Shown: positions 1 to 25,364 of the stretch, piece by piece
How the letters are laid out: every line of letters starts with the position of its first letter
Position numbering within the stretch: the stretch's first letter is position 1
IMG/VR virus record: IMGVR_UViG_3300049847_000064
Location: 1 to 25,364 of that record
Source: a virus
Length of the DNA: 25,364 bases
Strand: one strand, 5' to 3'
The notes under the pieces: model-generated
What the model was told of the DNA's origin: nothing
What the model saw: only the letters and a program-made list of their open reading frames with translations
Database searches by the model: none
Translations under genes and position numbers: made by a program

Positions 1-1618
1 CAGTCACAGTGATAGCGCACTCAGAGCTTCCAGCCACGGCCACGCCCACGCGGATATAAGTGCCGTTCATGTTCATGTAGAAGTTCACCGTACCGCCAGC
101 CGATGCCACGGAAGTCTGCACCTCGATGGGCCGCGCTGTGCTGTTGGTGTAGCTTGTACCGATAGCCCGCGAGCCGGTGACGTTCTGCCAGGTTTGTGAT
201 TGGGCGTATAGGTTGGTTCCGGTCACCGTCCCCGTGACAGCCAGGTTGCCGGATGTGTCCAGCGTACCCGCGCCGTTTTGGAATGCCAGCGTTGCCGAAG
301 AATTCAGGGAGATGCCAGTGGTACCGTATTGGGTGATAGTTCCAACCGTCGCCCCGTTGTATCCAAAATATGTATAAACGCTTCCAGATGCATCGCCAGA
401 CTGGTGGTTTTGCCCAAAATATCCCGAACTATCAGCATAAAAACCACGAGAATTCAGGTTCCCAGATGAATTCTGGCGAACCAACAAATTCCCACTCGCA
501 TCTAATGTCATCGCCTGCGTGAAGGTAATCGCGCCGCCTGCTGTGCCGGATGGGGCGGTGAAAAACTGTATTCCACCTGTACCGGGATTTGAGCGAATTT
601 TTGCCGCTGTAGCCGTTGCGAAATACGTTTGATTGTCGGAGGTGGACTGGACGGTGTTGAAACCCAAATATCCATCACCGTTTGCGTTATGCACAGCCAG
701 AGCCACGGGCGAATTCCCGCCAGAGCCAAACCATGCCTGCACACCGTTTATGGATGCCCCAGCCGTTCCGGTCTCAAACTTTGATTTTCCACTAGGCACC
801 ACGCCGATGCCGATATTGCCAGCGGTACTCAAATACATCGCGCCAGTGATTGAACTAATATCAAATCTAAGAGCATTATTTGTTCTATCATATAAAATAT
901 CTACAGTATCTGATCCAGCAGCAGTTAGACTAAGAGTTGGATTACCTGAAGTATTTGTTTGAATTCTAAGTTTTTGTGTGCCAGTACCTTGTATGTCAAC
1001 TTTAGTACCAGGAGAATTAGTACCAAATCCAACATTACCAGCTGGATCTGAGTATAATACTGGAGCAAAAGTATTACCGCCTAAAGCAGTTGCTTGTAAT
1101 ACAGCAAAATCCCCATATTGATATACATCATTTCTAAGTCTCCAACTACGACTACCTGAAGATACACCATTATTTGGAAACTCTACTCCACCTACATTAT
1201 TAGCTCCCATACCTGTTTTAACCCAGGCAGGAGTTACAAGATTTCCAAGAGAAATTAAATTACCAGAAGTATCCCAAATAGGGCCACCAGTAGATAATTT
1301 ATAAGGAGTTACAGTTCCATTAGTTGGTTCACCGATATTAATTGTAGAGTTCCAAAATACCAAAATCTGCACGCTCGCTGGAGCTGCAGTAATAAGTGTG
1401 ATAGTAACTCCATCTGATTCTAATCTATAATCTGTTCCAGGTACTTGACGTAAGTATCCAAAATATACTTGTAAGTTAAATAGAGTACCAGCAGAGTTAG
1501 GAAGTACAATCTGCTGTCCATCCACTCCAGTTCCAGTAGCTGTAGCATACTGAGGATTTCCAGTAACTAGATTTGTGGTATTTAGATTAGCGGATGCGCC
1601 AAATAGAGATGCAGTCAT
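1..1618 (-). CDS. tail fibre / receptor-binding protein, partial (C-terminus beyond left edge)
   Basis: The frame is open from ATG at 1618 to base 1: 539 codons with no stop, checked by reading the reverse complement throughout. The start directly follows the TAA of the upstream gene (1619-1621), with AGGA about 8 nt before it. The protein is rich in Gly, Thr, Ser and Asn. It carries short modules common in phage tail fibres: AGNVGFGTNSP near residue 193, AGNIGIGVVPSGK near 266-278, LDASGNLLV near 371 and LDTSGNLAVTG near 453. No chaperone or peptidase domain is visible, so the C-terminal end is missing. Composition is mosaic: codons are AT-rich up to about residue 258 and GC-rich afterwards (about 27% GC at 841-900, 50% at 781-840, 55% at 61-120). 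The likely role is host attachment at the virion tail. The family is inferred from repeats and position, not from homology. Confidence 0.75.
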   Translation of the reverse strand, partial: MTASLFGASANLNTTNLVTGNPQYATATGTGVDGQQIVLPNSAGTLFNLQVYFGYLRQVPGTDYRLESDGVTITLITAAPASVQILVFWNSTINIGEPTNGTVTPYKLSTGGPIWDTSGNLISLGNLVTPAWVKTGMGANNVGGVEFPNNGVSSGSRSWRLRNDVYQYGDFAVLQATALGGNTFAPVLYSDPAGNVGFGTNSPGTKVDIQGTGTQKLRIQTNTSGNPTLSLTAAGSDTVDILYDRTNNALRFDISSITGAMYLSTAGNIGIGVVPSGKSKFETGTAGASINGVQAWFGSGGNSPVALAVHNANGDGYLGFNTVQSTSDNQTYFATATAAKIRSNPGTGGIQFFTAPSGTAGGAITFTQAMTLDASGNLLVRQNSSGNLNSRGFYADSSGYFGQNHQSGDASGSVYTYFGYNGATVGTITQYGTTGISLNSSATLAFQNGAGTLDTSGNLAVTGTVTGTNLYAQSQTWQNVTGSRAIGTSYTNSTARPIEVQTSVASAGGTVNFYMNMNGTYIRVGVAVAGSSECAITVT

Positions 1619-2209
1619 TTAGAATCCTACAGAAGTAATATTTGAAAGTTTAAGTTCTGCTAGTAAATCTGCAGAGCTAGTTCTATATGCAGCAGCTTCT
1701 TCATCTTTACCAATTGCTTTAAATACAGTAGCAGCTGCATCATGAATAATTACAAAGGGATGATCTAAAGCAATCCAAGAAGAGTAGGTTGCTTTAGTAA
1801 TATCAGGATTTAAATAACATCCTAATAGGTAAGTTTGTGTTTGGGTAGAGGAGTTAATTTGAATGTAAGCACCGGCCACATAACAAATATCCTGCTTTTG
1901 AATTCTGTAAGAATCAAAAATATTTTCAGGAGTAACAATAGTTAATTCATCTCCTGGAGTTCCAGTACTCATATCATATTTACGTAAGTATTTAAGAGAT
2001 CTCCAGCGAGGAAGTAAAGATCTATAATCTAAACTCTGTACATACTCGGCAGTTTGAAATGAGAGTCCAGATTCAAAAATATCTTTATAGTAATAATCTG
2101 ACTGATGAGCTTTGAGTGTAGCAGCTTTAACTGCCGACTCAGTTTCTGCTACACGGTCGGGTCTGCCAGTCAAAACATAGACTTCAGAACACAGGTCGGA
2201 AAAGTTCAT
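1619..2209 (-). CDS. putative head-tail adaptor/connector protein
   Basis: 196 aa. Starts at ATG 2209 with only a weak GGTGA upstream. The N-terminus (FSDLCSEVYVLTGRPD, then SAVKAATLKAHQSDYYYKD) resembles proteins coded between capsid and tail genes of short-tailed and related phages, where the product caps the portal or bridges head and tail. A P22 gp4-like or gp6-like adaptor role is inferred from that resemblance and from its place between capsid and tail-fibre genes. Its end directly abuts the tail-fibre ATG, so the two genes are probably translated together. No transmembrane segment or signal peptide is seen. It could instead be another minor virion protein. Confidence 0.5.
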   Translation of the reverse strand: MNFSDLCSEVYVLTGRPDRVAETESAVKAATLKAHQSDYYYKDIFESGLSFQTAEYVQSLDYRSLLPRWRSLKYLRKYDMSTGTPGDELTIVTPENIFDSYRIQKQDICYVAGAYIQINSSTQTQTYLLGCYLNPDITKATYSSWIALDHPFVIIHDAAATVFKAIGKDEEAAAYRTSSADLLAELKLSNITSVGF

Positions 2210-2229
2210 ATGATCACCGAATTAAAAGA

Positions 2230-2658
2230 TTACTTAGATTTAATGCCAGTAAGTTTTGCAACTAGTGAAGCACCAGAACCACCTGCAGCAGCAGGAGCTA
2301 CATCTCTAGAACTAGCTGGTTTAACTGAGTCTTGAGCTGATTCTCCCATATCTCTATTAGGATCAATAGCTTCAAGCTCTTTTGCTTGTAAAGCTGCAAT
2401 TAACTCTTCACGAGTCATTTTACCTACTACATTCTTTTTCAGAGCATTGAGAGGATCTAGATCTTCAGATTCAATTTCAACTTGGGCAGCATCAATAAAT
2501 AGATGTGGATGACCAAGTTTAATTTCATAATCAAGAGTCTGAATTTCTTGTTCATTACTAGTATAATATACACCTTGCTGAAAGATAATGGGTTTACCAT
2601 TAGGCATGATGAAATTACAAGAAGGCATGGTGGATTTATAAACACGGAGGGTTGACAT
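2230..2658 (-). CDS. hypothetical virion-module protein, 142 aa
   Basis: Starts at ATG 2658 with AAGGA 8 nt upstream. The N-terminal half (TMPSCNFIMPNGKPIIFQQG, then a segment ending GHPHLFID) looks like a compact folded domain. The C-terminal half is low complexity, with Ala, Ser and Gly stretches near residues 105-130 and a basic tail ending GIKSK. An acidic segment (EIESEDLDP) precedes a short helix-like MTREELIAALQAKELE. I do not recognise a defined family. Its place two genes after the capsid gene suggests a virion or assembly protein. A structured RNA element occupies the 80-base gap in front of it and may govern its translation. Confidence 0.7.
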   Translation of the reverse strand: MSTLRVYKSTMPSCNFIMPNGKPIIFQQGVYYTSNEQEIQTLDYEIKLGHPHLFIDAAQVEIESEDLDPLNALKKNVVGKMTREELIAALQAKELEAIDPNRDMGESAQDSVKPASSRDVAPAAAGGSGASLVAKLTGIKSK

Positions 2659-2677
2659 ATTAGTCCTTAATTTAGTT

Positions 2678-2733
2678 TCCTAGGGAGGTAGTTTTTACTT
2701 TACTTCAGAACTACCAAACTGAAGTCCCTAGGA
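2678..2733 (-). promoter_or_regulatory. H-type RNA pseudoknot enclosed by an outer stem
   Basis: Read in the minus-strand transcript. Outer stem: 2733-2726 (TCCTAGGG) pairs with 2685-2678 (CCCTAGGA), 8 bp. Stem 1: 2725-2719 (ACTTCAG) with 2708-2702 (CTGAAGT), 7 bp. Stem 2: 2715-2709 (GGTAGTT) with 2693-2687 (AACTACC), 7 bp. Loop 1 is 3 nt (2718-2716), there is no base between stems at 2709/2708, and loop 3 is 8 nt and A-rich (2701-2694). The pairing order is interleaved, which defines a pseudoknot, and loop lengths suit the classical H-type fold. It starts 5 nt after the stop of the 76-aa gene and ends about 20 nt before the start of the 142-aa gene. Function unknown; translational control or mRNA stability is likeliest. 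Confidence 0.6.
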
Positions 2734-2738
2734 GGAAA

Positions 2739-2969
2739 TCAGCCTTGAACAAGTTTAATTGCTTGTCCCATAGTTCCACCAATTTGAGCACCTAAACCAC
2801 CTGTAATTCTGGTAGCTGCTTGAGGAGAAACTTGTGTGCCAGTTCCAATTTGGTTATTACCATCTGGAGTGAAAACCACATTTCCGCCAGCACTACGAAT
2901 AGTAATGGAAGAAATGTAGCCCTCATCAGTAGATTGCATACCAACTGGATTAAGTTGGAGAATTGCCAT
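2739..2969 (-). CDS. small hypothetical virion-module protein, 76 aa
   Basis: Short protein coded directly after the major capsid gene (18 bases between them). Start ATG 2969 is preceded by AAAAAGG about 9 nt upstream. It begins MAILQLNPVGMQSTDEG, has a beta-like middle (ITIRSAGGNVVFTPDGNNQ) and a Gly/Thr/Gln-rich C-terminus. No cysteine, signal peptide or membrane segment. I do not recognise it. Position suggests a capsid-associated protein or an assembly factor. Its stop codon is followed at once by the pseudoknot described at 2678-2733. Confidence 0.65.
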   Translation of the reverse strand: MAILQLNPVGMQSTDEGYISSITIRSAGGNVVFTPDGNNQIGTGTQVSPQAATRITGGLGAQIGGTMGQAIKLVQG

Positions 2970-2987
2970 GATAAGGGCCTTTTTAGA

Positions 2988-4220
2988 TTAACCAGCAGTA
3001 GCTGCAGTTAAGTTGTAAATAATAGAATTAGCTGGAGGATTTTTAACTACTGTGGTTAGTTCAGTAGTCAGAGTGCCGCCAACTGCATCAATACCATTAT
3101 CAACTGCATCATTGTCACCAGATTCAGAATTATTGAATTCTTTATTCATAGTCTTACGATCACCTAAGTAAGCAAGACGGAAAGAAGAAAGATCAACAGC
3201 AACTGCCATCTTAGACCAGCTAGTATTAGAGTTGAACAGAGGATGTTCAATCATTCTAAATGTACCACGAGCGGTTTTGAAAGTAGAGAATTGTAGACCA
3301 TAACTTGTCTGACCATCTACAATATTGTAAGTACCATTCAAGCGACCAATGTTATTGATAACTCGTTTAGCACTACCACCTACGAAAAGTACACGCTCAT
3401 TAGCAACTTTAGGATCAGTAGCTTGGTTAAATACTGGATCTAGGAAACCTTCTAGTTGAGTATAGTTGGTAGTAGAGCCCGCAGTATTAACGTTTACTGA
3501 AGTAAAGTAGGAAGGATAGTAAGATAGGTTACCTACAATATTAATCAAACCATCCATAGTGCGGAAAGGTTGACCGTTGCGAGTACCCTGAGATTTCTGT
3601 CCAAAGAAAAGAGCTTTCTCAATATCAGCAGCATGGAAACCAGCACAATCTTGACGAGATTCAGCAACGTTAGTTTCACCTGCAATCATCATTGTAGCAC
3701 GGACAGAATCAGAGATTGCCCAAGTGTTACGGAAGATTTGTGTGAAGTTACTAATACGAACAGGATTGATTAGTAAAGATTGAGGACGGACAGAAGCTTC
3801 TTCAAAAGCATTACCAACTTGGTATAAGTTAACAGAAGCAGCAATTGCGGCAGCTGCAACAGTACCAACAGAACGCTGAACAGATACTTGAGTACCAGAA
3901 AGTACAGAGTTAACTAGAATGTTTTCACCAGTAGAATCTACTCTCATCATCATACCTGGTAGTACGTTGGTAGTAGAAGTTACAGTGAAAACACTATCAG
4001 CAGCAGTTTGACCACCGGCGCCAATAGTTAACTGAGGAAACATCATAGTCTTAGTAAAAAAACCGTGCTCAGTTTGAACTGCTGTATCTGATGGAAGCAT
4101 TGAAGTCATACCAAAAAGAGGTGCAGTACCATTTGGCATTAGACGGGTAATCATTCCAGCAAATGATTTTTTTGCTAGATCTTGGGTCATTTGACCAGTA
4201 CTAAAAATACCTTGAGACAT
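2988..4220 (-). CDS. major capsid protein
   Basis: 410 aa. ATG 4220 has a strong AAAAGGAAATAAA leader, consistent with high expression. The protein resembles the SU10/DUF5309-like group of HK97-fold capsid proteins. Visible signs are an N-terminal region without a separate delta domain, a segment near residues 145-215 with ISNFTQIFRNTWAISDS and GFHAADIEKALFFGQKSQG, and a C-terminal region with RMIEHPLFN followed by VDLSSFRLAYLGDRKTM. The order scaffold-like gene, probable decoration gene, then this gene supports the call. It is expected to form the icosahedral shell around the packaged DNA. The family name is from memory of conserved patterns; capsid identity is more secure than the subfamily. 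Confidence 0.85.
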   Translation of the reverse strand: MSQGIFSTGQMTQDLAKKSFAGMITRLMPNGTAPLFGMTSMLPSDTAVQTEHGFFTKTMMFPQLTIGAGGQTAADSVFTVTSTTNVLPGMMMRVDSTGENILVNSVLSGTQVSVQRSVGTVAAAAIAASVNLYQVGNAFEEASVRPQSLLINPVRISNFTQIFRNTWAISDSVRATMMIAGETNVAESRQDCAGFHAADIEKALFFGQKSQGTRNGQPFRTMDGLINIVGNLSYYPSYFTSVNVNTAGSTTNYTQLEGFLDPVFNQATDPKVANERVLFVGGSAKRVINNIGRLNGTYNIVDGQTSYGLQFSTFKTARGTFRMIEHPLFNSNTSWSKMAVAVDLSSFRLAYLGDRKTMNKEFNNSESGDNDAVDNGIDAVGGTLTTELTTVVKNPPANSIIYNLTAATAG

Positions 4221-4253
4221 TTTATTTCCTTTTTATAAATTAAATGGAGTAGA

Positions 4254-4937
4254 TTATAGACCGTCTACAACAATTACAGGTGAGAAAGTTAGTGCAGTAC
4301 CAACTGCTGTAGCATTAGCATTAGCAGATAGAGTTACTGAGCCTTGTGCAAAATTAATTGAAGTAATAGTTGCACCTTGTACACCTAGAGCAGCATTAGT
4401 TACAATCATACCAATAGACAGAGTACTTAGTTGAGCACCAGTTAAACCAGTTACAACAGCTGAAGCATTGGTAGAGTTAACTGCAAAAGTTTGAGCTGGG
4501 TTTCCATTTACAACAGTAATTAGAAAATCACGTGAAGTAGAAGCAGCAACTAATCCACGGTTAACAGTTACACCAGTATTTGCAGTGGCAGCAATAGTAG
4601 CAGCAAAGGCAGTAGATTGGATATAACGTAGTCTAAATGCAGTACCAGTAGGAATTGCTTGGTAAGTTGGAGTACCAGCAGGTAGTGAAGCATTCTGATT
4701 ATAACCAAACTGAGGAGCCACTGAAGCTACAATGTTAGCTGCAGTATCTAAAGTTAGAGTTGGAGCTGAAGCAGCGCTAGATAAATAAATACCTTGAGCT
4801 AGTAAAGCACCAGTTAAAGTTACAGCAGTACCAGCATTTGCAGCAGGTACAATTTCATTAGTAACTACAATGTCACCAGGAAAAGTAATACGCTGCAGAC
4901 CTTGTGGATCATATACAGCAGGACGATTAATACTCAT
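4254..4937 (-). CDS. probable virion protein (decoration-like), 227 aa
   Basis: Starts at ATG 4937 after AAAGGTATTTAAA. Very rich in Ala, Thr, Val and Asn with few charged residues. After a short N-terminal stretch (MSINRPAVYDPQGLQRITF) the sequence is almost all beta-prone. A C-terminal part near residues 145-225 has Ig-like or Big-like character (VTGLTGAQLSTLSIGMIV and then GATITSINFAQGSVTLSAN). Such domains are common on capsid surface or tail proteins. Placement between the scaffold-like and major capsid genes suggests a capsid decoration or head protein. No catalytic motif is seen, and I cannot assign a named family. Confidence 0.6.
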   Translation of the reverse strand: MSINRPAVYDPQGLQRITFPGDIVVTNEIVPAANAGTAVTLTGALLAQGIYLSSAASAPTLTLDTAANIVASVAPQFGYNQNASLPAGTPTYQAIPTGTAFRLRYIQSTAFAATIAATANTGVTVNRGLVAASTSRDFLITVVNGNPAQTFAVNSTNASAVVTGLTGAQLSTLSIGMIVTNAALGVQGATITSINFAQGSVTLSANANATAVGTALTFSPVIVVDGL

Positions 4938-4965
4938 TTTAAATACCTTTAAATGTTAAATAAAC

Positions 4966-5706
4966 TTACTGAAGGAATGTTGACCAATCCATAGATTGAG
5001 CAGCTGCTTTAGACTCTTTTGTTTCTTTAGGCTTTGGTGCAAAAGAAGTTCCAAGAGCTGCAAAATAATCCACTACCTGCTGTTGAATCTCATTTGCAGT
5101 TGCACTAGGATTCTTTCTAGTTAACTGTTCTGTGAGCGCTCCAACTAAAGGTTGAATTGCAGGATTTGATAACATGGGATTTTCGGTAACTAATCTTTCA
5201 TTGGCTGAAAGTTTCTTTACCATCTCAGGGATTTTAGTATCGTATTGTGCCTGCGAACGACTTAGTGCTTGTTCAACAATTTTAGTTGTTGCTAAAGCAT
5301 TCTGTGCATACACAGTTTGTGCTACTGAATTCATTGCTTGAGCAAATGCAGTAACAGCTTCTTGGCCACCTTTATTGATGGACTCTAATTGTTGCGGTGT
5401 GACAGCTTTAGAAAAGTCAACCTTTTTTGCAGATTCCATAACTTTAACTGGATCTAAATCTGCGAAAAGTGCTTTGTCTTCTTGCTTGTTTGGATTATCA
5501 GGAGTTTTCCAGATGTCAGAGAATGTATCCAGAGGGGTTACATCTTTCTTAACTTCATTATTAGGGGTATCAGATTTATTAGTATCTGGAGGAACTACAC
5601 CATTTGAAGAAGCCCCAGGAGTATTTCCTGCACCTGAATTAGTATTTCCTGGAGCTGGTTGAGCAGCTGGATTAGATTGACCAAAAAGAGTTTGAAAAAT
5701 TGACAT
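4966..5706 (-). CDS. scaffold-like capsid assembly protein
   Basis: 246 aa, ATG 5706 preceded by TAGGAAACTAAATC. The first 75 residues are disordered-looking and rich in Pro, Asn, Ser, Gly and Thr. The middle (residues about 90-175) is Gln- and Ala-rich and predicted helical (e.g. QEAVTAFAQAMNSVAQTVY). The C-terminus has more helix, then Lys/Glu-rich sequence ending SMDWSTFLQ. This architecture and its place between portal and capsid genes are typical of internal scaffolding proteins that guide procapsid assembly and are later lost. No protease motif is present, so cleavage would need another factor. Functional call is by position and composition only. Confidence 0.6.
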   Translation of the reverse strand: MSIFQTLFGQSNPAAQPAPGNTNSGAGNTPGASSNGVVPPDTNKSDTPNNEVKKDVTPLDTFSDIWKTPDNPNKQEDKALFADLDPVKVMESAKKVDFSKAVTPQQLESINKGGQEAVTAFAQAMNSVAQTVYAQNALATTKIVEQALSRSQAQYDTKIPEMVKKLSANERLVTENPMLSNPAIQPLVGALTEQLTRKNPSATANEIQQQVVDYFAALGTSFAPKPKETKESKAAAQSMDWSTFLQ

Positions 5707-5709
5707 GAT

Positions 5710-5994
5710 TTAGTTTCCTAGGGAGTGGGCCTGATTTAAAATTGCTTGCTCTGATTCATCAGATCTGAGAAGCATAACACGTAGAACACTCATTTGGCCC
5801 TTCAAAAATGAGTCATCTTGCGTGAACTTTGCTGGATTGGTTGGATCAAATATAAGACCAATAATGTTTTCAGCTACCTGAGAGATCTCATTCTGAATCA
5901 CACATTTTTGCTGATGAGTCAGAATAGATCCCTGTAGAGTTTCAGCATCTGAAAGTTTATAGGAAGTAAAAAGATTATTGATTGGTTGCGCCAT
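5710..5994 (-). CDS. small hypothetical protein between portal and scaffold genes
   Basis: 94 aa. Begins MAQPINNLFTSYKLSDAETL at ATG 5994, which lies inside the last codons of the portal gene (20-base overlap), with GGAATGA just upstream, so translation is probably coupled. Residues 25-50 (TLQGSILTHQQKCVIQNEIS is the start) and the rest look helical. The last codons supply the ribosome-binding site of the next gene. I do not recognise a family. Its place suggests a small morphogenesis factor. Confidence 0.65.
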   Translation of the reverse strand: MAQPINNLFTSYKLSDAETLQGSILTHQQKCVIQNEISQVAENIIGLIFDPTNPAKFTQDDSFLKGQMSVLRVMLLRSDESEQAILNQAHSLGN

Positions 5995-7978
5995 TATTCA
6001 TTCCAGTCTGGTTTTGTACAACAGGGTTAGATGGAGTATATCCAAATTGTTGAGGAGTAGGTTGTGGCGGTAATTTATCCTTAGAGAATGAATCACCTAA
6101 TTGCTTAGCTAATTCAATACAAGTTTGTTGCCAAGCACTAACTGCATTTTCATACGTAACTTGCTGAGGTGATTTCTCAAAAGGAGTCAAGTCAACATTT
6201 CTAGTTTTCATTAGATATGAGAAGACTGGCGCCAAATTATATTGAGCTCCTAATTGTGCAGAACTACTAAGAGTTTGTAATGCAACTGCAAATTCATCTG
6301 CTGAAATAACTTTATCGGTAGGTGTTAGACCATCTGTAATTTTATAAGAAGCAAAAGATTTGCGTAAGGCTACTGGATCAATTTTTACAGTTTCTTTTCT
6401 GGAGGGTGAAAAGATTTCTGTTCCTGCTTGATACTGTAAAGTATTAATCTTAATGATTTCTTTTAGAGGAGTAAATAACTGGGCCTCTAAAAGCATAGAA
6501 GTAGTTTGATCTCTTCCATTGGCATTTGCCATTACAGTAGAGAACTCACTTTGAGTCTTATTACCTTTTACAAACTGTCCTTGTTTAGCTTGATTCTGAC
6601 CATTTACAGTATTTGCCATCTGCATAATCTGAGGCAATTCCTGGAAAGCAACCTGAGATTGATCATCTCTAAAAGGAATTGGAAAGTATGCTTCAGATGG
6701 ATTCTTATTATAAGCAGCCGGTCTCAGAGGAATCTTGGCAGTTGGAGAATCTGAATTCATATGAGCTTCAGAAACTAGTAGTGGGTTATAAATTCCACGA
6801 TCTGAGATTGCTCTTCTACGAGCTGCCATTGCTGAATTAACTAAAGCAGATGCAATTTCTTGAAACGGTTTAGCATTTGCAGCCAGTGACTTTGTTTGAT
6901 AACCTAGACCGTCTTCTTGAGGTTGTCCAAATAAAGTTGGTAGATATCCATGTGCGTTAGTTTGGCGTTCTGCATAGATAAGTACTTGATGATTTACAAT
7001 AATAAATTTCCAGACTTGTGGAGTATTTGCAGATGGTACTCTAAGTCTAAAGTCTTGAGGAATAATTCTAGCATATAAAGTTGTAACTTCATACAGATTT
7101 TTATAACTCATTTCACCAATTGGACGATCTAGTACACCAGCCCAACTCATCCAATCTGTAGATCTCTTTGGATCTTTTTGCATTAAAGCATCTGGATTAA
7201 TTTGTGGAATATAATAAGATTCAATTCCACCAACTCCTCCAAAAGTTGATGCCCCCATTCCAGATTCAAAGGCTGCTTTAACATTTTGTACCATCTTATC
7301 AGGAAGTTCATTAATAAACTTTTTAAGATGTACACGAGACATTAATTCAGTGGTGCCACAAAATTCACCATCTTTATAAAGTTGTGTAGGTTTGTAACGT
7401 GAATCCCAGAAAGTATTATAAGGATCCCAACGCTTAATGCAGTTACCTGTCCAAATAACTTCTTTAGGTTTACCTTCAGTTCCAAAAGATAAATCAGTTT
7501 CAATAGCTGCAGTTACTTGGCGACCCCAATCTACTTCTACAATACCAAGATTATACTTAAACATATCTCTGAATGCAATCATAAGTTGCTGCACCCAGCC
7601 ACCTCTAATTGAATTCTCTTCAATAATTGCTTGATATTGAAGTGCAGCTGCTTCATCTTGTGGAGATGCAACCCAACCAAAGATTGGTGAACCTGTAAGA
7701 AATACTGAAGCTTGATAAGTTACAGCAGCCTCAACTTGAGGCATTACAACTGGAACTATAATATTTTGAAACTTAGAAGAATCTCCATAACGATTAGAGA
7801 GTTTTGCGCGCTGGTGATCTTTAGTAAAATCAGTTTCACGAATGTAAGCAAGATCAATTTGTCTCATCTGCTCGCGAACATTCCATTGCTGGTTTAGCAT
7901 AGAATAGCATTGGCGATGAAACTGAATTAAAGCTTCCTGTGATTTATCTGGAATAATAATTGGTGTAGCTGAACTCAT
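5975..7978 (-). CDS. portal protein
   Basis: 667 aa, ATG 7978 with GTAGGAAATAAAAA upstream. It follows the large terminase by 14 bases, the usual portal position. Features fitting a portal are a helical N-terminus (EALIQFHRQCYSMLNQQW), a conserved-looking block near residues 72-100 (IVPVVMPQVEAAVTYQASVF, then LTGSP), a DPYNTFWD element near residue 195, and a long helical stem-like C-terminal half with many Gln and Ala residues. The tail end is Pro/Gln/Asn-rich. Its length is within the range of large podovirus-type portals. It would form the dodecameric DNA channel at one capsid vertex and dock the terminase. No frameshift seen. Confidence 0.8.
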   Translation of the reverse strand: MSSATPIIIPDKSQEALIQFHRQCYSMLNQQWNVREQMRQIDLAYIRETDFTKDHQRAKLSNRYGDSSKFQNIIVPVVMPQVEAAVTYQASVFLTGSPIFGWVASPQDEAAALQYQAIIEENSIRGGWVQQLMIAFRDMFKYNLGIVEVDWGRQVTAAIETDLSFGTEGKPKEVIWTGNCIKRWDPYNTFWDSRYKPTQLYKDGEFCGTTELMSRVHLKKFINELPDKMVQNVKAAFESGMGASTFGGVGGIESYYIPQINPDALMQKDPKRSTDWMSWAGVLDRPIGEMSYKNLYEVTTLYARIIPQDFRLRVPSANTPQVWKFIIVNHQVLIYAERQTNAHGYLPTLFGQPQEDGLGYQTKSLAANAKPFQEIASALVNSAMAARRRAISDRGIYNPLLVSEAHMNSDSPTAKIPLRPAAYNKNPSEAYFPIPFRDDQSQVAFQELPQIMQMANTVNGQNQAKQGQFVKGNKTQSEFSTVMANANGRDQTTSMLLEAQLFTPLKEIIKINTLQYQAGTEIFSPSRKETVKIDPVALRKSFASYKITDGLTPTDKVISADEFAVALQTLSSSAQLGAQYNLAPVFSYLMKTRNVDLTPFEKSPQQVTYENAVSAWQQTCIELAKQLGDSFSKDKLPPQPTPQQFGYTPSNPVVQNQTGMNNGATNQ

Positions 7979-7992
7979 TTTTTATTTCCTAC

Positions 7993-9543
7993 TTAAAAAG
8001 GAGAATTAGTTAATGCATAATAATCTGGATGTTTCATAGATCCAAATTCTTGCTCTTCTATAATAGTTCCACCCAGTAATAAATGCCCGTACATTTCCAT
8101 TACCTTAGGTCCATAAGTTAGACAATCTAATAAACCATCAGTATTATCTCTCTTCAGAGGATTAAAAGAAGAGATTTGGGAGTTTACTTGAGCTTTACAG
8201 TTAGGATGAATTAAAATCTCACCTGCTAATAATTGTTTAAACATAGTGAGAATACGAGAATTCTTTGAGTAAGAGCCTGAATAAACTTCTACAGCTTCAA
8301 TACCAATTAATCCTTGTTGAGCACAAATAAATTCAAACCAGTATTTTAAAGTATACTGATAGGCATTTGCCTCAATTGCAATTACTCTACAATTTTTAGT
8401 TAAAGCTATCTTAAGGGATTCAGTAATTGTGTCACCTGGAGACAGTCTACCCTCTACTATCTTTTTACAAACTGGCAATGCATTATGAATTTCAAAGTAC
8501 ATAATTGAAACTGCATCCGCATTTGCTTTATCAGTTGCAGGATCAATTACTATAAAGTTACCTTGGTGTATTTCATCTTCAGGAATACTGTAGGCAGGAA
8601 GTTTTGAAAGATCTATTAGGTTATTTACAGAGGCATTTTCATCATTTAATACTTCAGCATAAAAAACTTCCGGGCGCCCCATAGATAAGTCATTTTCATA
8701 CTCCTTAACTAACTGAGAAATTGGTTGGAGTTCTTCCCATAAAGATTCTCCTGAAGCAAGAATACCGCCGGCGATAAATTTAATCCATGTTGGATTATGT
8801 TTTAGTTTACGAAGTAATGAAAACTTAGTTGGATACATATTTGCAATGAAAATAAATAGGCACCCATGAGGTGACTTAGCTTTCATTGCTGTACCTACCA
8901 TCCAGGTTTCAATGTTTCTAGATACCTGTTCAGATTCAGCTTCTTCTCTAGTTTGAATATCATCAAAAATCATTACATCGGGGCGCTCATTTTCTAATGT
9001 AATACCACGAATATCTGATTGGGAACCTGCGCCCATTAGAATAATATTTCTACCTCTAAATCCAAAACGCTTTAAATCTTGTCTATCTGTTTCAGTTCCT
9101 AGTTTCCAGTCACCAAATACATTTAAAATATTGCGCTCTGAAAGCATGGACATAATATCAGTAATAATATTATTTGCTTTTGTCTGAGTACCACAGATGA
9201 TAAGAATGAATTTCTTTTTGGTAAATAATATACAATAGCATACAAATAATTTAATTACCATTGTTTTACCAAATCCGCGCGGCAAACCAATTGCTAGTTG
9301 TGAGAAATCTCTAACTTTTACTACATATGAAATTAACCAGGTCCAGATAGATTTAAATACTGATGGAAATAAATATTTAAAAACAGTTGGCATTAGTAGA
9401 GCAGCTAAGAAATCCATGGATTCTTTTGCAAGTGCCTCTACTTCTGAGGCTTTAAAAGTCTGTTCCTGAACTGGAGACTCTTCAATTTCCTGAACTGGTT
9501 GAGGAGTAGAATCAAACTCTAATTTTTTAGTCCAATTACTCAT
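7993..9543 (-). CDS. terL: terminase large subunit (ATPase and nuclease)
   Basis: 516 aa. The ATPase has a Walker A variant at residues 86-94 (GLPRGFGKT) and a Walker B at about 190-195 (VMIFDD). The C-terminal RNase H-like nuclease shows acidic residues in IVIDPATDKANADA (D334, D343), an E in VIAIEANAYQY (E391) and a DGLLDCLTYG near the end. The protein translocates DNA into the procapsid through the portal and cuts concatemers. Its ATG overlaps the stop of the small upstream ORF (ATGA), which suggests translational coupling. The length is normal and all main motifs are present. Confidence 0.92.
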   Translation of the reverse strand: MSNWTKKLEFDSTPQPVQEIEESPVQEQTFKASEVEALAKESMDFLAALLMPTVFKYLFPSVFKSIWTWLISYVVKVRDFSQLAIGLPRGFGKTMVIKLFVCYCILFTKKKFILIICGTQTKANNIITDIMSMLSERNILNVFGDWKLGTETDRQDLKRFGFRGRNIILMGAGSQSDIRGITLENERPDVMIFDDIQTREEAESEQVSRNIETWMVGTAMKAKSPHGCLFIFIANMYPTKFSLLRKLKHNPTWIKFIAGGILASGESLWEELQPISQLVKEYENDLSMGRPEVFYAEVLNDENASVNNLIDLSKLPAYSIPEDEIHQGNFIVIDPATDKANADAVSIMYFEIHNALPVCKKIVEGRLSPGDTITESLKIALTKNCRVIAIEANAYQYTLKYWFEFICAQQGLIGIEAVEVYSGSYSKNSRILTMFKQLLAGEILIHPNCKAQVNSQISSFNPLKRDNTDGLLDCLTYGPKVMEMYGHLLLGGTIIEEQEFGSMKHPDYYALTNSPF

Positions 9544-9704
9544 TTGATTGGATGCTTTGCAAGCATAAGTTGGATTTGTAGAAGATGCAATTTAGCAGCT
9601 TCCTTATTTTTCTGGACTAAATCTTTGTTACCTTGAAAAAGTTTATGCATTTCAAGAGTCTTGGACAATTGTGTTAGAGTTTGGTAAGGAGGGGATTTGC
9701 ACAT
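9540..9704 (-). CDS. small ORF linking terminase subunits, 54 aa
   Basis: Start chosen at ATG 9704 because AAAGGAACTC lies directly upstream; an in-frame ATG at 9737 lacks a comparable site. The product (MCKSPPYQTLTQLSKTLEMH at the start) is basic and helical with many Leu, Lys and Gln residues. It lies in another frame over the last 53 bases of the small terminase gene, and its TGA overlaps the large terminase ATG. Coupling to both neighbours suggests a real gene, perhaps a packaging accessory or purely a translational relay. No family recognised. Confidence 0.55.
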   Translation of the reverse strand: MCKSPPYQTLTQLSKTLEMHKLFQGNKDLVQKNKEAAKLHLLQIQLMLAKHPIK

Positions 9705-10224
9705 TTTGAGTTCCTTTAGATTTTGATAGCAACACATCCATCTGTCCTGATTGTACAGTAATTAAAGATTGAGTTCCTGCCTGTACTACTTGGTTATTTA
9801 TATTTAAAGTAAGTTCTGAAGGTTTAGAAGAGAAAAGATTTGTAATTTGTGTAGGCATTAATAGGTTAACAACAGTCTGTTGCTGTGTAATTTGGTCTGG
9901 CGCCGAAGCACCTCTTCTTTTTGCGCCATTAATAACTGTAATTGCTCGTAAGATTTCTAGAGGTTTCATCATAAAAGGAAGTAAATCTTCCATCTTATCA
10001 ATTAGTTTGTCCTCTAGAGAATCATAACGTTGGTCTCGCTCATTATGTTTTGAAAGATTTTTAAATCTTAATTCTGCCACCTGAGCTGAAAATTCTGGAT
10101 CACTCAAAAGTTGTGAAATTCTTGAAACTGATACACCTACAGCAGATGCAACCATTTCCGGTCCAATTCCCTGGCCTAATAAAGATAATGCACGAGTTTC
10201 AGTTGAGGTGGTGGTGGAAGTCAT
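9652..10224 (-). CDS. terS: putative terminase small subunit (HTH DNA-binding)
   Basis: 190 aa. A helix-turn-helix is readable at residues 14-42 (LLGQGIGPEMVASAVG, then VSVSRISQLLSDPEF), followed by a coiled, charged segment (residues 50-85) likely to mediate ring assembly. It is the first gene of the leftward block and precedes the large terminase, the usual place of the small subunit that recognises phage DNA for packaging. The start at 10224 has no clear Shine-Dalgarno; the next in-frame ATG (residue 24) would remove part of the HTH, so the upstream start is kept. A transcription regulator is the alternative. Confidence 0.65.
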   Translation of the reverse strand: MTSTTTSTETRALSLLGQGIGPEMVASAVGVSVSRISQLLSDPEFSAQVAELRFKNLSKHNERDQRYDSLEDKLIDKMEDLLPFMMKPLEILRAITVINGAKRRGASAPDQITQQQTVVNLLMPTQITNLFSSKPSELTLNINNQVVQAGTQSLITVQSGQMDVLLSKSKGTQNVQIPSLPNSNTIVQDS

Positions 10225-10274
10225 GAGATGATTTTATGTGTAAGATAAGGTTTTTGGAGGTGGGGTTACTTGTT

Positions 10275-10303
10275 AGTATATTTTTAGATACTTGATTTGA
10301 AAA
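10275..10303 (-). promoter_or_regulatory. possible leftward sigma-70 promoter for the terminase/virion operon
   Basis: On the minus strand TTTTCA (10303-10298) and TATACT (10280-10275) are separated by exactly 17 bp. The -10 matches consensus at 5 of 6 and the -35 at 4 of 6. It would start transcription about 40 bases before the small terminase ATG. Weak -35, so moderate support only. Confidence 0.4.
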
Positions 10304-10369
10304 AAGTTTAGTAAAATTTTTGAGTTGCTATAGGACCTGCAGCCAATACGAATCTCAAAAAAGCCCTAT

Positions 10370-10378
10370 CCCCCCCCC
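10370..10378. repeat. run of nine C bases
   Basis: Homopolymer of nine C (preceded by CCCTAT) that ends 4 bases before the first NtrC-like site. It is unusual in this AT-rich genome. It could vary in length by slippage or reflect assembly uncertainty. Confidence 0.8.
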
Positions 10379-10382
10379 ACAT

Positions 10383-10399
10383 TGCACTAATTTGGTGCA
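10383..10399 (+). promoter_or_regulatory. NtrC-type enhancer site 1
   Basis: TGCACTAATTTGGTGCA, an imperfect 17-bp palindrome (TGCAC/GTGCA half-sites with a 7-bp centre). This is the classical enteric NtrC (GlnG) binding pattern. Its centre lies about 217 bp upstream of the start predicted from the sigma-54 promoter. An identical copy follows 31 bp downstream, about three helical turns. Confidence 0.8.
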
Positions 10400-10413
10400 T
10401 ACTTATATAATGA

Positions 10414-10430
10414 TGCACTAATTTGGTGCA
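10414..10430 (+). promoter_or_regulatory. NtrC-type enhancer site 2
   Basis: Exact second copy of TGCACTAATTTGGTGCA, centred about 186 bp upstream of the predicted sigma-54 start. The 31-bp centre-to-centre spacing places both sites on the same helical face. This resembles the paired NtrC sites of E. coli glnAp2 (about 32 bp apart), which allow cooperative NtrC oligomer assembly. Confidence 0.8.
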
Positions 10431-10461
10431 GGGTAGGTTGAGGTGACAATTCTTGGCAATG

Positions 10462-10486
10462 TGACATTTTTGTCTGACATTTTTGT
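10462..10486 (+). repeat. 12-bp direct repeat TGACATTTTTGT, 13-bp period
   Basis: Two copies (10462-10473 and 10475-10486). The second copy includes most of the -35 of the sigma-70-like promoter at 10474. It may be an operator or simply a small tandem duplication. Confidence 0.7.
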
Positions 10487-10502
10487 TATATAAGTATATG
10501 AT
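10474..10502 (+). promoter_or_regulatory. rightward sigma-70-like promoter
   Basis: CTGACA (10474-10479), 17-bp spacer, TATGAT (10497-10502); each hexamer matches consensus at 5 of 6. It would start near 10509, about 100 bp upstream of the sigma-54 start, giving a second nitrogen-independent route into the same operon. Confidence 0.5.
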
Positions 10503-10521
10503 GATGTAATGAATCAAGGTG

Positions 10522-10545
10522 AAAAGTAGGTGAAAATGGTCAAAA
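10522..10545. promoter_or_regulatory. phased A-tracts, probable DNA bend
   Basis: AAAA tracts at 10522-10525, 10533-10536 and 10542-10545, spaced 11 and 9 bp, inside a GGTGAAAA direct repeat (10519 and 10530 regions). Helically phased A-tracts bend DNA. Between enhancer and sigma-54 promoter, such a bend could take the part IHF usually plays in looping. No full IHF consensus was found here. Confidence 0.4.
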
Positions 10546-10581
10546 TGAATGTGTTTTTTCACGATGTGGAATTTTGCAGGT

Positions 10582-10597
10582 TGGCACGAGGATTGCA
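10582..10597 (+). promoter_or_regulatory. sigma-54 (RpoN) -24/-12 promoter
   Basis: TGGCACG-AGGA-TTGCA. This matches the published sigma-54 consensus TGGCACGNNNNTTGCW at every defined position, and the flanking bases (CAGGT before, T two bases after) also fit the extended consensus. GG (10583-10584) and GC (10595-10596) are separated by the required 10 bp. The predicted start is about 10608, which excludes use of an ATG at 10605 and supports the start at 10659. Sigma-54 promoters need an activator ATPase; the NtrC-type sites upstream supply the matching enhancer. Confidence 0.87.
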
Positions 10598-10611
10598 TGT
10601 ATAAATGTACT

Positions 10612-10625
10612 GGTGCAATAGTGCA
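10612..10625 (+). promoter_or_regulatory. NtrC-like half-sites at the transcription start
   Basis: GGTGCA (10612-10617) and GTGCA (10621-10625) repeat the half-site of the upstream enhancers and lie a few bases past the predicted sigma-54 start. They may be low-affinity sites that limit transcription at high activator level, as governor sites do at glnA. They are not arranged as a proper palindrome. Confidence 0.35.
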
Positions 10626-10658
10626 TCACACTCACACTCACACACTGAAGGCCTAAAA

Positions 10659-10844
10659 ATGAATAAGACAATCAAGTCCATTTTGAATGAAGTCGCAATT
10701 GCGGGTTATGCAATTACCACAGAAAACTACCCGAGAGAATTTAGAGCCTTTTCTGAACTGGTTTCTACTGGATTATTCACAATGACTGCCATGATAATAT
10801 GTGATGTGAAGTGTTTCAAATTGACAGTGAAGAAACCAGAGTAA
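10659..10844 (+). CDS. small protein, first gene of the sigma-54 operon, 61 aa
   Basis: Start at ATG 10659 is chosen because GAAGG lies 9 nt upstream and because the in-frame ATG at 10605 is upstream of the predicted sigma-54 transcript start. The product opens MNKTIKSILNEVAIAGYAIT and continues with YPREFRAFSELVSTGLF, then an ICDVKCFKLTVKK end. The helix-rich start and beta-like end recall a small winged-helix-like fold, but this is only an impression. Two Cys are present (in ICDVKC). No membrane segment of full length. Function unknown; its promoter context suggests expression under nitrogen limitation. Confidence 0.7.
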   Translation: MNKTIKSILNEVAIAGYAITTENYPREFRAFSELVSTGLFTMTAMIICDVKCFKLTVKKPE

Positions 10845-10876
10845 AATCAATTCAATCAATCTTAGGAGTTTATTCA

Positions 10877-11005
10877 ATGAAATACTTTTATTTTCAATCT
10901 GAAGATAAAGCACAGCGTTTTTTACATCTCATTAAACGCTGCACATCTTATCAAGGACATTTTATACAGTGGAATAGTACTAGATTTGAAATTAGAATCT
11001 GGTGA
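10877..11005 (+). CDS. micro-protein, second gene of the sigma-54 operon, 42 aa
   Basis: ATG 10877 is preceded by AGGAG at 8-9 nt spacing, the best ribosome-binding site in the operon. The frame is open further upstream, but only this start has such a site. The peptide (MKYFYFQSEDKAQRFLHLIK at the start, ending STRFEIRIW) is basic and aromatic-rich with one Cys, and may form a small alpha/beta fold. No family recognised. It lies between the 61-aa and 224-aa genes in the same direction. Confidence 0.6.
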   Translation: MKYFYFQSEDKAQRFLHLIKRCTSYQGHFIQWNSTRFEIRIW

Positions 11006-11047
11006 ATAAAATCATTCTAATAATCTATTCTAAAGAGTGGATTATTG

Positions 11048-11063
11048 GGTGCGATTTTGCACC
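11048..11063 (+). promoter_or_regulatory. hairpin / inverted repeat before the 224-aa gene
   Basis: GGTGC-GATTTT-GCACC, a 5-bp perfect stem with a 6-base loop, ending 24 bases before ATG 11088. The arms are the NtrC half-site bases, but in the opposite arrangement (GTGC first), so it is not a standard NtrC site. It may act as an mRNA leader hairpin. Confidence 0.45.
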
Positions 11064-11087
11064 ACTTCAATTTTGAAAGAGTCTATT

Positions 11088-11762
11088 ATGTCAAACGTAT
11101 CTAACCGTCACAATGTTAACTTGTTTATATCTGGTGAATCCAAGCCCCTAACTGGGCAACGATTGTCTAAGGTAGGATACAAGGGCACACCAGAGAATAA
11201 AGCTCGGGGATTCAAAAGTATATGCGTCTCTGTTCCGTTTGTTTCCCTTTCACAGTCAGATATGGATATCTATTCGGAAGCTTTTGAACGATTGATTGTG
11301 CAATCCCTGCATAATGCTCAAGATGGTATTGTGCGAAGTCTTTATGAATCATCCAATGGCACCATTAGTTCAGTGAGTGATGATGATTTGAGCATTCAAA
11401 ATTGTCTAGCTTATATTGAGGCAGAAAATAATGGTGGACGATTGAGTAAAGAGTTTCTCGAAGCTTGGTTTGATGTTGCCATTAAGGATAATCTGTCAGT
11501 GGTCATTGCAGATAAACTAGGTTTCGATGATATGAATGACACACAATTGAATGTGATTGAAAAGCATCTTAATGGATATCGAGGACTAATATCTTCCCTT
11601 GCAGGGAATAAAACAATGCTTCAACCCAATCAAATTAAATCACTAAGGAAGGTGTTAGATATCGCAACATCCGAAGATGATACAGTATCTAAACTTCGCA
11701 ATAAACTGCACACAATGGAGAATAAGCCTAAGATGGAAGATTTGCTAGAATTGATTGATTGA
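11088..11762 (+). CDS. unknown protein, main product of the sigma-54 operon, 224 aa
   Basis: ATG 11088 has GAAAGAG upstream; the frame is open slightly further, but this start fits best. The first 40 residues are basic and polar (MSNVSNRHNVNLFISGESKP, then LTGQRLSKVGYKGT). Next comes a block GFKSICVSVPFVSLSQSD with helical DIYSEAFERLIVQSLHNAQD, a Ser/Asp-rich linker near residues 85-105, and a helical C-terminal half ending in an acidic ENKPKMEDLLELID. Soluble, no signal peptide or catalytic motif that I can name. The acidic C-terminus recalls ssDNA-binding proteins, but that is too weak for a call. It is followed by a palindrome and a terminator, so it closes the operon. Confidence 0.75.
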   Translation: MSNVSNRHNVNLFISGESKPLTGQRLSKVGYKGTPENKARGFKSICVSVPFVSLSQSDMDIYSEAFERLIVQSLHNAQDGIVRSLYESSNGTISSVSDDDLSIQNCLAYIEAENNGGRLSKEFLEAWFDVAIKDNLSVVIADKLGFDDMNDTQLNVIEKHLNGYRGLISSLAGNKTMLQPNQIKSLRKVLDIATSEDDTVSKLRNKLHTMENKPKMEDLLELID

Positions 11763-11793
11763 TTCTCACACTCACACTATAGGATAACTTACA

Positions 11794-11817
11794 CTATCTC
11801 GCTATATATCGCGATAG
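11794..11817. repeat. 24-bp imperfect palindrome with TCGC/GCGA arms
   Basis: Starts CTATCTCGC and ends GCGATAG, with a TATATA centre; 20 of 24 positions are symmetrical. It lies 31 bases past the stop of the 224-aa gene and 36 bases before the terminator. It may be an operator or an mRNA 3' hairpin. Confidence 0.5.
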
Positions 11818-11852
11818 AGTATAAATATAATTTAAATAGAATCTAATTCAAG

Positions 11853-11875
11853 CCCACTAATATAGTGGGTTTTTT
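11853..11875 (+). terminator. rho-independent terminator of the sigma-54 operon
   Basis: CCCACTA (11853-11859), loop ATA, TAGTGGG (11863-11869), then six T. The stem is 7 perfect base pairs with three G-C at the base and a classical T run. It ends the 10659-11762 operon. Confidence 0.9.
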
Positions 11876-11896
11876 ATTGGATTTTAAAAATAGATA

Positions 11897-11925
11897 ACTG
11901 TCAGACTGTCAGACTGTCAGACTGT
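11897..11925 (-). repeat. 8-bp repeat array 1, unit ACAGTCTG on the minus strand
   Basis: On the plus strand ACTGTCAG occurs three times in tandem followed by ACTGT. Read on the minus strand this is three ACAGTCTG units plus ACAGT. The same unit occurs in array 2 (12187-12210) on the opposite strand, so the arrays are in inverted orientation about 260 bases apart. Confidence 0.85.
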
Positions 11926-11970
11926 ACACTCTCATGCAGTGATGCAGACACGCCTCATACAGCATACACA

Positions 11971-12008
11971 CTCTAATATACTAATATAAGCTCTAATATA
12001 CTAATATA
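11971..12008 (+). repeat. 18-bp direct repeat in the AT-rich segment
   Basis: CTCTAATATACTAATATA occurs at 11971-11988 and 11991-12008, a 20-bp period. The unit is itself two near-copies of CTAATATA. It may be a DNA-unwinding element or a protein site. Confidence 0.8.
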
Positions 12009-12081
12009 TAGGGGTATATATATTTAATTTTAAATTTTAAGTGGGGGTATAAAACACACCCTAAGATATACTACTTACTTA

Positions 12082-12115
12082 ATACTATCTATCTTAGAGT
12101 ATTAAGAGATAGTAT
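12082..12115. repeat. hairpin-forming inverted repeat
   Basis: ATACTATCT (12082-12090) and AGATAGTAT (12107-12115) are perfect 9-bp complements. Inside them CTTA (12093-12096) pairs with TAAG (12103-12106), giving a 13-bp stem with a 2-base bulge and a 6-base loop. There is no T run after it, so it is not an obvious terminator. Confidence 0.7.
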
Positions 12116-12149
12116 CTAAAGACTAGAATCTTATCTTATATGCAGGGCA

Positions 12150-12178
12150 TTGACATGCGCCCATGCAGTGTGTACCCT
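12150..12178 (+). promoter_or_regulatory. possible rightward promoter, perfect -35, weak -10
   Basis: TTGACA (12150-12155), 17-bp spacer, TACCCT (12173-12178; only 3 of 6). The start would be near 12185, so the second 8-bp repeat array (12187-12210) would lie at the start of the transcript, an operator-like position. TTGACAT and GTGTA before the -10 are shared with the stronger promoter at 16194. Confidence 0.4.
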
Positions 12179-12186
12179 ATAGGCTT

Positions 12187-12210
12187 ACAGTCCAACAGTC
12201 CAACAGTCTG
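12187..12210 (+). repeat. 8-bp repeat array 2, units ACAGTCCA, ACAGTCCA, ACAGTCTG
   Basis: Three tandem 8-bp units on the plus strand; the last is identical to the unit of array 1 at 11897-11925 on the opposite strand. All units share ACAGTC. See the finding on paired inverted arrays. Confidence 0.85.
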
Positions 12211-12241
12211 CAACTTAGGATTTTCTAAAATCTAAACAATT

Positions 12242-12565
12242 ATGAAAAAGTTTCGTCCTTATTTTACTCTAGCAGAATTAAAACATCTGCACTCACTATC
12301 ATTTAAAGATTCTCAAATATCCCATCTCACGCGATATCTAGAATCTTATATCAATCAAATTGATAATGGTTTTATATCATCTCAATTAACTGTGAAAGGA
12401 AAGAAAAGTATAGAAGATAAATTAGAATTAAATTCTTCTTCTAGAGAATCTTCTAAAGAGTCTCTTACAAAATTCGAAAGATATCAATCTGAAAGATATC
12501 TAAATAATGAAATGTCACCAACTGAGGAGGCAGAATATGAAAAGTCTATGGGAATTTCTTTCTGA
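12242..12565 (+). CDS. hypothetical protein, 107 aa
   Basis: Begins MKKFRPYFTLAELKHLHSLS. No good Shine-Dalgarno; AGGA is more than 20 bases upstream. Residues 1-50 look helical (TLAELKHLHSLS and RYLESYINQID). The second half is charged and rich in Ser, Glu and Lys, ending TEEAEYEKSMGISF. It is the first gene after the repeat-dense region, so its product is a candidate for acting on those repeats, but no DNA-binding motif is clear. Its last 29 bases overlap the next gene and include that gene's ribosome-binding site. Confidence 0.6.
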   Translation: MKKFRPYFTLAELKHLHSLSFKDSQISHLTRYLESYINQIDNGFISSQLTVKGKKSIEDKLELNSSSRESSKESLTKFERYQSERYLNNEMSPTEEAEYEKSMGISF

Positions 12566-12662
12566 AGTATATTCAATCTGGCCAGATTTCTGGCTATTTA
12601 TATTTATCATCTCTGCATTCTTTGCAGGATTTTATCTTGATGCAAGGGAGCTTTTAAAATGA
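12537..12662 (+). CDS. 41-aa single-span membrane protein
   Basis: A short ORF with an excellent ribosome-binding site (GAGGAGG, 6 bases before ATG 12537). MKSLWEFLSEVYSIWPD is followed by a hydrophobic span FWLFIFIISAFFAGFYL and a short charged tail DARELLK, so one transmembrane helix is expected. It overlaps the gene before it and its TGA overlaps the next start (ATGA). Small single-span phage proteins include holins, antiholins and superinfection or membrane-remodelling factors; nothing here decides between them. Its early-region location argues mildly against a holin. Confidence 0.65.
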   Translation: MKSLWEFLSEVYSIWPDFWLFIFIISAFFAGFYLDARELLK

Positions 12663-12835
12663 AATGTAATTATCATTCTCAAGCAGTTAAATTTAATTCT
12701 CTTCGCATAGGAGCTAAATTAAAATTGAATGAAACAGAATACATTAAAGTATCTTCTAGAACCATTCGACCATTAAATGCTTTACATAGAGTATTTTATG
12801 TTTTTCTAGATTCTAAAGTATATCCGATTCAATGA
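12659..12835 (+). CDS. hypothetical protein, 58 aa
   Basis: ATG 12659 overlaps the preceding stop (ATGA) and has AAGGGAG 8 bases upstream, so it is probably coupled. The product (MKCNYHSQAVKFNSLRIGAK at the start) is basic, with beta-like LKLNETEYIKVSSRTIRP and VFYVFLDSKVYPIQ. No recognised motif. Soluble small protein of unknown role. Confidence 0.6.
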   Translation: MKCNYHSQAVKFNSLRIGAKLKLNETEYIKVSSRTIRPLNALHRVFYVFLDSKVYPIQ

Positions 12836-12845
12836 ACCCAATTCA

Positions 12846-13145
12846 ATGACTAAAAAAAGATATTCAATTCAAGCAACTTGTTATGATCACCGGGGGAAAA
12901 TCATCTCAACTGCACAAAATTCTTATACTAAAACCCATCCAATTCAATCACATTTTGCATCTTTAGCAGGGCAACCAGAAAGAAAATATCTACATGCAGA
13001 AATTCTAGCCTTAATTAGAGCAGGAGATAAAAAGATTCATTCTCTTAAAATCTTCTCTTTAAATGGAATGAGTAAACCTTTTCCTTGCCCAGTCTGTCAG
13101 AAAGCAATAGAATCTTGGGGGGTGAAAAAAGTAATTGTAATCTAA
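12846..13145 (+). CDS. small cytidine/dCMP deaminase-like protein
   Basis: 99 aa. It carries the zinc signature of the cytidine deaminase superfamily: HAE at residues 50-52 (H50 zinc ligand, E52 proton shuttle) and PCPVC at 80-84 (C81 and C84 zinc ligands), with about 28 residues between. The N-terminal strand pair (RYSIQATCYDHRGKIISTAQ) fits the start of the fold. It is shorter than most dCMP deaminases and lacks their extra C-terminal part. It may act on a nucleotide (C to U) or on nucleic acid; the substrate cannot be read from sequence. The start lacks a clear ribosome-binding site. It lies among early genes before the replication module. Confidence 0.7.
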   Translation: MTKKRYSIQATCYDHRGKIISTAQNSYTKTHPIQSHFASLAGQPERKYLHAEILALIRAGDKKIHSLKIFSLNGMSKPFPCPVCQKAIESWGVKKVIVI

Positions 13146-13204
13146 TCTTCTCTAATCTTTCCAATTCTTCTCAATCAATTATCCTTTAAAGGATGGAGTC
13201 TAAA

Positions 13205-14209
13205 ATGAAAATATTATGTGGGCTTTCAAGTATCACATTTAATTGTGAGCATTTTCCAGGATTTCTAACTCAAAGAGAAACCTATCATCCTGTCTTTTCA
13301 ATTCCTCAAAAGAAATTACTTTCTTATCTTGGAAAATGGGGAAAGGGAGAGTTAACTCCTACTGATTCTTATCTATTATTTTTATCTCTTCTAAATTCTA
13401 CTGATCTAGTTGATTTTAGAGTCCCTGCAATTCAAGTTGAAGAAACTCCTTCAATTGTTGCAAATAATATGGAAGCTTTGGCCAAGACAGTTTCTAAATT
13501 AAATACTGTTCAGAATCCTTCTGTTGTATTTCCTCGTTATGTAATTACTCCAGATACTAAAAATCTTACTAATGTAAAATACTGGATTCAAAATTGGAAT
13601 GATGCTTATCAAGATTTTGTAGATGGATATAGTAGAACTGCTAATCATCAAGAATTAGCTCGCAGGGAAGTTGCACTAGAAAGATTAATTAAAAATCCTC
13701 ATAAACCAGTTTCTTCCTATGCAACTAATTTAGCAGACTGGGCAATTCAAGCAGGAAGTTTCCCAACCTTTACAATAGTTAATCCATTCTCTGCTCTTAG
13801 GAATCAAATTACTTGTGCAGAATACTGGAAGATTCTAATCCAAAAATGTGCTAACGAAGAGTCAATCTTTGCTGTGCGTAGAACTGATCTAGAAGAATTA
13901 TTAGATCATTGTGAAGATAATATTCCAGTTGGATCAATCTTCTCAAATGCTTTATTTAAAGTTCTTCGTCATGCCTTGAATCGTCAGAAGAATTTCCTAG
14001 GACTTGGAGATTTAGATATTGGTAAATCTTCTTATGAGATTCTATCTTCAACAGATAATGTAGAATCTGCTAACTTAAAAGCTTTAATTCAATCTGCTCC
14101 AGAACATGAACCAAAGCAAGAAGAATATCCAAATAAACTTGCTTATCTTAAAGCTAAACTCAGATATCAAATGAGCCTTAAATATGCAAACTCAGAAATT
14201 GGTGAATAA
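13205..14209 (+). CDS. hypothetical early protein, 334 aa
   Basis: The frame also has an ATG at 13193, but that ATG sits inside GGATGGAG, the ribosome-binding site of ATG 13205. The same 17 bases, ATGGAGTCTAAAATGAA, precede the helicase gene at 14497, which supports the inner start in both. The protein is soluble and mixed alpha/beta with no P-loop. Blocks include KYWIQNWNDAYQDFVDGYSR and a helical C-terminus (PNKLAYLKAKLRYQMSLKYA). A scattering of Cys residues shows no zinc-finger spacing. Its position before the helicase suggests a DNA-replication partner such as a loader, but no motif proves this. Confidence 0.7.
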   Translation: MKILCGLSSITFNCEHFPGFLTQRETYHPVFSIPQKKLLSYLGKWGKGELTPTDSYLLFLSLLNSTDLVDFRVPAIQVEETPSIVANNMEALAKTVSKLNTVQNPSVVFPRYVITPDTKNLTNVKYWIQNWNDAYQDFVDGYSRTANHQELARREVALERLIKNPHKPVSSYATNLADWAIQAGSFPTFTIVNPFSALRNQITCAEYWKILIQKCANEESIFAVRRTDLEELLDHCEDNIPVGSIFSNALFKVLRHALNRQKNFLGLGDLDIGKSSYEILSSTDNVESANLKALIQSAPEHEPKQEEYPNKLAYLKAKLRYQMSLKYANSEIGE

Positions 14210-14210
14210 A

Positions 14211-14507
14211 ATGACTCATTCTACTCAGACAGCTATTCTACAAGATTTTCATCTGGCACCAATCCATATTTCTGTTTGTGATAAATACTATATTCTTTAT
14301 TGGGAAGCTAAGTATCTCTATACTCAACTCCTAAAGAATTCAGGGCGCATCATCAAAGAAAAGATTTCATTCACACCAATCTTTAAAGATGGTATAAATG
14401 AAGAATATCTAGGAATGAATCCAGATAAAGTTATTCGTCTTTCTTTCAGGAAACTTAAGTATAATCCTGGAGGTTATGTAATTATTCGTTCTGCAAATGG
14501 AGTCTAA
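14211..14507 (+). CDS. hypothetical protein, 98 aa
   Basis: Start set at ATG 14211, one base after the previous TAA, with GGTGA 5-8 bases upstream; ATG 14184 in the same frame would overlap the previous gene. The product begins MTHSTQTAILQDFHLAPIHI and has YYILYWEAKYLYTQLLKNSG, an aromatic helical block, then FKDGINEEYLGMNPDKVIRL and a beta-like end GGYVIIRSANGV. No family recognised. Its final codons form the ribosome-binding site of the helicase gene. Confidence 0.6.
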   Translation: MTHSTQTAILQDFHLAPIHISVCDKYYILYWEAKYLYTQLLKNSGRIIKEKISFTPIFKDGINEEYLGMNPDKVIRLSFRKLKYNPGGYVIIRSANGV

Positions 14508-14508
14508 A

Positions 14509-16149
14509 ATGAATACAATATCTAAATCTAAACTAACAAAATTACTTGCAAAATACAGAGAACAGAAATCTCCTCCTATCCCTGTATCTTCTCCTATAAT
14601 CAAAGAAGATTCTTCTCAGATAGTAGATAAATATGGTAATTCAATTACTCTAAATGCTAAACAAAAAGAATTCGTAGAAATTGCAGGGCGCCAGGGAAAA
14701 TCGGCTGTATTAATTGGTGCAGCTGGTACAGGTAAAACAACTACTCAAAGAGCAGTTACACAAGAATTAATTCTTTCTGGACATGCAGGAGTTTTAGATC
14801 CTCAAGGACATAAACATTTAAAAGTTGGAACTCCTGGAATTATTATCTGTGCCTATACTCGTAGAGCTGTGGCAAATATAAAAAGAAATCTTCCTTTAGA
14901 TTTACAAGATAATGCAATTACAATTCATAAACTCTTAGAGTATCAACCAGTCTATTCAGAAGTAATTGATCCTGAAACTGGAGATACTAAAACAAAAATG
15001 AGTTTTGAAGCTGCTCGTAATATTGGTAATCCTTTACCTCCAACAATTAAATGTATTATCTTTGAAGAAGCTTCAATGATTGGAACCGATCTTTATAAGG
15101 AAGTTATAAATGCATGTCCCCACAATCCACAACTTATCTTTCTCGGTGATATCCAGCAGTTACCGCCGGTATTTGGGCCTGCCATTCTCGGCTTTAAACT
15201 TTTATCATTACCCGCTGTGGAACTCACGGAAGTATATAGGCAAGCATTGGAGTCTCCGATTATTTCTTTGGCGCATAGAATTCTTTCTGGAAATCCATTG
15301 GATAAATCTGAATTCCCAGAATGGAAAAAACCTAACCAATTAACTATTCATCCATGGAAGAAAAAGATCTCTCCTCTAGATGCTTTAAACACAGCAGGAC
15401 AATTCTTTACTAATGCAATAGATAATAAAATCTATGATCCTGAAGAAGATGTAATTCTTATTCCATTCAATAAATCCTTTGGTACAGATGAACTAAATAA
15501 GATTCTTGCTAATCATCTAGCTCGTAAACGTGGAGCAGAAACTTATCAAGTTATTGCAGGATTTAATAAGATTCATTTATCTCCAGGCGATAAAATTCTC
15601 TATGATAAGGAAGATGCAGTTATTCTAAAAATTGAATCTAACCCAGCTTATACTGGTGCACGTCCAGTTTTACATTCTAAAACTCTAGATTATTGGGGTT
15701 TTAATCCAGTTCTAGAAGAGGATTCTTCTGAAGATGTAGATATTGATTTCATGCTTACTCAGATTGCAAATACTTCAGATGATTCTAGAGTCAGGGCAGC
15801 TTCGCATATTATAACTGTGAGAATGTTAGATTCTGATCAAGAGATTAAAATTGAAAAAGCTTCTGATGTAAATTCTCTAATACTTGGATATGCTTTAACT
15901 GTTCATAAATCTCAAGGATCTGAATGGAGGAAAGTATTCTTTGTCTGTCATCAGTCTCATGCAACTATGATTCAAAGAGAACTACTTTATACAGCAGTTA
16001 CTCGAGCGCGGGAGGAATTATATATCATCTGTGAGCCGGAAACTTTTGTAAAAGGAATTACTAATGCAAGAGTTAAGGGAGTTACTCTAGAAGAGAAAGC
16101 TGAATTCTTTAAAGGTAAGTTAGAAGATGGCTATAACTTAGAAGGTTAA
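14509..16149 (+). CDS. SF1B DNA helicase, RecD/Dda/Pif1-like
   Basis: 546 aa from ATG 14509 (GGAG 6 bases upstream). Motif I is GAAGTGKTT at residues 70-78, motif Ia lies around IIICAYTRRAV (111-121), motif II is IIFEEASM (183-190, with EEAS where DEAS is usual), motif III is GDIQQLPP (213-220), followed by a TEVYRQA arginine motif. Near the C-terminus are motif V (YALTVHKSQGSEW) and motif VI (YTAVTRAREELYI). These define a RecD2/Dda-type 5'-3' helicase that unwinds duplex DNA at the fork or in recombination. An insert near residues 385-460 is acidic (EEDSSEDVDID). The bases coding motif III (15121-15180) are clearly richer in G+C than the neighbours. Confidence 0.9.
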   Translation: MNTISKSKLTKLLAKYREQKSPPIPVSSPIIKEDSSQIVDKYGNSITLNAKQKEFVEIAGRQGKSAVLIGAAGTGKTTTQRAVTQELILSGHAGVLDPQGHKHLKVGTPGIIICAYTRRAVANIKRNLPLDLQDNAITIHKLLEYQPVYSEVIDPETGDTKTKMSFEAARNIGNPLPPTIKCIIFEEASMIGTDLYKEVINACPHNPQLIFLGDIQQLPPVFGPAILGFKLLSLPAVELTEVYRQALESPIISLAHRILSGNPLDKSEFPEWKKPNQLTIHPWKKKISPLDALNTAGQFFTNAIDNKIYDPEEDVILIPFNKSFGTDELNKILANHLARKRGAETYQVIAGFNKIHLSPGDKILYDKEDAVILKIESNPAYTGARPVLHSKTLDYWGFNPVLEEDSSEDVDIDFMLTQIANTSDDSRVRAASHIITVRMLDSDQEIKIEKASDVNSLILGYALTVHKSQGSEWRKVFFVCHQSHATMIQRELLYTAVTRAREELYIICEPETFVKGITNARVKGVTLEEKAEFFKGKLEDGYNLEG

Positions 16150-16193
16150 TGAAACTTTCTTGAAGGGGTCAATCTTTCTCTATATGAGGGGGG

Positions 16194-16222
16194 TTGACAT
16201 TCATTTCGCCCTAGTGTATAGT
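16194..16222 (+). promoter_or_regulatory. strong sigma-70 promoter
   Basis: TTGACA (6 of 6), 17-bp spacer, TATAGT (5 of 6). The start is expected near 16229, giving a leader of about 64 bases before ATG 16293. It lies in the 143-base gap after the helicase gene and is the best sigma-70 promoter seen in the window. Confidence 0.85.
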
Positions 16223-16292
16223 AGCACACATCGGTTAGGGAATCTCCGAGTAAAAGATTCCAACCTCAAACCAAACCTAAAGGTAAATTAAA

Positions 16293-16904
16293 ATGACTGA
16301 CTCAATCAATGTAAATGTGGACAACACTGTTGATCTAAAGGAATTCAAATTCCGCTTTAAGAAAGACAAGTTAGGCAATCAGCGTCCCACAGTAGAACTA
16401 AAACTACCTGTTCCTAGTGTTGAAGGAATTGTTTCAATTCTAGAACGTGGCGGAAAAGGTTTAGAACTACTACTAGATGTAGTTTCTGATACAATTCGTA
16501 GCGCTGCTGCTAGTTATGTTGCAGATGACGAAAAGATTTCTCAGACTTCTTTCCCTGTAGAAAAGATTCTTTGGGAAGCAATTGCAAATGCTCCTCGTGC
16601 AGAACGTCGTTCTATTGCAGAAGAAATTTGGGAAGCTTTTGCCAAAGATTATATCGAAATCATGCCTTCAGTTACTGGTAAGTCTGTTGAAGCAGTTACT
16701 AATGCTACTGTTGTTTTTCTTAAGAAGTTTACTATTGTTAAGACCAACAAGGAAGTTCTTGCTAAGCTAAAAGAACAACTCGGTCTGTACATGGAACATT
16801 CCAAGAATGCAGAACAGTTTGCAGAAGTTCTAGAACTACTACTTGCTAAGGTAGATTCTTACCTGAATGCTAATGATACCGAAATGCTGATTGCAAATCT
16901 GTAA
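16293..16904 (+). CDS. conserved-looking early phage protein, 203 aa
   Basis: Driven by the strong promoter at 16194; AAAGGTAA lies 8 bases before ATG. It has a basic N-terminal block (EFKFRFKKDKLGNQRPTVEL) followed by mostly helical, acidic sequence (SVEGIVSILERGGKGLELLL, then IRSAAASYVADDEKISQ and EVLELLLAKVDSYLNAND). No catalytic motif, membrane span or zinc motif. The gene uses a narrow set of codons, as highly expressed genes do. A DNA-binding or structural role in replication is possible but unproven. It is followed by a structured non-coding region. Confidence 0.75.
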   Translation: MTDSINVNVDNTVDLKEFKFRFKKDKLGNQRPTVELKLPVPSVEGIVSILERGGKGLELLLDVVSDTIRSAAASYVADDEKISQTSFPVEKILWEAIANAPRAERRSIAEEIWEAFAKDYIEIMPSVTGKSVEAVTNATVVFLKKFTIVKTNKEVLAKLKEQLGLYMEHSKNAEQFAEVLELLLAKVDSYLNANDTEMLIANL

Positions 16905-17178
16905 TTAGAAATGTTGTCAGTTAGTCTAGAAAATATAGTACACCACTTGACTAAAGATTTCTAGAAAGCAGAATTGCGCTGAGTGGATAGCGGATATCCT
17001 GATAACAGATACAAGCCTGTCACTGTAACTCTACAGGTCATCCTGGACATGATGTAAAACTGTCTACTTGTTTCTATACTGATACATTATAGCTGGTAAT
17101 TAGTAAATTGATGAAGTGTATAAATCTCATCGATCGGGTAGTTTACTAAGTCTATGCAGAAATCTATAGTGTATCAGT
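16905..17178 (+). ncRNA. structured non-coding locus with several hairpins
   Basis: About 270 bases with no gene. Inverted repeats include TCTAGAAA (16925-16932) with TTTCTAGA (16958-16965), GGATA (16985-16989) with TATCC (16995-16999), CCTGT (17016-17020) with ACAGG (17033-17037), and the long 17075-17181 structure listed next. TTAGTC (16921-16926) can also pair with GACTAA (16949-16954), which excludes the first hairpin, so alternative folds exist. No T-loop consensus is present, so it is not a tRNA. Confidence 0.45.
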
Positions 17179-17181
17179 ATG
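17075..17181 (+). ncRNA. 107-nt nested RNA structure with an 18-bp closing stem
   Basis: Stem I: 17075-17092 pairs with 17164-17181 over all 18 positions, 16 Watson-Crick and 2 G-U. Stem II: TTAGTAAA (17100-17107) with TTTACTAA (17142-17149). Stem III: TTGATGA (17108-17114) with TCATCGA (17127-17133), one G-U, stacked directly on stem II, loop of 12. All three wobbles are G-U only in the plus-strand RNA and would be A-C on the other strand, which favours a plus-strand transcript. The ATG of the next gene (17179-17181) is the last three bases of stem I, so translation start would be blocked when folded. Confidence 0.6.
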
Positions 17182-17460
17182 GAAGCTCAGCCTGAATTAA
17201 GACAATATCATCCTATCTGGAAAAGATTAAAATTAGAGCGCAGAGTTTCTGTGACTGCTCCAAGGCCTTTGCACGCTCGCATAATTAAAGCAGTCAAAAA
17301 AGAAAAATGGTTGGATGTAGGATTTAAACTAGAAATTGAAGGTAAAATTGCTATCTTATCTCATGCTAGACAGAATTCTATTCTAACTTTCTTCTTAGAT
17401 ATTAAACCTCACACATTAGATTTCCGAGTTAAAAAATCCATCACAGAAAGAGACTTTTAA
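17179..17460 (+). CDS. hypothetical protein, 93 aa
   Basis: MEAQPELRQYHPIWKRLKLE opens a strongly basic protein (many Lys and Arg) with alternating beta-like segments (VSVTAPRPLHARIIKAVKKE, then GKIAILSHARQN). Such composition fits nucleic-acid binding, but no named fold is clear. No Shine-Dalgarno is visible: the start codon is embedded in an 18-bp stem, so expression is probably tied to refolding or processing of that leader. The stop is followed directly by the next ATG. Confidence 0.6.
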   Translation: MEAQPELRQYHPIWKRLKLERRVSVTAPRPLHARIIKAVKKEKWLDVGFKLEIEGKIAILSHARQNSILTFFLDIKPHTLDFRVKKSITERDF

Positions 17461-17691
17461 ATGCCTTTAACTTCTGAAGAAACAATCACCATTACTGGTA
17501 CTAAACTAAGAGAGACTGAGAAAGCAGTTCAGTTTGCAATTTATGAAGTAAATAAAGAGCCTTTATCTCCATCAGTTACTGAATGGTTTCCATACTCTCA
17601 GATCTTTTCAACTTTTAGAGATCCTAGTTCTGAACGTTCTGAGGGTTTAGTAGTATCAGCTTGGATTGTTAAGAAGAAAGGTTTAATTTAA
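17461..17691 (+). CDS. small phage protein, 76 aa
   Basis: ATG directly follows the previous TAA with no gap, so translation is probably by reinitiation. The sequence MPLTSEETITITGTKLRETE followed by KAVQFAIYEVNKE and TEWFPYSQI resembles a small protein I associate with phage replication modules (pattern of T-x-K-A-V-x-F and W-F-P-x-S-Q-I). A C-terminal VVSAWIVKKKGL strand closes it. A small all-beta fold is likely. No function assigned. Confidence 0.65.
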   Translation: MPLTSEETITITGTKLRETEKAVQFAIYEVNKEPLSPSVTEWFPYSQIFSTFRDPSSERSEGLVVSAWIVKKKGLI

Positions 17692-17692
17692 T

Positions 17693-17902
17693 ATGATCAC
17701 CGCCCGCTCTCTACTAACTTTAGTAATCTCGGTAACTCTAACTGCTTGTGCTAGTTATGATACAGTACTAACTAATTCAGATGGTAAGAAGTTCTATTGT
17801 AAAACAACTGGTTATGGTTTAGTTGGATCACTTTCTGCTCAATCTAAGCATGATGATTGTTTATCTGTAGCAAAGGAAAAAGGTTATGTCAACAGTAACT
17901 GA
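17693..17902 (+). CDS. small lipoprotein, 69 aa
   Basis: Short N-terminal signal (MITARSLLTLVISVTLTAC) with a lipobox LTAC and Cys at residue 19, so signal peptidase II cleavage and membrane anchoring in a Gram-negative envelope are expected. The mature part is about 50 residues: YDTVLTNSDGKKFYCKTTGY with two further Cys (in FYCK and DDCL) that could form a disulphide, and small residues GLVGSLSAQS. Phage lipoproteins serve as outer spanins or as superinfection-exclusion proteins. No inner spanin is adjacent and the gene is in the early block, so exclusion or envelope modification seems likelier. AAAGG lies 11 bases upstream of the start. Confidence 0.75.
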   Translation: MITARSLLTLVISVTLTACASYDTVLTNSDGKKFYCKTTGYGLVGSLSAQSKHDDCLSVAKEKGYVNSN

Positions 17903-18170
17903 GGGGTTTGAATTAAAAGAAAAAGTAGCTGAACTATCTACTTTACTTTTATCTAAGCATCCTAAAATGCCAGGACTTCTAAGAGAAATTCATACAACTC
18001 TTAGAGCACAGCCGGAGAATGTAACTCTACTATCTGAAGAAGAAATTGCAGTGATTGTAAATGGTTTAAAAGTTCAGACTGGTGTAGAATTTGCAGCTTC
18101 AGTAACCAAAGGCTCAGGTCAGAAATCTGCAGTTGCTAAGATTAAATCACTTGGAGCAGATGCTTTTTAA
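17886..18170 (+). CDS. hypothetical protein, 94 aa
   Basis: Overlaps the end of the lipoprotein gene by 17 bases; AAAAAGG lies just before ATG 17886. The protein has helical FELKEKVAELSTLLLSKHPK and MPGLLREIHTTLRAQPENV, then LSEEEIAVIVNGLKVQTG, and a Lys/Ser-rich end. The E-E-E-I-x-x-I-V-x-G-L-x-x-Q-T pattern looks like a small conserved phage protein, but I cannot name it. Soluble. The overlap suggests coupled translation with the lipoprotein. Confidence 0.65.
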   Translation: MSTVTEGFELKEKVAELSTLLLSKHPKMPGLLREIHTTLRAQPENVTLLSEEEIAVIVNGLKVQTGVEFAASVTKGSGQKSAVAKIKSLGADAF

Positions 18171-18253
18171 TCTATGCAATACTATCCACCTTATACACTC
18201 CCATTAAATTGTCCTTGCATACCAAAGTATTTGGATCTACACATTGCAATTCT

Positions 18254-18799
18254 ATGTGCGAACTGGACAACTATTATAAATTTCAAGTAAGTTTCAGAGT
18301 TGGAATAGCTTGCTTGAGTGCAGGATATTCACCTTCTTTATATGAAGGTAAACTCTTTCTAAGTTGGCTCCAATGTGGGCCAATTTCTTTTTGTGAAACT
18401 ACTCAGAAACATATCAATTCTGACCGAGAGATATCTTCTCAGTTAGCAAAGGAATTATTTTTATGTCTACCGCACAAGACTTTCTCGACTCAACTGTTTC
18501 TGATTCAGGAATTTTTGAATTGGATGGCGATGAGTTACACTCTGGAAGTACAGAATTATCTAGCAAGAAAGTTTTCCGAGAGCCAGGATATGAAGGATCA
18601 ATTGACTACAGGGTTCGCCAACTTAGCTACTCGTCATTACTTACATTGCATTCGTGCCCAAGAAAATTCCAACTTAATAGATTACGATCAACTCACAGAG
18701 CAGAAGAAAGTATTAAATCCACAGTTACCTTTGCTTACGGACATATTGTCGGGGAGGCTATCCAACTTGCGCTTGCAGGTAAATCTGAACAAGATATAA
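18254..18799 (+). CDS. possible overlapping gene in an alternative frame, 181 aa
   Basis: The frame is open from about 18209 to 18799; the first ATG is at 18254. Up to 18462 there is no competing gene and codon use looks phage-like (MCELDNYYKFQVSFRVGIAC at the start). From 18463 it overlaps the Fe-S nuclease gene in another frame for 337 bases without a stop. No ribosome-binding site is visible. It could be a short gene whose stop was lost by frameshift, a real overlapping gene, or chance. If rejected, 18171-18462 is a 292-base gap with nothing else in it. Confidence 0.25.
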   Translation: MCELDNYYKFQVSFRVGIACLSAGYSPSLYEGKLFLSWLQCGPISFCETTQKHINSDREISSQLAKELFLCLPHKTFSTQLFLIQEFLNWMAMSYTLEVQNYLARKFSESQDMKDQLTTGFANLATRHYLHCIRAQENSNLIDYDQLTEQKKVLNPQLPLLTDILSGRLSNLRLQVNLNKI

Positions 18800-19524
18800 T
18801 CTGGACAATGTATTTAGGTTGGCATACAGATCTTGCAAACATTGATGAGAAAGCACATAAATCTTTTTGGTTTGCTATCTTTGCCTTGCAGAAATTTCTA
18901 GCTTTACGTGAGTCAGGATTCTTGCAAGATTACGAACTTGTTTATTATGAAGGAAAACCTGCCTGTGAATTATCTTTTGCAATTGTATTCCCTGATGGCT
19001 TTCGTTTACGTGGTTTTGTGGATGCTGTACTTCGCCACAAAGAGTCTGGAGAAATCCTTGTATTGGAATGTAAAACCACAGGTCTTACTACCCTCAATCC
19101 GGCTACGTATAAAAATTCTAGCCAGGCTATTGGCTATTCTGTTGTTCTCGATCACCTCTTTCCAGACTTATCATCTTATAAAGTCTTATACTTAGTATAT
19201 CAAACTAAGCAAAAAGAATATACCCCTATCCCATTTGTAAAAACATTCTTGCAACGGGCGCTTTGGATTCGAGAACTTCTACTTGATATAGATGTTATTA
19301 AACTCTATGAATCTGCTGAAGTATATCCTATGAGGGGTGAATCTTGTTTAAACTTTGGTCGTGAATGTGAGTACTTCCAAGTATGCACACTATCAACTGA
19401 ATTTTTAACTAAGCCTTGTACTCCTGAAGAAGAAGATGTAACTAATTATCAGATTGTTTTAAGCTTAGAAGATTTACTTGATTCTCAACTAAGAAAAGTA
19501 GAGGTAGACAATGACATCTCGTAA
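18463..19524 (+). CDS. Cas4/AddB-like PD-(D/E)XK nuclease with Fe-S cluster cysteines
   Basis: 353 aa, with AAAGGA 9 bases before ATG 18463. Residues 56-71 (SYSSLLTLHSCPRKFQ) hold the first cluster Cys (C65). H94 lies in AYGHIVGEAIQ. The nuclease core is D187 in RGFVDAVL, E202-x-K204 in LVLECKTTG, and Q221-x-x-x-Y in QAIGY. Three Cys follow near the C-terminus as C295-x6-C302-x5-C308. One Cys before and three after the core is the Fe-S arrangement of Cas4, AddB and related nucleases. Such enzymes process DNA ends. Together with the Sak4-like ATPase two genes later, this suggests a phage recombination or end-resection module. The first 50 residues are acidic and probably disordered. Confidence 0.85.
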   Translation: MSTAQDFLDSTVSDSGIFELDGDELHSGSTELSSKKVFREPGYEGSIDYRVRQLSYSSLLTLHSCPRKFQLNRLRSTHRAEESIKSTVTFAYGHIVGEAIQLALAGKSEQDIIWTMYLGWHTDLANIDEKAHKSFWFAIFALQKFLALRESGFLQDYELVYYEGKPACELSFAIVFPDGFRLRGFVDAVLRHKESGEILVLECKTTGLTTLNPATYKNSSQAIGYSVVLDHLFPDLSSYKVLYLVYQTKQKEYTPIPFVKTFLQRALWIRELLLDIDVIKLYESAEVYPMRGESCLNFGRECEYFQVCTLSTEFLTKPCTPEEEDVTNYQIVLSLEDLLDSQLRKVEVDNDIS

Positions 19525-19723
19525 ACAAGAAAAGCAGCGACGACTTGCATGGAAACTTAAAATGGTTACAGCTGCTCAAGGAACTTTATATCCAAGAGAG
19601 GACTTACCGGGTCTTATCCATGATAGATTACGTGGTATTGTACATGAGTTACACCATGTTGAAATGATTATTAGATATGAATTACGTACTTTAAAACTCT
19701 TAACTGAGGATGATTTGAAATGA
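19511..19723 (+). CDS. small basic helical protein, 70 aa
   Basis: Overlaps the nuclease gene by 14 bases, with GAGGT before ATG 19511, and overlaps the next start (ATGA at 19720). Sequence begins MTSRKQEKQRRLAWKLKMVT, strongly basic, then a helical block DRLRGIVHELHHVEMIIRYE and LRTLKLLTEDDLK. It may bind nucleic acid or partner the neighbouring recombination proteins. No family recognised. Confidence 0.65.
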   Translation: MTSRKQEKQRRLAWKLKMVTAAQGTLYPREDLPGLIHDRLRGIVHELHHVEMIIRYELRTLKLLTEDDLK

Positions 19724-20589
19724 AACTCTCACAGAAAACAGCTAGTAAATCACATCGTGTTCTTTTATTTGGACCACCTAAATCTGGTAAGACTCAGCTT
19801 GCTGGTGAGCTATCTAAAGAATTTAATCTTATCTGGTTTGATCTTGAAAATGGTGTAGATACTTTACTCAAATTGCCGGTTGAACAGCAAGAAAAGATTG
19901 AAGTTATTACTCTCCCTGATACCAGATCTTTTCCAATTGCAATTGAATCTTGTCTTAAAGCAATCAAAGGTCAAGTAGGAAAGATTTGTGAGACTCACGG
20001 TAAATGGAACTGTGCAACTTGTGCAAAAGATTCATCTCCCTTTGTTTCTTTAGAGCTAAACAAGTGCGGATTAGATACTGTAGTTGTGTTTGATTCTCTT
20101 ACTCAACTCACCAACTCTGCCATTGCTCATATTACAAAGAATCAACCAGATGACTATAAACTTCAGCATGATGATTGGGGAAATCTAGGTAAGTTAATGG
20201 ATACCTTTCTTTCCCATGTTCAACAAGCTCCCTTTAATATTGTTTGTATCTCTCACGAAACTGAAGCGGAGATGGAAGATGGAAAAACAAAGCTTGTCCC
20301 AACAGCCGGTACACGTAACTTTTCCCGTAATACTGCTAAATACTTCGATGAAGTCGTATATTGCGAGGTTAAAAATAAACGACATATCGCTGCATCCTCC
20401 ACTACTTATAACAACAACATCCTTACTGGATCACGAACTGGAGCAGTACTGGAAAACATTTCTGAAGCCAGCCTTATTCCAATATTTAGAGGAGAAGTAA
20501 AGCCAGTTAATCCTGTAACTTCAAACACTCCTGCAACTACTGCATTAACAGCTCTGCAAAAACTTAAACTTAACTCAACGAAAGCTTAA
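19720..20589 (+). CDS. Sak4-like RecA-fold ATPase (ssDNA recombination)
   Basis: 289 aa. Walker A is GPPKSGKT at residues 18-25 and Walker B is TVVVFDS at 120-126 (D125). Between them is a probable zinc site, C90-x2-H93-x4-C98-x2-C101. After Walker B come HDDWGNLGKLMDTFLSHVQQ and ICISHETE, typical of phage AAA_24/Sak4 proteins, compact Rad51/RecA relatives that anneal or pair ssDNA with the help of an SSB. The C-terminal 40 residues are Thr/Pro/Asn-rich and probably disordered, and end in basic LQKLKLNSTKA. The gene starts by ATGA overlap with its upstream neighbour. A Cas4/AddB-like nuclease and a possible SSB nearby fit a recombination set. Confidence 0.82.
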   Translation: MKLSQKTASKSHRVLLFGPPKSGKTQLAGELSKEFNLIWFDLENGVDTLLKLPVEQQEKIEVITLPDTRSFPIAIESCLKAIKGQVGKICETHGKWNCATCAKDSSPFVSLELNKCGLDTVVVFDSLTQLTNSAIAHITKNQPDDYKLQHDDWGNLGKLMDTFLSHVQQAPFNIVCISHETEAEMEDGKTKLVPTAGTRNFSRNTAKYFDEVVYCEVKNKRHIAASSTTYNNNILTGSRTGAVLENISEASLIPIFRGEVKPVNPVTSNTPATTALTALQKLKLNSTKA

Positions 20590-20590
20590 T

Positions 20591-21277
20591 ATGAATGACT
20601 TAGTTAAATGGAATTCAGCGGTTATGAATAATCTTTATCAAGATCTTAAAGTTCCATGTAAACTAATTGGAATCCACGGTCGTGCACATTCAGGAAAAGA
20701 TACTTGTGCAGGATACTTACATGATCGTTATGCTGACCATTGGATTGAAGCTTTTGCAGATCCTTTAAAAGCAGCTTGCAAAGAGCTCTTTGGTATTCCA
20801 GAAGAATTCTTTTACGATCAAACTATGAAGGAGCAGATTATTCCTGGATGGGAAGTCTCTGCACGTATGGCTGCTCAGTTTGTAGGTACTGAACTTGTAC
20901 GTGAAAATATGTGGAAACTTTTATCCAAAGACTATGATAATTTTTGGGTACGTCGTATGGCATATAAACTACAAGGTACTATTGAAGGAGATGGTGTATC
21001 TTACACAGCTGAGGATACAATTATTATTCCTGATGTTCGTTTTCAAAATGAGCATGATTGGATTATTGATAATGGAGGGATCATTATTCACTTGACACGC
21101 CCAGAATTATCTGGTACAGTCGGCCTCCCTGCTCACAAATCAGAAGCTGGAATACAATTCACAGCACCAAACTCTACGTATCATGTAATTAATGATGATA
21201 CTTTAGACATTCTATTTTTGAAGTTACGTAGCATTTTTGAGCCGTATCTTCATAATTCAGGTGTACTTCCTGAGTAA
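20591..21277 (+). CDS. deoxynucleoside monophosphate kinase
   Basis: 228 aa. The P-loop is GIHGRAHSGKDT (residues 27-38). FADPLKAACKELFGIPEEFF follows and, after the middle region, PDVRFQNEHDWI near residues 146-157, the pattern of the T4 gp1-like dNMP kinase family. This enzyme phosphorylates dNMPs recovered from host DNA or made by the phage, to feed replication. GAAAG lies upstream of ATG 20591, one base after the Sak4 stop. The internal 'RMAAQFVGTELVREN' segment fits the nucleotide-binding lid. It stands with polymerase and recombination genes, as expected. Confidence 0.85.
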   Translation: MNDLVKWNSAVMNNLYQDLKVPCKLIGIHGRAHSGKDTCAGYLHDRYADHWIEAFADPLKAACKELFGIPEEFFYDQTMKEQIIPGWEVSARMAAQFVGTELVRENMWKLLSKDYDNFWVRRMAYKLQGTIEGDGVSYTAEDTIIIPDVRFQNEHDWIIDNGGIIIHLTRPELSGTVGLPAHKSEAGIQFTAPNSTYHVINDDTLDILFLKLRSIFEPYLHNSGVLPE

Positions 21278-21325
21278 ACTAGTACATTCCTCAACTTAAA
21301 CTTCTTAACTTATTGAAAGCCTATT

Positions 21326-21763
21326 ATGACTACAGATAACAACTTTGACCTAGACGCACTACTAGATGGTACTTTAGATGATCTAGCAGATCTACCTGAA
21401 TTTCGTCCCTTTCCAGCTGGTACTCATCGTGTTAATTTTACATTCGAGTATGACAAGAAAGATAAAAAGATTCTTTACGCAAAACTAAAGTTACTTGAAA
21501 CTGTTGAACTACATGATGCAGAAGATACTCCTTGTGAGCCAGGTGCAGAAGCTAATGTTCGTTATGATCTAAGTAATGAATACGCTCAAGGTAATCTAAA
21601 GAAGCTACTAGTAAACATTGCTGGTCACTTTGGTGCCAAGAAGAATTCAGAGCTCATTTCTGATATGAAACAAGTAGAATGTTTAGCAGTTACTAAGCTG
21701 ATTACTTCTAAGAAGAATGCTGATCAGAAGTATCTGGATATTGTTGAACTACAAGTGATTTAA
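21326..21763 (+). CDS. possible ssDNA-binding protein, 145 aa
   Basis: The acidic N-terminus (FDLDALLDGTLDDLADLPEF) is followed by RPFPAGTHRVNFTFEYDKKD and a mostly beta core (ILYAKLKLLETVELHD, then VRYDLSNEYAQGNLKKLLVN), ending with Lys-rich SKKNADQKYLDIVELQVI. I recall this pattern in proteins coded beside Sak4 recombinases and think of it as SSB-like; this is an inference from layout, not a motif match. GAAAG precedes ATG 21326. A long hairpin and a tRNA gene follow. Confidence 0.6.
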   Translation: MTTDNNFDLDALLDGTLDDLADLPEFRPFPAGTHRVNFTFEYDKKDKKILYAKLKLLETVELHDAEDTPCEPGAEANVRYDLSNEYAQGNLKKLLVNIAGHFGAKKNSELISDMKQVECLAVTKLITSKKNADQKYLDIVELQVI

Positions 21764-21767
21764 TACC

Positions 21768-21806
21768 TTACACCTTCCCTAACTCACAAGGTTTCGGAGG
21801 GTGTAA
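21768..21806 (+). terminator. 11-bp hairpin after the SSB-like gene
   Basis: TTACACCTTCC (21768-21778) pairs with GGAGGGTGTAA (21796-21806) over all 11 positions with one G-U; the loop is 17 bases. The bases after it are AT-rich but not a proper T run, so it may be a weak terminator or an mRNA-end/processing signal. It starts 4 bases past the stop and ends 15 bases before the tRNA. Confidence 0.55.
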
Positions 21807-21821
21807 TAATTAAATCCTTTA

Positions 21822-21896
21822 CTCGCCGTAGTATAATGGATAATACAAAGAGCTTCTACCTCTTGAATATGGGTTCGATTCCTGTCGGCGGGACCA
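21822..21896 (+). tRNA. tRNA-Arg, anticodon UCU
   Basis: A full cloverleaf can be folded. Acceptor CTCGCCG with CGGCGGG (one T-G). D stem GTAT/ATAC with loop AATGGATA. Anticodon stem AAGAG/CTCTT with loop CTTCTAC, anticodon TCT at 21855-21857. Variable loop GAAT. T stem ATGGG/CCTGT with loop TTCGATT. Discriminator A and encoded CCA at 21894-21896. Length 75. It reads AGA, a codon the AT-rich phage genes use often. It is the only tRNA seen and ends 6 bases before the DNA polymerase start. Confidence 0.93.
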
Positions 21897-21902
21897 CAAA
21901 CT

Positions 21903-24356
21903 ATGTCAACACTAGAATCTAAACTTGCACAACTTAGAGCGCTCAAGGCTCAAACTCCTGCAACTCCTAGTCAGGCAGCTAAGTTATCTGGACAATCTAA
22001 TTGTCTATTTTTAGGTACATATGAGGATGCTACCTATACATCTCATTTAAAAGGAATGTTCTCAGGTTATACAACTTATGTTTGTACTGAGCCTATTGAA
22101 CTTTTATCTCATCTCAAAATCTACTGCAATAAACGTGGCATTAAGTATATAGTATCTACCAACACTAAGATTCTTGCAAAGCTTCTTGAACTACAAGGTA
22201 GTTATAAAGTTAAGCCATCTCTATCAAACTATGAGGGATCATTCTTTGAATGGGAAGGTTTAGAGATTGTATTTATCTCTCCACTCTCTCAGCTCTTTAC
22301 AGTTACTTACGGTAAATTCTTAGCTTCTCGTTATATTTCTAAACTAATTGATAAATCTTCTTGGAGAGAAGCTACTCCTTTTAAGTGGACAATCTTAGAC
22401 CACTCTAATATAGAATCTATTTATGATGAATTCTATTCTGCGTATGCTATCGCAGTTGATATTGAAACTTTTAAAGTTAATCTTGCAATTCGTTGCATCG
22501 GTTATACTGCTGTCTTTATATCTAATGCTGGTAATATTACATCACACAGTATTGTTTTGCCGATGGATTCATCGTGGTCTTTGGCGTGGATGAGAAAGTT
22601 TAATAATCTTCCAGCTCAAAAAATATTTCAGAATGGAAAGTATGACTGCTCCTACTTGTTACGTTATAATGCACCAGTTAGAAACTGGATCTGGGATACT
22701 GCAATTGGGATGCACAGTTGGTATTCCGAGTTACCAAAAGATCTTGCTTTCCTTAATGCCTTCTTTCTACGAAAGGTGGTATACTGGAAGGATCTTGCAG
22801 AAACACAAGATCTTTTTGAATACTATAAATACAATGCAATGGATACCTGGGCAACAGCAAATGTGTGGATTACATGGATGCTTAATTCCCCAGATTGGGC
22901 CAAGCGAAATTATTCACTAGAGTTTCCTTTAGTTTATCCTTGTTTGTTAGCTGAAATGACTGGTCTTAAAAGAGATCAAACTGCTCTTATTAAAGCTCGT
23001 CAGGAAGTTGATAAAGAAGAAGCAGAGAAACTTTCTTTCATTCGCAAAGTACTTTCATCTTCTGGATTCAACCCAGGCTCACCAGTTCAAGTAAAGAATC
23101 TACTCAAGCTTCTAGGTTGTGGAGATATTGAATCTTCAAATGAAAAAGATATCAAGAAAGCAATGCTTCGTCATCCTTTAAATGCTAAACTCCTAGGGGA
23201 ATCTGGAATACTTGGCATTAGAGGTTTACGTAAACTAAGTAGTACTTATCTTAGACTGGATAGTGATGCTGAGAAAGGTAAAGATAACGGAGCAAAAGAA
23301 TTCTTGTCTAGAATTTTGTATGCACTTAATCCAGATGGAACAGATAGTGGAAGACTTGCAAGTAGAGAACACCATTTCTGGTGCGGTCTCCAAATACAAA
23401 ATGTTCCTAGGGGTAAGGAAGTTAAACAAACAATCTGCTCAGAAGATGGCTGGTACATTGCTGAATGTGATCTTGAGCAAGCTGAATCCAGAGATACAGC
23501 AAATATCAGTGGAGATACAGCACTCATTGCCGCCGTGTCAGGAACAAGAGATTTTCATTCAGTCAATGCGTCAGCTTTTTTTGGAAGATCTTACAGTGAC
23601 ATTTACGATGATGAAGTTGGAAAGACTAAAGATAAGCCACTTAGAGATCTGGCAAAAAAAGTCAATCATGGAGCTAACTATAACATGGGCCCTGAAGTCT
23701 TAATTGACACTATGGGTTTAGATAAGATTTATGAGGCTGGAAAACTTTTAACTTTAAATGAAACTGATCCACGTAAGATTGCTTTAGAACTTCTAAGTAG
23801 ATTCCATAAGACTTATCCTAAACTACGTGGCGGAATGAATAAACCTTACTATCCAGGAACTTATTATGCATACGTTGTTGAATGTATTGAACGAGATAGA
23901 AAATTGGTTAGTCGTGCTTATCACCATACTGTATATAATTGTGAACACTTGGACACTAGATTATATATTGAGAGTGGTGATTGGACACGCTACTGTTTCG
24001 GGAACCCTTCAAAAAATAAACTTGATCTTAATAGTTATGTGGCTCACTGTCCTCAGTCCCTTAACTCTCGTACTCTTAATGAAGCTTTTCTAAAAGTATT
24101 CTATGAAATTGCACTTCCAAATCCCACTACATTCAGATTACATGCACAAATTCACGACTCCATACTCTTTTCGTATAAAGAAGGATTTGAATCTCATGCA
24201 GACCGAGTTAGAGAATGTATGGAAATTCCTGTCACGGTCCGCGATGTATCTGGAACTTATAGAACCTTTACAGTTCCAGCAGCCCTAAAGTTAGGGATAA
24301 AAGATAAACTAACTGGCATCTTAAAACGTGCCAAATACTGGAGTGAAACAGAATGA
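21903..24356 (+). CDS. family A DNA polymerase with 3'-5' exonuclease
   Basis: 817 aa. Exonuclease: Exo I D186-I-E188 (AVDIETF), Exo II with D248 (FQNGKYDCS), Exo III Y310-x3-D314 (YNAMD). Polymerase: motif A D523 to R530 (DLEQAESR, with the usual Glu at 528), motif B R581-x3-K585-x3-H589-x3-Y593 (RDLAKKVNHGANYNMG) and motif C H751-D752-S753 (IHDSILF). The E. coli Pol I position 762 is His here, where Phe, Tyr or Leu is usual, and motif C has HDS for HDE. Residues 1-160 are an extra N-terminal domain I do not recognise. This is the replicative polymerase. No normal Shine-Dalgarno: the only G-rich bases upstream are in the tRNA acceptor stem. Confidence 0.93.
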   Translation: MSTLESKLAQLRALKAQTPATPSQAAKLSGQSNCLFLGTYEDATYTSHLKGMFSGYTTYVCTEPIELLSHLKIYCNKRGIKYIVSTNTKILAKLLELQGSYKVKPSLSNYEGSFFEWEGLEIVFISPLSQLFTVTYGKFLASRYISKLIDKSSWREATPFKWTILDHSNIESIYDEFYSAYAIAVDIETFKVNLAIRCIGYTAVFISNAGNITSHSIVLPMDSSWSLAWMRKFNNLPAQKIFQNGKYDCSYLLRYNAPVRNWIWDTAIGMHSWYSELPKDLAFLNAFFLRKVVYWKDLAETQDLFEYYKYNAMDTWATANVWITWMLNSPDWAKRNYSLEFPLVYPCLLAEMTGLKRDQTALIKARQEVDKEEAEKLSFIRKVLSSSGFNPGSPVQVKNLLKLLGCGDIESSNEKDIKKAMLRHPLNAKLLGESGILGIRGLRKLSSTYLRLDSDAEKGKDNGAKEFLSRILYALNPDGTDSGRLASREHHFWCGLQIQNVPRGKEVKQTICSEDGWYIAECDLEQAESRDTANISGDTALIAAVSGTRDFHSVNASAFFGRSYSDIYDDEVGKTKDKPLRDLAKKVNHGANYNMGPEVLIDTMGLDKIYEAGKLLTLNETDPRKIALELLSRFHKTYPKLRGGMNKPYYPGTYYAYVVECIERDRKLVSRAYHHTVYNCEHLDTRLYIESGDWTRYCFGNPSKNKLDLNSYVAHCPQSLNSRTLNEAFLKVFYEIALPNPTTFRLHAQIHDSILFSYKEGFESHADRVRECMEIPVTVRDVSGTYRTFTVPAALKLGIKDKLTGILKRAKYWSETE

Positions 24357-24541
24357 TGAGTGTTAAAGCAATTGTACTTAATATAACTTTAGAGACGCCT
24401 TCTGATGTAAGGGAACTCTATGAGTTATTAGAGTATGCACTACGATTTGCTGAGCCTGAGAAAGAAGTAACCCAGAAATGGATTATGTTTACAGATCAGT
24501 TAGCCCACGACATTTTACCTAAACTAACTAGGAAAGTGTAA
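24353..24541 (+). CDS. hypothetical protein, 62 aa
   Basis: Starts by ATGA overlap with the polymerase stop, so translation is probably coupled. MMSVKAIVLNITLETPSDVR, then ELYELLEYALRFAEPEKE and QKWIMFTDQLAHDILPKLTR. An acidic strand-helix-helix peptide with no recognised motif. It is a possible polymerase or helicase accessory by location only. It ends 7 bases before the next gene. Confidence 0.65.
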   Translation: MMSVKAIVLNITLETPSDVRELYELLEYALRFAEPEKEVTQKWIMFTDQLAHDILPKLTRKV

Positions 24542-24548
24542 TACACCT

Positions 24549-25364
24549 ATGCAAGCCGGAACTGGAGATTTTATTTCCGAGTACATATCCTATGCCTCAG
24601 AATCTTCCGAGGTTCCAGCAACATTTCATAGGTGGGCTGTAATCTCTGGCATTGGTGCAATGTTAGGTAGGCAGTATTACTTTAATCACGGACATTTTAC
24701 TCTCTACCCTAATACCTATTGTATGTTGATAGGATCACCGGGCACACGGAAATCTTCTGCAATTAAATTAATGAAGAAGATTCTGATTGAGGCTGGTTAT
24801 AATACAATTGCTGCGGATAAGACTACTAAGGAAAAGTTCTTAATGGATCTTGCCGGAGAGACTGGCGAAGAAAATAAGAAACTTTCACCTGATGAATTAC
24901 TGGATCAAAACTTATTTGGAGACTCAGATGGAAGTCCAGGAGCAGACGCAGAAATATTTATTATGGCCGATGAATTCAACGACTTTTTCGGAAACGGAAA
25001 TATTGAATTCATTAGTTTGCTTGGTACTCTTTGGGATTATTCTGGAGTTTATAAGAACAGAATCAAAAACGGGAAGAGCATCGCAGTCACTAATCCTACT
25101 ATTAGTATTCTTGGCGGTAATACTCCTACAGGTTTTAGTCTAGCCTTTCCAACAGAAATTCTTGGACAAGGTTTCTTCTCTCGAATCTTACTAATTTATG
25201 GAGAGCCTAATGGAAAAAGAATTGCTTTTCCTAAAGCACCTTCTCAACAATCAACCTATAATTTAATTAAGTCTCTTAAAGAACTTAGGTTACATGCATT
25301 AGGAGCGGCTACATTAACTACTACAGCAGAAAGATTATTTGAGAAAATTTATTCTCATAGAATC
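24549..25364 (+). CDS. DUF3987-like P-loop protein, partial (cut by right edge)
   Basis: ATG 24549 opens 272 codons with no stop to the last base. MQAGTGDFISEYISYASESS starts the protein. FHRWAVISGIGAMLGRQYYF then precedes a Walker A GSPGTRKSSAI near residues 63-73, and an acidic Walker B-like block IFIMADEFNDFF lies near 136-147. LGGNTPTGFSLAFP and GQGFFSRILLIYGEP follow. This matches the layout of DUF3987-type ATPases coded beside phage primase/helicase genes; a replicative helicase or helicase-primase role is plausible. The upstream TGTAATACACCT is not a good ribosome-binding site. The C-terminal part lies outside the window. Confidence 0.7.
   Translation, partial: MQAGTGDFISEYISYASESSEVPATFHRWAVISGIGAMLGRQYYFNHGHFTLYPNTYCMLIGSPGTRKSSAIKLMKKILIEAGYNTIAADKTTKEKFLMDLAGETGEENKKLSPDELLDQNLFGDSDGSPGADAEIFIMADEFNDFFGNGNIEFISLLGTLWDYSGVYKNRIKNGKSIAVTNPTISILGGNTPTGFSLAFPTEILGQGFFSRILLIYGEPNGKRIAFPKAPSQQSTYNLIKSLKELRLHALGAATLTTTAERLFEKIYSHRI

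Follow-up and report, generated by a model that had tools for sequence, protein, structure and literature searches.

The question raised by this locus is whether the complementary segments that fill a short gap between two virion genes form a conserved RNA structure and, if so, what that structure does for the genes on either side. The window (the whole stretch of DNA analysed, 25,364 nucleotides) is a 25.4-kb record of a podovirus-like phage, IMGVR_UViG_3300049847_000064, whose minus strand encodes terminase, portal, a scaffold-like protein, capsid, and proteins of 76, 142 (hereafter p142) and 196 residues. An H-type pseudoknot enclosed by an outer stem lies at 2733-2678 of that strand, in the 80-nt gap between the 76-aa and 142-aa genes. 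The features are listed below in minus-strand order, the structural ones as read from the sequence.

Positions 2988..4220, minus strand: major capsid protein gene, SU10_MCP family (PF17236, E 6.8e-39; phrog_1328)
Positions 2739..2969, minus strand: 76-aa gene, directly upstream of the element; a patchy accessory gene, found at 37 loci
Positions 2726..2733, minus strand: outer stem, 5' strand, TCCTAGGG; covarying or replaced among relatives
Positions 2719..2725, minus strand: pseudoknot stem 1, 5' strand, ACTTCAG; partner 2702-2708
Positions 2716..2718, minus strand: loop 1 (L1), TTT in the DNA, UUU in the RNA
Positions 2709..2715, minus strand: pseudoknot stem 2, 5' strand, GGTAGTT; partner 2687-2693
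Positions 2702..2708, minus strand: stem 1, 3' strand, CTGAAGT
Positions 2694..2701, minus strand: loop 3 (L3), A-rich, AAAGTAAA
Positions 2687..2693, minus strand: stem 2, 3' strand, AACTACC; no U-tract after it, the tail being TCCCTAGG
Position 2686, minus strand: single unpaired T between stem 2 and the outer stem
Positions 2678..2685, minus strand: outer stem, 3' strand, CCCTAGGA; holds the Shine-Dalgarno (SD) sequence of the downstream gene in many relatives
Positions 2664..2668, minus strand: SD sequence AAGGA of the 142-aa gene, outside the outer stem in the window
Positions 2230..2658, minus strand: 142-aa gene (p142), directly downstream of the element; a homologous gene comes next in 156 of 181 relatives

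The stems of 8, 7 and 7 bp are all perfect Watson-Crick helices and the loops measure 3, 0 and 8 nt, so that the element has the two interleaved stems, short L1, L2 of about zero and longer L3 of the H-type class. A spacer of 5 nt separates it from the TGA (2741-2739) that ends the 76-aa gene. The initial annotation, made from the sequence of the window, had drawn these stems, loops and coordinates exactly.

Chance expectation and RNA-family searches

Candidate structures were scored with a script that assigned each H-type pseudoknot the stacking energy of stems 1 and 2 together with the best outer stem; no pseudoknot penalty was included, and shuffled sequences were scored identically. The 80-nt gap of the window scored -40.2, a value reached by none of 10,000 dinucleotide-preserving shuffles, which bears out the earlier judgement that chance formation was unlikely. 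Within the 25-kb window the element was the sole minus-strand site scoring -28 or better, and the top site on the plus strand scored -29.9. Nested folding of the same stretch was ordinary (MFE -21.5, z = -0.77), and a conventional scan would therefore miss the element.

Searches with Rfam placed only a tRNA above the gathering threshold in the window, and matched the element at neither the gathering nor a relaxed threshold, either in the window or in 10 relatives; a SAM-II-like score in L011 fell within a coding region. The only model touching the element was RF01100 (PK-BYV, a plant virus 3'-terminal pseudoknot), whose weak match in the window (17.9 bits, E 0.12) lies far below its gathering score of 50 and reflects a resemblance of shape only. 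The element is thus outside every Rfam family tested, and literature searches found no description of it.

Survey of relatives and conservation of the stems

A scan with the 142-aa protein (short exact patterns, confirmed by tblastn) gave no relatives, and capsid queries were used instead, which supplied 80 IMG/VR loci per query and one MAG contig. L308 (JAHFMX010000010.1), a 42-kb contig in a bacterial MAG bin with a capsid gene at 76% identity, probably represents the genome of another phage in this family. The post-capsid gaps comprised 97 non-identical sequences and six added by hand, giving 103. The best pseudoknot with outer stem beat all 200 shuffles in 37 of these gaps and was matched by at most 2 of 200 in 46 (the 37 included). 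In the post-capsid gap of L068, L077 and L078 the element is replaced by a different long inverted repeat (TTTGGGCGCCGAATT...AATTCCGGCGCCCAA).

Both strands of 111 distinct loci were then scanned (888 kb per strand, of which the near-capsid zone makes up 79 kb). At a score of -36 or better, 23 sense matches lay no more than 730 nt downstream of the capsid stop, with 2 sense matches elsewhere and 4 antisense (binomial p 2e-22); at -39 or better, 14 lay near the capsid gene, none elsewhere on the sense strand and 1 on the antisense strand (binomial p 2e-15). A search of IMG/VR for the pattern TCCTAGGG..CAGTTT returned, among the matches listed, a convincing knot with outer stem only in the same phage family. 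The carriers form a family of soil and freshwater phages, and the fold is seen again in cultured Pseudomonas phages of the genus Jamesmcgillvirus.

Sub-groups of relatives differ almost wholly in stem sequence, stems 1 and 2 being replaced in matching fashion and the outer stem taking such forms as CCTAGG, CTCCTGAGG/CCTCAGGAG, TTGGT/ACCAA, CCCCG/TGGGG, GGTGGG/CCCACC and CTCCTA/TAGGAG. When 26 distinct elements were anchored at the helix junctions, several Watson-Crick types were found at every pair position, and dealing the 3' strands anew lowered pairing from 100% to 51, 53 and 62%. The 29 elements of the set were picked by complementarity, and the statistics are for that reason carried by the shuffles and the genome scan. 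In close groups with unambiguous ungapped alignment (for example L292/L296/L290/L287, L208/L212, L213/L224/L230 and L038/L040/L051/L278), changes in stems 1 and 2 were either double compensations or gave G-U pairs, and a single end pair was broken. Compensatory change in related phages had been proposed beforehand as the check on the structure, with uncompensated change as its refutation, and the former is the pattern found. Stem 2 of L005, L207, L208 and L212 carries a mid-stem A-A mismatch whose flanking pairs covary (TGATC-A-GGC/GCC-A-GATCA), and L302 has a tandem mismatch in a stem.

MAFFT alignments of divergent members placed the helices out of register, and a whole-family pair count was therefore not taken from them; apparent broken pairs in L035, L303, L297 and L306, and outer-stem breaks in L224, L230 and L302, were traced to misalignment and set aside. 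Comparative evidence establishes the predicted fold, a pseudoknot inside an outer stem, as conserved on the sense strand in many unrelated stem versions.

Loop composition and strand

Loop composition formed no part of the search criteria. Across the 29 elements L1 is 72% U, compared with 29% in the regions, and L3 is 65% A, compared with 27%. A U-rich L1 with an A-rich L3 is characteristic of the major-groove and minor-groove triples of triple-helical H-type pseudoknots. A signal acting in the DNA, such as a cruciform or a packaging or replication site, would find some encouragement in the near-palindromic outer stem (CCTAGG, CCTGAGG...CCTCAGG), but the changes within close groups run by way of sense-strand G-U pairs, A-C pairs being absent from them, the short L1 and long A-rich L3 suit an RNA pseudoknot on the sense strand only, and strong antisense matches are few (4 at -36 or better). 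These observations leave a DNA-level function hardly credible.

Association with the downstream gene

Among loci with both the pseudoknot and the outer stem, 13 have a small gene inserted after the capsid gene, and in all of them the element directly precedes p142. Loci with a different small gene after the capsid gene gave no confirmed pseudoknot with outer stem, the single apparent case (L035) being an artefact of ORF calling. In L009 and L015 a second small gene stands ahead of the 76-aa gene. The p142 protein is conserved and has no PHROG or Pfam match; its predicted structure has a confident small beta-rich N-terminal domain with the motif FKSxxPxxxYxFxNGKxAxF and a disordered GGSG-containing tail, and Foldseek matched the model (pLDDT 74) convincingly to no other structure (best E 0.07, TM 0.26). 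At the other end of the window, a tRNA-Arg (TCT) gene at 21822-21896 on the plus strand immediately precedes the gene for the family A DNA polymerase.

The spacing from the upstream stop codon to the outer stem is 2-22 nt across the 29 elements, with a median of 6. Fifteen of the 29 have the downstream SD sequence within the outer stem's 3' strand, and nine, the window among them, have it outside; a strict match recognised no SD in the remaining five, of which L051 and L278 have GGGGA in the stem. That makes at least 15 elements out of the 29 whose outer stem buries the SD. In nested partition-function calculations the median probability that the SD is unpaired rose from 0.05 in the intact gap to 0.49 once the 13 nt that follow the stop codon were covered; in the window the corresponding values were 0.63 and 0.53. 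The initial annotation had noted a CCUCC in the 5' strand that could pair with SD sequences. For the relatives this was right in kind, the 5' strand (CUCCU, CCUAGG) pairing with the SD of the downstream gene in these 15 or more elements, but in the window AAGGA stands outside the stem and is predicted to be mostly open.

Proposed role

Three features favour translational control or coupling: the association with p142, the placing of the SD in the outer stem of many relatives, and the short distance from the preceding stop codon. The version in the cultured Jamesmcgillvirus phages, whose outer stem includes the SD, is evidence on the same side. A genomic slot shared with terminators, described below, favours a broader role as an expression boundary behind the capsid genes. 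The element probably controls the amount of p142 made. At a probability of roughly 0.45, it would be a cis-acting boundary or leader element of the late (virion) mRNA that keeps p142 expression below that of capsid, or couples the two, chiefly by acting on translation. We infer the functional steps as follows, the fold itself resting on comparative evidence. The element would be the dividing line between p142 and the strongly expressed genes before it, those for capsid and for small accessory (possibly decoration) proteins, and would set translation of p142 low or tie it to translation of the preceding gene. The knot may serve as a rigid block, with the outer stem masking or bordering the p142 ribosome-binding site; a ribosome terminating 2-22 nt upstream could strip the outer stem of its 5' strand and so free the start site. 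Where relatives gained or kept a U-tract, the fold would act also as an attenuating terminator. The window version, in which the SD is not buried and no U-tract follows, would most likely be an insulator beside the start site or, alternatively, a 3'-exonuclease barrier protecting the capsid message.

Several observations weigh against this translational account. A significant knot is missing from about half of the 103 gaps, which contain just hairpins or terminators, and the stems are imperfect in some relatives (L005, L207, L208, L212 and L302). Nine of the 29 elements leave the SD outside the stem, and in the window it is predicted to be open and to gain nothing from ribosome coverage. Structure placed immediately past a stop codon can, moreover, impede coupling (PMC12548453).

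A more specific proposal is tentative, and we would sooner doubt it than adopt it: the elements may constitute an undescribed family of phage mRNA regulators in which a triple-helical knot and an SD-burying outer stem, opened by ribosomes, couple p142 to capsid and interconvert with terminators. If this were true, a widespread family of podoviruses would adjust the amount of a low-copy virion protein to the translation of capsid, and the element and intrinsic terminators would interconvert in one slot during evolution.

Alternative explanations

Phage T7 steps transcription down after gene 10. The element could likewise function at the 3' end of a transcript: as a pseudoknotted attenuator or terminator, or as a barrier to 3'-exonucleases, it would terminate or shield the capsid message and reduce transcription ahead of the tail and connector genes. 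This reading ranks next after the translational boundary or leader, though we regard it as rather unlikely. The nearest cultured capsids (37-38% identity) are those of the Jamesmcgillvirus (Fredfastierviridae) Pseudomonas phages, Aeromonas phage P5 and Polaromonas phage Tiera. The Jamesmcgillvirus gap (L309-L320) reads AGGATG-GTCAA-CCTGGCT-CATCCT-AGTGGTG-GGCCAGG-ATTTTTT, its outer stem TCTAGT/ACTAGG extends to the SD of the next gene, and the fold as a whole is equalled by 0-1 of 200 shuffles. The records of PaMx41, PaMx33, PaMx46 and PaMx35 have a terminator annotated in this same post-capsid slot, whose hairpin is pseudoknot stem 2 and whose tail is the ATTTTTT; the annotation leaves the pseudoknot and outer stem unrecognised. 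P5, Tiera, EBPR podovirus 3 and Roseobacter phage CRP-810 have a plain strong hairpin in the slot followed by a T-run, and in L206, L051 and L278 the knot is followed by TTTTT. A U-tract hairpin was found in 33 of 75 gaps without the pseudoknot and outer stem as against 6 of 28 with them (Fisher p 0.04), so that knot and terminator look like alternatives in one slot. Jamesmcgillvirus and some relatives have the G+C-rich hairpin with immediate U-tract of an intrinsic terminator; against the transcript-end reading, 22 of the 28 elements, that of the window among them, lack a U-tract hairpin, the terminator scan found none at the window element, and upon gene insertion the element stays beside p142 and not beside the capsid gene. 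A plain terminator was considered for the window element and found unsupported, there being no U-tract. The earlier leaning towards control of the 142-aa gene or a role at the end of the mRNA holds up.

A protein-binding operator, to which p142 or another late phage protein would bind and so repress p142 translation in the manner of T4 gp32, is distinctly less probable. The tie to p142 would suit it, as would a topology and position like those of the gene 32 operator, with an A+U-rich open ribosome-binding region downstream of the knot (PMC3014915), a picture that the window spacer AACTAAATTAAGGACTAAT fits; yet few single-stranded bases are conserved beyond the UUU and A-rich loops, the stems vary freely, and the p142 model, for which no convincing structural match was found, shows no sign of RNA binding. 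A metabolite riboswitch is a very improbable reading. The preQ1-I, SAM-II and SAM-V riboswitches are H-type knots that have a U-rich L1, an A-rich L3 and SD occlusion in common with the element (PMC11625349, PMC6061858), but the element has no Rfam riboswitch match, its core pairs change freely, it lies in a virion operon with no adjoining metabolic gene, and the absence among the relatives of the invariant bases of a conserved ligand pocket disfavours a ligand riboswitch in particular. Stimulation of stop-codon readthrough or frameshifting, yielding a longer capsid or 76-aa protein, can be given next to no weight. An H-type knot a few nucleotides past a stop codon is the usual geometry for such stimulators, but readthrough in the window would add 12 codons before TAA, as the initial annotation had counted approximately in doubting this role, and across the relatives the upstream gene is not constant, the 2-22 nt spacing departs from a fixed spacer of 5-9 nt, and the extensions (0-24 codons, or open through the gap) give no consistent or conserved C-terminal addition.

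Comparison with known systems

The element is invisible to RNA-family scans and to nested folding, yet recurs with compensated stems in many uncultivated phages, and pseudoknots controlling translation in DNA phages are rare. A cultured, tractable relative has the same fold, which makes the step-down of post-capsid expression directly testable. In E. coli, the rpmI-rplT leader contains a pseudoknot. That operon (L35-L20) has a similar intergenic gap (+52 nt there, 80 nt here), in which the structure masks the downstream start and upstream translation opens the structure (PMC12548453); it differs in being a ribosomal protein operon with L20 as repressor and a long-range knot, whereas the element described here is a compact local knot of unrelated sequence. 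The autoregulatory pseudoknot of T4 and T2 gene 32, in its T4 form considered by a 2010 review possibly the only viral case of autoregulation, is likewise an H-type knot in a phage mRNA upstream of the ribosome-binding site of its gene, but lies about 67 nt upstream of gene 32 and has no outer stem described (PMC3014915). The present element, by contrast, is intergenic between virion genes, has an outer stem that often includes the SD, and has no known repressor. By analogy, it would work like the pseudoknotted translational leaders (PMC3014915) and like the intergenic structures that upstream ribosomes open (PMC12548453).

Follow-up and report, generated by a model that had tools for sequence, protein, structure and literature searches.

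Positions 11,897 to 12,210 of the window, which is the whole 25,364-base virus record analysed here, hold two inverted arrays of an 8-bp unit around a central A/T-only run. We consider this region to be a replication origin of the iteron type that is unwound at a central element, at a probability of roughly 0.6. The original prediction had already read it as an origin or initiator-binding region; this is still the best reading, and it is strengthened by the conservation of the whole layout in relatives.

The window is a phage fragment related to PaP2, 119X and PaMx41 of the Fredfastierviridae. The minus-strand genes left of about 10.2 kb encode terminase, portal and major head protein, and the plus-strand genes from 10.6 kb encode a deaminase, a Dda-like helicase, an exonuclease, a Sak4-like protein, a kinase and a family A polymerase. 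At the protein level, the named relatives, in which the gene order is similar, were the Pseudomonas phages PaP2, 119X, PaMx41 and their kin; further ones were EBPR podovirus 3, Polaromonas phage Tiera and Aeromonas phage P5. The records of PaP2, 119X and PaMx41 are classed under Fredfastierviridae, Jamesmcgillvirus. Judged by the homology of its helicase (approximately 38% identity over 91%) and portal (29% identity over 81-84%), and by a gene order that is the same as in family members, the phage appears to belong with this family. Among phage records, neither a nucleotide search with 11,500-12,700 nor a search with the 13193 protein gave a match.

The arrays are situated between the gene at 11,037-11,762 (plus strand), which adjoins them and is closed by an intrinsic terminator just left of the first array (11,850-11,875, plus strand), and the early operon, which encodes the helicase, exonuclease, Sak4-like protein and polymerase. 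The first gene of this operon (12,242-12,565, plus strand) encodes a 107-aa product of a family with a KYRPY motif, and the gene for the Dda/RecD-like helicase is at 14,497-16,149 (plus strand). The 5' part of a gene for a DUF3987 AAA+ replication protein is found at 24,564-25,364 (plus strand), where it is cut by the end of the window; complete homologues are present in relatives. Short TCACAC/CACACT tandem repeats were also observed at 10,626-10,643 of the window and at L002:2068-2089.

The left array (array 1, 11,897-11,925) consists of 3.6 units with a period of 8 on the minus strand, namely three ACAGTCTG units followed by ACAGT. The right array (array 2, 12,187-12,210) reads ACAGTCCA ACAGTCCA ACAGTCTG on the plus strand with the same period and points away from the left one. 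Both the coordinates and the sequences of the arrays agreed exactly with the original prediction, as did the shared unit and period and the opposite orientation, the arrays being inverted and both reading outward. The inverted match between the two sides reaches arms of 50 nt that are 74% complementary. In the 479-nt intergenic region the period-8 run amounted to 21 matches, and the best of 2000 dinucleotide shuffles gave 10; a chance origin of the arrays is excluded. Several tandem copies of a short unit, as in an iteron origin, are present, and in the window as well as in the long relatives G001 and G007 the units are clustered at this locus only.

The gap between the arrays is 261 bp long and contains no ORF of at least 50 aa, in line with the earlier statement that it holds no gene. 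It had also been called very AT-rich. Its G+C content is 33% vs 37% for the window, so that the description is only in part correct; it is a 26-nt A/T-only run at 12,015-12,040 that is conspicuous. This run, the proposed unwinding element, is the strongest local feature of the gap (none of 200 shuffles had a run as long) and takes the same relative position in relatives. It is bordered on the right by a GTGGGGGTA box (12,041-12,049, plus strand), which takes the form ATACCCCnTA in other relatives, and its left edge is overlapped by AGGGGTATA (12,010-12,018, plus strand). The direct repeats and hairpins formerly noticed in the gap are real: an AT-rich direct repeat of 20 bp in 1.9 copies is located at 11,971-12,008 (plus strand), and an inverted repeat ATACTATCT/AGATAGTAT, a potential hairpin, at 12,082-12,115. 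The single-strand DNA fold of 11,890-12,220 was 5 sd below that of shuffles, in part because the arrays are complementary to each other. An RNA element was rejected, since the Rfam search gave nothing above the gathering score; the best match, Trp_leader, reached 33.2 bits vs a gathering score of 41 and spans the terminator hairpin.

The original prediction had proposed looking for the same paired arrays at the same place in relatives. A first set comprised 19 loci fetched by the helicase and the 13193 protein, and a second one 58 loci with a helicase alignment, many of them distant. We kept 56 regions upstream of helicases that were at least 36% identical; these include the window, several named phages (L061 is PaP2) and near copies such as L014 and L016. 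Period-8 matches were found in 20 of the 56 regions, more than for any other period, and period 12 came next with 12. In an automatic scan for arrays 150-600 bp apart, inverted period-8 pairs were detected in 19 of the 56 regions at threshold 4 and in 14 at threshold 5, and 20 rounds of shuffling gave means of 0.15 and 0, respectively. Inverted pairs with periods of 6, 7 and 9-12 occurred in only 0-3 of the 56 regions. The scan found no 8-bp array pair in 37 regions. Some of the pair-less loci stop short of the region, some carry degenerate or 7-, 9- or 10-bp forms, and some have none. The period was 10 in L042, 9 in L040 and irregular with steps of about 10 in Jamesmcgillvirus (the latter two by eye), and 7 in L134. 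The unit itself varies, ACAGTCTG in the window being replaced by GCAGTCTA, GCGGTCTG, TAGTCACT, TGGCATTG, GTTACACT or CACAATGA in relatives. What is conserved is thus the layout of the arrays, but not the sequence of their unit.

The layout was further examined in 21 loci, chosen by eye as those in which both arrays are visible. Arrays were set by eye in L003 (left array), L004, L011, L030 and L040. L016 was excluded as a near copy of L014, and L006, L007, L019, L037, L041 and L055 were excluded for weak or single arrays. In the pairs of this set the arrays were inverted and pointed outward, with an inner gap of 219-425 bp. In every one of the 21 pairs, the longest A/T run lay at a relative gap position of 0.37-0.62, so that an AT-rich element beside the repeats, as in iteron origins, is present by sequence; its length exceeded that in shuffles at p<0.05 in only nine loci. 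A C4/G4 tract, typically TTTTgATACCCCnTAAA or TTTTAAGTGGGGGTA, was found at most 12 nt from the run in 18 loci. At L125:2912-2964, a further array (6.6 units) runs in the opposite sense on the outer side of the usual left array.

The same layout was obtained by blind pattern scans and from a separate genome collection. Exact matches to three array sequences were sought in 2.9 million viral contigs, which yielded 13 stretches, four of them (L119-L122) already in the set. By tblastn, 11 of the 13 carry at least one gene of this phage family; L124 shows an inverted pair, but none of the genes matched within its 4.6 kb. The contig L118 is unrelated: it is rich in repeats, with GTC-rich period-8 ones in many positions, and does not match the phage family. 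Apart from L118, a partner array was present in seven of the eight new stretches (L117, L123, L124, L126 and L128, and by eye L125 and L127), and in the eighth, L129, the contig stops 92 bp past the array. Furthermore, 17 loci came from scanning the contigs of bacterial and archaeal genomes, and helicase identity was at least 52% in six of them. Four of these six have 8 kb upstream. An 8-bp pair is present in L131, and L134 contains a 7-bp pair and a central A/T run; in L133 and L135 there were only weak matches, judged to be chance. An 8-bp pair was not found in the remaining two, L130 and L132, with 2.9 and 1.5 kb upstream. L132 and L133 are on one 54.8-kb contig, NZUJ01000115, which is binned with a bacterial genome and carries the same helicase twice, approximately 43.6 kb apart, as expected of a circular or concatemeric phage assembly.

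The two arrays of one genome resemble each other more than those of different genomes do. Folded unit profiles were compared for the 19 period-8 loci, leaving out L040 (period 9) and L042 (period 10). The similarity of left and right array was 0.75 within one genome and 0.57 between different genomes, and when the pairings were permuted, none of 10,000 random ones reached the observed mean (p 1e-4). That the arrays change together within a genome points to one trans-acting protein reading both as the simplest reason; gene conversion between them would be another way to keep them matched.

The region was compared with known systems. The lambda O iterons and the P4 type I iterons are iteron origins, and such origins of phages, satellites and plasmids likewise have tandem short repeats near a replication operon together with an AT-rich element. 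The present region differs from them in having two inverted arrays, some 220-430 bp from each other and with a period of mostly 8, and no homologue of RepA_N, O or P4-alpha was identified. Ribbon-helix-helix operators, such as met boxes and omega heptads, are tandem units with a period of 7-8 bp at promoters and resemble the arrays in these respects; unlike them, the arrays have periods of 9 and 10 in relatives, and the models of the two neighbouring proteins had no such match. The iteron origins compared also included RepA_N iterons, as described in the accessible part of PMC7145576. In the accessible part of PMC4010727, archaeal chromosomal origins are described as having an AT-rich centre, inverted ORB repeats and an adjoining conserved gene, the repeats being diverse and paired with their initiators. 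Inverted repeats flanking an AT-rich centre beside a conserved gene are also found here; in contrast, the repeats are tandem 8-mers, the phage is one of bacteria by its relatives, and Orc1/Cdc6 was not identified. The same part of that source describes for Haloarcula a G-rich inverted repeat just inside the ORBs. In the phage loci, the 70 nt inside the left array contained more C than G in 19 of 21, and inside the right array G was in excess of C in 14 of 21.

The main rival is that the arrays form a bipartite operator, at which a repressor would bind both arrays, loop the DNA and silence the early-operon promoter, leading to turbid, carrier-state growth of the kind reported for Shea; we regard this as rather unlikely. 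Paired arrays would suit such looping, and a gene of no assigned family adjoins them. The cultured relative Shea persists as an episome, forms turbid plaques, gives superinfection-resistant clones and has terminally redundant ends (PMC13348215). Moreover, the promoter TTGACA-17-TACCCT (12,150-12,178, plus strand) stops 8 nt short of array 2, which therefore starts at about +1, as had been predicted. A general consensus scanner missed this promoter because TACCCT shares only 3 of 6 positions with TATAAT. A minus-10 of the form TAYCCT instead of TATAAT is common to the window, L003, L004, L029 and L030 and may mark a special early promoter. Ten of the 21 loci have a promoter pattern that touches the right array; in the other 11 it is not at the array, being not seen in ten and 104 nt beyond the array in L050. 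Since the promoter is not constant at the array, the general role of the arrays is not that of an operator, and an operator role would be secondary. A repressor loop also needs no conserved mid-gap A/T run with a G/C box, and the products of the neighbouring genes 11037 and 12242 had no family match of any kind. The combination of initiator and repressor roles that had been suggested could hold at best in the clade whose promoter and array 2 are in contact (10 of the 21 loci).

If the region is an origin, the candidates for the protein that binds the arrays are the adjacent 11037 family and the AAA+ DUF3987 protein. In 17 of the 18 loci having both, the 11037 family lies at most 600 bp from an array, with no fixed orientation or side. 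By hhalign, it is related to the 16293 protein (probability 94.7, E 6e-8), a paralogue encoded after the helicase gene (16,293-16,904 of the window), and neither family had a PHROG or confident Pfam match. The model of the 11037 product was good (mean pLDDT 87.6), and the structure search with it gave no match (best E 0.65 in PDB and 0.33 in BFVD, best Z 4.9 with VIA). The 8-bp period prompted the idea that the 12242 product is a ribbon-helix-helix protein. This was not supported by structure and profile searches, which were themselves inconclusive (Foldseek best E 7.4; profile vs PDB sequences best E 0.31; VIA best Z 3.4 for 4dnn_B, with rmsd 5.2 and 45 aligned). No known DNA-binding fold was found among the candidate proteins by search.

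The DUF3987 protein was present in the window and in each of the five long contigs that were examined. Of 20 further records, 11 contained it, and the remaining nine are fragments of 10.8-28.3 kb. With regard to a P4-type ori/crr, which would call for a primase-helicase with an iteron-binding domain, the protein matches PHROGs families named DNA primase and helicase, and its C-terminal part, in an alignment read by eye only, may be a winged helix. The search of its profile against PDB sequences gave no Orc protein, and in the PaMx41 record, similarity to an Orc2 structure by HHPred is noted. According to the accessible part of PMC5862659, DUF3987 domains are predicted to be helicases of mobile elements. 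Co-variation between unit and protein was computed on loci having TerS. For TerS, helicase, 13193, 11037 and 16293, r was 0.78-0.82 on 28-36 pairs, and for 12242 it was 0.86 on 21 pairs; TerL, exonuclease, Sak4 and 17886 had only 6-15 pairs. On shared pairs, unit similarity thus tracks the gene families about equally, a pattern that is accounted for by descent alone and singles out no binder.

It is improbable that the arrays are a packaging site, where the small terminase would bind and the genome would be cut in or near the gap. The terminase genes are 1.7 kb to the left, and both ends of the GenBank records of PaP2, 119X and PaMx41 fall within the homologous gap, which prompted the idea that genome ends lie there. 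It was dropped on the ends of other records and contigs. The records of TF17, Neko, 20Aug470, FBPa48 and PaMx32, of the same genus, break elsewhere, and the Tiera record, rearranged after PhageTerm according to the part of its description that is accessible, starts near the small terminase gene and not in the corresponding gap. In eight of eight long contigs (41.5-46.9 kb) the arrays were at least 2.2 kb from the contig end, although circular assembly could hide a fixed end; end repeats of 114-127 bp, as in circular assemblies, occurred in three of five contigs. Nor did small-terminase similarity track unit similarity better than that of other genes. Short tandem repeats flanking a promoter resemble plasmid centromeres, but a partition site of an episomal phage, bound by a small DNA-binding protein, is highly improbable, as a centromere needs no central A/T run and the annotation tables of PaMx41 and 119X, in which many genes are unnamed, name no partition ATPase or filament protein. 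The persistence of Shea as an episome (PMC13348215) would suit a partition site; such persistence also needs an origin.

For the origin, a switch of cumulative GC skew at the arrays had been anticipated. An extremum was indeed found 0.2 kb (G001) and 0.4 kb (G007) from the centre of the arrays, but it is a maximum, whereas a minimum is usual. There was only a local bump in G006 and the window and no clear feature at the arrays in G002 and G003, and PaMx41, 119X and P5 showed a broad minimum around the divergent region, where gene direction also changes. Since the sign in close relatives is opposite to that of a usual origin, the skew neither proves nor refutes the origin. No origin mapped elsewhere turned up in the accessible literature. 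By title or abstract, no paper was found to describe this origin (PaMx41/119X/PaP2, Jamesmcgillvirus, Tiera, EBPR podovirus, 8-bp phage iterons) in a coverage outside which most subscription papers lie.

Taken as an origin, 11,897-12,210 would be the place where an initiator binds, the DNA melts, replication starts and autoregulation occurs. A phage-coded initiator would bind both outward-facing 8-bp iteron arrays; once bound, the arrays would place the intervening 260 bp under constraint and cause melting of the central A/T run with its G/C boxes. The helicase and the family A polymerase would then be loaded at the melted run. Early transcription from 12,150 would start at array 2, and the same protein could damp it in this clade. 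More speculatively, the region may be one half of a new replicator-initiator pair common to a large group of phages, in which 7- to 10-bp head-to-tail units in two inverted arrays around an A/T run would be read by an 11037-family protein of undescribed fold that starts replication and restrains early transcription, allowing carrier-state persistence; we put this forward only tentatively. If the region is indeed the origin, sequence alone would reveal the origins of a whole podovirus group, in many metagenome contigs as well as, less regularly arranged, in cultured Pseudomonas phages, and an unmapped step would become directly testable. The search for the initiator would gain a framework, and the episomal carrier state described for Shea a mechanism.

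Follow-up and report, generated by a model that had tools for sequence, protein, structure and literature searches.

Two conserved RNA structures of phage genomes, a compact pseudoknot and a long-stem element, that may set the start of translation

The locus between p203 and p93

The window, by which we mean the whole stretch of DNA analysed, comes from IMG/VR; this viral contig is 25,364 bases long, carries a tRNA-Arg (TCT) gene at 21822-21896 and codes for a portal protein, a Dda-like helicase and a family A DNA polymerase. The locus described here lies on the plus strand between p203 (16293-16904) and p93 (17179-17460), the latter encoding a small 93-aa protein with a conserved core around R-x-Y-x-P-I-W and beginning without a Shine-Dalgarno (SD) sequence. 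The p203 product, whose synteny is conserved, belongs to no known family; it matches one unnamed viral model and, among solved chains, nothing below E 0.37. An AlphaFold2 model of p93 (pLDDT 85) gives weak matches to SpoVS/Alba-like small nucleic-acid-binding folds and to Stn1 (Z 5.9 or less), with a best E of 0.13 in Foldseek and of 0.18 in a PDB sequence search, and with matches this weak we dropped any reading of function from the folds of the two proteins. Searches with p203 and p93 yield relative loci in which the gene order helicase, p203, p93, p94, exonuclease is kept and the p203-p93 gap is highly variable. Neither the window nor one copy of the long-stem element, used as DNA similarity queries, finds a match among phages or plasmids.

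The first-pass annotation of this DNA had described the preceding gene as strongly promoted. A sigma-70-like promoter, TTGACA-17-TATAGT, is indeed present 5′ of p203 (16194-16222, plus strand, 11/12 positions), but promoter-like sites around it are in total not above shuffles. A terminator-like hairpin of 13 pairs (16168-16198) overlaps the −35 box of this promoter. PF00940, sought in 12 records for the idea of a phage RNA polymerase promoter, was unmatched, as was the positive control.

Downstream of the p203 stop, two pairings lie within 16921-16965 of the plus strand, TTAGTC/GACTAA (16921-16926/16949-16954) and, read from the sequence, TCTAGAAA/TTTCTAGA (16925-16932/16958-16965); they share two bases and are thus mutually exclusive. 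They had been taken as the mark of a switch-type leader. Both exist and exclude each other as described, but they are found in the window only and not in the p203-p93 gaps of relatives that we examined, and we therefore reject them as a conserved feature. A riboswitch would be expected to keep in relatives an alternative pairing with its closing stem; the closing stem at this locus is 11-25 bp long across relatives, which lends no support to a readily switchable stem, and the window's upstream alternatives are not seen in the gaps examined. Further along, a small hairpin, CCUGU/ACAGG (17016-17037, plus strand), with a similar sequence in locus L002, directly precedes the two structures that are conserved, a 28-nt pseudoknot at 17039-17066 (element A) and a 107-nt long-stem structure at 17075-17181 (element B). 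Of the boundaries originally drawn, 16905-17181, the stem at 17075-17181 stands, but the conserved unit begins at 17039 with a pseudoknot that had been missed.

Element B, a covarying long-stem RNA

Folding and covariation delineate element B on the plus strand as a long stem that encloses a conserved internal loop. Its closing stem, P1, joins 17075-17092 to 17164-17181 through 18 pairs, and the last triplet of the 3′ arm is the p93 ATG (17179-17181). A three-pair helix, P1b, follows, formed by CUG (17093-17095) and CAG (17157-17159); the internal loop consists of GUAA (17096-17099) on its 5′ side and GUCUAUG-CAG-AAAU (17150-17163), which contains the P1b partner, on its 3′ side, and the letters of both sides are conserved in relatives. 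The inner hairpin, P2 (17100-17149), is variable, and in the window pairs UUAGUAA (17100-17106) with UUACUAA (17143-17149) over 7 pairs and then AUUGAUGA (17107-17114) with UCAUCGAU (17127-17134) over 8. The 18-bp closing stem and the inner stems of 8 and 7 bp are those of the first-pass annotation, to which P1b is added; also borne out are its statements that every wobble is a G-U pair only in the plus-strand RNA, as the three U-G pairs show, and that the ATG is the final triplet of a stem outside which no ribosome-binding site exists, the stretch 5′ of the p93 ATG scoring +0.1 kcal/mol against the E. coli anti-SD, which may not be that of the host. The plus-strand fold of B reaches −34.9 kcal/mol, compared with −18.6 ± 2.9 for shuffles (0/200 as good, z −5.56); the minus-strand fold is weaker (−23.7 kcal/mol, z −4.53), and that of the whole 277 nt (16905-17181) is less impressive (z −2.6).

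Covariation in relatives, a check that had been named beforehand, bears the structure out. Loci nearest the window share the core NUG-GUAAY...GUCwAwG-CAN-AAAU, set within a closing stem of phage-specific sequence. In a seed alignment of 10 phages, chosen by eye and with L017 dropped, two-sided changes affect 16 of the 20 pairs, and 94.9% of cells are paired, as against 65.9% in shuffled and 23-43% in slid alignments; P1b is AUG/CAU in 3 of the 10 and, as judged by eye, AAC/GUU, AUC/GAU or AAG/CUU elsewhere. The core motif alone finds 26 distinct elements, and in 25 of these P1, which lies outside the search pattern, pairs at 10-11 of 11 positions, whereas swapping P1 arms among the 26 elements reaches 10 pairs in 9% of cases; their non-Watson-Crick P1 pairs comprise 32 G-U vs 3 A-C. 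A strand-neutral count with Watson-Crick seeds finds a helix of at least 14 bp in 31 of 75 p203-p93 gaps and in none of the gaps in each of three shuffled sets, the mismatches tolerated in these helices being 24 G-U vs 4 A-C; near-identical loci were excluded by hand from this count and from the p93 SD and stem-end counts below. Element B is a plus-strand RNA that is conserved and strongly covarying.

A covariance model of B matches 15 of 91 sources, namely the ten seeds, their near-duplicates L007 and L009, and the new L017, L032 and L045, all of them in the p203-p93 gap; with filters off and ten loci given, it also matches L047, L078, L037, L044 and L046. Searched as whole records, 7 of 20 contain a strong match, one each, and three further records with weak matches only were not counted. 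Across 31 B elements P1 measures 11-25 bp, is free of bulges, and lies in an element that ends at most 50 nt from the next start codon in 25 cases. In L105, L107, L111 and L118, where p203 and p93 were not found, B occurs without the pseudoknot and before other genes that have a good SD, so that B is tied not to p93 but to the stretch 5′ of a start codon.

The p93 ATG lies inside the stem in the window and in several relatives, and in 19 of 73 loci the p93 start coincides with the end of a stem of at least 11 bp, compared with 9 of 219 shuffled sequences and 1 of 69 p203 starts. Helix ends are equally frequent 30 nt 5′ of the p93 start (19 at each position), and overlap with the ATG is therefore not a general rule; the p94 start, which has a good SD, also falls fairly often within stems (7/71). 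Scored against the E. coli anti-SD, which may not be that of the hosts, the p93 SD is weaker than −2.5 in 52 of 74 loci, with or without B, and the same holds for 12 of 70 p203 and 9 of 71 p94 starts.

Element A, an H-type pseudoknot between genes

A short hairpin is conserved 5′ of B, and because its 5′ flank pairs with the hairpin loop, the two form an H-type pseudoknot. On the plus strand of the window, element A (17039-17066) reads S1a CAUC (17039-17042), L1 C (17043), S2a UGGACA (17044-17049), L2 U (17050), S1b GAUG (17051-17054), L3 UAAAAC (17055-17060) and S2b UGUCUA (17061-17066); it is the only match in the window, and shuffles contain none. The consensus has an S1 of NNNC/GNNN, a one-base loop C, an S2 of UNNNNA/UNNNNA and a loop that ends in AAAC. 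A structure scan of six contigs (two of them incomplete) and the window finds 14 copies, with none in shuffles.

The first scans demanded that both stems be paired, and later ones left one stem free. When the search makes no demand on S1, 3-4 of its 4 positions are paired in 53 of 54 canonical copies. An alignment of 43 copies, whose rows come from a scan that demanded both stems, has 97.0% of cells paired, compared with 78.0% when shuffled and 26-39% when slid; two measures are weak here, the count of two-sided changes being reached by 36 of 500 shuffles and that of pair types by 113 of 500. The tests that left out a stem covered 212 new loci, together with five earlier loci in the first test and all earlier loci in the second. 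With S2 left free and S1 and the loops fixed, 155 of 157 copies among the matches listed pair at 3-4 of 4 S2 positions; with S1 left free except for its last C and S2 fixed, 102 of 102 among the matches listed pair at 3-4 of 4 S1 positions. Non-Watson-Crick pairs, again among the matches listed, comprise 28 G-U vs 5 A-C in the S2 arms, with no bias in the S1 arms (6 vs 5).

Element A is common in viral contigs and is a widespread phage element. Used as a DNA similarity query it matches three phage records, and it is found in a Microviridae record, in Moorella phage MTATph1 and in Nostoc phage NMeng1; the gene that follows the L161 copy encodes a 581-aa protein with a relative in Synechococcus phage S-EIV1 (44.6% identity). 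A precedes 14 of the 31 B elements at a distance of no more than 75 nt, in most of them just a few nt ahead of P1; by eye, others have a different hairpin in its place.

The position of A was analysed in 176 of the 212 new loci (L185-L360), with ORFs called mechanically. Among the matches listed there are 219 distinct copies, 204 of them with full flanks, and in all 36 multi-copy loci the copies lie on one strand. An ORF of at least 50 aa stops at most 20 nt upstream in 115 of these 204 listed copies, with a stop-to-A spacer of exactly 5 nt in 49 of the 115 and of 6 nt in 22. Downstream, an ORF of at least 50 aa begins with an ATG 10-44 nt away in 105 of the listed copies, with a peak at 17-29 nt and a G-poor spacer (0.11 vs 0.22), and in 64 of the 204 the next 75 nt contain no ATG that opens an ORF of at least 40 aa. 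Starts that follow A mostly lack an SD: scored against the E. coli anti-SD, which may not be that of the hosts, the listed matches have a median of +0.4 kcal/mol, with 71 of 105 weaker than −2.5, compared with −4.2 kcal/mol and 256 of 803 for control ORFs. On the same scale and among the same matches, the SD is strong in 27 of the 105 downstream genes; it is strong, too, in the gene after A in Moorella phage MTATph1 and in that of the Microviridae record.

In the 58 stop-pseudoknot-ATG trios among the matches listed, the distance from stop to ATG has a median of 59 nt and its phases are distributed 15/26/17. We reject a stop-codon read-through pseudoknot on this ground, since a downstream gene without phase preference indicates that read-through into it is not the purpose of A. 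Successive copies among the matches listed are a median of 1206 nt apart, only 1 of 77 intervals being under 200 nt, and at L253:2652-13140 seven copies occur on one strand over ~10.5 kb, before different genes. Copies also lie 4-8 nt before tRNA or tRNA-like genes (tRNA-Leu, tRNA-Asp and the pseudo-tRNA of Nostoc phage NMeng1) at L162:2007-2061, L155 ~1963-1992 (minus strand) and L165:1501-1532.

Comparison with known RNA families places neither element. Rfam 15 finds only the tRNA in the whole window, and in 16905-17185, up to E 10, only Ref70 (E 0.36, other strand) and snR56 (E 8.1), both far below threshold; loci of relatives with A or B give no credible match. Leader pseudoknots of single phage genes are known, e.g., that of T4 gene 32, which has the order S1, one-base loop, S2, longer loop and serves the repression of the gene by its own ssDNA-binding product. 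The gene 32 operator of T4 and RB69 is a leader pseudoknot of ~28 nt on which the repressor nucleates; between it and the start codon lies a stretch of more than 40 nt that is less structured and has an SD and UUAAA/UAAA repeats (PMC535899). A is likewise an H-type pseudoknot 5′ of a start codon in a phage mRNA, but its spacer is mostly 17-29 nt and mostly without an SD among the matches listed, and is filled by B in the window; its sequence differs, several copies occur per genome before unrelated genes, and a second domain, B, is present in one clade. With spacing, SD and copy number all differing, we do not file A under the gene 32 operator. The STAXI motif (Weinberg 2010, Rfam) is also a repeated pseudoknot, but its copies stand in tandem, two or three in a row (PMC2864571), whereas those of A, which has no Rfam match, are a median of 1206 nt apart among the matches listed, and this identity was rejected. 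The hatchet ribozyme, known from metagenomes, resembles the locus in that nucleotides of its internal bulges and of the segment joining P1 to P2 are conserved (PMC6154101). Models of pistol and hatchet are unmatched in the window region and in L128 up to E 10, and in six loci up to E 1. The pistol ribozyme also shares with the locus that it contains a pseudoknot. T7-type intercistronic RNase III sites are, like B, long hairpins between phage early genes, but on their general description they have neither the internal-loop core of B nor a start codon in the stem. A literature search at abstract level, with subscription papers and preprints mostly outside it and hence weak, finds no description of A or B.

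A possible role in translation start, and its rivals

We tentatively read the locus, with a confidence that falls a little short of even, as an intercistronic leader RNA that acts in cis and folds into two domains, of which A sets initiation and B gates p93. What the data establish is the two structures, their strand, their place before start codons and the lack of an SD; the effect on translation, the gate and any factor involved are inferred. The first-pass annotation had left the choice between a non-coding RNA and a regulator of the downstream gene cluster; the position of B, so often within 50 nt of a start codon, favours a cis-element, and we keep the non-coding RNA as a rival. Usually a few nt after one stop and shortly before the next, mostly SD-less ATG, A lies where a 30S subunit bound to that ATG would have its upstream edge, and this location points to translation start. 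It might set initiation at such starts by docking the ribosome or, in the manner of the T4 gene 32 leader, by providing a phage RNA-binding protein with its nucleation site. Termination-reinitiation coupling in Haloferax and E. coli drops to near zero beyond ~20-40 nt (PMC10666635), so that plain re-initiation across a median of 59 nt would be unusual, which makes direct ribosome entry or docking more likely than re-initiation alone.

In the window's clade, B would act as a gate between A and the p93 ATG. Its long closing stem joins the two ends of the element and so might keep A close in space to the ATG. Where the ATG falls in the 3′ foot of that stem, as in the window and several relatives, p93 would be translated only once the stem is opened or cut, for which the candidates are RNase III, a helicase and a phage protein. 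Covering an ATG does the reverse of what an enhancer does, and A and B would thus have to counteract each other. Somewhat less probable is a generalisation in which A defines SD-independent starts in polycistronic phage mRNAs, as a bacterial internal ribosome entry device of tailed phages and at least one Microviridae record, with modules such as B inserted before the start codon as removable gates that keep A near the start. Whereas leader pseudoknots are known from single phage genes, the compact one described here is found across unrelated phages, before mostly SD-less genes; both of its stems covary and its spacing is fixed, and in one clade another RNA family separates it from the start codon. 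A and B may thus be a new kind of control element that sets the translation start of phage genes, and should A prove to drive initiation, bacteria would have in it a compact start signal that is independent of the Shine-Dalgarno sequence.

For the copies of A before tRNA genes a translation role makes no sense, and these together with the SD-bearing copies keep alive a role in RNA processing or stability, which we judge somewhat unlikely for the locus. Here A and P1 would mark or protect RNA ends, RNase III cutting P1 to give a p93 mRNA with a short leader and A shielding a 5′ or 3′ end. A P1 of up to 25 bp suits a double-strand RNase, a short leader would account for SD-less starts, and A lies directly before tRNA genes and right after stop codons; protection alone, however, leaves the 17-29 nt peak in ATG distance and the missing SD unexplained, and a mere duplex would not need the conserved internal loop of B. 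That same loop and the very stable closing stem could instead belong to a trans-acting small RNA, in which A-B would be cut from an early transcript and act on host or phage targets, with its place before p93 due to chance or hitch-hiking. A single strong B match in each of the 7 matching records of 20 searched fits this, as does the gap of L031, which by eye seems to contain tRNAs; 25 of 31 B elements nevertheless end within 50 nt of a start codon, the stem includes the start in several, and A is multi-copy in many loci at fixed distances to stop and start codons among the matches listed, so that we regard a trans-acting RNA as improbable.

The put RNAs of phage HK022 are reportedly cis-acting, composed of two folded parts and few per genome, and are said to make RNA polymerase resistant to termination. 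A transcriptional element of this type, acting as nascent RNA on downstream termination, would be in keeping with the few intercistronic copies of A per genome on one strand and with those before tRNAs, which are untranslated, but fixed spacing to the next ATG and SD loss would be unexpected of it; put RNAs also differ from A and B in that the latter are placed before SD-less starts, and we consider this reading very unlikely. An extruded hairpin promoter or replication origin at the DNA level is scarcely credible, for although the inverted repeats are strong on both strands, the excess of G-U over A-C on the plus strand (24 vs 4 in the gap helices, 32 vs 3 in P1, 28 vs 5 in the S2 arms of A) argues for RNA.

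The gap also holds other structures in relatives. Those of L010, L046 and L004 have two successive long-stem elements of differing subtype, the second ending at the p93 start. The gaps of L082, L091 and L094 contain another long-stem element, which may represent an additional RNA family; its copies share the interior UAACU/UUACC-CCUCAGCC-AAGU, and CUUAUAU occurs in their closing stems. At L031:4053-4856 the gap, read by eye, apparently holds two tRNA-like sequences and a small ORF, and from this locus the gap may be a hot spot for RNA genes. A scan of bacterial genomes for p93 finds one contig of 44 kb, L096 (NVSS01000025.1, Coxiella MAG), which appears to be phage DNA placed in a bacterial bin; it contains a helicase-p203-p93-exonuclease block with a terminator-like hairpin 3′ of p203 and a long-stem structure 5′ of p93.
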